In this document: piece by piece, positions 1 to 42,937 of the stretch
How positions within the stretch are numbered: position 1 is the stretch's first letter
Layout of the letters: each line of letters begins with the position of its first letter
Position numbers and translations under genes: made by a program
Source: a virus
Direction: 5' to 3' (one strand)
Length of the DNA stretch: 42,937 nucleotides
Virus record (IMG/VR): IMGVR_UViG_3300027770_000097
Location: 1 to 42,937 of that record
The notes under the pieces: model-generated
What the model saw: only the letters and a program-made list of their open reading frames with translations
Told to the model about the DNA's origin: nothing
The model's database searches: none

Positions 1-250
1 TATGTACGTGAGCAATACAAATCTCTTCGCTCTTTAGATACTGCTCAAACTCATCAGAGAGTTGATTAGCAAGCAGAATGCGAGGAGCAACAACAACAAT
101 CGTCAGAGGAACATCAGACGCAGCAATTCGGTTCTTTGCATCTTGCATCATCACTACAGTTTTACCACCGCCAGTAGGCATCAACACCTTACCCTTTGAG
201 TGCTTTGAAATCTCACTCAAAGCACGTTGTTGATAATCAAGAAGTTGCAT
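1..250 (-). CDS. SF2 DNA/RNA helicase, N-terminal fragment
   Basis: The gene starts at 250 and runs off the left edge, so only 83 residues are visible. They begin LLDYQQRAL, a Q-motif-like start, followed by Walker A MPTGGGKT at residues 24-31 and a hydrophobic strand ending VVVAPRILL, as in motif Ia. This is the opening of a DEAD/DEAH or UvsW-like superfamily 2 helicase, which would unwind nucleic acid using ATP. T4-type phages carry UvsW, which fits, but the fragment is too short to choose a subfamily. A promoter cassette lies directly upstream. Confidence 0.85.
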   Translation of the reverse strand, partial: MQLLDYQQRALSEISKHSKGKVLMPTGGGKTVVMMQDAKNRIAASDVPLTIVVVAPRILLANQLSDEFEQYLKSEEICIAHVH

Positions 251-271
251 AAGATGAATGACTGAAAGTAC

Positions 272-327
272 ATTATAGCACCCATCAGGTGCTGGTGGGA
301 AACATTATGGACAGTGCTACAACTGTC
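272..327 (-). promoter_or_regulatory. Promoter cassette: hairpin plus TGCTATAAT
   Basis: Extended -10 TGCTATAAT (hexamer at 272-277) stands about 22 bp before the helicase start, and a GACAG...CTGTC hairpin at 310-327 lies upstream. The layout matches the other intergenic cassettes in the window. Confidence 0.6.
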
Positions 328-346
328 ACATTGATAATAAGAATAA

Positions 347-431
347 AGCTGGAGACAGGATTTGAACCTGCGATGACTTTTCAGTTCCGCATTACAAGTG
401 CGGTGCGTTCGACCTCTACGCTAACTCCAGC
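347..431 (-). tRNA. tRNA-Thr(TGT) with long variable arm
   Basis: The acceptor GCTGGAG pairs with CTCCAGC, the anticodon loop is CTTGTAA (anticodon TGT), and the T arm is GCAGG-TTCAAAT-CCTGT. G1-C72, C2-G71 and the anticodon fit threonine identity. The D stem is only 3 bp (GCG/CGC) and the variable region is 15 nt with a small ACT/AGT stem, which is class II geometry and unexpected for threonine. CCA is not encoded. Confidence 0.85.
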
Positions 432-472
432 ATAAAACTATGTGTTACATATATTTATTACATAAACTCCAT

Positions 473-1012
473 CTAATTTTTTTGCTTTTTGTTGTGATAA
501 GATTTTTTAGAAAATTCCCTTGCTTTTTCTATATTATTTTCCCTCCATTTCTTTTGATACTCCCGCATATATTCCTTCCTCCTTTCTCTATTATTTTTCC
601 CATATTCACTTTTTTTCTCTTTATTGTTTTGGTAATATTCTGCATCATATATCTTTAATCTTTCCACATTGTTTTGTCTATAAAATTTGTAATATTCTTC
701 TATGGTTTTGAAACAAATATCATATTTTTTTCTCCCATCTCCACCCAATGTCATATTATATCCACTCTTATATGTGTCATATACATTAATATAATATATT
801 TCCCTTTCATTTAATAATTCCAAGTCATACTCATCAATTACACCATAAATGAAGTTTTCCCACCCATACTTATTAACAGCATTATAAAATTTGCAATATA
901 ATCTCTTACTATCAATTGAATGTCTGTATTTTCTAATTTCTTCTTGGATTGTTTGTCCTATGTATTTTTTTCCTGTGGGAATGCAATGGTAGCAATAAAT
1001 TACTCCTTTCAT
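473..1012 (-). CDS. GIY-YIG homing endonuclease (Seg-like)
   Basis: This 179-residue protein has the GIY-YIG nuclease core: VIYCY at 4-8, KYIGQT at 16-21, a probable catalytic Glu in NEREIYYI (about residue 71) and GYNMTLGGDG at 84-93. The C-terminal half is very basic and repetitive (several copies of NN-x-E-R-x-K-x-Y), like the DNA-binding tails of phage Seg-type enzymes. Such enzymes cut phage DNA lacking them and spread by gene conversion. It sits just downstream of its own TATAAATA late promoter and just upstream of tRNA-Thr, a typical place for a free-standing homing endonuclease. Confidence 0.88.
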   Translation of the reverse strand: MKGVIYCYHCIPTGKKYIGQTIQEEIRKYRHSIDSKRLYCKFYNAVNKYGWENFIYGVIDEYDLELLNEREIYYINVYDTYKSGYNMTLGGDGRKKYDICFKTIEEYYKFYRQNNVERLKIYDAEYYQNNKEKKSEYGKNNRERRKEYMREYQKKWRENNIEKAREFSKKSYHNKKQKN

Positions 1013-1037
1013 ATCTGCTCTTTAGTTACTGCATTAG

Positions 1038-1045
1038 TATTTATA
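1038..1045 (-). promoter_or_regulatory. T4-type late promoter TATAAATA
   Basis: A perfect TATAAATA on the minus strand lies 25 bp before the GIY-YIG gene and is preceded by TTC, as before the HNH homing gene at 12,356. In T4 this motif is read by gp55 sigma on modified host polymerase. Confidence 0.7.
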
Positions 1046-1115
1046 GAAGAAAAGGAGTATTTTTACTCCTTTTCCCACCTTTAGAGATTGCAGTAACTTA
1101 AGGCATCATTATTTA

Positions 1116-1259
1116 TTAGTCAAGAATAAACTCTTGGATAATATAGTCGCAAGTCACCTCATATTTTGAGGCGAGTTCTTCTAGTTCCATCGCAAACTCA
1201 TCAGCATACTCTGCATCTTCATGTTCGCAGAACAAATCAAGTGTAGAATTAAACATCAT
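1116..1259 (-). CDS. Small acidic protein, LDLFCEH family copy 1
   Basis: This 47-residue protein (MMFNSTLDLFCEHEDAEYAD...) has no function I recognise. It is clearly paralogous to the protein at 1,738-1,863: both open with a short polar start, LDLFCEH, an acidic stretch, then EELA and a Y/F-E-V-T motif. Its ATG overlaps the upstream stop (TAATGATG), so translation is probably coupled. The second ATG at 1,256 is an alternative start. Confidence 0.7.
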   Translation of the reverse strand: MMFNSTLDLFCEHEDAEYADEFAMELEELASKYEVTCDYIIQEFILD

Positions 1260-1363
1260 TAGAATGCAATAGGTTCAAGAGTAGGTTGAGGAGCAACACC
1301 ATAAGTATTTACAGTAAAGTCACTCATAAATGCGTCTATAATTTCTTGTTGTTCGTCAGTCAT
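1259..1363 (-). CDS. Hypothetical 34-residue protein
   Basis: A short acidic ORF (MTDEQQEIIDAFMSDFTV...) has an ATG that overlaps the TGA of the upstream gene (ATGA) and a stop that overlaps the next ATG. The unbroken chain of overlaps is the main support. No family recognised. Confidence 0.6.
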   Translation of the reverse strand: MTDEQQEIIDAFMSDFTVNTYGVAPQPTLEPIAF

Positions 1364-1626
1364 CGGTAAGTCCAAGAAAGAGTTTTGAGTTCATCATCAC
1401 CAAATTGCTCCCCATCATCAATCCTTGCTTCATTTTTGTAAAGATAGAATTGTTTGATGCTGTTAATATGTCCTCGCAAATCACCATCACCATCTACAAA
1501 ATAAACAAGAACATCACAATACTTGTTTCTGTCCCAAGTTAGAATGGTGCATTTGCGAATGGGTGCTTCCTCATTAGCAGTATCACCAAGTTCCTTAAAA
1601 GGATAATCAGTGTAGGCATCAAACAT
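1360..1626 (-). CDS. Hypothetical protein, 88 aa
   Basis: Acidic 88-residue protein beginning MFDAYTDYPFKELGD, with a GDGDLRGHINSIKQFYLY segment that looks like a small beta-rich fold. It is the first gene after a promoter cassette and heads a three-gene overlapping run (1,626 down to 1,116). The style is that of cyanophage early accessory genes. No function assigned. Confidence 0.8.
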   Translation of the reverse strand: MFDAYTDYPFKELGDTANEEAPIRKCTILTWDRNKYCDVLVYFVDGDGDLRGHINSIKQFYLYKNEARIDDGEQFGDDELKTLSWTYR

Positions 1627-1651
1627 TTGGAGTTCCTTTGCTTATGAGACT

Positions 1652-1709
1652 ATTATAGGGCATCTGGTGGGGATTTGGGAAGTCCTTGTGCCAGTTCAGG
1701 GAGTGTCCT
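1652..1709 (-). promoter_or_regulatory. Promoter cassette with TATAAT
   Basis: The -10 TATAAT (1,652-1,657) follows a C-rich spacer and the element GAACTGGCAC. The spacer (ATCCCCACCAGATGCCC) is identical to the one in the cassette at 22,760, over 20 kb away, so these are copies of one element. Confidence 0.7.
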
Positions 1710-1737
1710 TCTCAATAACCACTGATAGGAACATAAC

Positions 1738-1863
1738 CTACACCGTTTCCACTGGGTTGAAATAACAATCAACAGTTACTTCAAAAGATGCAGCAAGCTC
1801 CTCAACAGTAGCATCCTCACAATCAGGATGCTCACAAAACAAATCAAGAACGTCATCATTCAT
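1738..1863 (-). CDS. Small acidic protein, LDLFCEH family copy 2
   Basis: 41 residues (MNDDVLDLFCEHPDCED...), paralogous to 1,116-1,259. The shared core is D/N-x-x-LDLFCEH, an acidic patch, EELA and E-V-T. It starts 1 bp after the small membrane peptide gene ends. Two divergent copies 500 bp apart suggest local duplication. Function unknown. Confidence 0.7.
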   Translation of the reverse strand: MNDDVLDLFCEHPDCEDATVEELAASFEVTVDCYFNPVETV

Positions 1864-1864
1864 T

Positions 1865-1942
1865 TTAGTTATAATAGTTGAGAATGTAGTTGAAGATAAG
1901 TGCTCCAATTAGAAGCATAAGATAAATCAGAAAATAAGTCAT
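1865..1942 (-). CDS. Single-span membrane micropeptide, 25 aa
   Basis: MTYFLIYLMLLIGALIFNYI is almost wholly hydrophobic and would span the membrane once. The start overlaps the upstream stop (ATGA) and the stop lies just before the next ATG, so it fits the overlap pattern of its neighbours. Its short length keeps confidence moderate. Confidence 0.55.
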   Translation of the reverse strand: MTYFLIYLMLLIGALIFNYILNYYN

Positions 1943-2274
1943 TCGCAGGCAATACCTAAAATTTGAAACAACTCACGTTGAGTTTTTGTAAACAAAGTAA
2001 CAGATGGAGGATTATCATAAAGGTCCAGTTGATGTGACCTATAACTTTCTACCATCTCTTTTATAGAATCAAGTTGCTTATCTGTAAACTGAAGTTGTTC
2101 TACTTCATAATAAGCATAAGAAACAGTAGAAGGAACACCAGCAAGTTGTAGATTACGATTGATGCGAGTTACTTCATCTTGTGCTTGGTCTTCATCTTCA
2201 TACTCATAAAGATTAGTAACTTCTTCAGCACCATTATCTTTGATGCGAGATTGATAAACAGTGAAGTGTGTCAT
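1939..2274 (-). CDS. Hypothetical protein, NRNLQLAG family copy 1
   Basis: 111 residues. The first 60 (MTHFTVYQSRIKD... with TNLYEYEDEDQAQDEV and NRNLQLAGVPSTVS) match the whole of the 55-residue protein at 5,296-5,463. The last 50 residues are extra and end in a helical LFTKTQRELFQILGIAC segment. The paralogy shows a genuine protein family, but its role is unknown. It overlaps both neighbours by 4 bp. Confidence 0.8.
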   Translation of the reverse strand: MTHFTVYQSRIKDNGAEEVTNLYEYEDEDQAQDEVTRINRNLQLAGVPSTVSYAYYEVEQLQFTDKQLDSIKEMVESYRSHQLDLYDNPPSVTLFTKTQRELFQILGIACE

Positions 2275-2414
2275 TTTGTTTCTTTTGGTTTGGTGTCAAT
2301 TAGATTATCAAGTAATGTGCCTAATGTCTCTCTTACTTGTTCATTACAAAATGAGGAATAAGTGTATGCATCATAGGTTCTGCGATACAATTCATTCCAG
2401 TCAGTGAGTGTCAC
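2271..2414 (-). CDS. Hypothetical protein, GTG start, 47 aa
   Basis: The frame opens with GTG overlapping the upstream TGA (GTGA) and closes overlapping the next ATG (ATGA). The product reads TLTDWNELYRRTYDAYTYSS..., a short, mostly helical protein. Coupled overlaps on both sides support it. No family recognised. Confidence 0.6.
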   Translation of the reverse strand: MTLTDWNELYRRTYDAYTYSSFCNEQVRETLGTLLDNLIDTKPKETK

Positions 2415-2671
2415 TTTACACTCTCCTTAATGTAATCACCAATGTAATCAGTGATACAATCAAATGCTTTTTCTATAAGGTAATCAGTTCCATCCAAGTC
2501 ATCAAGAACTTGGTCGGTGATTTCCTCATCAAAATAGACCTCTTCACCATCATCATTCATCACGAATACGTCCTCTTTAGTGAAGATGTAAGCAGCACAA
2601 GATGCGTCTGCTCCTTGCTGCTCAATCAGTTTTTCTACGCTCTGTTTGAGTTGTTGAAGTGTGCGGGTCAT
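2411..2671 (-). CDS. Hypothetical acidic protein, 86 aa
   Basis: The protein opens with an amphipathic helix (MTRTLQQLKQSVEKLIEQQG), followed by an acidic beta-like middle (VFVMNDDGEEVYFDEE) and a helical tail. It overlaps genes on both sides by 4 bp. No motif recognised. Confidence 0.8.
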   Translation of the reverse strand: MTRTLQQLKQSVEKLIEQQGADASCAAYIFTKEDVFVMNDDGEEVYFDEEITDQVLDDLDGTDYLIEKAFDCITDYIGDYIKESVK

Positions 2672-2904
2672 TGATATTGAGGAAGAATGGAGAAAGAATT
2701 ACAGAACTTTTGAACCCAATGTAAAGTATCAAGATACCCACGAGGATTAGACATCACCATACTTGTATCCTTACGAGGATTGTAAGCAACAGCAACGTAC
2801 CTATAAACATCAGGTGCTTCTTCAATCTCTTGAATCCACATTTGATTTACATTACCATCCTGCCAATCCCAACGAGAAGTAGTGTAGGAATAGATTTCGT
2901 TCAT
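2668..2904 (-). CDS. Hypothetical protein, 78 aa
   Basis: The start is placed at 2,904 (MNEIYSYTTSRWDW), directly after the upstream stop at 2,906. The longer frame reaching 2,991 only shadows that upstream gene. The aromatic-rich sequence (WDWQDGN, TLHWVQKFCNSF) suggests a compact fold. Function unknown. Confidence 0.8.
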   Translation of the reverse strand: MNEIYSYTTSRWDWQDGNVNQMWIQEIEEAPDVYRYVAVAYNPRKDTSMVMSNPRGYLDTLHWVQKFCNSFSILPQYQ

Positions 2905-2905
2905 T

Positions 2906-3142
2906 TTAGTTAAACAGTTCAGCAAAGAAATCATTAAGTTCTTGATGGTCAAGTGCCATAGAATCAAAAGAAACACCATCAGGAGTTTCATAACCGTAAG
3001 GCATAGAACTCACAAACTTTGTGAAACTATCATAACGACGGGCACGATTATATAAACCCTCGTCATTTCCTATCCATAAAGCAACATTCCAAGTTGGGTA
3101 GTTTGCCCAACCATTGTAAGTTTGTTGAAGAGATTTAGTCAT
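2906..3142 (-). CDS. Small conserved phage protein, NGWANYPTWNVALW motif
   Basis: The 78 residues carry NGWANYPTWNVALWIGND near the N-terminus. This motif is widespread in uncharacterised small proteins of phages and plasmids (a DUF7249-like family, named from memory). The tail is acidic and helical (DHQELNDFFAELF). The biochemical role is unknown. The leader CAAACACAAATGAC is shared with the gene starting at 3,348. Confidence 0.82.
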   Translation of the reverse strand: MTKSLQQTYNGWANYPTWNVALWIGNDEGLYNRARRYDSFTKFVSSMPYGYETPDGVSFDSMALDHQELNDFFAELFN

Positions 3143-3183
3143 TTGTGTTTGAGTTGGTTTGTGGATAGGGAGATAAAGTAGTT

Positions 3184-3348
3184 TCAGTCAACTTGACCCT
3201 CAAATCCCCAGTTTTGTATAAGAAAAGTGGGATTTTGTTCTGTAATCGTATTCCAAGCATCTTGAGCAGAAACTGCTATACAACCAAGACGAGTAGAGTA
3301 GTTTTTGTCCGTGAATATACCACGGAAAGAGTAGGATTGTTCGGTCAT
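3184..3348 (-). CDS. Hypothetical protein, 54 aa
   Basis: The start MTEQSYSFRGIF at 3,348 is chosen because it shares the leader AAACACAAATGAC with the gene starting at 3,142. An in-frame ATG at 3,369 would add MKFTQTQ. The content (VSAQDAWNTITEQNP) resembles short phage proteins with a repeat-like alpha/beta fold. It is first behind a promoter cassette. Confidence 0.7.
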   Translation of the reverse strand: MTEQSYSFRGIFTDKNYSTRLGCIAVSAQDAWNTITEQNPTFLIQNWGFEGQVD

Positions 3349-3379
3349 TTGTGTTTGGGTGAACTTCATCTGTTTTGGT

Positions 3380-3447
3380 TGATTACTCCGTAATCATAGC
3401 ACGGGAAAGGGTCGTTTGGGGATGTTATGTGCCAGTTCAGAAAGTGG
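3380..3447 (-). promoter_or_regulatory. Promoter cassette, TATGAT with palindrome
   Basis: The -10 TATGAT (3,393-3,398) is overlapped by the perfect palindrome TGATTACGGAGTAATCA. Upstream is the GAACTGGCAC element. The spacer is identical to that of the cassette at 4,105. Confidence 0.75.
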
Positions 3448-3870
3448 TCAAGCAGACATCTTGATATACTGTTTCAGAATGTTTCTGATGTCATCAGTGC
3501 TGATACACTTTCTATCCTTAGTGTAAAATTCTACGTTCACATCCACACCAGAACGACTATCAACCGATGCGGATTTAATTTCAGCAAACTCCGAAGTCAT
3601 AACAGGCAGGAATTGGTCAATCAACCAATCATAGACTTCACTGTTACCATTAGATTCTTCAGTGTCACATTCAATCAGAATGTTGCTGCCGACTTGACGA
3701 ACATACTCACCGAACTCTATGTCAACCTTACCATCAATTTCACCATACTCTTCAAACAGGAAGTTTTCTTCTTTCACGCAACGCTCAGAGAGTGCATCCA
3801 GATAAGATAGCAAATTGAAATCATCCACCACAGTCAGAGTAGTAGTGGAAACAAATTGGGTGAAGGACAT
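3448..3870 (-). CDS. Hypothetical protein, 140 aa
   Basis: Mixed alpha/beta protein with acidic stretches (KVDIEFGEYVRQVGSNILIEC). The alternating beta pattern (SGVDVNVEFYTKDRKCI) and helical end (DIRNILKQYIKMSA) suggest a stable domain, but I recognise no family. The stop abuts the downstream cassette. Confidence 0.8.
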   Translation of the reverse strand: MSFTQFVSTTTLTVVDDFNLLSYLDALSERCVKEENFLFEEYGEIDGKVDIEFGEYVRQVGSNILIECDTEESNGNSEVYDWLIDQFLPVMTSEFAEIKSASVDSRSGVDVNVEFYTKDRKCISTDDIRNILKQYIKMSA

Positions 3871-3909
3871 GAGAGGTGTCGGGTTGATTGATGTGTGTTT
3901 AGTATAAAG

Positions 3910-4089
3910 TTAAACCAGTTCCCAGTGATAACCAGTTGAAAGATTGTAATTATCAAAAATTACAGTGCGTTGAATGATATTAGCATCAAGCAAAGGTTGA
4001 ATTGCTCTCATCCGTTGTGAGTAGTTATTCACAGAGTTCGTGTTTCCAATTTCATCAAGAATAACAGATTGTGCTTTGGTAAACTTCAT
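3910..4089 (-). CDS. Hypothetical basic protein, 59 aa
   Basis: MKFTKAQSVILDEIGNTNSV... could form a small winged-helix-like unit: helix, SQRMRAIQPLLDANII helix, then the beta pair RTVIFDNYNLSTGYHWELV. That would fit a DNA-binding regulator, but this is only inferred from the pattern. It is the first gene after the cassette at 4,105. Confidence 0.7.
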   Translation of the reverse strand: MKFTKAQSVILDEIGNTNSVNNYSQRMRAIQPLLDANIIQRTVIFDNYNLSTGYHWELV

Positions 4090-4104
4090 CCGTTCTTTGG
4101 TTTC

Positions 4105-4174
4105 GATTACTCCGTAATCATAGCACGGGAAAGGGTCGTTTGGGGATGTTATGTGCCAGAAGGATTACTGGCAC
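4105..4174 (-). promoter_or_regulatory. Promoter cassette with perfect hairpin
   Basis: A GTGCCAG...CTGGCAC hairpin (4,153-4,174) closes the upstream unit. TATGAT (4,117-4,122) inside the palindrome GATTACGGAGTAATC starts the next. Confidence 0.78.
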
Positions 4175-4184
4175 ACCGTATCAC

Positions 4185-4445
4185 TTACTTAATGTATTCA
4201 GTATTAACAAAATCAATCACACGATTAGCATTAGTCTTCACAAACTCATAAGCATTTACAATCTTTTGCTTACCACCATCTTCATACCAATACTGAACAC
4301 TAAAAGAAATATAACTCACAACACCTACAACAATAGCACAGACAGTTGCAATAAAAGTTACAACCTGTGAAATCAGTTTCTTGTAATCAACATTAGAAAG
4401 AAACTTAATTGCATCATCCACAGGAGGAAAGTTAGCAGAATTCAT
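4185..4445 (-). CDS. Membrane protein, 86 aa
   Basis: The start is set at 4,445 (MNSANFPPVDDAIKFL). The longer frame to 4,550 runs through the cassette and hairpin and is unlikely to be translated. One strong transmembrane segment (VVTFIATVCAIVVGVVSYIS) is flanked by a helical N-terminus and a C-terminal KTNANRVIDFVN helix. Function unknown. Confidence 0.8.
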   Translation of the reverse strand: MNSANFPPVDDAIKFLSNVDYKKLISQVVTFIATVCAIVVGVVSYISFSVQYWYEDGGKQKIVNAYEFVKTNANRVIDFVNTEYIK

Positions 4446-4491
4446 TGTTATTAAAAATAAAAGATTTGTGTGGTCTCCCAACCACCATACC

Positions 4492-4548
4492 AATATAGCA
4501 CATTTTGAGGTCTGTGCTCTTTTATTGTGCCACTTGTACTTGTGGCAC
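4492..4548 (-). promoter_or_regulatory. Promoter cassette with GTGCCAC hairpin
   Basis: A perfect 7-bp hairpin GTGCCAC...GTGGCAC (4,527-4,548) is followed by TGCTATATT (-10 at 4,492-4,497). This copy lacks the usual palindrome after the -10. Confidence 0.65.
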
Positions 4549-4554
4549 AAGGTA

Positions 4555-4740
4555 TCATTTTTGTGACTGCTTTTCTAACTTTATATCCTTGTACTGATGA
4601 GGATATACAAGAATGCAAATATCATTCAATCTATCCTCACCTTGTTTGATGCAAACAGTAACATATTCAGAACAAACAAATCGTATTGTTCCAAACTGTT
4701 CGTGATAATAAACATTTAGACCTGAATGAAATGGTTGCAT
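4555..4740 (-). CDS. Hypothetical protein, 61 aa
   Basis: The frame (MQPFHSGLNVYYHEQFGTIRFV...) starts with an ATG overlapping the upstream TAA (TAATG), so translation is coupled. Beta-rich start and basic C-terminus. No family recognised. Confidence 0.7.
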   Translation of the reverse strand: MQPFHSGLNVYYHEQFGTIRFVCSEYVTVCIKQGEDRLNDICILVYPHQYKDIKLEKQSQK

Positions 4741-5177
4741 TACTTGTACAAATAACCCCCACTCCAGTCTGCCCTACCCAGCATTTCTTCTCTTGATTTA
4801 TCATCCAAGAGATTGTAACGAATGCCCTTTGCAGGTGCTTTGTATGATGCTGGTTTGTAACAATCACCAGTTTTCATATCTACAAACATATGAACTGATT
4901 TCACCCCACCTGGATTAGTAATATGCAATATCTTTGCATACTTTCTACCTTTCTCATAGACAAACTCATCTACACCTTCACCTTCACATAACTCATCAAT
5001 TCTTTGTTTATGATATTCTGCATTCTGACCATTTTCTATACTCTTACGGTGAGATCCAATCGCATAATCTTGATAGTTAGTGCGAAGAACTTGACAAAGG
5101 AGTTCTACATAATCCAAAACACTTTTTGATTGTGCAGTTGCAGTGGGTTGCATTTGTTTGAAATCAGTGAAGGTCAT
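4740..5177 (-). CDS. Conserved phage hypothetical protein, 145 aa
   Basis: This soluble protein has a helical N-terminal half and a conserved-looking segment KILHITNPGGVKSVHMFVDM followed by GDCYKPASYKAPAKGIRYNLLD. I recall that second segment from many unrelated phage proteins of unknown function. It is the third gene in an overlapping run that begins at 5,463. Confidence 0.82.
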   Translation of the reverse strand: MTFTDFKQMQPTATAQSKSVLDYVELLCQVLRTNYQDYAIGSHRKSIENGQNAEYHKQRIDELCEGEGVDEFVYEKGRKYAKILHITNPGGVKSVHMFVDMKTGDCYKPASYKAPAKGIRYNLLDDKSREEMLGRADWSGGYLYK

Positions 5178-5299
5178 TTGAAGTTCAGTTTAGATTTGAG
5201 TGATTGAAGTGCTTGTTTTCTTGCTCGGAGTTGACCCTTACAAGTTCCTTTGGTTTTCTTGTTTTTATTTGAATTGTGTTGCCAATTTGGAACTTTCAT
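5174..5299 (-). CDS. Basic peptide, 41 aa
   Basis: Lys/Arg-rich peptide (MKVPNWQHNSNKNKKTKGTC...) with no acidic residue visible. It could bind nucleic acid. The start overlaps the upstream stop and the stop overlaps the next gene start, which supports translation. Confidence 0.6.
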   Translation of the reverse strand: MKVPNWQHNSNKNKKTKGTCKGQLRARKQALQSLKSKLNFK

Positions 5300-5463
5300 T
5301 GGTAAAAATAGCAAGATACGGAAGAAGGAATACCTGCAAGTTGTAGATTGCGATTATTACGATCAACTTCATCTTGTGCTACATTCTCATCACGCACTTC
5401 ATAAAGATTAGTGATTTGAATGTTATCATTCTCATCAGTGACGGATTGAAAAACAAGATACAT
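5296..5463 (-). CDS. Hypothetical protein, NRNLQLAG family copy 2
   Basis: The start MYLVFQSVTDEND at 5,463 is chosen because it aligns with the paralogue start at 2,274. The longer frame to 5,502 enters the promoter cassette. The shared motifs are TNLYE, AQDEV and NRNLQLAGxPSxVS. It lacks the 50-residue C-terminal extension of its paralogue. Confidence 0.75.
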   Translation of the reverse strand: MYLVFQSVTDENDNIQITNLYEVRDENVAQDEVDRNNRNLQLAGIPSSVSCYFYQ

Positions 5464-5477
5464 CAGTTGTCTTTGGT

Positions 5478-5548
5478 TGATTACTTTGTAATCATAGCAC
5501 ATCCAGGATTGTTTTGGGGATGTTATGTGCCAGAAGGATTAGTGGCAC
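5478..5548 (-). promoter_or_regulatory. Promoter cassette, TATGAT with palindrome
   Basis: GTGCCA...TGGCAC hairpin (5,527-5,548), spacer, then TATGAT (5,491-5,496) within TGATTACAAAGTAATCA. It lies between tRNA-Arg and the gene at 5,463. Confidence 0.75.
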
Positions 5549-5560
5549 AAGGATTATTAA

Positions 5561-5632
5561 CAGGCACACCTGGAATCGAACCAGGAACACAATTTTAGAA
5601 GAATCGGGTTATGTCCATTTAACTATGTGCCC
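5561..5632 (-). tRNA. tRNA-Arg(TCT)
   Basis: Acceptor GGGCACA/TGTGCCT with one G-T pair, anticodon loop CTTCTAA (TCT), T loop TTCGATT, G73. It reads AGA, a frequent codon in AT-rich phages, and lies apart from the main tRNA cluster. CCA is not encoded. Confidence 0.9.
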
Positions 5633-5634
5633 AT

Positions 5635-5663
5635 AAAAAAGGAAGAACTAATAAGTTCTTCCC
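5635..5663 (-). terminator. Rho-independent terminator
   Basis: Inverted repeat GGAAGAACT/AGTTCTTCC followed by a run of T on the minus strand. It ends the gene at 5,672 just before tRNA-Arg. Confidence 0.8.
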
Positions 5664-5671
5664 ATTATATA

Positions 5672-5842
5672 TCAGACAGCAACAGGTTCGGTTACATTTT
5701 CCAGAACCACAGAATCATAATTATCAAGTGCCTCTACGAGTTCAGCACCAGTTTCTGCGTTAGTGATATTTACAATCAGTTGAGCACCAGCAGGGTTGGT
5801 ATCAACGAGTTCAGCAGCAAGAGCAATCAGGTTAGCAGACAT
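5672..5842 (-). CDS. Hypothetical acidic protein, 56 aa
   Basis: The start is set at 5,842 (MSANLIALAAELVDTNPAGA), since the 22 extra residues of the longer frame look non-coding. It consists of two helical halves rich in Ala and Val and ends EPVAV. A strong terminator follows, so it is the last gene of its unit. Function unknown. Confidence 0.75.
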   Translation of the reverse strand: MSANLIALAAELVDTNPAGAQLIVNITNAETGAELVEALDNYDSVVLENVTEPVAV

Positions 5843-5913
5843 AATAATAAAAGCAAGGGAAATAAGTGGGTAACTTTGTCGGTTGGATTGCGATAATCTG
5901 GTTTCCAACCCAT
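5827..5913 (-). CDS. Possible membrane micropeptide, 28 aa
   Basis: MGWKPDYRNPTDKVTHLF followed by a leucine run would form a short tail-anchored segment. It overlaps the start of the next gene in another frame. Support is only the open frame and a weak AGGA upstream, so this may be chance. Confidence 0.3.
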   Translation of the reverse strand: MGWKPDYRNPTDKVTHLFPLLLLLCLLT

Positions 5914-5937
5914 AGGCAAACCCATTCCTAATTGAAA

Positions 5938-6084
5938 CTATACGCTCAAGGCATATTCAATTTCAATCTCATCTTCAGAGAGTTCAAAGTCACCAATCAA
6001 TTCTACATAATCATCATAATCCACACCCAGATAAGATGCGAAAAACTCATAATCATCGTGACGTACCAATTCATCAACAGACAT
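5938..6084 (-). CDS. Hypothetical acidic protein, 48 aa
   Basis: Very acidic helical protein (MSVDELVRHDDYEFFASYLG, then VDYDDYVELIGDFELSEDE). It is the first gene behind the cassette at 6,099. The size and charge resemble DNA-mimic or anti-host early proteins of phages, but nothing specific is recognised. Confidence 0.7.
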   Translation of the reverse strand: MSVDELVRHDDYEFFASYLGVDYDDYVELIGDFELSEDEIEIEYALSV

Positions 6085-6098
6085 TTGAGACCTCATGA

Positions 6099-6170
6099 AC
6101 TTGTATGCTACAAGTATAGCAGAAAAAAGGTGCTTTGGGAAGTGTTATGTGCCAGAAGGATTACTGGCAC
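6099..6170 (-). promoter_or_regulatory. Promoter cassette with long covarying palindrome
   Basis: GTGCCAG...CTGGCAC hairpin (6,149-6,170) and TGCTATACT (-10 at 6,113-6,118). The palindrome here is ACTTGTAGCATACAAGT, with the same geometry as other copies but a different sequence, so both arms have changed together. Confidence 0.75.
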
Positions 6171-6176
6171 AAGACA

Positions 6177-6350
6177 TCAACAATCGTACAGTTTGTATTG
6201 GTCAAATTCTTCTTGAAAGAAAAAGTTATCAACTTCAGTATTGAATGGAAGACCCAACATAAAGTTGTAATGTTCCATAAAAGACATACAAATCATATCA
6301 AGAATTTGATAATCCTTTTGATAAACACTAGCAGAATCAAGAGTCAGCAT
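6177..6350 (-). CDS. Hypothetical protein, 57 aa
   Basis: The start is set at 6,350 (MLTLDSASVYQKDYQILD), because the longer frame crosses the cassette at 6,364. Aromatic and Met-rich, largely helical, ending EEFDQYKLYDC. It is flanked by cassettes on both sides as a single-gene unit. Function unknown. Confidence 0.72.
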   Translation of the reverse strand: MLTLDSASVYQKDYQILDMICMSFMEHYNFMLGLPFNTEVDNFFFQEEFDQYKLYDC

Positions 6351-6363
6351 CGGTTTTTGATTG

Positions 6364-6432
6364 ATTACGAAGTAATTATAGCACGGATTGAAGGGGTTTG
6401 GGAGTGTTATGTGCCAGAAGCACAAGTGTCAC
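6364..6432 (-). promoter_or_regulatory. Promoter cassette, TGCTATAAT
   Basis: Hairpin GTGCCA...TGTCAC (6,411-6,432), C-rich spacer, TATAAT (6,375-6,380) within ATTACTTCGTAAT. Confidence 0.75.
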
Positions 6433-6662
6433 ACGGTATCAGCATCCTCAAGCAATTCTGGGTAGTAATCTGTAACCTCTGTGAGAAGTTCTTCATCAGT
6501 ATAATCAGTAAGATTTTCCACTAGAGTATCATAAACAAAACATTCCATTGTTTTGTTATCCATTCCATCTAGCATATGTTGAGCATAATCAGAAATCAAC
6601 TGGTCACGGTCAATGTTTTTCATTTTTTCAAATTCAAGAATTTCAGAATAAAGGTCAGTCAT
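6429..6662 (-). CDS. Hypothetical acidic protein, 77 aa
   Basis: The start MTDLYSEILEFEKM at 6,662 is preferred because it follows the upstream stop directly. An ATG at 6,680 would overlap by 17 bp. Strongly acidic helical protein with DYTDEELLTEVTDYYPELLED at its end. No motif recognised. Confidence 0.78.
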   Translation of the reverse strand: MTDLYSEILEFEKMKNIDRDQLISDYAQHMLDGMDNKTMECFVYDTLVENLTDYTDEELLTEVTDYYPELLEDADTV

Positions 6663-6663
6663 T

Positions 6664-6879
6664 TCAAATAGCTTCAGCAAGTTTCTTTTGCTTTCGTAAA
6701 TCAGTAATCGTCATTTGAAGTTCAGCAATATCTTCATACAAAACTTCTGCTTCATCTGAGAGATTGTAATAATGATACTCAGACCTTGCTTTCTTCATTT
6801 GCTTGAGAAGTTTCTCATACTTCTTCTTTGCTTCTTTGAGGTCTTGTTCGTATTCTTGAATTGATTTAGTAAATTTCAT
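6664..6879 (-). CDS. Coiled-coil protein, 71 aa
   Basis: A continuous Lys/Glu-rich heptad pattern (SIQEYEQDLKEAKKKYEKLL, then IAELQMTITDLRKQ) predicts a helical hairpin or coiled coil. Such small proteins often act as scaffolds or adaptors. No family recognised. A weak -10 (TACAAT at 6,901) lies upstream. Confidence 0.78.
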   Translation of the reverse strand: MKFTKSIQEYEQDLKEAKKKYEKLLKQMKKARSEYHYYNLSDEAEVLYEDIAELQMTITDLRKQKKLAEAI

Positions 6880-6932
6880 AGATTTACAGATTACTCTTTG
6901 ATTGTATCAAAAAAATGCATTGGTGTCAATAT

Positions 6933-7061
6933 TTATTTGCGAAGAGGAGAATTGTAATACCTCCGAAAAGCAGTATAAAGAATCACAAAACTGGAAACAA
7001 TACCAACTGCTCCCAGATATGTAACACCATCACCAGAGAAAGAATAGAAATCAGGCATCAT
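6933..7061 (-). CDS. Single-span membrane protein, 42 aa
   Basis: MMPDFYSFSGDGV is followed by a transmembrane segment (TYLGAVGIVSSFVILYTAF) and a basic tail RRYYNSPLRK, so an N-out, C-in orientation is likely. The ATG overlaps the upstream TGA. Function unknown. Confidence 0.65.
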   Translation of the reverse strand: MMPDFYSFSGDGVTYLGAVGIVSSFVILYTAFRRYYNSPLRK

Positions 7062-7183
7062 TTTTGTACGAGTTTGATTGCATCAGTAATAGAAGTAGTC
7101 AGATATTTACAAGTTCCATCTTTGCTAACAATCGCATAAACAGTTTGTTTTGTTTGAATGTCGCAAGTGAACCGAATGGTCAT
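7058..7183 (-). CDS. Hypothetical protein, 41 aa
   Basis: MTIRFTCDIQTKQTVYAIVSKDGTC... looks like a short beta hairpin followed by a helix (TSITDAIKLVQK). It is the first gene after the cassette at 7,196 and is coupled to the membrane peptide downstream. Confidence 0.65.
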   Translation of the reverse strand: MTIRFTCDIQTKQTVYAIVSKDGTCKYLTTSITDAIKLVQK

Positions 7184-7195
7184 CTGTTTTTGTGT

Positions 7196-7264
7196 CTTAC
7201 TCTGTAAGTATAGCACCCTTTAAGGGTCTGTGCTCGTTGACTGTGCCAGTTCCACAACTGGCAC
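7196..7264 (-). promoter_or_regulatory. Promoter cassette, TATACT
   Basis: A near-perfect 10-bp stem GTGCCAGTTG...CAACTGGCAC type hairpin (7,243-7,264), then TGCTATACT (-10 at 7,207-7,212). The palindrome is CTTACAGAGTAAG, with compensatory changes at its outer pair compared with ATTAC copies. Confidence 0.78.
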
Positions 7265-7270
7265 AAGGGA

Positions 7271-7504
7271 TTACATTTCTTGATTACGATATTTTTGAAC
7301 TCTTTCTTTATTTTTACGTTGAAGTTCTATTTGTCTTTGTGTTGCTGTTCTTCTTCTATCTTTTAGTTTTCTTTCAGCAGACCTTTTCTTATCTAACAAA
7401 TATAAATCTCGTTCTAAACTGGCCACATCCTCATTACTAAGTTGTATTTGTTCTTGTATAGAAGCATACAAAGCATCTAAATTAAATTCTGAGAATGATT
7501 TCAT
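7271..7504 (-). CDS. Basic coiled-coil protein with capsid-targeting-like start
   Basis: The protein starts MKSFSEFNLDAL, similar to the T4 internal-protein start MKTYQEFIAEA, and continues as a charged coiled coil (QLSNEDVASLERDLYLLDKK, then many Arg and Lys). A basic helical protein with such a leader fits an internal, DNA-associated virion protein. A late-type CATAAATA stands 19 bp upstream, unlike its early-type neighbours. The clear IxE cleavage motif is missing (NLD instead), so the assignment is tentative. Confidence 0.72.
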   Translation of the reverse strand: MKSFSEFNLDALYASIQEQIQLSNEDVASLERDLYLLDKKRSAERKLKDRRRTATQRQIELQRKNKERVQKYRNQEM

Positions 7505-7522
7505 CTCTATTAGTTTTTTGAC

Positions 7523-7530
7523 TATTTATG
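7523..7530 (-). promoter_or_regulatory. Probable late promoter CATAAATA
   Basis: One base away from TATAAATA and well placed before the gene starting at 7,504. It lies inside the end of the upstream gene. Confidence 0.45.
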
Positions 7531-7765
7531 TTGTAAATGATTCTACAATACGTGATTCTTCATCTTCAAGAAGAGAGAACTTTTGTGCATTTACCACTTT
7601 TTGACGAAGATTTACATAAAATTCTTTATTAAATTCATTATCATATTCTAGAATTAAATCAAAACATTCATCATCATTTTCTGCAATTACATTCCACAAT
7701 CCACCATATTCTGAGCGGGGAAAGTTGCAAAAGTGATCAACTACATACAAATACTTTTGAGTCAT
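7526..7765 (-). CDS. Hypothetical protein, 79 aa
   Basis: Acidic alpha/beta protein (MTQKYLYVVDHFCNFPRSEY, GLWNVIAENDDECFDLILEY). The strand-loop-helix pattern with W and DDE resembles small phage proteins of unknown function. It has its own TATAAT at 7,789 and a GAGGT ribosome site. Confidence 0.78.
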   Translation of the reverse strand: MTQKYLYVVDHFCNFPRSEYGGLWNVIAENDDECFDLILEYDNEFNKEFYVNLRQKVVNAQKFSLLEDEESRIVESFTT

Positions 7766-7788
7766 TTACCTTTTTAAGTTACCTCAAG

Positions 7789-7794
7789 ATTATA
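7789..7794 (-). promoter_or_regulatory. Putative promoter -10 TATAAT
   Basis: TATAAT in an AT-rich gap, 24 bp before the start at 7,765, without the hairpin of the usual cassette. Confidence 0.4.
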
Positions 7795-7813
7795 AATTAG
7801 TTTTAATTAAAAG

Positions 7814-7990
7814 TCAAGGTGAAGGGTCAAAATATACTATTTCTTCCAATAGAGGAATTACTTCATCCTCCAACAAATCCAAATGTTGTGTCATAATGGT
7901 CATATCCATTTCGTGAAGTTTGTTTTCACGTTCTATAACTTCTTTGAGTTCCTTATAGATACGTTCAATCTCACCATAAGCATAAATCAT
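7814..7990 (-). CDS. Helical protein, 58 aa
   Basis: A charged helical protein (MIYAYGEIERIYKELKEVIE, then MTQHLDLLEDEVIPLLEEI). The heptad spacing suggests a helical bundle or coiled coil. The start overlaps the upstream stop, and the gene closes a four-gene overlapping run from 8,532. Function unknown. Confidence 0.72.
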   Translation of the reverse strand: MIYAYGEIERIYKELKEVIERENKLHEMDMTIMTQHLDLLEDEVIPLLEEIVYFDPSP

Positions 7991-8151
7991 TTGAGTTCCT
8001 GCTTCAACATAAAGGACAAAGTTTGCAATACACTACCATAATAACCAGCAACATAAGGATAGCCTAAATCCTTATTCTTAAGTGAAATCTCACCTTTCTT
8101 CAAAACATCTTCAATATCATCAATCATACATTGAATTTGTGTTTGTGTCAT
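7987..8151 (-). CDS. Hypothetical protein, 54 aa
   Basis: MTQTQIQCMIDDIEDVLKKG is followed by LKNKDLGYPYVAGYYGSVLQ and a helical tail. The GYPYVAGYYGS segment is distinctive and could be conserved. Both ends overlap neighbours by 4 bp. No family recognised. Confidence 0.72.
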   Translation of the reverse strand: MTQTQIQCMIDDIEDVLKKGEISLKNKDLGYPYVAGYYGSVLQTLSFMLKQELK

Positions 8152-8318
8152 TGTGTTTTGATTTGCTCAATAGAACTGTAAAGTTTATTATACAATGCCG
8201 GAAGTGATACACCTGTGAATTTATCTATCAAATCCTCATCTTCAGTATCAATCAATTGAAGTGATTGCATTAGCACTTCCATCTCATCAATCGTTAGTCT
8301 CACAAAATCCTCAGTCAT
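8148..8318 (-). CDS. Acidic helical protein, 56 aa
   Basis: MTEDFVRLTIDEMEVLMQSL, then DTEDEDLIDKF and a C-terminal helix. The size and helical pattern resemble its neighbour at 7,814 and suggest a small co-translated set. The start overlaps the upstream gene by 8 bp. Confidence 0.7.
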   Translation of the reverse strand: MTEDFVRLTIDEMEVLMQSLQLIDTEDEDLIDKFTGVSLPALYNKLYSSIEQIKTQ

Positions 8319-8532
8319 TGAAGTTCTCAGTAAAATAGATAATACGTTCTTGAAGTTTCAATATACCCTGATAAACTAATTCAGCACCTTTTACATCAAA
8401 GTTTTGAGGCATTTCACCTTGCAAACCTTTGTGATACAAGTCAAACCATTTGGAACGATAATCCATCAGGGCAATACGAATATCAAATAGTTCCTGATTT
8501 GTCAATTGAACAGAAATAGTTTTCTCAAACAT
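8311..8532 (-). CDS. Hypothetical helical protein, 73 aa
   Basis: MFEKTISVQLTNQELFDIRI opens with a strand then helices, including ALMDYRSKWFDLYHKG, and ends ERIIYFTENFND. It is the first gene of a run driven by the cassette at 8,549. No motif recognised. Confidence 0.78.
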   Translation of the reverse strand: MFEKTISVQLTNQELFDIRIALMDYRSKWFDLYHKGLQGEMPQNFDVKGAELVYQGILKLQERIIYFTENFND

Positions 8533-8548
8533 TTGAAGCGTTTTTTTG

Positions 8549-8612
8549 ACTACTCTAGTAGTATAGCACTAAAAAACCCCCTTGCGGGGGTCAGTGTGCC
8601 AGTTCAAAAAGT
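8549..8612 (-). promoter_or_regulatory. Cassette: terminator plus TATACT promoter
   Basis: A rho-independent terminator GACCCCCGCAAGGGGG followed by TTTTTT (8,571-8,592) ends the upstream unit. TGCTATACT (8,560-8,565) begins the next, with the palindrome ACTACTAGAGTAGT. The terminator is inserted between the GAACTGGCAC element and the -10. Confidence 0.82.
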
Positions 8613-8614
8613 GG

Positions 8615-8824
8615 TCACTTTACATTTACAATCTTCCAGTGCTCATTGCCATCTTTAGGTAACCAAAAGAAATAACACTTATTGATAGAAGCAAGAAAAA
8701 ACATATTGTCCTTTTCTTGTTCTACTACACAAGCATGTAGTTTATCCATAATGTTTGCGAACCTATTCTTTGCTTTGGAAGAAATAGGTTCAACATTCAC
8801 AAACTTTCTTTTGTTTTTAGTCAT
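8615..8824 (-). CDS. Hypothetical basic protein, 69 aa
   Basis: Basic start MTKNKRKFVNVEPISSKAKN, a helical middle and an aromatic C-terminus (CYFFWLPKDGNEHWKIVNVK). The ATG overlaps the upstream TAA. No family recognised. Confidence 0.75.
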   Translation of the reverse strand: MTKNKRKFVNVEPISSKAKNRFANIMDKLHACVVEQEKDNMFFLASINKCYFFWLPKDGNEHWKIVNVK

Positions 8825-9204
8825 TATGCTGCAAGTGCTCCAGAAGGGATTTCAACAGGTTCAGGTGCTACCTTATCCTCAAACTGGTGCATATCATAAG
8901 CATACCAGTTGCCATTACGAAAGATGTAAGAGTATTCTTCACCATCAGTGAAAAACTCATCCATATCATTATCCAAACGAGGAGGACAATCTTCACCACG
9001 AGCAGAATAATACTCAGGTTCGTTATTCTCATTCCAACAAGTACTCATATCACCACCATCAATCAATTCTGATGCTTTCTTATATGAATTGTAATGAGTT
9101 TGTAGAATACGACCTAACCAAGAAGTATATCCATCCCAATGGTGATAAGCAGACAGAATAGAACCATCAGAAAGTTCAATACCGATGCGAGAACGAGTGC
9201 TCAT
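8824..9204 (-). CDS. Conserved phage protein, MSTRSRIGIEL...HHWDGY family
   Basis: The 126-residue protein begins MSTRSRIGIELSDGSILSAY followed by HHWDGY. This signature is shared by many uncharacterised phage and bacterial proteins (usual form MSTRSTIA... with C/HHWDGY). It continues with a helical block and an acidic tyrosine-rich region (EYSYIFRNGNWYAYDMHQ). The role is unknown. It is the first gene after the cassette at 9,217. Confidence 0.83.
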   Translation of the reverse strand: MSTRSRIGIELSDGSILSAYHHWDGYTSWLGRILQTHYNSYKKASELIDGGDMSTCWNENNEPEYYSARGEDCPPRLDNDMDEFFTDGEEYSYIFRNGNWYAYDMHQFEDKVAPEPVEIPSGALAA

Positions 9205-9216
9205 TTTCTTTGTTTG

Positions 9217-9285
9217 ATTACTCCGTAATTATAGCAGGTCTGCAAGGGCATTGGAGGTGTTGTGTGCCAGTTCGGTAAGTGGCAC
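9217..9285 (-). promoter_or_regulatory. Promoter cassette used as coding tail
   Basis: Hairpin GTGCCA...TGGCAC (9,264-9,285) and TGCTATAAT (9,228-9,233) within ATTACGGAGTAAT. The upstream methyltransferase frame has no earlier stop and reads through the hairpin and spacer, stopping in the TAA of TATAAT. Confidence 0.78.
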
Positions 9286-9807
9286 AGTATCTATTAATAA
9301 TTGCCTCATTATGATTTGTTTTGGAAGAAAATTCCAACAATAATAACTACTCGAAAAAGTAATTTTATCATTTGCTCTGCCATCTGGACTTGTAAATTTC
9401 ATTCTCTTATCAAACATCAATAACTGCAAATCTTTATTTTTAAATAATTGTTTTGGGGCACTATCATTCAACCAAGTGTTAGTCATAATCAATGCAAATG
9501 GTTTATTAAAAGACAATGCTTTTTCAAAATATTTGCGTTTATTTGTGAATGGTGGATTGGATACAATTACATCCCAATGAAATGGTTCATAATTAAAGAA
9601 ATCTTGCCCCAAACTAATGTGAGAATAAACTACTTTATTCTTTTTAGAAATTTGTTTTACAAACTGACTCTCTTCAGTATCGAAAGGACACCAGACAACT
9701 ACATCATCAGGAATAAACTCCAAAATAGGAGTTACACCATATTTTGGAGTATAACATTCATCATTATTTCCAGACGAATACATCAATTTTGCACTATCTA
9801 AATACAT
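9229..9807 (-). CDS. Adenine-type DNA methyltransferase
   Basis: The 192-residue protein (start MYLDSAKLMYSS at 9,807; an upstream in-frame GTG at 9,852 is an alternative) contains DECYTPKYGVTPILEFIP, a common opening of phage N6-adenine methyltransferases. It also has CPFDTEESQFVK (about 40-51, SAM-side strand) and the catalytic motif SNPPF at 83-87. It would methylate adenine, or less likely cytosine N4, in DNA. It lies 4 bp downstream of a HNH-type nuclease gene and forms a unit with it. The last 16 or so residues are encoded by the promoter cassette, so the natural C-terminus may have been replaced. Confidence 0.8.
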   Translation of the reverse strand: MYLDSAKLMYSSGNNDECYTPKYGVTPILEFIPDDVVVWCPFDTEESQFVKQISKKNKVVYSHISLGQDFFNYEPFHWDVIVSNPPFTNKRKYFEKALSFNKPFALIMTNTWLNDSAPKQLFKNKDLQLLMFDKRMKFTSPDGRANDKITFSSSYYCWNFLPKQIIMRQLLIDTVPLTELAHNTSNALADLL

Positions 9808-9811
9808 AGAT

Positions 9812-10414
9812 TTACCGATAAAGTTCTGGTTGAGCAAGTGGACATCCTTCACATCCTATCTCAAAATTCCATTCTTTGCATCCAATTTTAAATGATTGAT
9901 TATTTGGTGGAGAATACCGAAGATTAGTATCTTTACATTTTACACATTGTTCTCTTTTATATTGATTATGACTATGCGAAAGAAGTTGAAAATCATCAAT
10001 AGATTGTTTAACAATATTACTAATATATTCGTATTTAGGAGAATCCTTTCTACCCCAACGATGGTCTATTTCTTTGTCTTTCTCTACAAGAGGAATAATA
10101 CAATCTGAAGAAAAATTGGATTTAGTTTGTTTGCGAAGTTCATCAACAATGTCTTTGCGAATACGTTGATTAAAAATAATACTATTATTATATCCAGTAA
10201 GTCTCATTTCTAAAATAGTTCCATTATGACGATTATTAATTCTTTTAAATTCCCAATTGTATTCATTAACACCAAATGCTATACCTCTGCGAACATTTCC
10301 ATTATTTGACCAAGATAAACCCGCATTTATTACATCATCAATAGTTATCCAATTAGAATAACCATCAGAATCTGGTTGAAAAAGATTTACAACTTTTTCA
10401 AGATTAGGTCGCAT
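9812..10414 (-). CDS. HNH-type endonuclease, probable restriction enzyme
   Basis: The 200-residue protein has EIDHRWGR at 115-122, DFQLL at 141-145, N150 and K153-R154, the order seen in HNH (beta-beta-alpha-Me) restriction endonucleases. It also has a Cys cluster (C157, C160, C179, C188, C191) that could bind zinc. The N-terminal half (TIDDVINAGLSWSNNGNVRRG) may recognise DNA. Its stop is 4 bp before a DNA methyltransferase gene, and both lie between two promoter cassettes. This order argues for a restriction-modification-like pair rather than a homing nuclease. Cleavage specificity cannot be read from the sequence. Confidence 0.75.
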   Translation of the reverse strand: MRPNLEKVVNLFQPDSDGYSNWITIDDVINAGLSWSNNGNVRRGIAFGVNEYNWEFKRINNRHNGTILEMRLTGYNNSIIFNQRIRKDIVDELRKQTKSNFSSDCIIPLVEKDKEIDHRWGRKDSPKYEYISNIVKQSIDDFQLLSHSHNQYKREQCVKCKDTNLRYSPPNNQSFKIGCKEWNFEIGCEGCPLAQPELYR

Positions 10415-10424
10415 AAAATTTTTT

Positions 10425-10527
10425 TATTACTCCGTAATCATAGCACACTCAAATCAGATTCGTAGAGTCCTTGTACCAGTTCTTCAAGTGGCACAAGGCA
10501 CAAAAAAAGAGGGTATAAAACCCTCTG
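10425..10527 (-). promoter_or_regulatory. Cassette: terminator, GAACTGG element, TATGAT
   Basis: Terminator AGAGGG-TTTTATA-CCCTCT plus TTTTTTT (10,502-10,527) lies directly after the tmRNA. It is followed by GTGCCAC...CTGGTAC and TGCTATGAT (10,437-10,442) with ATTACGGAGTAAT. It ends tmRNA transcription and starts the nuclease/methyltransferase unit. Confidence 0.82.
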
Positions 10528-10529
10528 TA

Positions 10530-10727
10530 TTTTTAATTCGTCAGAGTTCTACACCAAAGAAGGTGCAGAAGTCCTCGAAAATGCAACAATGTTGTTTGCG
10601 TTTGTTTTCTTGTCCCGTCAACAGATAAAACCTTTATGCCCCGTCGAAACCTAGCATCCCCAAGTAATGGAGATGGGGGTAATTGAAACCCCGTCCGAAA
10701 CATTAGAATTTTTATCCTCTTGGACAA
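10530..10727 (-). ncRNA. ssrA: Circularly permuted (two-piece) tmRNA
   Basis: Read on the minus strand, the acceptor piece comes first: GAGGAT...TTTCGGAC, then a T arm GGGGT-TTCAATT-ACCCC (10,676-10,692), then CATCTCC (10,669-10,675) and discriminator A (10,668). After a 6-nt spacer comes GGGGATG (10,655-10,661), which pairs with CATCTCC through seven base pairs (one G-T). Then comes the tmRNA D-loop signature TAGGTTTCGACGGGG. The tag frame (10,549-10,599) encodes ANNIVAFSRTSAPSLV and TAG. Trans-translation RNA rescues stalled ribosomes and tags their products. The permuted order and the ANNIV start match tmRNA of marine Synechococcus and Prochlorococcus. The C-terminus lacks the usual -AA. 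CCA is not encoded, and outer ends are approximate. Confidence 0.92.
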
Positions 10728-10801
10728 TGGAAGATATCGGACTCGAACCGATGACTTCATCCTTGCAAAGGATGCGCTACTACCAACTGAGCTAATCCCC
10801 C
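10728..10801 (-). tRNA. tRNA-Ala(TGC)
   Basis: Acceptor GGGGGAT/ATCTTCC with two G-T pairs, anticodon loop TTTGCAA (TGC), T loop TTCGAGT, A73. Its 3' end abuts the tmRNA acceptor piece, so both probably come from one transcript. CCA is not encoded. Confidence 0.92.
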
Positions 10802-10806
10802 TTATT

Positions 10807-10880
10807 TGGTGGCAGACCGAAGAATTGAACTCCGTCCCATAGGTTATGAGCCTATTGTGCTACCTTTACACTCGTCTGCG
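10807..10880 (-). tRNA. tRNA with CAT anticodon (Met, possibly initiator-like)
   Basis: Anticodon loop CTCATAA, acceptor CGCAGAC/GTCTGCC with an unpaired C1-C72, A73 and a CCA encoded in the DNA. A mismatch at 1-72 is an initiator feature, but the anticodon stem ATAGG/CCTAT lacks the three G-C pairs of initiators. An elongator Met or lysidine-modified Ile tRNA remains possible. Confidence 0.82.
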
Positions 10881-10904
10881 TTGAATGAAGTCTTATGACT
10901 TCAA

Positions 10905-10976
10905 CTCCGAGTGTCAGAATCGAACTGACCTATAACAAATTAACAGTTTGCTCCCGCACCTTGCGGGCTACTCGGA
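10905..10976 (-). tRNA. tRNA-Asn(GTT)
   Basis: Acceptor TCCGAGT/ACTCGGA, anticodon loop TGTTAAT (GTT), T loop TTCGATT, G73. The D arm is unusual, with an internal CCCGC...GCGGG pairing. Confidence 0.88.
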
Positions 10977-10986
10977 ATGAAAAAGT

Positions 10987-11154
10987 TTAAACTCTATGTT
11001 CTAGAATATACTCTACAGTAGTTGCTACATCATTCATAGCAACACGCAAATCTGGTTGTTGTCCTGACTCTTGCTTGATGATTAAATTGGAATCATCAGT
11101 CAATGTCCAACGCCATTGCTTCATACACTCACAATACCAGAGTTTAATGTTCAT
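10987..11154 (-). CDS. Hypothetical protein within the tRNA cluster, 55 aa
   Basis: MNIKLWYCECMKQWRWTLTD... ends in an amphipathic helix (MNDVATTVEYILEHRV). Two Cys and three Trp near the start suggest a compact fold. It overlaps the upstream gene at 11,144 and sits between tRNA-Asn and tRNA-Pro. Function unknown. Confidence 0.65.
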   Translation of the reverse strand: MNIKLWYCECMKQWRWTLTDDSNLIIKQESGQQPDLRVAMNDVATTVEYILEHRV

Positions 11155-11299
11155 TTTTAGTTTTTTCTAATTTAATCCAATTAAGAAGAGCATTGACTTC
11201 TGCTCTCTTTGTTTCAGTGAAATCATTACCTTTATTGAAAAGGTAGAAATCTAATGCTTCAATAGCAAGTTCTCGGTCTTGTTGTGAAATAAGTGACAT
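11144..11299 (-). CDS. Helical protein within the tRNA cluster, 51 aa
   Basis: MSLISQQDRELAIEALDFYL, then ETKRAEVNALLNWIKLEKTK, a two-helix pattern. It follows tRNA-Pro and a hairpin. Its 3' end overlaps the next gene by 11 bp. No family recognised. Confidence 0.68.
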   Translation of the reverse strand: MSLISQQDRELAIEALDFYLFNKGNDFTETKRAEVNALLNWIKLEKTKNEH

Positions 11300-11341
11300 A
11301 AAACATAGAGTTTAATACTTGAAGATATTTATTATCTTCAA

Positions 11342-11415
11342 TCCGAGATGCAGGATTCGAACCTGCGACCCTCTGCTCCCAAAGCAGATGCGCTACCAAG
11401 CTGCGCTAATCCCGG
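11342..11415 (-). tRNA. tRNA-Pro(TGG)
   Basis: Acceptor CCGGGAT/ATCTCGG with one G-T pair, anticodon loop TTTGGGA (TGG), T loop TTCGAAT, A73. Confidence 0.93.
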
Positions 11416-11444
11416 TTATTTTTTAGCAACCTTATGATTGCTAA

Positions 11445-11516
11445 TGGGAACACTTGGATTTGAACCAAGGACTCTCTGCGTGTAAAGCAGATACTCTGCC
11501 ACTGAGTTATGCTCCC
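11445..11516 (-). tRNA. tRNA-Val(TAC)
   Basis: Acceptor GGGAGCA/TGTTCCC with one G-T pair, anticodon loop TTTACAC (TAC), T loop TTCAAAT, A73. Confidence 0.93.
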
Positions 11517-11519
11517 TGG

Positions 11520-11607
11520 CGGAAGTGGTAGGATTTGAACCCACGGAGGCTATTAACCTCGGACGCTTTCAAGGCGTCTGCCATAAACCTGACTCGACCA
11601 CACTTCC
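11520..11607 (-). tRNA. tRNA-Ser(TGA)
   Basis: Class II tRNA with a long variable arm (GAGGTTAATAGCCTC). Acceptor GGAAGTG/CACTTCC, anticodon loop CTTGAAA (TGA), G73. Its acceptor is identical to that of tRNA-Ser(GCT) at 12,588. Confidence 0.93.
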
Positions 11608-11644
11608 ATGTATCAAGTATAGACTATCTATAGAAGATAGTCAA

Positions 11645-11718
11645 CACCTTCTGCAAGATTCGAACTTGCAACCTCATTCTTCGTAGGAATTTGCTCTATC
11701 CAGTTGAGCTAAGAAGGT
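11645..11718 (-). tRNA. tRNA-Arg(ACG)
   Basis: Acceptor ACCTTCT/AGAAGGT, anticodon loop CTACGAA (ACG; A34 would need host TadA editing to inosine), T loop TTCGAAT, G73. Confidence 0.9.
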
Positions 11719-11722
11719 AAGG

Positions 11723-11794
11723 CGAAGGATGAAAGATTTGAACTTTCACTAATGGTTTTGGAGACCATCGTGCTACCAATTACACTAATCCGAC
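11723..11794 (-). tRNA. tRNA-Trp(CCA), imperfect acceptor
   Basis: Anticodon loop CTCCAAA (CCA), T arm GAAAG-TTCAAAT-CTTTC, G73. The acceptor GTCGGAT faces ATCCTTC, leaving mismatches at positions 2-71 and 3-70, so the molecule may be weakened or edited. Confidence 0.82.
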
Positions 11795-11815
11795 AAGTTT
11801 GGATATAAAATCCAA

Positions 11816-11889
11816 TGCCCCAGGGGAGACTCGAACTCCCAGAATTTTGCTTCTAAGGCAAACACGGTTACCAATTACGTCACCGGGGC
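11816..11889 (-). tRNA. tRNA-Leu(TAG) with short variable loop
   Basis: Acceptor GCCCCGG/CTGGGGC with one G-T pair, anticodon loop CTTAGAA (TAG), T loop TTCGAGT, A73. The variable region is only 5 nt (class I), whereas leucine tRNAs normally have a long arm. Its 5' ten bases overlap the end of the HNH gene. Confidence 0.85.
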
Positions 11890-12326
11890 TTTTTATTATT
11901 TTTCCCAGAATTGGTGTCCGTTTGTGCGTGACAATTTGGACAAACAATTCTAAGATTGCTTAATTCATTATTGTAATGATTACCGTCAATATGGTCAAGT
12001 TCTATTGGAACCTTTTGTCCCATCCATTCAGTAATATTACACAATTCACATTTATGTTCTTTCATACCATCACGAATCATTTTTAATTTTAATTTGTGTG
12101 CAGAAACAAATGAACCTTTGATATAGTCCAAAGCTTGAACATATTTTGTATTTATTTTTTTGCCCTTTAATCCTTTATTTCCATTATATGTAATTCCAAA
12201 CTTTTTCAAATAACTCTCTAAAGTTTCAGGTTTACATTTCAACTCTCTACACATAAAAGACTTAGACTGATTTTCGTCAATCCAATTTAAAATTTCTTGT
12301 CTTCTATCAATAATATCTTTTCTCAT
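11880..12326 (-). CDS. HNH homing endonuclease
   Basis: 148 residues. The C-terminal HNH module has CELC (93-96), ELDHIDG (109-115), N120, and NLRIVCPNCHAQT (124-136), giving two Cys pairs for zinc and the catalytic His/Asn. The N-terminal part (KPETLESYLKKFGITYNG) looks like a helix-turn-helix for DNA binding. Its own TATAAATA late promoter stands 30 bp upstream. The last codons (Pro-Arg-stop) double as the 5' acceptor of tRNA-Leu. It is likely a selfish element sitting in the tRNA array. Confidence 0.87.
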   Translation of the reverse strand: MRKDIIDRRQEILNWIDENQSKSFMCRELKCKPETLESYLKKFGITYNGNKGLKGKKINTKYVQALDYIKGSFVSAHKLKLKMIRDGMKEHKCELCNITEWMGQKVPIELDHIDGNHYNNELSNLRIVCPNCHAQTDTNSGKNNKKPR

Positions 12327-12355
12327 ATTAATCCCTAAAATTAGTATACATAATA

Positions 12356-12363
12356 TATTTATA
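12356..12363 (-). promoter_or_regulatory. T4-type late promoter TATAAATA
   Basis: Perfect motif 30 bp before the HNH gene. The context TTCTATAAATA equals that before the GIY-YIG gene at 1,038. Confidence 0.7.
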
Positions 12364-12384
12364 GAAAATAAGTATTACAATTCT

Positions 12385-12441
12385 TGGTAGGGCACAGAGA
12401 ATCGAAATACAAGTATGTATACCAATTCCATCAATCGGGCA
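12385..12441 (-). pseudogene. tRNA remnant lacking anticodon arm
   Basis: A D-arm-like GATGGAATTGGTATACAT is followed directly by a T-arm-like TTTCGATTCTCTG, then GTGCCCT-A-CCA with encoded CCA. The anticodon arm is missing and the ends (GCCCGAT, GTGCCCT) do not pair. It looks like a deletion or fusion relic of two tRNA genes. Confidence 0.4.
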
Positions 12442-12451
12442 GGATTAACTT

Positions 12452-12475
12452 AATCCCGTGGAAATCAACGGGATT
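12452..12475 (-). repeat. Inter-tRNA hairpin AATCCCGT/ACGGGATT
   Basis: A perfect 8-bp inverted repeat without a T run lies just upstream of the tRNA remnant. It is one of at least nine hairpins in the spaces of the cluster. Confidence 0.55.
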
Positions 12476-12478
12476 AAA

Positions 12479-12549
12479 AGTGTCTAGTCAGAATCGAACT
12501 GACGATAAAAGTTTTGCAGACTCTTGCCTTACCACTTGGCGACAGACAC
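12479..12549 (-). tRNA. tRNA-Cys(GCA)
   Basis: Acceptor GTGTCTG/TAGACAC, anticodon loop CTGCAAA (GCA), T loop TTCGATT, and T73 as expected for cysteine. Confidence 0.92.
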
Positions 12550-12555
12550 ATATTA

Positions 12556-12580
12556 AACTACCGAGGATTACTCGGTAGTT
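12556..12580 (-). repeat. Inter-tRNA hairpin, 10-bp stem
   Basis: AACTACCGAG pairs perfectly with CTCGGTAGTT around a TAATC loop, between tRNA-Ser(GCT) and tRNA-Cys. Only a short T stretch follows, so it is probably for processing or stability rather than termination. Confidence 0.6.
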
Positions 12581-12587
12581 GAAACAA

Positions 12588-12676
12588 CGGAAGTGGTTGG
12601 ATTTGAACCAACGGTATCAATTACTTGATACGGAATCTTAGCAGGATTCTGCAATAAGCCTCTCTGCCACACTTCC
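12588..12676 (-). tRNA. tRNA-Ser(GCT)
   Basis: Class II tRNA with variable arm GTATCAAGTAATTGATAC. Acceptor GGAAGTG/CACTTCC, anticodon loop CTGCTAA (GCT), G73. Confidence 0.93.
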
Positions 12677-12710
12677 AATGTTGTCTTGAAGCAACCCATA
12701 AGGGTTTTAT

Positions 12711-12726
12711 GTTGCCCGAAGGCAAC
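12711..12726 (-). repeat. Inter-tRNA hairpin with TTCG tetraloop
   Basis: GTTGCC-TTCG-GGCAAC, a very stable UUCG-capped stem, lies between tRNA-Ile and tRNA-Ser(GCT). A second GCAAC/GTTGC pairing overlaps it. Confidence 0.6.
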
Positions 12727-12728
12727 AA

Positions 12729-12800
12729 TAGGAATACCCAGATTTGAACTGGAATCTATCGGTTATCAACCGATTGCTCTAACCATTGAGCTATATTCCT
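12729..12800 (-). tRNA. tRNA-Ile(GAT)
   Basis: Acceptor AGGAATA/TATTCCT, anticodon loop TTGATAA (GAT), T loop TTCAAAT, A73. Confidence 0.93.
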
Positions 12801-12804
12801 AAGG

Positions 12805-12877
12805 TGGGAACTGGTGGACTTGAACCACCCACACAAGGTTCTTCAAACCTTTGCTCTACCAGATGAGCTAAGTTCCC
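12805..12877 (-). tRNA. tRNA-Phe(GAA)
   Basis: Acceptor GGGAACT/AGTTCCC, anticodon loop TTGAAGA (GAA), T loop TTCAAGT, A73. Confidence 0.92.
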
Positions 12878-12880
12878 AAA

Positions 12881-12952
12881 TACTCCATAGCAGAATTGAA
12901 CTGCTGTTGCCTGGATGAAAACCAGATGTCCTAACCACTAGACGAATGGAGC
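12881..12952 (-). tRNA. tRNA-Glu(TTC)
   Basis: Acceptor GCTCCAT/ATGGAGT with one G-T pair, anticodon loop TTTTCAT (TTC), T loop TTCAATT, A73. Confidence 0.92.
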
Positions 12953-12999
12953 ATAATGCTGACGGCATTCTGGTTTATCTTTCCAGCGCAAATCAGCAA

Positions 13000-13071
13000 C
13001 GACCCTAACGAGATTCGAACTCGTGATTCTTCTTAGACAGAGAAGTATGATAACCACTTCATCATAGGGTC
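13000..13071 (-). tRNA. tRNA-Asp(GTC)
   Basis: Acceptor GACCCTA/TAGGGTC, anticodon loop CTGTCTA (GTC), T loop TTCGAAT, G73. Confidence 0.92.
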
Positions 13072-13075
13072 AAGG

Positions 13076-13164
13076 TGGGAGAAGAGGGAATTGCACCCCC
13101 AACGGTTCTTATGTAACAGTTTTACAGACTGCCGCCACACATATCTAATAGTAGCCTTTCTCCC
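13076..13164 (-). tRNA. tRNA-Tyr(GTA)
   Basis: Class II tRNA with a long variable arm. Acceptor GGGAGAA/TTCTCCC, anticodon loop CTGTAAA (GTA), A73. The T loop reads TGCAATT rather than TTC, an unusual change. Confidence 0.88.
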
Positions 13165-13196
13165 AATAGATAAGTTTAATGACTTTCTAGGTCAAG

Positions 13197-13271
13197 TGGG
13201 ACATCTGGGATTTGAACCCAGGACTAACCGATTAAAAGTCGGATACTCTGACCGGACTGAGTTAATGTCCC
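13197..13271 (-). tRNA. tRNA-Lys(TTT)
   Basis: Acceptor GGGACAT/ATGTCCC, anticodon loop CTTTTAA (TTT), T loop TTCAAAT, A73. It is the first tRNA of the cluster in transcription order. Confidence 0.93.
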
Positions 13272-13326
13272 ATAAAAGGTTTAAATTTTCAAGGTTCAAG
13301 AGGACTGCTTCCCTCACCACTCCCTT

Positions 13327-13437
13327 AGAATACCACGATTTGAGGTCTGTGGGGAACATTAGGGACACTCGCACAACTGGCACAAGGCATAAAAGGCATA
13401 AAAAAAGAGGGAAGAAACTTTTGGTTTCTATCCCTCT
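13327..13437 (-). promoter_or_regulatory. Cassette before the tRNA cluster: terminator plus -10
   Basis: A terminator (AGAGGGA...TCCCTCT plus T run, 13,400-13,437) ends the unit upstream. Then come GTGCCAGTTGTGCGAGTGTC and TGGTATTCT (-10 at 13,327-13,332). This is the likely promoter of the tRNA and tmRNA transcript. Confidence 0.65.
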
Positions 13438-13461
13438 TGTTTGTTTTTATGGTTATGTCTT

Positions 13462-13566
13462 CTAACTTTGACTTACCATATTTACAAACAAGAGGGTCTC
13501 TCCAATAAACCATTTATGGTTCATCGGACGATAATCACTCTTGAGTTGTGAACAGGGGCAGGTCAT
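13462..13566 (-). CDS. Possible small late protein, 34 aa
   Basis: MTCPCSQLKSDYRPMNHKWF... lies between a TATAAATA promoter (23 bp upstream) and a strong terminator, which suggests a one-gene late unit. No good ribosome site is seen, so a small late RNA is an alternative. Confidence 0.4.
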   Translation of the reverse strand: MTCPCSQLKSDYRPMNHKWFIGETLLFVNMVSQS

Positions 13567-13588
13567 TGTTTGTTGTTGTGTATGTGTT

Positions 13589-13596
13589 TATTTATA
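13589..13596 (-). promoter_or_regulatory. T4-type late promoter TATAAATA
   Basis: Perfect motif between the KTSC-like gene and the 34-residue frame. The terminator at 13,400 would end its transcript before the tRNAs. Confidence 0.65.
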
Positions 13597-13603
13597 ACAG
13601 AAG

Positions 13604-13822
13604 TTAGACAGATTGTAAAGTCCCTTCTTTTTTGAGTTGTGAAATGAGTTTGCCGATACTCTCAGCAGTTTGAACTTTATCCTTTACAACTTCTATCTCA
13701 TCACACTTGAAGAGATAAAAAGTTTCGGGTTTGTAAGTGTAAGCAATACCCACTTCACTGGTTTCATCATTGAATGAAATCTTTGAAATAGCAGAAGAGT
13801 TTGTGATTTCAAGAACTTCCAT
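13604..13822 (-). CDS. KTSC-domain-like protein, 72 aa
   Basis: The start is set at 13,822 (MEVLEITNSSAISKISFNDE), since the longer frame enters the promoter palindrome. The order SSAISKISFN, then VGIAYTYKPETFYLFKCD with following helix matches the small KTSC fold (SS-x-I-x-x-I-x-Y-D, G/Y-x-Y-x-x-V). This domain is found in phage and bacterial proteins and is sometimes fused to lysyl-tRNA synthetase. Its function is unknown. Confidence 0.72.
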   Translation of the reverse strand: MEVLEITNSSAISKISFNDETSEVGIAYTYKPETFYLFKCDEIEVVKDKVQTAESIGKLISQLKKEGTLQSV

Positions 13823-13835
13823 AGTGTGTGCTTTG

Positions 13836-13905
13836 ATTACTCTGTAATTATAGCACAAAAAAAGACCCCTTGGGAGGGGTCTTGTGCCAGTTTGGGAAGT
13901 GGTCT
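13836..13905 (-). promoter_or_regulatory. Cassette: terminator plus TGCTATAAT
   Basis: The terminator GACCCCTCCCAAGGGGTC plus TTTTTTT (13,857-13,881) follows AACTGGCAC and is joined to TGCTATAAT (13,847-13,852) with ATTACAGAGTAAT. It separates the late internal-protein block from the KTSC gene. Confidence 0.82.
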
Positions 13906-14751
13906 TTAACTAGACTTCAAACTTTTGGTGAGATGTTCTCTATCCAAAGATGTTTGAAGACTTCTTCTATTTGCCCCAAGTTGTCTATTTGCTGCTGCTT
14001 TTTCTTGACTTCTGTTTGCTCTTACACTTTCTGGTTCATCATCAACTTCTTTCATAGCATCAAGTCTTTTTTTAGCAGAAACTCCTTGGGTTAAATTTTT
14101 AATTGGGTCACCACTATTTTTTCTTGATCTATCATTTACTTTTCCAACCCTAATTCTAGCATCTGTCATTTTGTTAGACCAACTTCTAGTTGTTGTTGGG
14201 AAACCTTCATCATCATAACGATCATCTGATGTACGAAGAGGAACATACCCTTCACAAATACTATCTCTCCAATCTTCACTCATATTCACCATAATAACTT
14301 CTGCTTGTTCTTGAGTATCAGCATAACCTTCATCTAAAAGATGTGAGAGAATGATGTCGTAGAGGTCATAAGATTCTTTTTGTGCTGATTTCAATGCACC
14401 CATCATTTTTTTCACTTCCCCAACTTTTTTTGCAGCACTTTGTCTTAAGTTATTACGAATACCTTTTGGCATAAATGCACTTCCAGAACCAATAATTTCT
14501 GATCCAGAACTTTGAAGCCTTTTTCCAATTTGATTGCCAATTTTAGTTCTTCTTTGTTTATCTAATGGAAGTTTACCTTCATCAAGTTGATTATAGTGCT
14601 CATACAACTCATCCCAAGTATAATCACTCAGGTCATATCCTTCTTCAAGAAGATTATTTACCCAAGACTTAAATTCAAATTTTTCTCTAATACCATTATC
14701 ATATACTGCCATATATGATTCTTGAAGATTGCGGAAGTCTTGTGAGTTCAT
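13906..14751 (-). CDS. Putative internal virion/prohead protein, 281 aa
   Basis: The N-terminal segment has LEEGYDLSDYTWDELYEHY at about 35-53, and a second motif SHLLDEGYADTQEQAEVIM with NMSEDWRDSICEGY follows at about 136-168. I recall both from cyanophage and marine-phage virion-associated proteins, where several such motifs occur per protein. The rest is basic and low in order, with many Arg, Ser and Asn. A TATAAATA promoter 20 bp upstream marks it as late. It is followed by the terminator cassette at 13,836. The role in the capsid is inferred. Confidence 0.72.
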   Translation of the reverse strand: MNSQDFRNLQESYMAVYDNGIREKFEFKSWVNNLLEEGYDLSDYTWDELYEHYNQLDEGKLPLDKQRRTKIGNQIGKRLQSSGSEIIGSGSAFMPKGIRNNLRQSAAKKVGEVKKMMGALKSAQKESYDLYDIILSHLLDEGYADTQEQAEVIMVNMSEDWRDSICEGYVPLRTSDDRYDDEGFPTTTRSWSNKMTDARIRVGKVNDRSRKNSGDPIKNLTQGVSAKKRLDAMKEVDDEPESVRANRSQEKAAANRQLGANRRSLQTSLDREHLTKSLKSS

Positions 14752-14770
14752 CTTACAACTACTTTTTAGT

Positions 14771-14778
14771 TATTTATA
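14771..14778 (-). promoter_or_regulatory. T4-type late promoter TATAAATA
   Basis: Perfect motif 20 bp before the gene starting at 14,751. Confidence 0.75.
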
Positions 14779-14796
14779 CATACCTGTATTTTTTGA

Positions 14797-15258
14797 TTAT
14801 TTATTTCTTCTTTTTTTATTTGATTCTATTTCTCTGATTTTATTTCTTTGTTCTTGTTCTTTAGGATTCATATTTGGACTATCTCTTTTAACATTAACAA
14901 AATCTAAAAGTCTTTGATCTTTATTTCCTCTATCTCTTTCTGGGTCAGTATCCAATCCAGAACCACCTCTGCTATTAATTGGCCTTCTTGGAGGTAAATC
15001 AGCAGGTTTTCCTCCACCTCCAGGTGGTGGTAGAGTCATTCCCGCATACTTTGGTTCTGGTTTATCAAGACTTCTTGCACGAGCAAGATCAGCAATTCTT
15101 GTTAATGTTTGTATTTTTGCTCTATTTGGATCCCACTGCCTATTTCCTTGAAATAATTTATTTACTTTGCTTTGTGCTAAATCAGCAAGTCTCCCTGCGA
15201 TTGCACTTCCTTCAGAAATTTCATAACATTCTAAAATAAACTCTTGAAAGGTTTTCAT
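14797..15258 (-). CDS. Putative internal protein with capsid-targeting start
   Basis: The start MKTFQEFILECYE at 15,258 is chosen over the longer frame because it matches the T4 internal-protein leader MKTYQEFIAEA. ILE would be the gp21-type cleavage site. The body is basic and disordered (GGGG, PPRRP, many Arg, ending NKKRRNK). A cleaved leader and basic tail fit packaging with DNA inside the head. Confidence 0.75.
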   Translation of the reverse strand: MKTFQEFILECYEISEGSAIAGRLADLAQSKVNKLFQGNRQWDPNRAKIQTLTRIADLARARSLDKPEPKYAGMTLPPPGGGGKPADLPPRRPINSRGGSGLDTDPERDRGNKDQRLLDFVNVKRDSPNMNPKEQEQRNKIREIESNKKRRNK

Positions 15259-15271
15259 ATATCTTTTTTGA

Positions 15272-16072
15272 TTATTTATTTTTTCTTGCTGCTTGCCTTT
15301 TCTTTTTAATTGCTGCGGCAAGTAAATCTCTATAACTAATTTTTGAATTAGTTACAATATCTTTTACTTTACCTTCAATTTCGTGTGCTCCACCTGCTCT
15401 ATGAGGAACACCAGGAGCATTCTCAGGAGTATTTTTTCCTTTTGTGTGCATTATATTTTTGGGATGATGTCCGTGATATATTCCATCTTTAGCATCTTCT
15501 GCTTTTCTTTGTTCCCACTCCGCATCACTCATAGATGATTTGAGTTTAGCAGAATGATGTATTGGAGTAATATGATGTGCTTCATATCCTCTTCTTGTTG
15601 CACGTTGCGATTTGCGTTTTGCTGCCTCACGTTCATCGTCTGTGTTTAATGATTTGATAGCATCTGCTCTTCTTTGTGCTTGTGCTTTTCTATTTGCTGC
15701 TGTTACAAGTCTCCATTTTGGATTTTCACTACTTGCTGCATTATTAGCAACCATCCCTGCTGGAACTCCTCCATAATGTGTTTCAAGTTCTGCTCTACTT
15801 GAAAAAGTTTTTTCAATCAAATATGCTTCAGTAACAAACTCTTCAAAAGTTTTCTTCTTACGATTTCTTGCTGGTTCAGATACTCTTGGACTATCTAGAT
15901 TTTTATTAGCTTTACGTCTAGTTTCCATAGTCCTGGACATAGCTGCCATACCAGTAGATTCAATCTTACCACTTTGAACTAAATGTTCTTTGGATTGTGC
16001 AGCATTCGCAGCAAATGATAATGCCAAAACAGCATTTGCTAAATGATCTCTCTTTCTTGCTTCGTTTATCAT
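15272..16072 (-). CDS. Internal protein with HNH-type nuclease motif
   Basis: The start is set at 16,072 (MINEARKRDHLAN), since the codon before it in frame is TTG. Residues 73-83 (KKTFEEFVTEA) repeat the capsid-targeting/cleavage leader internally. Residues 164-173 (EAHHITPIHH), 197-209 (GIYHGHHPKNIMH) and AHEIE at 229-233 form a His-rich HNH-like core as in toxin-type nucleases. The C-terminus is basic. A nuclease carried in the capsid could act on host DNA on entry. The N-terminal 70 residues are unlike the rest and may be a fusion or pro-segment. Confidence 0.72.
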   Translation of the reverse strand: MINEARKRDHLANAVLALSFAANAAQSKEHLVQSGKIESTGMAAMSRTMETRRKANKNLDSPRVSEPARNRKKKTFEEFVTEAYLIEKTFSSRAELETHYGGVPAGMVANNAASSENPKWRLVTAANRKAQAQRRADAIKSLNTDDEREAAKRKSQRATRRGYEAHHITPIHHSAKLKSSMSDAEWEQRKAEDAKDGIYHGHHPKNIMHTKGKNTPENAPGVPHRAGGAHEIEGKVKDIVTNSKISYRDLLAAAIKKKRQAARKNK

Positions 16073-16078
16073 TTTCAA

Positions 16079-16630
16079 TCAACCTTTTTTGATAGGAGCA
16101 TCAGGTGGAGTTCTGTTAACTTTTCTTGGTGCTGCTGGTGCTGGTCTTGGTGTTGATGAAGGTGGTTTTCGTGCTGGTATTTGTTGTGGCAACTCGTGAG
16201 CATATTTTTCTGGTTCATCCTTATGTCTCATAGGATTTAGAGAACCATATCGGCGTATTCTTTCTTTTCTAAGTTTTTCATTTGTATCTTCTGATGATTC
16301 TCCTTCGGTAGGTGGAGGAGTATTACCCGTAATATTATGAAGTGCTTGATTTTCTAGTTCTGCTTGACGTGCTATATCTTCTTTAGTTCTTTGTAGTTTT
16401 GTTGAATTTGGTAGATTTCTTTCTCTTTCTGCTGCTGCCCTACTCTCTGGAGTTCTTCTAGGTTCAGGTCCACCAGGTGCTGGTGCCGAGGCATGAGTGC
16501 GCATTGGTGGTGAATACATATCATCCCTAGCTGTTCTTCTATTCTTTTCTTTCTCGCGTACAGCAACCTGATTTACAGAACTTGGATATATTTTAGATGC
16601 TTCAGAAATAAACTCTTGAAATGTTTTCAT
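16079..16630 (-). CDS. Proline-rich internal protein with capsid-targeting start
   Basis: MKTFQEFISEASK closely matches T4 MKTYQEFIAEA, with ISE as the probable cleavage site. The remaining 170 residues are disordered, rich in Pro, Arg, Glu and Ala (PAPGGPEPRRTPESRAAAER, PARKPPSSTPRPAPAAPRK). A late promoter 22 bp upstream drives it and the two genes after it. It is probably an internal head protein. Confidence 0.76.
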   Translation of the reverse strand: MKTFQEFISEASKIYPSSVNQVAVREKEKNRRTARDDMYSPPMRTHASAPAPGGPEPRRTPESRAAAERERNLPNSTKLQRTKEDIARQAELENQALHNITGNTPPPTEGESSEDTNEKLRKERIRRYGSLNPMRHKDEPEKYAHELPQQIPARKPPSSTPRPAPAAPRKVNRTPPDAPIKKG

Positions 16631-16651
16631 AAAAGAAAAAAGACCCTGGTA

Positions 16652-16659
16652 TATTTATA
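16652..16659 (-). promoter_or_regulatory. Late promoter TATAAATA inside a palindrome
   Basis: The motif lies in GGTATAAATATACC, just before the start at 16,630 and within the last codons of the next gene upstream. Confidence 0.72.
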
Positions 16660-16831
16660 CCAAAGCCTTATCTGCCTTTCCTTCTAATGATTTTACAAAT
16701 AATTGAGTAAATCTTGCTTGTTTTTCTGGATGTACTGATTGTGGATATTCTGTGATTGCCTCACGAAGTGCATTTAGTTCATTCCATTCTTCTGTTGTGA
16801 GTTCTTCTGTGCTTGTTCTGGAGATTGTCAT
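16655..16831 (-). CDS. Hypothetical protein, 58 aa
   Basis: The start MTISRTSTEELTTEEWNELN at 16,831 is preferred over 16,855. Helical, acidic front half (WNELNALREAI) and a basic C-terminal helix. Its last codons contain a late promoter for the next gene. No family recognised. Confidence 0.75.
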   Translation of the reverse strand: MTISRTSTEELTTEEWNELNALREAITEYPQSVHPEKQARFTQLFVKSLEGKADKALV

Positions 16832-16868
16832 AGTTCCTTGATGATGTGTTAGCATTCTAACACAATAT

Positions 16869-17282
16869 CTATAATAATGAAGAATTCTTAAGGTTTTCTA
16901 CATCTTGTTTCCATTCTTTTGATTCTCTTTCTTGAAACTCTGTGTAGAGTGCATTATGTACGGTCATCAAATCATCAATCCAAAATGCCTGTGGATATAA
17001 ACCAAGAGTAGATTGAAGTCCCCGATGAGAAGTTCCTTCACGCTCTGCCTTACATATAATATGGCAAAGTGCTTCTACTGCCTTATACTTATCCTCTTCT
17101 GATAGATTGTAATACCATCCAACAGACTTATCAATACTATCTTTATGTGCTTGTGCAAGTTCTTCTCGCATCTTTATCATTTCTGGTGAGTTGAGACTTT
17201 CTAGCAGAGTATTCTTCTTTGATAGTTCTTCTTGAAACTTAGAACTATCAATCAGTTCTCCAGTGCTCATTTCATTTTCCAT
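16869..17282 (-). CDS. Conserved phage hypothetical protein, 137 aa
   Basis: The start MENEMSTGEL at 17,282 is supported by GGAGGGG 9 bp upstream. The core GWYYNLSEEDKYKAVEALCH followed by ICKAEREGTSHRGLQSTLGL and the WIDDLMTVHNALY segment is a pattern I recall from cyanophage and other phage proteins of unknown function. Helical throughout. It overlaps the upstream gene by 11 bp. Confidence 0.82.
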   Translation of the reverse strand: MENEMSTGELIDSSKFQEELSKKNTLLESLNSPEMIKMREELAQAHKDSIDKSVGWYYNLSEEDKYKAVEALCHIICKAEREGTSHRGLQSTLGLYPQAFWIDDLMTVHNALYTEFQERESKEWKQDVENLKNSSLL

Positions 17283-17493
17283 AAGGATTTTCCCCTCCTT
17301 CATATTTTTTCATCATATCTTCAACCTTATCCAGAAACTTATCAGTTTGAATAAGTTGATCTAACTTGGAAATCATATCTGCAATCACACAAGAAACATA
17401 AGGGGATTCTTGACGAGCTGCAAATGCAAGTGCATTTCTCATATGAGATTCTGCTTCTTGTAAACTTTCAGTAACAGATTGAGAGAGTGACAT
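17272..17493 (-). CDS. Hypothetical helical protein, 73 aa
   Basis: MSLSQSVTESLQEAESHMRN..., then VIADMISKLDQLIQ, and a Gly-rich end encoded by the ribosome site of the next gene. It is coupled to both neighbours through TAATG and an 11-bp overlap. Function unknown. Confidence 0.8.
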   Translation of the reverse strand: MSLSQSVTESLQEAESHMRNALAFAARQESPYVSCVIADMISKLDQLIQTDKFLDKVEDMMKKYEGGENPYGK

Positions 17494-17666
17494 TAGGGTG
17501 CGTCATCATAAAGTACAGGGGGTTCCAGACAATAATCTGGAAGTTTAACACGATTTTCTATGAAATATCTACACAACATTGTAGTGGGTCTTTGTGATTT
17601 TGTCAATTCACGAGCGTGACAATCAATAAAGTTTCCACATTTCAGTAAGTGTATTAGAAACTCCAT
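17493..17666 (-). CDS. Hypothetical Cys-containing protein, 57 aa
   Basis: MEFLIHLLKCGNFIDCHARE, then MLCRYFIENRVKLPDYC, contains four Cys and one His that might bind a metal. Both ends overlap neighbours (TAATG). No family recognised. Confidence 0.7.
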   Translation of the reverse strand: MEFLIHLLKCGNFIDCHARELTKSQRPTTMLCRYFIENRVKLPDYCLEPPVLYDDAP

Positions 17667-17785
17667 TACACAAAGATATAATTTGAATACTTTTGCTTGA
17701 AGGCATCAACTTGTTCTTGTGTCTTCAGAAACACAAACAGATTTGTCTGTGGATGCCCAGGATACTGGTAAGATACTTTGATCAT
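17666..17785 (-). CDS. Hypothetical protein, 39 aa
   Basis: MIKVSYQYPGHPQTNLFVFL then KTQEQVDAFKQKYSNY suggests a beta-beta-alpha mini-domain. The start overlaps the upstream stop (ATGA) and the stop overlaps the next start. Confidence 0.65.
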   Translation of the reverse strand: MIKVSYQYPGHPQTNLFVFLKTQEQVDAFKQKYSNYIFV

Positions 17786-18261
17786 TTTGTCTCCTTCTTT
17801 TTGAGTAGATAAGAACCATCACCTTGATCGTGCCATTCAATTTGATCGCCTTCTTTTAGATTTGCTGCTTCCAATAAATCATCGGGAAAAGTAACAACAT
17901 AATCTTCCAAGTCATCACTGACTTCAACCGGCAGAACCCACTTCTTGACTTTATCTTTTGCTTTGGCAGCATCACACATTGCATTCATTTCTTCTTCCGT
18001 ATATCTAAGTGCTTCCATATCACTATGACCCCAAGGACGCATACAATCATCATACGCCTTGATATGTCCCTTACCATTACCATTCAGCAATGCAAGAAGT
18101 TCATAAGCATTTGCTGTCTGCTGTTTATAGGTATAATAGTTGTCCTCAACAACACCTTTAATCACATCATAGATTTCTTGTGGTGATGCTTCTGCGGCAC
18201 CCATTGCGTCGTACAGAAAGTTCTCAAGTTGTTTTAGTGAATATTTTTTATAATCAGTCAT
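17782..18261 (-). CDS. Protein with C-terminal AbrB/MazE-like domain, 159 aa
   Basis: Residues from about 118 (VTFPDDLLEAANLKEGDQIE and the strand SYLLKK) match the swapped-hairpin AbrB/SpoVT/MazE fold: a short strand, PDDLL, an acidic turn, then GDxxEW. That fold usually binds DNA or a toxin. The N-terminal 110 residues are helical with a WGHSDMEALRYTEEEMNAMC segment and are unknown. It overlaps the upstream gene by 8 bp. A transcription regulator is plausible, since cyanophages share related proteins. Confidence 0.75.
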   Translation of the reverse strand: MTDYKKYSLKQLENFLYDAMGAAEASPQEIYDVIKGVVEDNYYTYKQQTANAYELLALLNGNGKGHIKAYDDCMRPWGHSDMEALRYTEEEMNAMCDAAKAKDKVKKWVLPVEVSDDLEDYVVTFPDDLLEAANLKEGDQIEWHDQGDGSYLLKKKETK

Positions 18262-18424
18262 TTTCCTTCAGTGCGAGTTGGATTGCTTCTGTCATCATAG
18301 CAGAAATTTCTTCTGATGTCTTACCATTCAACCAGTTCCACTTCTGGTCGTTCTTATCCCATTCTATCAGGAATGTGCCATCAGAATTTTCAGTGATTGA
18401 TAACGAATCTTTTTGATTTTCCAT
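18254..18424 (-). CDS. Hypothetical protein, 56 aa
   Basis: MENQKDSLSITENSDGTFLI, then EWDKNDQKWNWLNG and a helix. The two-strand plus helix pattern resembles antitoxin-like mini-proteins. It is first in the run that includes the AbrB-like gene, so a regulator or partner role is possible but unproven. Confidence 0.72.
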   Translation of the reverse strand: MENQKDSLSITENSDGTFLIEWDKNDQKWNWLNGKTSEEISAMMTEAIQLALKEND

Positions 18425-18462
18425 ATTTTACATTATAAGGTTTTTGATTTCAGTGTGTGTAT

Positions 18463-18506
18463 ATTATAGCATAATTTTTAGACAAAAGCATTGCCCTTGT
18501 GCCAGT
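18463..18506 (-). promoter_or_regulatory. Promoter cassette, TGCTATAAT
   Basis: AAACTGGCACAAGG, a spacer, then ATGCTATAAT (-10 at 18,463-18,468). The hairpin is reduced and the palindrome is absent in this copy. Confidence 0.65.
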
Positions 18507-18662
18507 TTATTTACCGTCTCCCACCACAAGGTCTTCAAGTTGTTTAATTCTTCTTTCTAAAAAATCTATAATATTTGCAAGACGATAGATTTCATTAGTA
18601 TTTGCTATATTTTCTTCTTCTAAGATAGAAAGTCGTTCTTCTATGGTTTTTTTGTATATCAT
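18507..18662 (-). CDS. Coiled-coil protein, 51 aa
   Basis: MIYKKTIEERLSILEEENIA and IYRLANIIDFLERRIKQLED form continuous heptads, so a small parallel or antiparallel coiled coil is likely. The start overlaps the upstream stop (TAATG). Function unknown. Confidence 0.72.
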   Translation of the reverse strand: MIYKKTIEERLSILEEENIANTNEIYRLANIIDFLERRIKQLEDLVVGDGK

Positions 18663-18883
18663 TACTTATAATCCATTTGCTCATATCCAGATACTACTAG
18701 GTCATCCCAACGTGTTGGTAGATTGTGTTCCCGTGACTTCATATGATTTAGACCTGATACTGGGTAATCTTTCAGTTCTGGGTCATTTACAATCGCATCA
18801 AGTTGTCTGATTTCCTTTGTTGTGTGTGGAAATCTAAGCGCACCCCTATGCATTCCTTCAAGATTTCTGTGAGTTCTTGTCAT
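18662..18883 (-). CDS. Hypothetical basic protein, 73 aa
   Basis: MTRTHRNLEGMHRGALRFPH followed by TTKEIRQLDAIVNDPELKDY and the tail WDDLVVSGYEQMDYK. His and Arg-rich front. No family recognised. The preceding gene overlaps its start by 26 bp. Confidence 0.75.
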   Translation of the reverse strand: MTRTHRNLEGMHRGALRFPHTTKEIRQLDAIVNDPELKDYPVSGLNHMKSREHNLPTRWDDLVVSGYEQMDYK

Positions 18884-19031
18884 TACTTTTCTCCTCTAAT
18901 ACTGATTTGTAATAGTTATTATAACGTATAAACTTATTAAGTGAATATTCAATTCCCAAACTTCTTGTAGTTTCACAATAGCTTAGATGATTGTACCACG
19001 GAGTTGTTGGGTCTAGTGTTGGGTGTGTCAT
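18858..19031 (-). CDS. Hypothetical protein, 57 aa
   Basis: MTHPTLDPTTPWYNHLSYCE, then TTRSLGIEYSLNKFIRYNN. Tyr-rich helical content. It overlaps the membrane-protein gene upstream by 59 bp and the next gene by 26 bp, both large for this genome, so its limits are less certain. Confidence 0.6.
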   Translation of the reverse strand: MTHPTLDPTTPWYNHLSYCETTRSLGIEYSLNKFIRYNNYYKSVLEEKSNDKNSQKS

Positions 19032-19179
19032 TCCAATGTCTTACTACTCCTGCACAAATGAATAAGTTGGTAATCAAATACGTCAAGAAGATGATGGTTC
19101 TGACGATTGCGATTTTGTCTGCTTCCTTGTCGTGGTTTGACGCTTTTTCGCCAAGGGCATTACACCAGATTTTCCACAT
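18973..19179 (-). CDS. Small membrane protein, MWKIWCNALGEK family
   Basis: MWKIWCNALGEKA, a charged linker, then the transmembrane segment IIFLTYLITNLFICAGVVRH followed by W. The Trp-rich start with one span is a pattern I recall from many cyanophage small proteins. The function is unknown, but likely at the host membrane. It overlaps the frames on both sides. Confidence 0.75.
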   Translation of the reverse strand: MWKIWCNALGEKASNHDKEADKIAIVRTIIFLTYLITNLFICAGVVRHWNDTPNTRPNNSVVQSSKLL

Positions 19180-19361
19180 CCTTCTTTAACATAAAATTGA
19201 TATTCTGATTTTTTTAGATTACTACGAGTGATATATTTTTTCATATTGACTTCACTATCAAAGTAGCAAGTCTTCTTATCCTTCAATTCTTTTCCTTCCA
19301 TATGTTCCAAACGAAATGGAAATAATGAGTAAGGAAACTCTGGATTTTTATTTATATTCAT
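19083..19361 (-). CDS. Hypothetical protein, 92 aa
   Basis: The conserved-looking part is EGKELKDKKTCYFDSEVNMK, a pattern I recall from cyanophage proteins. The last 30 residues are read in the region shared with the membrane gene and look low-complexity (Lys, Thr, Ser). A start at 19,301 (MEGKELK) is possible. Confidence 0.65.
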   Translation of the reverse strand: MNINKNPEFPYSLFPFRLEHMEGKELKDKKTCYFDSEVNMKKYITRSNLKKSEYQFYVKEGCGKSGVMPLAKKRQTTTRKQTKSQSSEPSSS

Positions 19362-19503
19362 TGGTAATCCTCATATACTCTTTTATATTAGCAATGTCTC
19401 TATCATCCCATTTTTCTGGAGTTTCTAACATTCTCCTCATTATAGATGGACTCCATCCAGGAAACATTCTTGATGCCTCTTCAAATCCAGGTTTTCTAAT
19501 CAT
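19348..19503 (-). CDS. Hypothetical protein, 51 aa
   Basis: MIRKPGFEEASRMFPGWSPS then IMRRMLETPEKWDDRDIANI suggests a small helical, possibly helix-turn-helix unit. It overlaps both neighbours by 8 to 14 bp. No family recognised. Confidence 0.68.
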   Translation of the reverse strand: MIRKPGFEEASRMFPGWSPSIMRRMLETPEKWDDRDIANIKEYMRITNEYK

Positions 19504-19870
19504 CCAACTCCACATCATCAGTAAGGTCTTTCAATCTATCAAAGAAATCATCATCAAGTGGAACAGTTTCCACCTTCCCTGTCATTACATCGTGCGACAT
19601 CTGCATCAGGTATTCAAGAAACTCTTTGGGATAAACATCATCCTCATTCAGTGAAGCCCAGAACCAATCAATACATTCTGCTTCTGGGTCTTCTGCTGTT
19701 CTGGGTAGTGCATAAACCTCACAGTTTCCTGACATCAAATCCTGCCACATACGAAAGTTAGAACGAATACTCTGCCATCCTGTCATCCAGCAGTGTCCAA
19801 ACAAATACTGCCACCAGTTCATTTTGATATTTTCAGTATCAGTTGCTAATATGGGGGTTGAGTTAATCAT
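19496..19870 (-). CDS. Hypothetical acidic Trp-rich protein, 124 aa
   Basis: The start MINSTPILATDTENI at 19,870 overlaps the upstream stop (ATGA). The core MNWWQYLFGHCWMTGWQSI is aromatic, and the C-terminal half is strongly acidic (VPLDDDFFDRLKDLTDDVEL). The charge pattern would suit an inhibitor of a DNA- or RNA-binding host protein, but this is speculative. Confidence 0.78.
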   Translation of the reverse strand: MINSTPILATDTENIKMNWWQYLFGHCWMTGWQSIRSNFRMWQDLMSGNCEVYALPRTAEDPEAECIDWFWASLNEDDVYPKEFLEYLMQMSHDVMTGKVETVPLDDDFFDRLKDLTDDVELDD

Positions 19871-20073
19871 TTGTATTGCTCCCAAGTAGGAATTTTACCA
19901 CAAATCTCATCAGGATTTAGTTTTGTCTGAACTCTACACTCAGTTGTGATAGTAAGTGCTCGTTGATAGTTAATCATTTTTTGTTGTCGTGTGCCTACTT
20001 CCTCTATTCCCGCAAAAGTGCAGAGAACAAGAACAAAAATCAGTAGAGCAACATAAATTTTATTGTCAGTCAT
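19867..20073 (-). CDS. Signal-anchored small protein, 68 aa
   Basis: After MTDNK comes a hydrophobic segment IYVALLIFVLVLCTFAG, a signal anchor or signal peptide, then a basic helical region and two Cys (TTECRVQTKLNPDEICGK) that could pair in the periplasm. Function unknown. Confidence 0.75.
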   Translation of the reverse strand: MTDNKIYVALLIFVLVLCTFAGIEEVGTRQQKMINYQRALTITTECRVQTKLNPDEICGKIPTWEQYK

Positions 20074-20113
20074 TTGGATTCTCCATTAGTAATCAGGGTA
20101 ATCATTCGTAGGT

Positions 20114-20347
20114 TCATTCACCCAGAAACTCTTTACAAATTCCATCATAATTCAGTCCAAATTCGTGAGTGAAAACTGGACGACCAAGTGATTTCTCAAC
20201 TGCCTCGTGAAATACAACAAAGGGGCAACTAAGTTCGGTAGTGAATAGTTGAAACTCTGCAATTTCACGATAGGACTTTTCTTTCCACCATTCGGTAAGA
20301 GAAAGTTCAATTGCTTTTTCTTTACCAATAGAAATTTTTGGAGACAT
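20114..20347 (-). CDS. Conserved phage protein, EWWKxKxxREIAEFQLFTTE family
   Basis: The 77 residues contain TEWWKEKSYREIAEFQLFTT, CPFVVFHEAVEKSLGRPVFT and HEFGLNYDGICKEFLGE. I recall this combination from many unrelated phages, so the family is well conserved even though its function is unknown. It is the first and only gene behind the cassette-free start at 20,347. A promoter cassette lies directly downstream. Confidence 0.83.
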   Translation of the reverse strand: MSPKISIGKEKAIELSLTEWWKEKSYREIAEFQLFTTELSCPFVVFHEAVEKSLGRPVFTHEFGLNYDGICKEFLGE

Positions 20348-20359
20348 TTGATTTGTTGA

Positions 20360-20418
20360 TTACTTTGTAAGTATAACAGGGATTGAGGGGTTTTGGGAAG
20401 TCATTGTTCCAGTTCTTG
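20360..20418 (-). promoter_or_regulatory. Promoter cassette, TATACT
   Basis: CAAGAACTGGAAC, spacer, then TGTTATACT (-10 at 20,370-20,375) with TTACAAAGTAA. It overlaps the last codons of the gene at 20,401. Confidence 0.7.
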
Positions 20419-20628
20419 AAGTGCTTCTACCTCATCGGCAACATCAAGTATAGCACGAGCATCAAGTACCATATCTTCTACACCTTCTTCTTCACAAAAC
20501 TGATAGTATTGGAGTAAATCAACTACCTCACGAAGAACACAGGCAACAACTTTTTTTCTGTCTTCACTTTGAGGACGGAGAGTAAGTTCAAGAGTAGCAT
20601 TCACGATTTTTTCTGCTCTAATAGTCAT
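20401..20628 (-). CDS. Helical acidic protein, 75 aa
   Basis: MTIRAEKIVNATLELTLRPQ, then VACVLREVVDLLQYYQFCEE and an acidic helix VADEVEALQELEQ. Its final codons (EALQELEQ) lie in the downstream cassette. No family recognised. Confidence 0.78.
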   Translation of the reverse strand: MTIRAEKIVNATLELTLRPQSEDRKKVVACVLREVVDLLQYYQFCEEEGVEDMVLDARAILDVADEVEALQELEQ

Positions 20629-21176
20629 CGCAACATCTCCTTCATTTTACGCACACAATCGTTGAAACCATCTACAAGCAATTCAGTATTTACATTTTGA
20701 CTTCCTTCTGCTGATTGTTCTTTCGGCAACCATTTCTCTACCAAATCCACAATCTCATCACAACAATCAATAGAATATCCAAGTTTATCTCTTACCATAT
20801 TGCAGAGTTTTTGAGATTTATATTTCTCCACATCCATATAAGCATAGAGAACTTCTTGTGCTTTGGTTTTCATTTTAGTCATTTTGCCCCCATAGCATTT
20901 ATACTCATCATAAGTAAATACTGCCCACCTAAACCAAGCATCAGGAGAAAGTTCATCATAAGAATATGGAAGAATTACTGGAAGTTTTCTACCAAAACGA
21001 AGAGCAACAGATTTCCATTCACTATCTTCTGGTTCTTGTAGAATTGGTTGAAACTCTCCTACCTTATAATCTTTCTGTGCTTCTTCATAACCTTTCTGGA
21101 AGGGAACCCGTTCTTCTATTCGTTGATATTTTACACCACCGATTTCAATAATATCAAGAGGTTGTTGTTCAGTCAT
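20625..21176 (-). CDS. Hypothetical protein, 183 aa
   Basis: The N-terminal IIEIGGVKYQRIEERVPFQK is a common beta-hairpin opening in phage proteins. The middle is aromatic (SYDELSPDAWFRWAVFTYDE) and the C-terminal part helical with CNMVRDKLGYSIDCCDEIVD. Soluble. No function assigned. It overlaps genes on both sides. Confidence 0.8.
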   Translation of the reverse strand: MTEQQPLDIIEIGGVKYQRIEERVPFQKGYEEAQKDYKVGEFQPILQEPEDSEWKSVALRFGRKLPVILPYSYDELSPDAWFRWAVFTYDEYKCYGGKMTKMKTKAQEVLYAYMDVEKYKSQKLCNMVRDKLGYSIDCCDEIVDLVEKWLPKEQSAEGSQNVNTELLVDGFNDCVRKMKEMLR

Positions 21177-21312
21177 AATGTTTTTTTACCTCAATTGCTT
21201 CTTCAATAAGTGAAATAGTTTTTTCAGTTTGTCTCATATTGGATTTATAATAAACCAAAATATTTTCAAGGTCTTTTAGTGTTTTTGATAGATAGATGTT
21301 TTGTTCAGTCAT
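21169..21312 (-). CDS. Coiled-coil protein, 47 aa
   Basis: MTEQNIYLSKTLKDLENILV then SNMRQTEKTISLIEEAIEVK predicts a helical hairpin. It overlaps the next gene by 8 bp and the previous one by 4 bp. Function unknown. Confidence 0.68.
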   Translation of the reverse strand: MTEQNIYLSKTLKDLENILVYYKSNMRQTEKTISLIEEAIEVKKHYD

Positions 21313-21488
21313 TCTGCAAGTTTCCGTAGTGCATCATCATACTTCAAAATACCCTTTTTTGCAAGTGCTCGGATTTTCTCCCTACCATACTCTGTTAATT
21401 CTTTCTTTGATTTTCTCAAATCATTCACTTCTTCTTGTGATAGATTGAGCCACGGAGCATCATCAGGTTCTGGTAAATTGTTAGTCAT
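21309..21488 (-). CDS. Hypothetical helical protein, 59 aa
   Basis: The start MTNNLPEPDDAPWLNLSQEE at 21,488 overlaps the upstream stop (ATGA). Two helices (VNDLRKSKKELTEYGREKI, RALAKKGILKYDDALRKLAE) follow. No family recognised. Confidence 0.75.
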   Translation of the reverse strand: MTNNLPEPDDAPWLNLSQEEVNDLRKSKKELTEYGREKIRALAKKGILKYDDALRKLAE

Positions 21489-21676
21489 TTTTCTACCTTC
21501 CAATCTTCCACATCAAACTTTCCACCAAATCTAAAAGGATAAAGTTTTTGAACACCACCCCGACCATAATTGATTTCACATTCTAACTGACGAATATAAA
21601 CAAAAACTGGTTCAGGAACTACAAAGTGTTCCAGTTCTCTGGTTTTATTATTATAACACGAAATATGACAAGTCAT
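21485..21676 (-). CDS. Hypothetical protein, 63 aa
   Basis: Beta-rich sequence MTCHISCYNNKTRELEHFVV with EPVFVYIRQLECEINYGRGG and FRFGGKFDVEDWKV. Coupled on both sides by 4-bp overlaps. Function unknown. Confidence 0.75.
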   Translation of the reverse strand: MTCHISCYNNKTRELEHFVVPEPVFVYIRQLECEINYGRGGVQKLYPFRFGGKFDVEDWKVEK

Positions 21677-21930
21677 TCTTCACCCCATCCCTCAAAGTAT
21701 TCAGTAAAAAAATGAAATCCAAAATTAAATGTTTGTTGTTGAAGGTTTACACCAAAAAGAGAACTACCGAAGAAAGAAAACAAGACGTTAATACCACCAG
21801 CAGAATGAACTATACCACCAGGAGTTTCATAATTCACCCAAAGCAGTGAAGTATTCTTGACAATACCAAACTGCCAAGTATGAGAGGTTTCATAACCCCA
21901 AACTTTTTTATCGTATTGGAAGAGTTTCAT
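21673..21930 (-). CDS. MKLF-type aromatic protein, 85 aa, copy 1
   Basis: It begins MKLFQYDKKVWGYETSHTWQ and is full of Phe, Trp and Gly (INVLFSFFGSSLFGVNLQQQ, FNFGFHFFTEYFEGWGEE). The gene at 24,764 has a similar opening (MKLFDY), length and aromatic repeats, so they are probably related. It may associate with membranes. Function unknown. Confidence 0.75.
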   Translation of the reverse strand: MKLFQYDKKVWGYETSHTWQFGIVKNTSLLWVNYETPGGIVHSAGGINVLFSFFGSSLFGVNLQQQTFNFGFHFFTEYFEGWGEE

Positions 21931-21943
21931 CAGGTGTCTGTGT

Positions 21944-22372
21944 CTATGAGAGTATTATAGGGCATCCACAGGGGGATTGGAGTGCTCTTGTGCCAGTTCT
22001 TAAAGTGTCTTTTAAGTTTGTTTCCATATCACCAAACACCTTTCTCATATTTTTTGGAAGTGAGTTAATTGGTATTAGTTTTGCTTTAATTGTCTCTAAC
22101 TTATTTTTAATTGCTTTATGTACTCTATGATGTCCGTCTATTATTGTAATATAAGAACCATCATCTTCAACAAATATTAATATTGGGTATTGTAAATCAG
22201 ATTTTTCAATTTTTTCCAATTCTTCATTATTCCCATTCCAAGTTAGTAAATATTTTTTTAATTTATTTACAGATATTGTTAAAACTGGAATATTTTCTGT
22301 TGAGTTTAATAACTCTATAAGGGTAATTTTATCTCCCTCGTCATTTTCCCAAGATGTATCATACAATCCCAT
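21944..22372 (-). CDS. ParB/sulfiredoxin-like protein, tail from cassette
   Basis: Residues about 62-96 (YPILIFVEDDGSYITIIDGH, HRVHKAIKNKLETIKAKLI) match the ParB-like/sulfiredoxin fold: a strand, an acidic turn, then GHHRxxKA. Members act as nucleases or bind DNA and CTP. The frame has no stop before the promoter cassette and reads through it, so the last 20 or so residues (RTGTRALQSPCGCPIILS) are cassette-encoded. The cassette may have inserted near the original end. Confidence 0.75.
   Translation of the reverse strand: MGLYDTSWENDEGDKITLIELLNSTENIPVLTISVNKLKKYLLTWNGNNEELEKIEKSDLQYPILIFVEDDGSYITIIDGHHRVHKAIKNKLETIKAKLIPINSLPKNMRKVFGDMETNLKDTLRTGTRALQSPCGCPIILS
21954..22015 (-). promoter_or_regulatory. 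Promoter cassette inside a coding frame
   Basis: CTTTAAGAACTGGCACAAG, C-rich spacer, GCCCTATAAT (-10 at 21,954-21,959). It drives the gene at 21,930 and doubles as codons for the upstream ParB-like frame. Confidence 0.7.
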
Positions 22373-22382
22373 TCAAGTGTCC

Positions 22383-22736
22383 TCAGACAAGACCATTTAG
22401 AACATCATCAAGAGAATATTCATTATCGTTTGTCAAATCAACAACAACATAGTTACTAAACTTCCCCAAAGAATTCCCCTGCGTCAAAACTTCACACTTA
22501 AATTTGGGTGATAAAACAACAGAATTACTTACTGTTTCCTTCTTGCAACTACGGAGAGAACGACGTATTTGGTCAGTAGATGAAAATACTCTTTTCCGTT
22601 TTGAAGTAACTCCAAAGTTCAATACGATGTTTATGTCTTTTTTCGTAAGGGTAAAATAAGAATCATCCATTACAAAATAAGAGATGTCCCTTTTACCTGC
22701 CCATACATCACAGTCTGATAATTTGATGGAGAACAT
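22383..22736 (-). CDS. Hypothetical basic beta-rich protein, 117 aa
   Basis: Alternating strands (SIKLSDCDVWAG, SYFVMDDSYFTLTKKDINIV, LNFGVTSKRKRVFS), a basic patch RRSLRSCKKE and an acidic end EYSLDDVLNGLV. It is driven by the cassette at 22,760. No family recognised. Confidence 0.78.
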   Translation of the reverse strand: MFSIKLSDCDVWAGKRDISYFVMDDSYFTLTKKDINIVLNFGVTSKRKRVFSSTDQIRRSLRSCKKETVSNSVVLSPKFKCEVLTQGNSLGKFSNYVVVDLTNDNEYSLDDVLNGLV

Positions 22737-22759
22737 AATTCCTTTGTGGTTATGAGAGT

Positions 22760-22815
22760 ATTATAGGGCATCTGGTGGGGATTTGGGAAGTCCTTGTGCC
22801 AGTTCTTCAGGTGTC
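22760..22815 (-). promoter_or_regulatory. Promoter cassette with TATAAT
   Basis: CCTGAAGAACTGGCACAAGG, spacer, GCCCTATAAT (-10 at 22,760-22,765). The spacer and flanks match the cassette at 1,652 nearly base for base. Confidence 0.72.
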
Positions 22816-23013
22816 CTATACATCCCACTCCCTTGCTTCCCAATCCATCAGGCACATATCACCTTGTTCTTTATCAGTATAGTTATCGTAAGCATACTGA
22901 CGACACTCTTCTTCTGTGCCCTCAAAGAGTATATCAAAATAAGTCTTATGGTCTCCATCATAAACATACTTTACGAGAGACCATTCATCATAGCAATCAG
23001 GGAAAATAGGCAT
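22816..23013 (-). CDS. Hypothetical acidic protein, 65 aa
   Basis: The start MPIFPDCYDEWSLVKYVYDG at 23,013 follows the upstream stop at 23,018. Content: DILFEGTEEECRQYAYDNYT, then an acidic tail DWEAREWDV. The alpha/beta pattern resembles small phage proteins that carry one beta sheet and a helix. Function unknown. Confidence 0.77.
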   Translation of the reverse strand: MPIFPDCYDEWSLVKYVYDGDHKTYFDILFEGTEEECRQYAYDNYTDKEQGDMCLMDWEAREWDV

Positions 23014-23017
23014 AATC

Positions 23018-23428
23018 TTACGAATAGTTGAAGTGATACATTTGACTGAAAGACATAAACGGCACATCCTTCTTCTCAATCATTCTCTTGATATTATCAG
23101 AAAGGAGATTTGAATAATCATTCAAGAACCTTTCTTCACTGAACTCTTCTATTCCACAGAAATAGAATGAACCAACATCTTCCTTGATACTCTCAAGAAT
23201 TCTTTCTCTATCACCATAGTTTCTTTCTATGAAAAGAAAAATGGTTCTACCTTCACCAGTTGCAAAATAATCAATCACATAATAAACAAAGAAGGCATCT
23301 TTTGAGTTCTTCAGCCTTTCTTCTTCTTCCTTCTTTTCTCTTTCCATTCTTTCCACAAGTGCCCTATATTCTGGGTCATTGGAAGAATATTTTTTTATTC
23401 CATTTGTATCAGGATTAAGTTCAGTCAT
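23018..23428 (-). CDS. Hypothetical protein, 136 aa
   Basis: A long charged helix (YRALVERMEREKKEEEERLK) leads into a beta-rich segment (AFFVYYVIDYFATGEGRTIF, LFIERNYGDRERI) and a helical end. It overlaps the upstream gene by 8 bp. No family recognised. Confidence 0.78.
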   Translation of the reverse strand: MTELNPDTNGIKKYSSNDPEYRALVERMEREKKEEEERLKNSKDAFFVYYVIDYFATGEGRTIFLFIERNYGDRERILESIKEDVGSFYFCGIEEFSEERFLNDYSNLLSDNIKRMIEKKDVPFMSFSQMYHFNYS

Positions 23429-23606
23429 TTTCAGTTGCTTCCCTATAATTCAAAGCATTTAATGTTCTCCACATTACAATCTGCTCAAAACATTCTCCAA
23501 GAGATCTACAAACAAAACTATCTTCATCTATTCCATCAGGACCATCCCAGATAGTAGCAGTATATCCTTTTGTTGGATGTGGTGTGTAAGTGATTTCAAT
23601 TCTCAT
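23421..23606 (-). CDS. HicB-like small protein, 61 aa
   Basis: The start MRIEITYTPHPTKGYTATIW at 23,606 fits the pattern of a strand, a loop and a second strand, then DGIDEDSFVCRSLGECFEQI. This resembles the partial RNase H-like fold of HicB antitoxins (strand-GYxAxxWDxPxx-helix). No HicA toxin is seen beside it, so this is only a structural hint. Confidence 0.65.
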   Translation of the reverse strand: MRIEITYTPHPTKGYTATIWDGPDGIDEDSFVCRSLGECFEQIVMWRTLNALNYREATEND

Positions 23607-23607
23607 T

Positions 23608-23649
23608 TCAATCATCCCAAGGTGTTTTACGATTTAGTAGTTCAGTCAT
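23608..23649 (-). CDS. Possible 13-residue leader peptide
   Basis: MTELLNRKTPWDD is open between overlapping neighbours: ATGA overlap at its start and GATTGAAATG at its stop. It may keep ribosomes moving between the two flanking genes. It is too short to be sure. Confidence 0.3.
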   Translation of the reverse strand: MTELLNRKTPWDD

Positions 23650-23792
23650 TTTCTAATCACAGCAATTACTTTACGATTTGGATACTTCTCTACAATTATA
23701 TCACGAGCACTCTCATAATCAATAGCATTCTTTACGGTTTCATAATACACAGTGTTGTCTGCGTCATCCCAAGTTTGAACTTCATAAGTCAT
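23646..23792 (-). CDS. Hypothetical protein, 48 aa
   Basis: MTYEVQTWDDADNTVYYETV then KNAIDYESARDIIVEKYPNR and VIAVIRK, a beta-alpha-beta mini-domain. The start is 6 bp after the upstream stop. Function unknown. Confidence 0.7.
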   Translation of the reverse strand: MTYEVQTWDDADNTVYYETVKNAIDYESARDIIVEKYPNRKVIAVIRK

Positions 23793-23798
23793 CTTTCT

Positions 23799-24038
23799 TC
23801 ACCATCTACAATCAAGGAAATACTCCCAACTCGTTGAGGGAGTGGTATATCTAATCACATAACAAGTTCTATTCTCATAAGAATAAGTATCCACTATTTC
23901 AAAGTTTCTGTGATTTTCAGCATTTGTTGAAATAGGTGGATTTGGTGAAACCTTATATACATAAAATCCAAGAATGCTAAGTGCGACACCTATAAAAGCA
24001 CCAACAAATAATGTAGATATTCTTTGATAATCAGTCAT
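23799..24038 (-). CDS. Membrane-anchored protein, 79 aa
   Basis: After MTDYQRIST comes a transmembrane segment LFVGAFIGVALSILGFYVYK, then an extracytoplasmic part with two Cys (NRTCYVIRY...FLDCRW) that may pair. The start overlaps the upstream stop (TAATG). Function unknown. Confidence 0.78.
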   Translation of the reverse strand: MTDYQRISTLFVGAFIGVALSILGFYVYKVSPNPPISTNAENHRNFEIVDTYSYENRTCYVIRYTTPSTSWEYFLDCRW

Positions 24039-24262
24039 TATCCTATAAAAAGATTTGTAGAAATGTCGTAAAAATATTGAGGTGGTTCTTCTGGTTTCTT
24101 TTTTGTTTCTGGTTGATAAGAACTTTGTGGTTTTGATTGAGTTTTTAGATACTCTTTCAGTTCTTCCACACTCATATCATTAAGATTTGGTTGTGACATT
24201 GCTTTTAGATAAGCATTTAGTTGCTCTTCGCACATTCCAAACAGTTTTGGTTGTTCAGTCAT
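24038..24262 (-). CDS. Hypothetical protein, 74 aa
   Basis: A helical opening MTEQPKLFGMCEEQLNAYLK with MSVEELKEYLKTQSK, a Pro/Lys linker (YQPETKKKPEEPPQ) and a short aromatic end. It looks like a protein with short linear binding motifs. Coupled on both sides. Confidence 0.76.
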   Translation of the reverse strand: MTEQPKLFGMCEEQLNAYLKAMSQPNLNDMSVEELKEYLKTQSKPQSSYQPETKKKPEEPPQYFYDISTNLFIG

Positions 24263-24555
24263 TTCAATACCTCATCAACATCAACATAATGATAATACTC
24301 AAGTCCAAGTTTTTGAATTACAAAATCTTGAAAGTCCAATTCATCACACTCTGGAATATAGTATTCTCCATCATCATCTCTATGAGTGAAATTAGCAACG
24401 TAGTCCTCAAACACTACCATAATCGCAAGAGCACGGGATTGGTCGTGTTCGGTGATGGTATTATGAGGATGTGCTACGATTTTGGTAATACATTCAAACA
24501 AATTTTCACGAGTATATGAGAATGCTTTTGCTTCTGGGTTGAGTTTGTAAGTCAT
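24259..24555 (-). CDS. Hypothetical protein, 98 aa, TITExD family copy 1
   Basis: The segment ENLFECITKIVAHPHNTITE then DQSRALAIMVVFEDYV matches the gene at 25,824 (EFFKMVAKTIAEPNTTITEQ, then KRKAIRVFLYLDEF). Both continue with Y-C/E-x-x-E-L and an acidic D-F helical end. This shows local duplication. The role is unknown. Confidence 0.78.
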   Translation of the reverse strand: MTYKLNPEAKAFSYTRENLFECITKIVAHPHNTITEHDQSRALAIMVVFEDYVANFTHRDDDGEYYIPECDELDFQDFVIQKLGLEYYHYVDVDEVLK

Positions 24556-24767
24556 TTGAAAACTCCATAAGGATAATAATTACTTCTACTCATCAAATTA
24601 TAAGGGTCAAATCCTGGTTGAGACATAGTATAATCACTTTCCATTTGATACCATCCATAGTTGAGTTCTTCCCAAAATGCTGCAACATCAATTCTATCAT
24701 TATAATCAAATCTGGAATGAATACAGCATTTCCAAGACCACCAAGCATCTTCAAACCATTCTTTCAT
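24552..24767 (-). CDS. Hypothetical Trp-rich protein, FWxxLNxGWY family copy 1
   Basis: The start MKEWFEDAWWSWKCCIHSRF at 24,767 overlaps the upstream TGA. The motif AAFWEELNYGWYQMESDYTM matches RDFWTNLNMGWYNMTHTYEM in the gene at 25,003, including the spacing of HSRFDYNDRI/HSGFRMDDNI before it. Function unknown. Confidence 0.76.
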   Translation of the reverse strand: MKEWFEDAWWSWKCCIHSRFDYNDRIDVAAFWEELNYGWYQMESDYTMSQPGFDPYNLMSRSNYYPYGVFK

Positions 24768-25006
24768 CCCTCCCACCTCCAAGTATGTGAGAATAAGTCT
24801 ATATCAAATCCAAACTTCCAAGCATAGGCAAACATACCAAAGAGCCTGCCACTCCCCAATGTAATCTGTAGGTGAGGCCAACCAGGATACTCGCAGGTGC
24901 TAAAAGACATTTGAAGTGCTGTGTATGTCTTGGTTTTTAGAAAGAAGAAATAGTAGTCCTTTCCATAATCATCACGGTATCGGTAATCAAAGAGTTTCAT
25001 TTTCAT
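24764..25006 (-). CDS. MKLF-type aromatic protein, 80 aa, copy 2
   Basis: The start at 25,006 overlaps the upstream stop (ATGA). An 2-residue-shorter start at 25,000 would give MKLFDYRYRDDYGKDYYFFF, like MKLFQY at 21,930. It is rich in Phe, Tyr and Trp (GRLFGMFAYAWKFGFDIDLF). The order MKLF-type gene then Trp-rich gene suggests a small duplicated set in this region. Confidence 0.75.
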   Translation of the reverse strand: MKMKLFDYRYRDDYGKDYYFFFLKTKTYTALQMSFSTCEYPGWPHLQITLGSGRLFGMFAYAWKFGFDIDLFSHTWRWEG

Positions 25007-25206
25007 CCCCACTTCTTTTTCATTTCATAAGTATGAGTCATATTATACCATCCCATATTCAGATTTGTCCAGAAGTCACGATACCTTATATTATCATCCA
25101 TTCTAAAACCAGAATGATTGATGAGACGATACCAATACCACAGATTTGTGTGCTTAATCGGAGAAAATCCGATTACCCATTTGTTTAGAAACACTGGAAA
25201 GTTCAT
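25003..25206 (-). CDS. Hypothetical Trp-rich protein, FWxxLNxGWY family copy 2
   Basis: MNFPVFLNKWVIGFSPIKHT, then YWYRLINHSGFRMDDNIRYR and DFWTNLNMGWYNMTHTYEMK. It pairs with the gene at 24,552. Basic end KKKWG. Coupled to the next gene by an ATGA overlap. Confidence 0.75.
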   Translation of the reverse strand: MNFPVFLNKWVIGFSPIKHTNLWYWYRLINHSGFRMDDNIRYRDFWTNLNMGWYNMTHTYEMKKKWG

Positions 25207-25388
25207 TGTGCCTCCAGTTCGTAGGCAATAGCATCAAGTTGCCGGGACGCTTCACGATCATCGACTATATCTGCAGCAGCGCGAAGGGCGGCAGCGGCAA
25301 TTTCATTAACATTCTCTAGGCAGAAGTCTCCAGTGGGAACTGTTGCTGCATCCAGCACGGACTGAGCCGCAGGGGAAAGTTCAGTCAT
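25203..25388 (-). CDS. Cyanophage TPAAQxVLDA-type protein, 61 aa
   Basis: The start MTELSPAAQSVLDAATVPTG at 25,388 is chosen, since the longer frame is a shadow of the next gene. It continues AAAALRAAADIVDDREASRQ and ends DAIAYELEAQ. This frame is common in Synechococcus phages (from memory), always with the ALRAAAD helix. Its GC content is clearly higher than its surroundings, suggesting recent arrival from a higher-GC cyanophage. Function unknown. Confidence 0.83.
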   Translation of the reverse strand: MTELSPAAQSVLDAATVPTGDFCLENVNEIAAAALRAAADIVDDREASRQLDAIAYELEAQ

Positions 25389-25557
25389 TGGGTTGATCAA
25401 CAGTGGGAAGTGAGGGACCAAGGCTTTCAAGCCAGCACAACATGCACCAGTGGCCTTCGTGTCCTTCGACGGTGCTGCTGATGATCTGATTGTGGGTGCC
25501 GTGTTTAGGACACACAATTTGTTTCTGAGAAATCTTGAGATTCGGGAAGTCAGTCAT
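25381..25557 (-). CDS. Small zinc-ribbon-like protein, 58 aa
   Basis: The start MTDFPNLKISQKQIVCPKHG at 25,557 is chosen. C-P-K-H with H-W-C-M-L-C later (VCPKHGTHN...GHWCMLCWLESLG) forms two metal-binding pairs. It resembles cyanophage proteins with VCPxHGTHxxxxxS and WCxLCWLESLG. The GC content is high like the next gene. Possible nucleic-acid or protein binding. Confidence 0.8.
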   Translation of the reverse strand: MTDFPNLKISQKQIVCPKHGTHNQIISSTVEGHEGHWCMLCWLESLGPSLPTVDQPND

Positions 25558-25639
25558 TGGGCAATGCCTCCAGTTCATCAGCAAACTGAGATACCTTGTA
25601 ATAATCGTAACCACAGTCAGTAAAATGCCCACCACTCAT
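25550..25639 (-). CDS. MSGGHF-type micropeptide, 29 aa
   Basis: MSGGHFTDCGYDYYKVSQFA, ending DELEALPND. The opening MSGGHF followed by tyrosines and a helix is shared by many short phage proteins I recall. It overlaps both neighbours by 4 to 8 bp. Confidence 0.68.
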   Translation of the reverse strand: MSGGHFTDCGYDYYKVSQFADELEALPND

Positions 25640-25827
25640 TTTTTACCCTCCATAAATTCTTCAAACAATTTTTTAAGTTCTTCGTCATTATAAACTTGTT
25701 CCCAACTTTCACCCATAGCATTTTCCCAATGTGTTCCAGTTCCATTAGTTCTATATTCTGGAAAATCTGGGGCATCAGTTTCCACATAATAAATGATATG
25801 TGGTTTAGAAACACTTTTAATTTTCAT
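25636..25827 (-). CDS. Hypothetical protein, 63 aa
   Basis: MKIKSVSKPHIIYYVETDAP, then NGTGTHWENAMGESWEQVYN and an acidic helix ELKKLFEEFMEGKK. Strand-loop-helix layout. The longer frame at 25,617 is its shadow. No family recognised. Confidence 0.75.
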   Translation of the reverse strand: MKIKSVSKPHIIYYVETDAPDFPEYRTNGTGTHWENAMGESWEQVYNDEELKKLFEEFMEGKK

Positions 25828-26048
25828 TTTCCCTCCAGTTCATCAAGAATACCCGCAGCATAAGCACCAAAGTCAATCTCACCTAACTCTGTATCACCAC
25901 AATACTCGGGCACATTCTCCATCATAAATTCATCAAGATAAAGAAATACACGAATTGCTTTTCGTTTATCTTGTTCTGTGATTGTAGTATTAGGTTCCGC
26001 AATAGTTTTCGCAACCATCTTAAAGAATTCTTTCATAGGGATTTTCAT
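25824..26048 (-). CDS. Hypothetical protein, 74 aa, TITExD family copy 2
   Basis: Paralogue of 24,259: EFFKMVAKTIAEPNTTITEQ and KAIRVFLYLDEFM, then an acidic C-terminus. It lacks the N-terminal 12 residues of the other copy. First gene after the cassette at 26,077. Confidence 0.77.
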   Translation of the reverse strand: MKIPMKEFFKMVAKTIAEPNTTITEQDKRKAIRVFLYLDEFMMENVPEYCGDTELGEIDFGAYAAGILDELEGK

Positions 26049-26076
26049 TTGCTATTCGGGAATTGCGTATAGGAGT

Positions 26077-26120
26077 ATTATAAGGTATTCTGTGGAACTT
26101 TGGGAAGTCATTGTGCCAGT
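26077..26120 (-). promoter_or_regulatory. Promoter cassette, TATAAT
   Basis: GAACTGGCACAATGACTTCC, spacer, CTTATAAT (-10 at 26,077-26,082). It overlaps the last codons of the gene at 26,108. Confidence 0.68.
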
Positions 26121-26947
26121 TCTTCAATAAGTTTCAAAAGGTCTTCTACTTTTATCACATCATCATTAGCAAACTCATTAATAAGTTCTTGAATTACGGC
26201 AGAAGCACATTTTTGTAACTGATTAGTTTCATAGGCAAGTCCAGAATAGAAATGTTGTCTTCCAGTTTCTGGATGATTGCAATTTTCTGGATGATGTGGA
26301 AGATTGAGAAAAATAGCACTTGTAATTTTAATACTGGAAGGCATTTCTTCAAGTTTTAATTTATATTCTTCTTCAGGTGTCTTTTTTCCTGTGCCGTGTA
26401 GAGGACAATCGGCATTTACCCATTTTTTGTCATCAGGCATCTCCTGATTATCTAAAATTGGGCACTTGCACGAATTAGCATATGCCTCAGGAGAACCAGG
26501 AACTAAATCATTCCAAGGTTTATTCCAAGATGTTCCATCATCCTTTGGATAATCTGGATCAACATATTCTTCAACATATTGCTCTGGAAGAACCCTTGCA
26601 AGTTTTTCTTTCAGTTCTTCAACTTCTTTTAAAAGAGCATGATAATCATCAACACTATAAAATTGCTTATCTTGCAGTTCATATTCTCCCATCAACTTTT
26701 TCATATCATCTTCCCTGTTGCAATCATTAAATGCAACACGACAAGCAGCATCCATAATGCCATACTCATCAAATCCAACAGCACGAAGAAAACTCTTGAA
26801 AAGTTCAAAATACTGATGAGTAGTCAAGTCTTGTGCAGGTGCTTCAATAGTAATCGTCTGCTTATCTACGGTTTCAGGAAAATACTTGTTGTAAGATGTT
26901 TCGGTGTCGTTGATGTAGGAAAACTTGATAGTTGCGTTGTAAGACAT
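26108..26947 (-). CDS. Conserved cyanophage protein with CPxLDN/CPLHG domain
   Basis: 279 residues. The N-terminal 130 form an alpha/beta domain (NATIKFSYINDTETSYNKYF, then VEELKEKLARVL coiled coil). Residues 150-186 have GSPEAYANSCKCPILDN followed by WVNADCPLHG. I recall this C-x-C-P-x-L-D-N...C-x-L-H-G pattern from phage proteins as a small metal-binding unit of unknown role. The C-terminus is helical (IELINEFANDDVIKVEDLL type). A terminator/promoter cassette lies upstream. Confidence 0.78.
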   Translation of the reverse strand: MSYNATIKFSYINDTETSYNKYFPETVDKQTITIEAPAQDLTTHQYFELFKSFLRAVGFDEYGIMDAACRVAFNDCNREDDMKKLMGEYELQDKQFYSVDDYHALLKEVEELKEKLARVLPEQYVEEYVDPDYPKDDGTSWNKPWNDLVPGSPEAYANSCKCPILDNQEMPDDKKWVNADCPLHGTGKKTPEEEYKLKLEEMPSSIKITSAIFLNLPHHPENCNHPETGRQHFYSGLAYETNQLQKCASAVIQELINEFANDDVIKVEDLLKLIEELAQ

Positions 26948-26971
26948 TGCGAAGGTGTTTTATATGAGTGT

Positions 26972-27014
26972 ATTATAGCATAAAAAAGACCCCTGCAAAG
27001 GGGTCAGTGTGCCA
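26972..27014 (-). promoter_or_regulatory. Cassette: terminator plus TGCTATAAT
   Basis: Terminator GACCCCTTTGCAGGGGTC plus TTTTTT (26,982-27,005) fused directly to ATGCTATAAT (26,972-26,977). AACTGGCACACT stands before it. Confidence 0.82.
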
Positions 27015-27015
27015 G

Positions 27016-27255
27016 TTATTCAGGTGTCTGTTTAGTCATCTCCTTTATCATCTTCTCATACTTTCTCATTGCCCACCACTTACCTATGGGATTTCTTATC
27101 CAGAATGGATGAAACCGAATCATCCACAGTGATCTTTCAAAGTTTACCTGAATAATCTTGAAGATAAGAAGTATGTATTCTGCAACATTCTTATCTACAA
27201 GCATTATATAAAAGATAATCGCAAATGATATGAACCAAAGATAATAAGAACTCAT
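27016..27255 (-). CDS. Membrane protein, 79 aa
   Basis: MSSYYLWFISFAIIFYIMLV is a transmembrane helix at the N-terminus, and a second hydrophobic helix (VAEYILLIFKIIQV) follows. The C-terminal half is basic and aromatic (RFHPFWIRNPIGKWWAMRKY). It starts 3 bp after the upstream stop. Function unknown. Confidence 0.78.
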   Translation of the reverse strand: MSSYYLWFISFAIIFYIMLVDKNVAEYILLIFKIIQVNFERSLWMIRFHPFWIRNPIGKWWAMRKYEKMIKEMTKQTPE

Positions 27256-27258
27256 TTC

Positions 27259-27507
27259 TTAACCGTAATAGTCGTCACTTATATCTATAATTTCCCATTC
27301 AACATTCTCAAGATAATTTTCAAGTTCTTCCCTTTCATTCAGGTCAAAATCTATATCTTCTTTATAAAAAGATGTAGTACACCGAGCTGGTCCATATTCA
27401 GGAGGTTCATACCAAGTTTGAGACCGAATCAAAACTTTATCTTCAATCAATGCGGTTATGGTAACTTCTCCAGTTTTTTCGTCTACTATAATTTCTTCAA
27501 TTTCCAC
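27259..27507 (-). CDS. Hypothetical acidic protein, GTG start, 82 aa
   Basis: The GTG start at 27,507 is set by a perfect AGGAG 6 bp upstream. The sequence (IEEIIVDEKTGEVTITALIE, RSQTWYEPPEYGPARCTTSF) is beta-rich and very acidic at the end (EIIDISDDYYG). Function unknown. Confidence 0.78.
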   Translation of the reverse strand: MEIEEIIVDEKTGEVTITALIEDKVLIRSQTWYEPPEYGPARCTTSFYKEDIDFDLNEREELENYLENVEWEIIDISDDYYG

Positions 27508-27520
27508 AAAGTTCTCCTAT

Positions 27521-27550
27521 AAAAAATAAAGGGGGGAGGATTACTCCCCT
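27521..27550 (-). terminator. Rho-independent terminator after the AAA+ gene
   Basis: AGGGGAG-TAAT-CCTCCCC plus TTTATTTTTT. The loop holds the TAA stop of the ATPase gene. The T run is followed at once by the AGGAG ribosome site of the next gene. Confidence 0.72.
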
Positions 27551-28647
27551 TCTGATTTATCAGAATTATTCACAAACTCTGCATCAATCTTATCGTAAAG
27601 TTCAACAAAGGTAGTCTTGGTCTCATCATCAAAACGATTGAGACATACCTTGATTGCCTTCTCCTTCTTACCGAAGATAGAATATGCACGAAGAACGTGA
27701 ACCAAACGACGAGTGCTGATTACTTCATCAATTCCACCATCTACAAAGGTCTTACGAATAATTTCAGACCAAGTACATAGGTGATTGATGAAATCTTCGT
27801 GTTCCTTCACCATAGGAATACTAAGTGATTGTGCTACATTTGTCAAAATTTTCTTCTCTACAGTCAGAGAAGGATATTCTTGCTCAAAGGTCACAGGAAA
27901 ACGTTCTAGAAATGCTTCATTCAACACATTTGTACCGATGAAACGTCCATCATCACTACCCTTACCCTTGGTATTTGCAGTTGCAAAGATATTGAAACCA
28001 GCAGAAGGTTTTACGAACTTACCAATCTTCTTCAAGAAAATACCCTTACCTTCTAGAATAGATTGAAGACACAAAATCTTATTGGAAGCAAGGTCAATCT
28101 CATCCAGCAATAGAATAGCACCACGTTGAAGTGCCTCAATCACAGGACCATTGTGCCATACAGTTTCACCATCTACAAGACGAAAACCACCAATCAAATC
28201 ATCAGCATCAGTTTCAATCGTGATATTGACACGAATTAGTTCCCTACCAAGCTGAGCACAAGCTTGTTCCACACCAAAAGTTTTTCCGTTGCCAGAAAGA
28301 CCAGTGATGAAAGCAGGATAGAATAGACGAGATTGAATAATCTTCTTAATATCCGCAAAATTACCGAAGCTAACGAATGTATCATCTTTGTCGGGGATAA
28401 GGTTTTGCTTGACTGCTTCAATCATAGCAATCGGTTCTGCAGTAGAAGCAGAATAAGTATCTTCTAGTTCGTCAATCTTTTCTTTAGTCACTTCAAGGTT
28501 CCACTTACCACGAGATACTTTGTATTGAGACAGTTTCTTAGAGAGTGTAGCATAAGATGTATTGATTTGTGAAGCTACAGAACGAACAGCATCAGCACCA
28601 AATTCAGCACCAAATTGTTCTTGAAGAAGTTGAATTGCGGTTTCCAT
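27541..28647 (-). CDS. cobS: MoxR/CobS-type AAA+ ATPase
   Basis: 368 residues. Walker A GLSGNGKT is at 116-123, Walker B LLLDEID at 179-185, sensor-type FATANT at 221-226 and an arginine-rich RFPVTFE segment follows. The first 70 residues are a helical adaptor. This is the CobS/MoxR class that T4-type cyanophages carry, always near the VWA partner found here just upstream (28,746-30,890). Such ATPases work with VWA/metalloprotein partners to remodel or load metals into targets. The phage target is unknown. Despite the cobS name, a role in cobalamin synthesis is only by homology. Confidence 0.9.
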   Translation of the reverse strand: METAIQLLQEQFGAEFGADAVRSVASQINTSYATLSKKLSQYKVSRGKWNLEVTKEKIDELEDTYSASTAEPIAMIEAVKQNLIPDKDDTFVSFGNFADIKKIIQSRLFYPAFITGLSGNGKTFGVEQACAQLGRELIRVNITIETDADDLIGGFRLVDGETVWHNGPVIEALQRGAILLLDEIDLASNKILCLQSILEGKGIFLKKIGKFVKPSAGFNIFATANTKGKGSDDGRFIGTNVLNEAFLERFPVTFEQEYPSLTVEKKILTNVAQSLSIPMVKEHEDFINHLCTWSEIIRKTFVDGGIDEVISTRRLVHVLRAYSIFGKKEKAIKVCLNRFDDETKTTFVELYDKIDAEFVNNSDKSEGE

Positions 28648-28679
28648 AATGAATAATGTAAGGGAAGGTGAAGTGCTGA

Positions 28680-28745
28680 TTACTTTGTAAGTATAGCACG
28701 GATTGAAGGGTTTAGGAGTGCCTTGTGGACACTCCCAAAAGTGGT
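28680..28745 (-). promoter_or_regulatory. Promoter cassette, TATACT
   Basis: CCACTTTTGGGAGTGTCCACAAGG-type element, then TGCTATACT (-10 at 28,690-28,695) with TTACAAAGTAA, identical in its last part to the cassette at 20,360. Confidence 0.7.
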
Positions 28746-30890
28746 CTAGGCGACCAGTTCCACAAAGGAAGAAAGAACTTTCTTGTTGGTCTTTTTGTTC
28801 TTTAGCATCTTGGTAAATGCAGATTTGATAGCAGTTTTAGAAGCACCACTATCTACATTCAGGTCTGCATCAGAACTCATACTGGTAGAAGATAGTACAA
28901 AGAACTTATCAAACCCAGAATTACTGAAAGACACAAACTTATTCTTACGAAACTGTTCTTTGATGGCATCATAAGAAACACTTTTATCACCAAACCAGTT
29001 ATAACAATTACTAAGTTCTTTGGTAGGAGCAACACGAAAGTTGATTAGATTTACATTCGGGAACATATCCTTGGTGTAAGTCATTAGAACTTTCACAAAA
29101 TCGGGAAAAGAGCAATAATTATATGCTGGATACATACGACCATTCTTACGATTACGAATAATTGTTTCGTTTGAATGTCTATAAGTAACAAACTCTTCTC
29201 CACTGTGTTGTTTTTTGATTACTCCGTGAGGACATACTCTTCCTTCACCATCAGTCAAAAATACTACATTTACCTTTTGTACTTTATTCAAAGAAATGAA
29301 CTGTGGAATGAGTTGATTGAGAGCAATCATAGTTTCACCCAAAGGAGTACCTGAAAGGTTCATATGACTTGGAACATAACCATACCTGGTTTGATAAGCA
29401 GTACAGATTGCCCAAACAGTTTTGAGTTGCTTTTCCAGTTCCTGATTATTCACTTTACTGGTGAATAGATTCATCAAACGAAATGATGGTTCTGGGCATA
29501 ATACATTTGCTTTTCTTTCAGTAGTTGGAGTATGCGTTGGGTCAAATTCCAAATAAGCATTTGTATCTTGTGTAAAGGCATAAACCTCAAAAGGAATATT
29601 TACTTTACGGCAGAACCAAATCAAACTCAATAGTTGCTTATAAGTATCCAACATATAATCAGCCATTGACCCAGACCAATCAAGAATAAAAATCAATCCG
29701 TGATTTTTACCATCAGGTATTACTGATACTTTCTTGAACAAATCTTCATTATACTTATAGGTATGAAGAAGAGATGTATTTAAAATACCAGTACGAGCAG
29801 TTGTAGAACGAGCATAAGCATCTGCTGATTTCTTACACTCAAACTCCTTTACCAGATAAGAAACTTCACGTTCTGCTGATTTCTTGAACTCATTATAAAA
29901 AACTACTTGACTTTCATAATAAGATTTATGAATAGATTGCTCATAATACCTACGAGCAAGACGATGAACATACTCATTCGGAAGAACAAGTTTGCTCAAA
30001 TCAAACTCTGGAAGTTCAACATAAGCAGTATAATCATCAGTATATTTGTTTTCATTCAGTTGCTTTGATTTTTCGTCAAAAGACCTTGATGTTTTTGACT
30101 CCAGTTCATTGACACTATCTCTACCACCAACTTCATCTGGTTTTGCTCCACCACTCGCATTAGATTGAGTTGGTGTTGATTGTGATTGACCAGATTTATC
30201 TTCGGCATTCTCATTGTCATCGTTAGGTTCTTCATTCTCACCTACACCCTCTTCGCTTTGGTTATTATCACCCTGTTGTTGATTACCAGAACCAGATTGT
30301 TGATTTCCAAGTTCAGGCATACTTTGAGTTTCTTCTTTCTTCTTCTCTTTTACATAATCTACCAAATCTTGTGAAATCTCAAGTACATCCTGAAAAGTTT
30401 CAGCAAGGCTAATACGAGTTAGAAACTCTTCTTCTACATCATTGAACTGAATATTATGAAACGCACCAATCTTGAAGTAAAGATTGATACGGTCAATCAA
30501 ACTCATCTCATCAAGATTTTCGCCATTAGTACAGAAAAAATCATCAGCATTCAGTTCATTATAACCAATATAGAATGTCTTAGAAAGTCCAGCATACTTC
30601 TTCTTCATCAGACGTTCTATACGAGCATCTTCTAATACATTTACTACATCTTTTGGTACTTTTGGATAATCAAGAGTCCAATCAATATTATCTGTAAAAA
30701 GTGCGTGTCCTACTTCGTGAGCAACTAAAAGGTCATATACAGTACCACTTGCCTTTTCCCAGTTAGGAAGAGTTAGAACACGACGTTCTACATCAAACAT
30801 CGCAGTTTCAGTATTCTTATGTTCAATAATCAGATTTTCTGTTGCTAGACATTTAGCAAGCATTCCCTTGACTTCTTTGTTGACCGCCAT
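28746..30890 (-). CDS. cobT: CobT-like VWA protein with HEVGH motif
   Basis: 714 residues. Near the N-terminus is HEVGHALF (H58, E59, H62) followed by NVLEDARIE (E87), which together look like a zinc metallopeptidase or metal site. A low-complexity Gln/Asn/Glu/Asp/Ser linker spans about 187-285. The VWA domain has the MIDAS motif DWSGSM at 404-409 and a later threonine in SGTPLGET. T4-type cyanophages carry this as the cobT/VWA peptidase, paired with the AAA+ gene directly downstream. The pair probably remodels or cleaves a specific target protein. Promoter cassettes flank it. Confidence 0.88.
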   Translation of the reverse strand: MAVNKEVKGMLAKCLATENLIIEHKNTETAMFDVERRVLTLPNWEKASGTVYDLLVAHEVGHALFTDNIDWTLDYPKVPKDVVNVLEDARIERLMKKKYAGLSKTFYIGYNELNADDFFCTNGENLDEMSLIDRINLYFKIGAFHNIQFNDVEEEFLTRISLAETFQDVLEISQDLVDYVKEKKKEETQSMPELGNQQSGSGNQQQGDNNQSEEGVGENEEPNDDNENAEDKSGQSQSTPTQSNASGGAKPDEVGGRDSVNELESKTSRSFDEKSKQLNENKYTDDYTAYVELPEFDLSKLVLPNEYVHRLARRYYEQSIHKSYYESQVVFYNEFKKSAEREVSYLVKEFECKKSADAYARSTTARTGILNTSLLHTYKYNEDLFKKVSVIPDGKNHGLIFILDWSGSMADYMLDTYKQLLSLIWFCRKVNIPFEVYAFTQDTNAYLEFDPTHTPTTERKANVLCPEPSFRLMNLFTSKVNNQELEKQLKTVWAICTAYQTRYGYVPSHMNLSGTPLGETMIALNQLIPQFISLNKVQKVNVVFLTDGEGRVCPHGVIKKQHSGEEFVTYRHSNETIIRNRKNGRMYPAYNYCSFPDFVKVLMTYTKDMFPNVNLINFRVAPTKELSNCYNWFGDKSVSYDAIKEQFRKNKFVSFSNSGFDKFFVLSSTSMSSDADLNVDSGASKTAIKSAFTKMLKNKKTNKKVLSSFVELVA

Positions 30891-30913
30891 ACTTGTCCTA
30901 TGTGTATCTTAGT

Positions 30914-30971
30914 AGTATAGCAGGTCTTTGCTGGGTTCTGGTGGGGTCTTGGACCAGTTCCCAAAGTGTCC
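30914..30971 (-). promoter_or_regulatory. Promoter cassette, TATACT
   Basis: CACTTTGGGAACTGGTCC, C-rich spacer, CTGCTATACT (-10 at 30,914-30,919). It separates the CobT gene from the decoration island. Confidence 0.68.
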
Positions 30972-31883
30972 CTAAGATTTTGTGGTCTCAATCGCCTCAA
31001 AGATTTTATCAATATCAAATAAATCTTCATTCTCATTAAATGGATATTCGTGCTCTGATCCATTGAAATCAAAATCAAACAAATAAGATCCAGGCAACTT
31101 AAAGTTATGAGGTTTTACTGTTTCAATATTTGTGTGCATATCATATCCAAATACTTTTGGACTTGTACCATTCCACAGAACAACAGAAGGAAGTTTAAGT
31201 GCTGTGGCTGCGTGTTGCAAACAACTATCAATCAATACTCTTTTATCACTATGAAGAATTAAACTCAAAAATTCCAATGTAGAAAGTTGTGTCTGCTCAT
31301 CAAATTGAATTGGAGTTGCATTTATCAGTTTCGGAGAATTCATCTTCGTTGCCTGATAAATTGTATATTTCTTATGATACTTATCTACAATCTGTTGTGC
31401 AATATCAAAGGGCATATCTCGTGCCCACATATAAGATTTTGAATCAGGAGTAATCAATCCACCATTGGTATGAATCACCATTGTTGGTTTCTTATTTTTT
31501 ACCCAAACTTCTTTAGAAAGCTTCTTTTGTAGTGGATTGAAAATTAATTCTGGTGTTTCACCATTATAATCCAATCCATACATCTTACACCAAGTTTGAA
31601 TCAGTGGAAGTTTCTTATGAATATGATCCGTTGTAAAATAAGGTTCATTATGAAAAATTAATGAATCTTGATTTTCAATATAATTTTGATAAAAATAATT
31701 GGTATTATTCAATTGATAGACTCTATCCACGAATGGTAGATTCATAAAAACATCAGTATAAACAGCAACTACAATGAGTTTTCTGCTTGGATAATTATTT
31801 TTAATGCACTTTGCTACTGCAGATGCTGCAATATGCTTTCCCAATCCACCTTGAACGTGGAAAATACTATATGTTTCTTTCAT
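30972..31883 (-). CDS. GT9-like (heptosyltransferase-type) glycosyltransferase
   Basis: 303 residues in a GT-B layout: N-terminal FHVQGGLGKHIAASAVAKCI, a variable middle, then VVLWNGTSPKVFGYD. The segment TLEFLSLILHSDKRVLIDSC with LQHAATALKLPSVVLW is the GT9 nucleotide-sugar part, as in ADP-heptose transferases (D-S-x-x-x-H-x-A-x-A). It probably transfers a sugar to a phage or host surface molecule. It is the last gene of the decoration island. Confidence 0.8.
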   Translation of the reverse strand: MKETYSIFHVQGGLGKHIAASAVAKCIKNNYPSRKLIVVAVYTDVFMNLPFVDRVYQLNNTNYFYQNYIENQDSLIFHNEPYFTTDHIHKKLPLIQTWCKMYGLDYNGETPELIFNPLQKKLSKEVWVKNKKPTMVIHTNGGLITPDSKSYMWARDMPFDIAQQIVDKYHKKYTIYQATKMNSPKLINATPIQFDEQTQLSTLEFLSLILHSDKRVLIDSCLQHAATALKLPSVVLWNGTSPKVFGYDMHTNIETVKPHNFKLPGSYLFDFDFNGSEHEYPFNENEDLFDIDKIFEAIETTKS

Positions 31884-31903
31884 TATAAAGTCTCAATTAT
31901 TTT

Positions 31904-32869
31904 TTAATTTATAATTTTGAGTTGATTTGAATTTGTGTTGATGTATTTAGGAATAGAAACTTCAGTCATTTGGGGTCTCCAAATATCCATTCCATTACAT
32001 TTTTCTAGTACATAAGAAGAAAGAACTTCTGATGGATTGGGAGCAGTTGATTTAAGTTCTGGACGAACTTCGTGTATATCTGCAAGTCCATAAGTATTCA
32101 CATCTTGCTCACGATTTTGATTTTCTAAGTTATTAAAGTCGTGTTCATAATACTCTTCCCCGAGAAACTCATACAATTTCTTGAGTGTTTCTTCTGGTTT
32201 TTTAACAAGGTCTTGATATTCCACAAAGTGCATTCTATCACCAAATTCCTGATTAAATCCTTCCACAATTGCATTTAGTGATTGTCCCAGAATTCCTTCT
32301 GGTCCTGCAATATATTCACAACGATTATCGTCATTCAAAGGAATATTTAATTTAACAAGTTGCTCGTCAATAAAATTGATTCTGGGATTACCTTCTTTAT
32401 AAGGATTTCTACGAATCATTGTAATCATTGATGTTAAAATCTCATCAATATCACGAACCGGAACAATAATCTTTGCCTGCTGACCAATGTATCCTTCAAT
32501 ATAAGGTACTCGTGCAGTCCAGGCACGATTCTTATCAATGACTACCTCTTGTTCAACATCAGCATAAAACTGACGAATGATATTAGAAATAATCAAAGAT
32601 ACTTGTTCTGGTTTTGGATATCCGTGATAGAGTTCATCATTTGCCAGATGATTTTCTACGGCATACATTGTAGAAAGGACGGGACTTGATGGACCAGAAT
32701 AAAATATTGGATTCTGATTCAAGATTGATGAAAGTAAAGTACTTCCTGCTCTGGGAAGACCTGCCATAAAATAGAATCTCTTACTCTTCAATTGGTTGGA
32801 AGCAGTATTTGATTCTGAAAAGAAACCGGATTTTACCATAATACTTTCATTAGTAAATGAACTATACAT
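31904..32869 (-). CDS. Sulfotransferase A
   Basis: 321 residues. The PAPS loop GLPRAGSTLLSSILNQNP is at 37-54 and the 3'-phosphate-binding strand IVPVRDIDEI further on, with R as expected. It resembles the Sulfotransfer_3 group and the sulfotransferase at 39,415 (about half of the conserved positions visibly shared: FxEYNDL/VEYQDLV, GL(A/S)D-HEVR, E-V-L-S-Y-V). It would move sulfate from PAPS to a hydroxyl on a protein or sugar. It follows an Fe(II) oxygenase and a repeat-protein gene, which suggests a target on the virion. The start at 32,839 is an alternative. Confidence 0.85.
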   Translation of the reverse strand: MYSSFTNESIMVKSGFFSESNTASNQLKSKRFYFMAGLPRAGSTLLSSILNQNPIFYSGPSSPVLSTMYAVENHLANDELYHGYPKPEQVSLIISNIIRQFYADVEQEVVIDKNRAWTARVPYIEGYIGQQAKIIVPVRDIDEILTSMITMIRRNPYKEGNPRINFIDEQLVKLNIPLNDDNRCEYIAGPEGILGQSLNAIVEGFNQEFGDRMHFVEYQDLVKKPEETLKKLYEFLGEEYYEHDFNNLENQNREQDVNTYGLADIHEVRPELKSTAPNPSEVLSSYVLEKCNGMDIWRPQMTEVSIPKYINTNSNQLKIIN

Positions 32870-32889
32870 CTAAATTATACATATGTCAA

Positions 32890-33540
32890 TTAACAAACAC
32901 CATACTTTGCTTTAAGATTATTAGATTGTGTCTCCATACTCTCAAATCCTTTTACCGTCATCCAGGTCACCATAGAATATCTGTTTCCTTTGGTGACTGG
33001 TTCTACACCGTGCATATAATAACGATTGGAAGGGAAACATACCAACATTCCAGGCTCAGGACGAATGCGAATATGAAGGTCAGGAAATACAAAATCTCCA
33101 CCTTCAAAACCATCATTCAAATATAAGACCATAGACAAATCACGGTCTACTGTCTTTCTCCAAATTTGAGTTTGGTCTGGTGCAGTCCATATACCTTCAC
33201 CATCAATATGAGGTTGGTAGTGTCCTCCTACATCATAACAAAGCAGTTGTGGAACTTCACTACTATCAACTTCAAACTGATAGAAAGGATTGATAACTTG
33301 CTTTACAACATGATGCATCAACTCATTGACCTGTGGAAATACAGGTTCAATTGGTGCGATTTGAGTATCTCTTGTTCTCTTATCAGTAATCCATTCAGTT
33401 CCTCGTGTCTGATTGGATTTGTCTGGGTCAAATACTGAAAGGTCTTCTGTCTTTGAAGTTTTCATATGATTTACCAGAGCATCAATACCTTCTTGACTGA
33501 TGACCTTTGGTGCAATCAAAACTTTGGATAATAAATTCAT
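32890..33540 (-). CDS. Fe(II)/2-oxoglutarate oxygenase, prolyl-hydroxylase type
   Basis: 216 residues. H111 and D113 (HIDGE), H177 (MHGVEP) and R187 (GNRYSM) give the H-x-D...H...R set of the 2-oxoglutarate oxygenase fold. The region SMVLYLNDGFEGGDFVFPDL is the prolyl 4-hydroxylase signature. It would hydroxylate a Pro (or other residue) with O2 and 2-oxoglutarate. It lies between repeat protein A and sulfotransferase A. Its upstream leader is almost identical to that of the oxygenase at 40,846. Confidence 0.87.
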   Translation of the reverse strand: MNLLSKVLIAPKVISQEGIDALVNHMKTSKTEDLSVFDPDKSNQTRGTEWITDKRTRDTQIAPIEPVFPQVNELMHHVVKQVINPFYQFEVDSSEVPQLLCYDVGGHYQPHIDGEGIWTAPDQTQIWRKTVDRDLSMVLYLNDGFEGGDFVFPDLHIRIRPEPGMLVCFPSNRYYMHGVEPVTKGNRYSMVTWMTVKGFESMETQSNNLKAKYGVC

Positions 33541-33570
33541 TAGTAATAATGTAGTTTGAGTTATTTATCC
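33541..33570 (-). promoter_or_regulatory. Late-like leader GATAAATAACTC
   Basis: GATAAATAACTC with the next 18 bp up to the start codon is repeated at 40,847-40,876. The TAA inside is the stop of the upstream repeat protein. It resembles TATAAATA with G at the first base. Confidence 0.55.
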
Positions 33571-35829
33571 TACTGGTGTGTTGGAGGTTGCTGCTAAATA
33601 TGCTCTTGCAGCACTTAATGGACCTCTTGGTGATGCTGTTGCAGAATCATTAGAGAAATCTATACGGTCTACTTTTGCTGTTGCAAAACCACCACCAAAC
33701 CAACCATAATTAGAGTTCCCTGTTGCTGTTAATCCATCTGTTGGTGAACTTAGTGGACCTCTTATTGATGCTGTTGCAGAATCATTAGAGAAATCTATAC
33801 GATCTACTCTTGCTGATGGTCCAGGTTGTCCACCACCAAACCAACCATAGTTAGAGTTTCCTGTTGCTGCTAAATTATATCTTGCTAAACTTAATGGACC
33901 TCTTGGTGATGCTGTTGCTAAATCATTAGAGAAATCTATACGGTCTACTCTTGAGATTGTTTCAATAGTACCATTAGGGCTAGTACCTCCACCAAACCAA
34001 CCATAGTTAGAGTTTCCTGTTGCTGCTAATTCTTCTTTGCTTGAACTTGGTACTGCCGAAATATTTAATGAACCTCTAACTAATGCTTTTGCAGAATCAT
34101 TAGAGAAATCTATACGGTCTACTGGTGCTGATGGTAGTGGAGAAGCAGAACAAAACCAACCATAGTTAGAGTTTCCTGTTGCTGCAAACAACCATCTTTC
34201 TGAACTTAATGGACCTCTTACTGATGCTGTTGCATTATCATTAGAAAAATCTATACGTTCTACTGATGAAAATAGAGGAAAATTTGATAGTGTTATAACC
34301 CCACCACCAAACCAACCAAAGTTAGAGTTTCCTGTTGCTGCAAATTGTCGTCTTCCTGTTAAAAATCCACCTCTTGGTGATATTGCCGATAAGTCGTTAG
34401 AAAAATCTATACGTTCTATTGTTGTAATTGATAAAGGAAATGGTGGTGGAGAAGGTGAAGGTGATCCACCACCAAACCAACCATAATTCCCTGCTTTTTG
34501 TAGACGAATACTTGAAGACCTTGCTTGTCCTGATGTTGCTGCCGAATTATATTTTGCGGAACTTAATAGACCTCTTGGTGATGCTGTTGCAGAATCATTA
34601 GAGAAATCTATACGGTCTACTGTTGATGCTGATACACCAGGAGCAGGAGCACCACCACCAAACCAACCATAATTGGAATTTCCTGTTGCTGCTAGTCTAA
34701 GTCTTGCTAAACTTAATGGACCTCTTACTGTTGCTGTTGCTAAATCATTAGAGAAATCTATACGTTGTACTGTTGATGATATTGCTGGAAGAATACCACC
34801 ACCACCAAACCAACCAAAGTTGGAGTTTCCCGTTGCTGCAAGATGTCGTCTTGCTAAACTTAATGGACTTCTTGGTGATGCCGTGGAAGAATCATTAGAG
34901 AAATCTATACGGTCTACTGTTGATACTACTGGAGATCCACCACCACCAAACCAACCGTAATTAGAGTTTCCTGTTGCTGCTAAACTATATCTTGCTGAAC
35001 TTAATGGACTTCTTGGTGATGCCGTAGAAGAATCATTAGAGAAATTTATACGGTTTACTGTTGAAAATACTGGAAGTGCTGGATTTATACCACCACTAAA
35101 CCAACCATAATTAGAGTTTCCTGTTGCTGCAAGAAAATATCTAGCAGAATTTAATGAACCTCTTATTGATGTTGTGGAAGAATCATTTGTGAAATCTATA
35201 CGGTCTACTGTTGATGTAATTGCAGGCGCGGAAGTTACACCACCACCAAACCAACCATAGTTGGAGTTTCCTGTTGCTGCAAATTGTCGTCTTCCTGAAC
35301 TTAGAAAACCTCTAATATTTGCAGTTCTAGTATCATTTGAAAAATCTATACGGTCTACTGTTGAGATGCCAAATCCTGGACTTTCACCACCACCAAACCA
35401 ACCGTGAGTTTGAGCACTACTCCAAATGGTATTAGTAACTTGAGTATCACTTACTAAAATCACTCTACCAGTTGTGGTAATACCAGCAGTTACAGAACCA
35501 ACATAACCAGTAGTTGCATAAGAAACTGTTGTTGTTCCTGCAAATCCTGTGACTACAAAAGTTCCATTATATCCAGTAAATGCTACACCAGTAGAACTGG
35601 AAAGACCAGAAACTGCGATCTTGGTGCCCGTATAAAAAGGTGTTGTAGAAAGACCAGCAGCAGTTGAAAGAGTGAGAGTTGCAATACCAGCAGTAGTATT
35701 TAAAACTCCACTCACAACAGTAATACCAGCACCAGCAGCAGTGGAATTGATACCTATTGTAGAAACAACAACAGGATTTGATTTGGTAAGAAAAATACCA
35801 TCTAGCCCAAATACATCTCCTGCTGGCAT
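33565..35829 (-). CDS. Repeat protein A: twelve GWFGGG/RIDFSND repeats
   Basis: 754 residues. A Thr/Gly-rich N-terminal domain (about 1-145, starting MPAGDVFGLDGIFLT) is followed by exactly twelve repeats of about 45 residues. Each has N-Y/F-GWFGGG, a variable loop, (T)VDRIDFSND, R-G-P-L-S and an AATGNS end. After repeat 6 comes the linker ATSGQARSSSIRLQKAG. This arrangement predicts two six-bladed beta-propellers in tandem. Such repeats occur in marine phage structural proteins, so a tail-fibre or adhesin role is likely. AAGGAG stands before the start. Oxygenase and sulfotransferase genes follow it. Confidence 0.83.
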   Translation of the reverse strand: MPAGDVFGLDGIFLTKSNPVVVSTIGINSTAAGAGITVVSGVLNTTAGIATLTLSTAAGLSTTPFYTGTKIAVSGLSSSTGVAFTGYNGTFVVTGFAGTTTVSYATTGYVGSVTAGITTTGRVILVSDTQVTNTIWSSAQTHGWFGGGESPGFGISTVDRIDFSNDTRTANIRGFLSSGRRQFAATGNSNYGWFGGGVTSAPAITSTVDRIDFTNDSSTTSIRGSLNSARYFLAATGNSNYGWFSGGINPALPVFSTVNRINFSNDSSTASPRSPLSSARYSLAATGNSNYGWFGGGGSPVVSTVDRIDFSNDSSTASPRSPLSLARRHLAATGNSNFGWFGGGGILPAISSTVQRIDFSNDLATATVRGPLSLARLRLAATGNSNYGWFGGGAPAPGVSASTVDRIDFSNDSATASPRGLLSSAKYNSAATSGQARSSSIRLQKAGNYGWFGGGSPSPSPPPFPLSITTIERIDFSNDLSAISPRGGFLTGRRQFAATGNSNFGWFGGGVITLSNFPLFSSVERIDFSNDNATASVRGPLSSERWLFAATGNSNYGWFCSASPLPSAPVDRIDFSNDSAKALVRGSLNISAVPSSSKEELAATGNSNYGWFGGGTSPNGTIETISRVDRIDFSNDLATASPRGPLSLARYNLAATGNSNYGWFGGGQPGPSARVDRIDFSNDSATASIRGPLSSPTDGLTATGNSNYGWFGGGFATAKVDRIDFSNDSATASPRGPLSAARAYLAATSNTPVG

Positions 35830-35840
35830 CTACTTTCTCC

Positions 35841-37574
35841 TTATGAGTTTCTGGATTCTAAAAGTTGTTGATGCTGTTCTGCTCCAGGTGCAAGCAAACC
35901 TAAATCAGTATTCGTCACTTCTTCAATACCACGAAGAACTTTCTCTTGCAGAGTATTCAAAAATCTTTCTGGATTATCAATTGCATCAGCAAGTGAACCA
36001 TAACCATTCTTGATTCTGTTTGCATCATCACTGACCAATGTAGGAGCAGTTCCTCTTCTCATTGAGTGAAGATTACCGATACTAATACCAGTCTTGGAAC
36101 TCACCATTTCATCCAGAGATTGCTCTGCAAAACGACGTTCCCAATAAACGTGGTCCTCATTCTCAAACTGTTCTCTGGTGACTGTCTTACCACCATTCAG
36201 TTCAATCAAACGATTAATAATCTTATCAAAGAAATTCATCTGTTGAATGCGGTCACGAATCTCCAACTCACAAGACTTTAGATAGTTTTGAGTTGAGATT
36301 GAATCCAAATCGTGCCAGTAGAGTTTTTTTGAACCACCATTCGGTCCAGAAGTATGCCACTCTACAGGTTCATCGGTATTCTTATCTTTCCAACGATACT
36401 CAAACTCACGAACCTTCTCTTTCATCTCAATCAGTTTCTGCATATAACCTTCGGCAAGAATACGACGATTCTTGATTGCTGCCTGAAATGCTGCTGGAAC
36501 TGTATATTGCTCTAACAGAAAGAACTTCTCAATCTGGAAGTTTGTTCTTCCTTGTGCGAGTTCTTTATCTGCTTCTTCCCAACGAAGCACTTCTTCAAAT
36601 GCTTGTTTTAGATATTCTTCGTTATTTACTGCTTCCTCTGGGGAAATAATTTGCAGTTGGTTACAATTTTCAGTCATAGTTTGTTTATTAAATGGTTCTA
36701 ATGTTTGTTTCCAAACGTTTGCAATTTTTTTCCAATCATAAGTTTCAGTAGCATAATGTGAAACAGATTGTGAAATTTGGTCGTAGTATTGCCTGTCATT
36801 ATCAAAGAAATATAATGCAGATTTACAGGCATCTATAAAGTTATTTAGGAAGTTATCTGTGACTTGATATCCAGTGGAAGTTCTTGTTCCTTCCATAGGA
36901 ACAATATTTGCAATCTCATTTGATACTTCTGGGAGTGCTCCAATATCTGTAAGAATTGGAAAGCATCCACAAGACATTGCTTCTGCCAATGAAACACAGA
37001 ATGTTTCTTCCCAGATATTAGGATGAATGAAGAATGCTGCATCTTGTAAGTGCTCTATCAGTTCTGCCTGGTCTACTGCTGGTGAGTAGATGACATTTGG
37101 AAGTGATTTGAGATACTCATAAAGTTCTGTATATGGGTCTTCTTTTATATCATAAAGATTCATCGCAGAGAAAATCTTAAAGGTTGCCTCTGGAATATGA
37201 GGAATGATTTGTGCTAATACTTCAAGACCTTTATATGGAATAGAAGTATAGATGAATGTTTTTGATTTTCTTGATGAGTATGTGAATTGCTTTGATACTC
37301 CTGTTGGAATTGTGACGATTTTATCTTCTGGAATATGATGATACTTAATAAACTGTTCTCTACACCAGTTAGATGGAGAGACAATTAAATCACAAATTGA
37401 AAAATCAAAGTTAAGATATACTGGTTGGTCGTAAGAATGTTGCGACCATAATACTTTGACTGGTTTATTTGATTGTTGAAGTTCTTGTGGTAAATGAGAA
37501 ACTATAATGTTTTCTGGAAACTTATAATATTCTTCAAGAAAAAAATAAGAACTTTCACTTGCTCCTGATTTCAT
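35841..37574 (-). CDS. Glycosyltransferase (GT4-like) fused to unknown domain
   Basis: 577 residues. Residues 1-300 are a GT-B glycosyltransferase with the nucleotide-sugar signature PNIWEETFCVSLAEAMSCGC (185-204). Residues 300-577 are a helical domain with EWHTSGPNGGSKKLYWHDLD and DEMVSSKTGISIGNLHSMRR, and I do not recognise this part. It lies between two repeat-protein genes. The fusion could tether the enzyme to its virion target. The lack of an N-terminal sugar-acceptor helix suggests the start may be truncated relative to free GT4 enzymes. Confidence 0.8.
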   Translation of the reverse strand: MKSGASESSYFFLEEYYKFPENIIVSHLPQELQQSNKPVKVLWSQHSYDQPVYLNFDFSICDLIVSPSNWCREQFIKYHHIPEDKIVTIPTGVSKQFTYSSRKSKTFIYTSIPYKGLEVLAQIIPHIPEATFKIFSAMNLYDIKEDPYTELYEYLKSLPNVIYSPAVDQAELIEHLQDAAFFIHPNIWEETFCVSLAEAMSCGCFPILTDIGALPEVSNEIANIVPMEGTRTSTGYQVTDNFLNNFIDACKSALYFFDNDRQYYDQISQSVSHYATETYDWKKIANVWKQTLEPFNKQTMTENCNQLQIISPEEAVNNEEYLKQAFEEVLRWEEADKELAQGRTNFQIEKFFLLEQYTVPAAFQAAIKNRRILAEGYMQKLIEMKEKVREFEYRWKDKNTDEPVEWHTSGPNGGSKKLYWHDLDSISTQNYLKSCELEIRDRIQQMNFFDKIINRLIELNGGKTVTREQFENEDHVYWERRFAEQSLDEMVSSKTGISIGNLHSMRRGTAPTLVSDDANRIKNGYGSLADAIDNPERFLNTLQEKVLRGIEEVTNTDLGLLAPGAEQHQQLLESRNS

Positions 37575-37577
37575 AAT

Positions 37578-39410
37578 TTATCCTATTGGTGTGTTGGAGG
37601 TTGCTGCCAAATATCCTCTTGCTGAACTTAATGGACCTCTTGGTGATGCTGTTGCGGAATCATTAGAGAAATTTATACGGTCTACTGTTGCTACTGCAGG
37701 AAATCCACCACCAAACCAACCATAATTAGAGTTTCCTGTTGCTGACAATCTACCTCTTGGTGAACTTAATGGACCTCTTTGTAATGCTGTTGCGGAATCA
37801 TTAGAGAAATCTATACGGTCTACTGTTGCTACTGCAGGAAATCCACCACCAAACCAACCATAATTAGAGTTTCCTGTTGCTGCTAAATGCCTTCTTGCCG
37901 AACTTAATGAACCTCTTATTAATGATGGTCCAGTAACAGTATCATTAGAGAAATCTATACGGTCTACTGTTGCTACTGGTCCAGGTTGTCCACCACCAAA
38001 CCAACCATAGTTAGAGTTTCCTGTTGCTGCTCCTCTATATCTCGAAGAACTTAATAAACCTCTTGGTGATGCTGTTGCTAAATCATTAGAGAAATCTATA
38101 CGGTCTACTGTTGCTACTGCAGGAAATCCACCACCAAACCAACCATAATTAGAGTTTCCTGTTGCTGCTAATGAATCCCTTCCTACACTTAATGGACCTC
38201 TTATTGATGCTGTTGCTGAATCGTTAGAGAAATCTATACGGTCTACTCTTGCTACTGGTCCAGGACCACCACCACCAAACCAACCATAATTAGAATTTCC
38301 TGTTGCTGTGAAATCAGTTCTTGCCGAACTTAATGAACCTCTTATTAATGATGGTCCAGTAACAGTATCATTAGAGAAATCTATACGGTCTAATGTTGCT
38401 ACTGCAACTGTAGTAAACCCCCCACCAAACCAACCATAATTCCCTGCTTTTTGTCTGCGAATATTGAGAACTCCTGAGGTTGCTGCTAATCTTATCCTTG
38501 CTTGACTTAATGCACCTCTTGGTGATAGTATTGGAGTATCATTAGAAAAATCTATACGTTCTACCGTTGCTAATGGTCCAGGAGCACCACCACCAAACCA
38601 ACCAAAGTTAGAGTTTCCTGTTGCTGCCAATCTATCTCTGGACGAACTTAATGGACCTCTTGCTATTGCTGTTCTAGTATCATTAGAGAAATCTATACGG
38701 TCTAATATTACTGAACCAATACTATCACCACCAAACCAACCATAGTTAGAGTTTCCTGTTGCTGCTGATAAATTTTTTGATGAACTTAATGGTCCTCTAA
38801 CTGATGCCGTGGAAGAATCATTTGAGAAATCTATACGGTCTACTGTTGCACTAAACCAACCATAATTGGAGTTTCCTGTTGCTGATAAACCAGTTCTTCC
38901 TAAACTTAATGGACCTCTTGGTGATGCCGTGGAAGAATCATTAGAGAAATCTATACGTTCTACTGTTGATACTGCTCCTGGAGTACCACCACCACCAAAC
39001 CAACCATAATTAGAGTTTCCTGTTGCTGCTAATTGTTGTCTTGCTAAACTTAATGGACCTCTTTGTGATGCTGTTGCGGAATCATTTGAGAAATCTATAC
39101 GGTCTACTGTTGATTGTATTGCTGGTGTTGCATTAGCACCCCCACCAAACCAACCATAGTTAGAGTTTCCTGTTGCTGCTAAATATCCTCTTGCGGAACT
39201 TAACGGTCCTCTTGCTGTTGCTGTTGCTAAATCATTAGAGAAATCTATACGGTCTACTGTTGCTACTGCTGATGGTGTTCCCAGAGCACCCCCACCAAAC
39301 CAACCATAATTCGCAACGGATTCTTTATTCAACCAATCACCAGTCAGTCTTGACCCTCTTGCTTCATTAAGAGTAAATGCTCCAAATATATTGTTATTAT
39401 TGATTGTCAT
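37578..39410 (-). CDS. Repeat protein B: twelve GWFGGG/RIDFSND repeats
   Basis: 610 residues. A short start (MTINNNNIFGAFTLNEARGS) is followed by twelve repeats like those of protein A, broken after the sixth by ATSGVLNIRRQKAG. Several repeats are almost identical at DNA level (for example the GFPAVATVDRI copies), which implies recent duplication or conversion. It ends AATSNTPIG, as A ends AATSNTPVG. It lies between sulfotransferase B and the glycosyltransferase fusion. Confidence 0.83.
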   Translation of the reverse strand: MTINNNNIFGAFTLNEARGSRLTGDWLNKESVANYGWFGGGALGTPSAVATVDRIDFSNDLATATARGPLSSARGYLAATGNSNYGWFGGGANATPAIQSTVDRIDFSNDSATASQRGPLSLARQQLAATGNSNYGWFGGGGTPGAVSTVERIDFSNDSSTASPRGPLSLGRTGLSATGNSNYGWFSATVDRIDFSNDSSTASVRGPLSSSKNLSAATGNSNYGWFGGDSIGSVILDRIDFSNDTRTAIARGPLSSSRDRLAATGNSNFGWFGGGAPGPLATVERIDFSNDTPILSPRGALSQARIRLAATSGVLNIRRQKAGNYGWFGGGFTTVAVATLDRIDFSNDTVTGPSLIRGSLSSARTDFTATGNSNYGWFGGGGPGPVARVDRIDFSNDSATASIRGPLSVGRDSLAATGNSNYGWFGGGFPAVATVDRIDFSNDLATASPRGLLSSSRYRGAATGNSNYGWFGGGQPGPVATVDRIDFSNDTVTGPSLIRGSLSSARRHLAATGNSNYGWFGGGFPAVATVDRIDFSNDSATALQRGPLSSPRGRLSATGNSNYGWFGGGFPAVATVDRINFSNDSATASPRGPLSSARGYLAATSNTPIG

Positions 39411-39414
39411 TTAC

Positions 39415-40245
39415 TTATATGAAAAGACTGATGGGTTGTTTTGCCTTTCTCCAAAATTCCATACCAGAATACTTATTCAATACATAATCACTCAAAACTT
39501 CTTCAGGTCTTTTAGAAGTTCTTTTCACCTGCTTACGAACTTCGTGCATATCACTCAATCCGTAAACTTCATCATCTCTCTCTCTGTATTTATGACTCAC
39601 ATTTCCAAAGTCGTGTTTGTATTCAGGAATCTCTAAAAACTGATAAATCTTACGCATAGTCTCTTCTGGACGATTCACCAAGTCATTATACTCAATCATA
39701 TGCATATACTTCTCACATCCTTTATTAAACCCCTCTCCAAAGGCATACAGAGACTGGTCTACAATACCTTCAGGGCACATTAGATAATCACACCGATTAT
39801 CATCAGTAGGTTTATATCCCTTCTCTATGAGTGCCTTATCTACGAATGATACTTGATTAGAATTGCGATGAATCATTTGAATAAACGATGCAAGAATCTC
39901 TATCACATCTCTTACAGGACACAGAATCTTTGGAGTCTTTGTAATGTATTCTTGTAATCGGTCAACATTATTGGGCCAGGCACGGCACTTATCTATTACA
40001 ATTGGTTTATCAATATCATCATAATAATTATCAATCACACTTGAAATAATCTTATGATGCTGTGCTGGTTTTGGATATGCAAGTGCCTGCTCTGAACCTT
40101 CAAAGTATTGCTCTGTATAATACATAATCTCCAACACAGGAGAAATCGCACCACAATGAATGTCTGGATTTTGATTTAGAATTGCAGAAAGTAATGTAGA
40201 ACCAGAACGAGGTAATCCACTTTCAAAAAAATAAGTCTTATGCAT
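39415..40245 (-). CDS. Sulfotransferase B
   Basis: 276 residues beginning MHKTYFFESGLPRSGSTLLS (PAPS loop 10-19), with CPVRDVIEILASFIQ as the 3'-phosphate site. It shares with sulfotransferase A the motifs SPVLxxMY, DKxRAW, MIxRN and GL(A/S)DxHEVR. It starts inside the last codon of the oxygenase gene and precedes repeat protein B, matching the order in the A set. Confidence 0.86.
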   Translation of the reverse strand: MHKTYFFESGLPRSGSTLLSAILNQNPDIHCGAISPVLEIMYYTEQYFEGSEQALAYPKPAQHHKIISSVIDNYYDDIDKPIVIDKCRAWPNNVDRLQEYITKTPKILCPVRDVIEILASFIQMIHRNSNQVSFVDKALIEKGYKPTDDNRCDYLMCPEGIVDQSLYAFGEGFNKGCEKYMHMIEYNDLVNRPEETMRKIYQFLEIPEYKHDFGNVSHKYRERDDEVYGLSDMHEVRKQVKRTSKRPEEVLSDYVLNKYSGMEFWRKAKQPISLFI

Positions 40246-40846
40246 TATTAAAAAAGAACAATTGAACTAATCTACCATTTTCTAAACAATCTCCAAAGTT
40301 TGCTCCGTGCGAATGCCAGAGTTTTGGGTCAAAGATGACTGCTCTATTATACTTCATATTTGCAAGACAGTATCTCTCCCACTTGGAACGGTCAAGTCCA
40401 TCACCGTAGATAATACCATCACGGATTTCATCATAAGAAGTATAACCAAACCAAGATGCTTCTTCTCTTTCAGGACATTTTTCCCATCCTAACTTCTTAT
40501 GTTTCCAAAAAGATGTTCCTGCCTCATCAATAACCTGATGTGGTAGATTCATATAAAGAACACAACCCCATTCCCAGATTGGGTCAATATGAATATCTTG
40601 TTGATATGTATCTGCTTCTAATGATAATCTAAAATCTCCGTGATTACCACAATCAGCAGGAACTAAATGTCTTCCAATGAGGTTCTCAAACTTATCGTGA
40701 ATCTCTTGTGTATAAAAAGTTCCGTTTGAGTTTCTACCTGGATATGTGTGATTTTCTGGTTGTGGATATTCAAGATTTAGTGCATATTGACGAACTTCAT
40801 ATGGATTCTCATAGAAATTATCAACAATAATAATGTTCTGCTTCAT
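40238..40846 (-). CDS. DUF6445-like 2-oxoglutarate oxygenase
   Basis: 202 residues. MKQNIIIVDNFYENPYEVRQYALN is the usual start of DUF6445-type proteins. H86-x-D88 (IHIDPI), H178/H180 (WHSHGANFG) and R192 (GRLVQLFF) give the Fe(II)/2-oxoglutarate set. It may hydroxylate a phage or host molecule. It overlaps sulfotransferase B by 8 bp and shares its leader with the oxygenase at 33,540. Confidence 0.82.
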   Translation of the reverse strand: MKQNIIIVDNFYENPYEVRQYALNLEYPQPENHTYPGRNSNGTFYTQEIHDKFENLIGRHLVPADCGNHGDFRLSLEADTYQQDIHIDPIWEWGCVLYMNLPHQVIDEAGTSFWKHKKLGWEKCPEREEASWFGYTSYDEIRDGIIYGDGLDRSKWERYCLANMKYNRAVIFDPKLWHSHGANFGDCLENGRLVQLFFFNNA

Positions 40847-40876
40847 CAGTAATAATGTAGTTTGAGTTATTTATCT
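40847..40876 (-). promoter_or_regulatory. Late-like leader GATAAATAACTC, second copy
   Basis: Nearly base-for-base repeat of the leader at 33,541-33,570, again overlapping the stop of a repeat-protein gene. Confidence 0.55.
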
Positions 40877-42673
40877 GGTGCTGTTGGAGGTTGCTCTTAG
40901 AAGAGCTTTTGGAGATCCTAATGGACTTCTGGATGATGCTGATACCAAATCATTAGAGAAATTTATTCTCTCTACATCCGCAACATACGGAAATCCACCA
41001 CCAAACCAACCATAGTTGGAGTTTCCTGTTGCTGCGAGAGTTGATCTTTGAATACTTAAATTACCTCTGTCTAATGTTTTTTCTAAATCATTTAAAAAAT
41101 TTATCCTAAACATAGAATTGGCTCCACCAAACCAACCATAGTTGGAGTTTCCTGTTGCTGCTAAATCACCATTAGCAGAACCCAATGAACCTCTTGGTGA
41201 TATTGCTGCTAAATCATTAGAGAAATCTATACGGTCTACTGTTGCTAGTGCTGCGAAAGGTAATGTAAATCCACCACCAAACCAACCATAGTTAGAGTTT
41301 CCTGTTGCTGCAGCAGCATATCTTGCGGCACTCAATGGACCTCTTGGTGATATTGCTGCATTATCATTAGAAAAATCTATACGGTCTACTGCTAGTATTG
41401 GTCCAGGAATACCACCAGCAAACCAACCATAGTTAGAGTTTCCTGTTGCTGCTAATGAAGTTCTTTCTATACTTAATGAACCTCTTGGTGATGCTCTTGA
41501 AGAATCATTTGAAAAATCTATACGGTCTACTGTTGATACTCTTGTTGATGGTGTAGTTTGTCCACCACCAAACCAACCATAGTTAGAGTTTCCTGTTACT
41601 GCCAAACCACCTATTCCTGGTGAAGTTAATGAACCTCTCGGTGATATTGTTGCCAAATCATTTGAGAAATCTATACGGTCTACTGTTGATACTCTTGTTG
41701 ATGGTGCAGTTTGACCACCACCAAACCAACCATAATTCCCTGCTTTTTGCAGTTTGATTGCTGGTCCTTTTGCTTGTCCTGATGTTGCTGTTGATCCTTG
41801 CAATGAGGATGAAACTCTAACTGATGCTGCTCCAGTATCATTGGAGAAATCTATACGATCTATGTTTGATCTGAAAAACCATCCGTAATTAGAGTTTCCT
41901 GTTGCTGCTGATTGGATTTCGGATACACTCAATGAACCTCTGACTGATGCTGCTGCCAAATCATTGGAGAAATCTATACGCTCTATTGTTGATAATGGTC
42001 CAGGAGTACCACCACCAAACCAACCATAATTAGAATTTCCTGTTGCTGCTAAATTACGTCTTGCTAAACTTAATGAACCTCTTACTGATACTGTTGATAA
42101 ATCATTAGAGAAATCTATACGGTCTACTGTTGCTACTGCTGGAGGACCACCACCACCAAACCAACCATAATTAGAGTTTCCTGTTGCTGCTACACCATAT
42201 CTTGCCGAACTTAATGGACCTCTTGGTGATGTTGTTCCAGAATCATTAGAGAAATCTATACGGTCTACTACAGAATGCAATACTGCCGGAAATGGGAAAG
42301 GTACTTGTCCTCCTCCCCACCAACCATAGTTAGAGTTTCCTGTTGCACGTACACCATCTCTTTTTTGGGATAGTGTTGCTCTTGGAGAATATCCTGAAGA
42401 ATCATTTGAAAAATCTAAACGGCTTATTGCTGATTGAGCTGGAAAAGTAGTACCAAACCAACCATAGTTAGAGTTTCCTGTTGAAGCACCAAAATTTGAA
42501 GGAGCAGTACTTGTAAATAATGTTTTTGTCGAATCATTTGAAAAATCAATACGAGTTAGTGAAACATTAGCACCATCAACACCAACAAACCAACCGTGAG
42601 TATTGGTAGTACTCATCACCTCAAGTCTTTTTAGTTTATAAGCAACTTGTAGACCAAATACTCCAATAGCCAT
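40871..42673 (-). CDS. Repeat protein C: twelve GWFGGG/RIDFSND repeats
   Basis: 600 residues. A short start (MAIGVFGLQVAYKLKRLEVM) is followed by twelve repeats, more diverged than in A and B, with the linker ATSGQAKGPAIKLQKAG after the sixth. Repeat 6 (FFRSNIDRID) and repeat 11 (GANSMFRIN) have short loops. It begins 2 bp after the partial glycosyltransferase gene and leads the whole decoration run. Confidence 0.83.
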   Translation of the reverse strand: MAIGVFGLQVAYKLKRLEVMSTTNTHGWFVGVDGANVSLTRIDFSNDSTKTLFTSTAPSNFGASTGNSNYGWFGTTFPAQSAISRLDFSNDSSGYSPRATLSQKRDGVRATGNSNYGWWGGGQVPFPFPAVLHSVVDRIDFSNDSGTTSPRGPLSSARYGVAATGNSNYGWFGGGGPPAVATVDRIDFSNDLSTVSVRGSLSLARRNLAATGNSNYGWFGGGTPGPLSTIERIDFSNDLAAASVRGSLSVSEIQSAATGNSNYGWFFRSNIDRIDFSNDTGAASVRVSSSLQGSTATSGQAKGPAIKLQKAGNYGWFGGGQTAPSTRVSTVDRIDFSNDLATISPRGSLTSPGIGGLAVTGNSNYGWFGGGQTTPSTRVSTVDRIDFSNDSSRASPRGSLSIERTSLAATGNSNYGWFAGGIPGPILAVDRIDFSNDNAAISPRGPLSAARYAAAATGNSNYGWFGGGFTLPFAALATVDRIDFSNDLAAISPRGSLGSANGDLAATGNSNYGWFGGANSMFRINFLNDLEKTLDRGNLSIQRSTLAATGNSNYGWFGGGFPYVADVERINFSNDLVSASSRSPLGSPKALLRATSNSTR

Positions 42674-42674
42674 T

Positions 42675-42937
42675 TTACTTACCGAATACGTGAGAACCGA
42701 TGTGCTGTAATTCTATACTTGTATCCATCCAAACATCATAACCAATATCACTCACACGATGAAAGAAACTCATATCTTCTCCTAAGTATTTTCCTTCTTT
42801 ATTCATTTCTGCAAAGTAGTGATATGAATTATGATATTCTTTTTCAGTAATTGGATAGTTTGAATTATTCAATCCTGGAAAATACTTTAATTCACTATAA
42901 TGTTTATTTAGTTTCTCAAAGACACTTCTATGAATTA
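42675..42937 (-). CDS. Glycosyltransferase (GT2-like), C-terminal fragment
   Basis: The frame is open to the right edge, so 87 C-terminal residues are visible. YLGEDMSFFHRVSDIGYDVW followed by MDTSIELQHIGSHVF matches the end of GT2-like phage glycosyltransferases (L-x-E-D-x-x-F-x-x-R-x-x-x-I-G-x-x-x-W). It is the first gene of the decoration run seen here. Confidence 0.7.
   Translation of the reverse strand, partial: IHRSVFEKLNKHYSELKYFPGLNNSNYPITEKEYHNSYHYFAEMNKEGKYLGEDMSFFHRVSDIGYDVWMDTSIELQHIGSHVFGK

What the first reader, a model, noticed from the sequence alone, without database searches (positions are those of the whole stretch)
10530..10727. Phage-encoded circularly permuted tmRNA
The minus strand holds a complete permuted ssrA gene: acceptor piece (GAGGAT...TTTCGGAC, T arm, CATCTCC-A), a 6-nt spacer, then GGGGATG, GGTTTCGACGGGG and a tag frame. 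The two ends pair over seven base pairs. Permuted tmRNA is the form of marine Synechococcus/Prochlorococcus, so the phage carries its host's architecture. The spacer of 6 nt between acceptor and 5' end is very short, so maturation must be unusual. A strong terminator follows.
Basis: partly seen in the sequence, partly recalled or inferred. Interest (0 to 1): 0.85.

Follow-up and report, generated by a model that had tools for sequence, protein, structure and literature searches.

The report
Cyanophage split tmRNA, altered degradation tag
A virus of photosynthetic cyanobacteria carries its own two-piece ribosome-rescue RNA; that kind of gene is already known, but in this virus and many relatives the short tag it adds to unfinished proteins no longer ends in the alanine pair ('destroy me') used by every sampled host, and usually ends in valine, which suggests these viruses rescue ribosomes while softening the destruction signal.

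Summary
The gene is real. Window 10719-10537 (-) holds a complete circularly permuted tmRNA: RF01851 82.6 bits, RF04321 80.3 bits, ARAGORN tag ANNIVAFSRTSAPSLV*. It closes an 18-tRNA array, before a terminator, in a T4-like cyanomyovirus contig. Phage two-piece tmRNA is published (PMC9004378). The 6-nt spacer is ordinary: 59 of 117 host genes sampled have exactly 6 nt. What is unusual lies elsewhere. (1) All 117 host tags end in Ala-Ala; only 10 of 49 distinct cyanophage-type tags do, and 26 of 49 (this one included) end in Val; of other viral permuted tags 0 of 57 end in Val. The Val label changes at least 5 times on a tree built without the tag end. (2) This gene has no room for downstream pseudoknots; it and its allies end in an extended, covarying helix H5. 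(3) It is a mosaic: 5' part 95% like one phage group, 3' part 94-96% like another. Best reading: a working ribosome-rescue RNA with a changed, probably weakened, ClpXP degron. Rescue is well supported by anatomy; weakening is inferred and untested.

The parts
10668..10719 (-). Acceptor piece of the two-piece tmRNA: 3' strand of H2 (GATAAAA 10716-10710), T arm, acceptor strand CATCTCC (10675-10669), discriminator A10668; CCA not encoded
   Evidence: covariance model alignments RF01851 and RF04321
10662..10667 (-). Intervening spacer TTACTT, 6 nt, presumably removed in maturation
   Evidence: 6 nt is also the commonest length in host genes
10537..10661 (-). Coding piece: 5' acceptor strand GGGGATG, D-loop-like GGTTTCGACGGGG, 5' strand of H2 (TTTTATC 10630-10624), tag frame, helix H5
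10549..10599 (-). Tag reading frame, 16 residues plus stop: ANNIVAFSRTSAPSLV*; ends Leu-Val instead of the host's Ala-Ala
10537..10579 (-). Extended helix H5 carrying the stop codon, motif X-A-GGA-C-stem / stem-C-UCU-GA-X', in place of downstream pseudoknots
   Evidence: covariation over 8 phage types, 48 of 48 cells paired, 4 of 6 pairs change on both sides; fold; stop to terminator only 22 nt
10508..10526 (-). Rho-independent terminator (7-pair stem, T run)
10728..10801 (-). tRNA-Ala (TGC) immediately upstream, ends 8 nt before the acceptor piece; probably in the same precursor RNA
   Evidence: co-transcription inferred
10810..13271 (-). Rest of the tRNA array upstream of the tmRNA (tRNA-Met 10810-10880 found by Rfam only), interrupted by an HNH endonuclease ORF 11880-12326

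Best explanation
The gene makes a working two-piece tmRNA at the end of a tRNA precursor. Host tRNA enzymes would cut out the 6-nt spacer and add CCA; host alanyl-tRNA synthetase would charge it through G3-U70; host SmpB would bring it to ribosomes stalled on broken mRNA. It then codes a 16-residue tag that ends in Leu-Val rather than Ala-Ala. I infer that the change weakens ClpXP degradation, so the phage gets its ribosomes back without sending every rescued product quickly to the host protease. Shown here: the gene, its parts, the host/phage difference in tag ends, its recurrence, and the mosaic structure. Inferred: transcription, maturation, charging, rescue, and the effect on degradation.
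For: Full-length hits to two covariance models and ARAGORN. Acceptor stem with G3-U70, H2 pairing, resume codon and stop inside H5 all kept. Tag ends: hosts 117/117 loci Ala-Ala; cyanophage-type distinct tags 26 Val, 22 Ala (only 10 Ala-Ala), 1 Leu; other viral permuted tags 57/57 Ala. Fisher test on distinct tags, Val end versus other viral tags: p 1.5e-11, ignoring shared ancestry. Recurrence: at least 5 label changes forced by well-supported branches, 9 by parsimony, on a tree of the 5' module only. Val is kept while its codon varies (GTT, GTA, GTG, GTC) and while the preceding Leu codon varies (CTA, CTT, TTA, TTG), and in different RNA contexts: paired in H5 in some groups, apparently unpaired in others (by inspection), which argues for the peptide rather than the RNA. 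One family keeps host-like ...SAPVA and changes only the last residue. In enteric bacteria ssrA tags ending AAV or ASV are degraded more slowly than LVA and only by ClpXP (PMC11003136); the ssrA tag is read at its terminal LAA (PMC3968760).
Against: No expression data. Weakening by a terminal Val is known only for enteric ClpXP with an E. coli tag; cyanobacterial ClpX was not tested. Some cyanophage tags still end Val-Ala-Ala, so the change is not universal. Distinct tags share ancestry, so the Fisher value overstates the evidence. The tree rests on 176 short columns.
Confidence: 0.55

Rival explanations
1. An ordinary phage tmRNA that adds to the host's pool; Val-ended tags are as good a degron for cyanobacterial ClpX as Ala-Ala, and the difference has no functional meaning.
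For: All rescue parts are intact. Some relatives keep VAA. Slow degradation of AAV/ASV tags in enteric bacteria is partial, not absent (PMC11003136).
Against: If Ala-Ala and Val were equal, hosts would be expected to show Val too; none of 117 does.
Confidence: 0.2
2. Neutral erosion: the phage needs only ribosome release, so the tag end is free to drift, and C-to-T change turns Ala codons into Val codons.
For: GCN to GTN is one transition; the penultimate residue varies (L, A, T, S); downstream pseudoknots were also lost in some groups.
Against: Free drift should also give Thr, Ser, Pro, Gly, Asp or Glu at the last position. Of 27 distinct tags not ending in Ala, 26 end in Val and one in Leu, with synonymous changes at the Val codon.
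Confidence: 0.13
3. The tag is redirected to another protease or adaptor, host or phage, that prefers a terminal Val.
For: Val is conserved rather than random.
Against: None of the window ORFs that were scanned matched an adaptor or Clp protein; not all ORFs were scanned, and the contig is a fragment.
Confidence: 0.09
4. A non-functional remnant, integration site or host contamination.
For: Genomic islands often use tmRNA genes as integration sites (PMC11915505).
Against: The gene is complete, sits in a phage tRNA array on a cyanomyovirus contig, occurs in many viral contigs with preserved pairing, and no sampled host gene is close.
Confidence: 0.03

Closest known systems
Two-piece tmRNA genes of marine phages (Melnitz, Mosig, Prochlorococcus phage AG-345-P14; PMC9004378)
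   Same: Phage-encoded, circularly permuted, aquatic phages; AG-345-P14 is of the same cyanobacterial type
   Different: Melnitz tmRNA is of alphaproteobacterial type and linked to a glutamine riboswitch; that paper's text does not discuss tag sequences. The AG-345-P14 tag ends ATA, not Val
Cyanobacterial two-piece tmRNA (RF01851; Prochlorococcus, Synechococcus, Cyanobium)
   Same: Gene order, T arm, H2, GGTTTCGAC motif, tag start ANNIV/ANKIV, short spacer
   Different: Host tags end VAA or IAA without exception in the sample; stop to terminator about 49-58 nt where a terminator was called, against 22 nt here
S-CRM01 tmRNA (freshwater Synechococcus phage, NC_015569; not annotated as tmRNA in the record)
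   Same: Same type, same H5 motif with compensating changes
   Different: Tag ANNVVKFRRTAVTSLVAAL ends in Leu after an internal LVAA
Engineered ssrA degron variants AAV and ASV (PMC11003136)
   Same: Terminal Ala replaced by Val
   Different: Laboratory variants of the E. coli tag, tested in enteric bacteria, not natural phage tags

Membership tests
Two-piece (circularly permuted) tmRNA, RF04321 / RF01851 | Score above the curated cut-off of the family model | tested here: met
   80.3 bits vs 47 (RF04321) and 82.6 vs 70 (RF01851), both full length
Two-piece (circularly permuted) tmRNA, RF04321 / RF01851 | Acceptor piece before coding piece, separated by a spacer | tested here: met
   spacer TTACTT
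Two-piece (circularly permuted) tmRNA, RF04321 / RF01851 | Seven-pair acceptor stem with G3-U70, T arm, GGTTTCGAC loop, H2 pairing | tested here: met
Two-piece (circularly permuted) tmRNA, RF04321 / RF01851 | Tag frame with Ala resume codon and stop codon inside H5 | tested here: met
Two-piece (circularly permuted) tmRNA, RF04321 / RF01851 | Transcribed and matured into two paired RNAs, alanylated, SmpB-bound | not testable with these tools
   no RNA data; no SmpB in the contig, as expected if the host supplies it
Host-type proteolysis tag (ssrA degron) | C-terminal Ala-Ala | tested here: not met
   ends Leu-Val; hosts 117/117 Ala-Ala
Host-type cyanobacterial tmRNA architecture | Pseudoknot region between H5 and the terminator | tested here: not met
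   22 nt from stop to terminator, most of it the 3' strand of H5; not a defining feature of tmRNA as such, since pseudoknot number is reduced in two-piece tmRNAs (PMC3968760)

The most novel reading that the evidence does not exclude
Cyanophages have repeatedly rewritten the end of the trans-translation tag (Ala-Ala to a terminal Val), uncoupling ribosome rescue from rapid proteolysis during infection; the tag end and H5 behave as a module that is swapped between phages.
Probability: 0.42. Interest if true: 0.75.

Novelty: new variant of a known kind. Interest (0 to 1): 0.5.

Why it matters
tmRNA is usually described as coupling two jobs: freeing the ribosome and condemning the product. If many cyanophages keep the first and change the second, that shows which job a virus needs, gives natural degron variants to test, and predicts altered protein turnover in infected cells of very abundant aquatic bacteria. 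It also points to unannotated tmRNA genes in well-known isolates.

Tried and rejected
Unusual maturation from the short spacer: rejected, 6 nt is common in hosts. Recent capture from a host: rejected, no sampled host gene is close and hosts form their own clade. SmpB on the contig: none. A regex test for the pseudoknot proved too narrow (it missed plain cases), and the simple crossing-stem search is noisy where a terminator follows closely; only the stop-to-terminator distance is used. Mycobacteriophage tmRNA records tried by accession are not held; I recall that some of their tags also end in valine, but this is untested. A scan for one-piece viral tmRNA found only ALAA-type ends, many probably at prophage borders; Bacillus phage G ends QVA. 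The first genome contigs pattern was too strict and found nothing.

Full report
What is there. On the minus strand, 10719 down to 10537, lies a complete circularly permuted tmRNA gene. Both cyano_tmRNA (RF01851, 82.6 bits) and the merged permuted model (RF04321, 80.3 bits) match over their full length, and ARAGORN independently calls a permuted tmRNA with tag ANNIVAFSRTSAPSLV*. The acceptor strands GGGGATG and CATCTCC form seven pairs with the G3-U70 wobble that alanyl-tRNA synthetase reads (established knowledge); H2 forms between 10716-10710 and 10630-10624. A strong terminator follows at 10526-10508. The window holds 18 tRNAs (17 by ARAGORN; tRNA-Met 10810-10880 by Rfam only), most of them in the array that this gene closes.

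Whose it is. The contig is a 42.9-kb fragment of a T4-like cyanomyovirus: its peptidase (28746-30890) matches 463 phage records, nearly all phages of Synechococcus, Prochlorococcus or other cyanobacteria, best 46% to Synechococcus phage DSL-LC02; a CobS-like gene is also present (phrog_249; the CobS reading is mine). A second IMG/VR contig is identical over the 11.6 kb fetched (L039).

Not new as a kind. Phage-encoded two-piece tmRNA is published: PMC9004378 reports 53 among public phage genomes, 50 of them from marine or aquatic samples. Scans here found cyanobacterial-type permuted tmRNA in about a hundred viral loci, including isolates S-CRM01, S-CAM1, S-CAM3, S-SSM7 and Sf-FS3, where the public annotation shows no tmRNA or a hypothetical protein over it.

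The spacer is ordinary. In 117 host genes (Prochlorococcus, Synechococcus, Cyanobium and relatives) the spacer runs from 5 to 55 nt and is exactly 6 in 59.

The tag end is not ordinary. All 117 host loci end Ala-Ala. Among 49 distinct cyanophage-type tags, 26 end in Val (ALV, SLV, TLV, FLV, VAV, QTV, ATV, VSV), 22 in Ala but only 10 in Ala-Ala, one in Leu. Among 57 distinct permuted tags of other types in viral contigs, 57 end in Ala and 52 in Ala-Ala. The scan patterns put no constraint on the tag end. The frame is secure: the resume codon and the following ANNIV/ANKIV are shared with hosts, and in one family the tag is host-like up to the last residue...SAPVAV against ...TAPVAA.

Selection or drift. 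Of 27 distinct tags that do not end in Ala, 26 end in Val. The Val codon varies (GTT, GTA, GTG, GTC), as does the Leu codon before it (CTA, CTT, TTA, TTG). The Val codon lies in different RNA contexts in different groups (inspection). On a tree of the 5' module, which excludes the tag end, hosts form one clade (98/91) and the Val label needs 9 changes, at least 5 of them forced by well-supported branches. Counts cannot tell gain from loss. I read this as repeated, peptide-level change, not yet as proof of it.

What it would do. The E. coli tag is read by ClpX at its terminal LAA (PMC3968760), and variants ending AAV or ASV are degraded more slowly, and only by ClpXP, in enteric bacteria (PMC11003136). 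By analogy the phage tag would be a weaker degron. This step is inference; I found no test of such tags with cyanobacterial ClpX.

A reduced 3' module. In this gene only 22 nt separate the stop codon from the terminator stem, against about 49-58 nt in hosts where a terminator was called, leaving no room for a downstream pseudoknot. Instead H5 is long, with a conserved internal motif (X-A-GGA-C / C-UCU-GA-X') shared by the SLV, QTV and TAVAV groups and S-CRM01. On eight types all 48 pair cells form, four of six pairs change on both sides, and no slid version comes close. The arms were cut out and joined by hand before counting, and were chosen because they pair, so the test leans towards the structure. 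Pseudoknot reduction is known for two-piece tmRNAs (PMC3968760).

A mosaic. The 5' module of the window gene is 95% identical to L006 (tag ANKIVAFSRQTALV) but the 3' module only 54%; against L045 and L015 (tags ...PSLV) the 3' module is 94-96% and the 5' module 84-85%. Longer alignments to several contigs stop at window 10577-10585, inside the tag frame. So the tag end plus H5 appears to have been exchanged as a unit; both source groups end in Val.

Limits. No transcript, no proteolysis data, a fragmentary contig, short sequences for trees, shared ancestry in the counts, and a paper library limited to open licences: that no earlier report of Val-ended cyanophage tags was found says only that none is in that library.

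Noticed in passing
window 9812-10414 (-): ORF directly downstream of the tmRNA terminator matches Pfam ICEA (PF05315, E 4e-28); a DNA methyltransferase-like ORF overlaps it at 9229-9852 (phrog_799).
   Followed up: no
window 11880-12326 (-): HNH endonuclease ORF inside the tRNA array, possibly a homing endonuclease.
   Followed up: no
window 10810-10880 (-): tRNA-Met found by Rfam (48.5 bits) but missed by ARAGORN.
   Followed up: partly
L337, L338, L339, L340 (around position 600): tmRNA genes in isolates Sf-FS3, S-SSM7, S-CAM1 and S-CAM3 are unannotated or lie under hypothetical proteins in the public records.
   Followed up: partly
L018, L027, L056, L074, L078 and similar: Another cyanophage group has tags lengthened at the front (for example ANTSDSA-ANNIVAFSRSTVAA) or in the middle, so the tag varies in several ways.
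   Followed up: no
window 33565-35829, 37578-39410, 40871-42673 (-): Three large related ORFs (phrog_19111, unknown function) with a glycosyltransferase, a 2OG-Fe(II) oxygenase and a sulfotransferase nearby.
   Followed up: no
L362 1501-1809: Bacillus phage G one-piece tmRNA tag ends QVA, also not the usual LAA.
   Followed up: no
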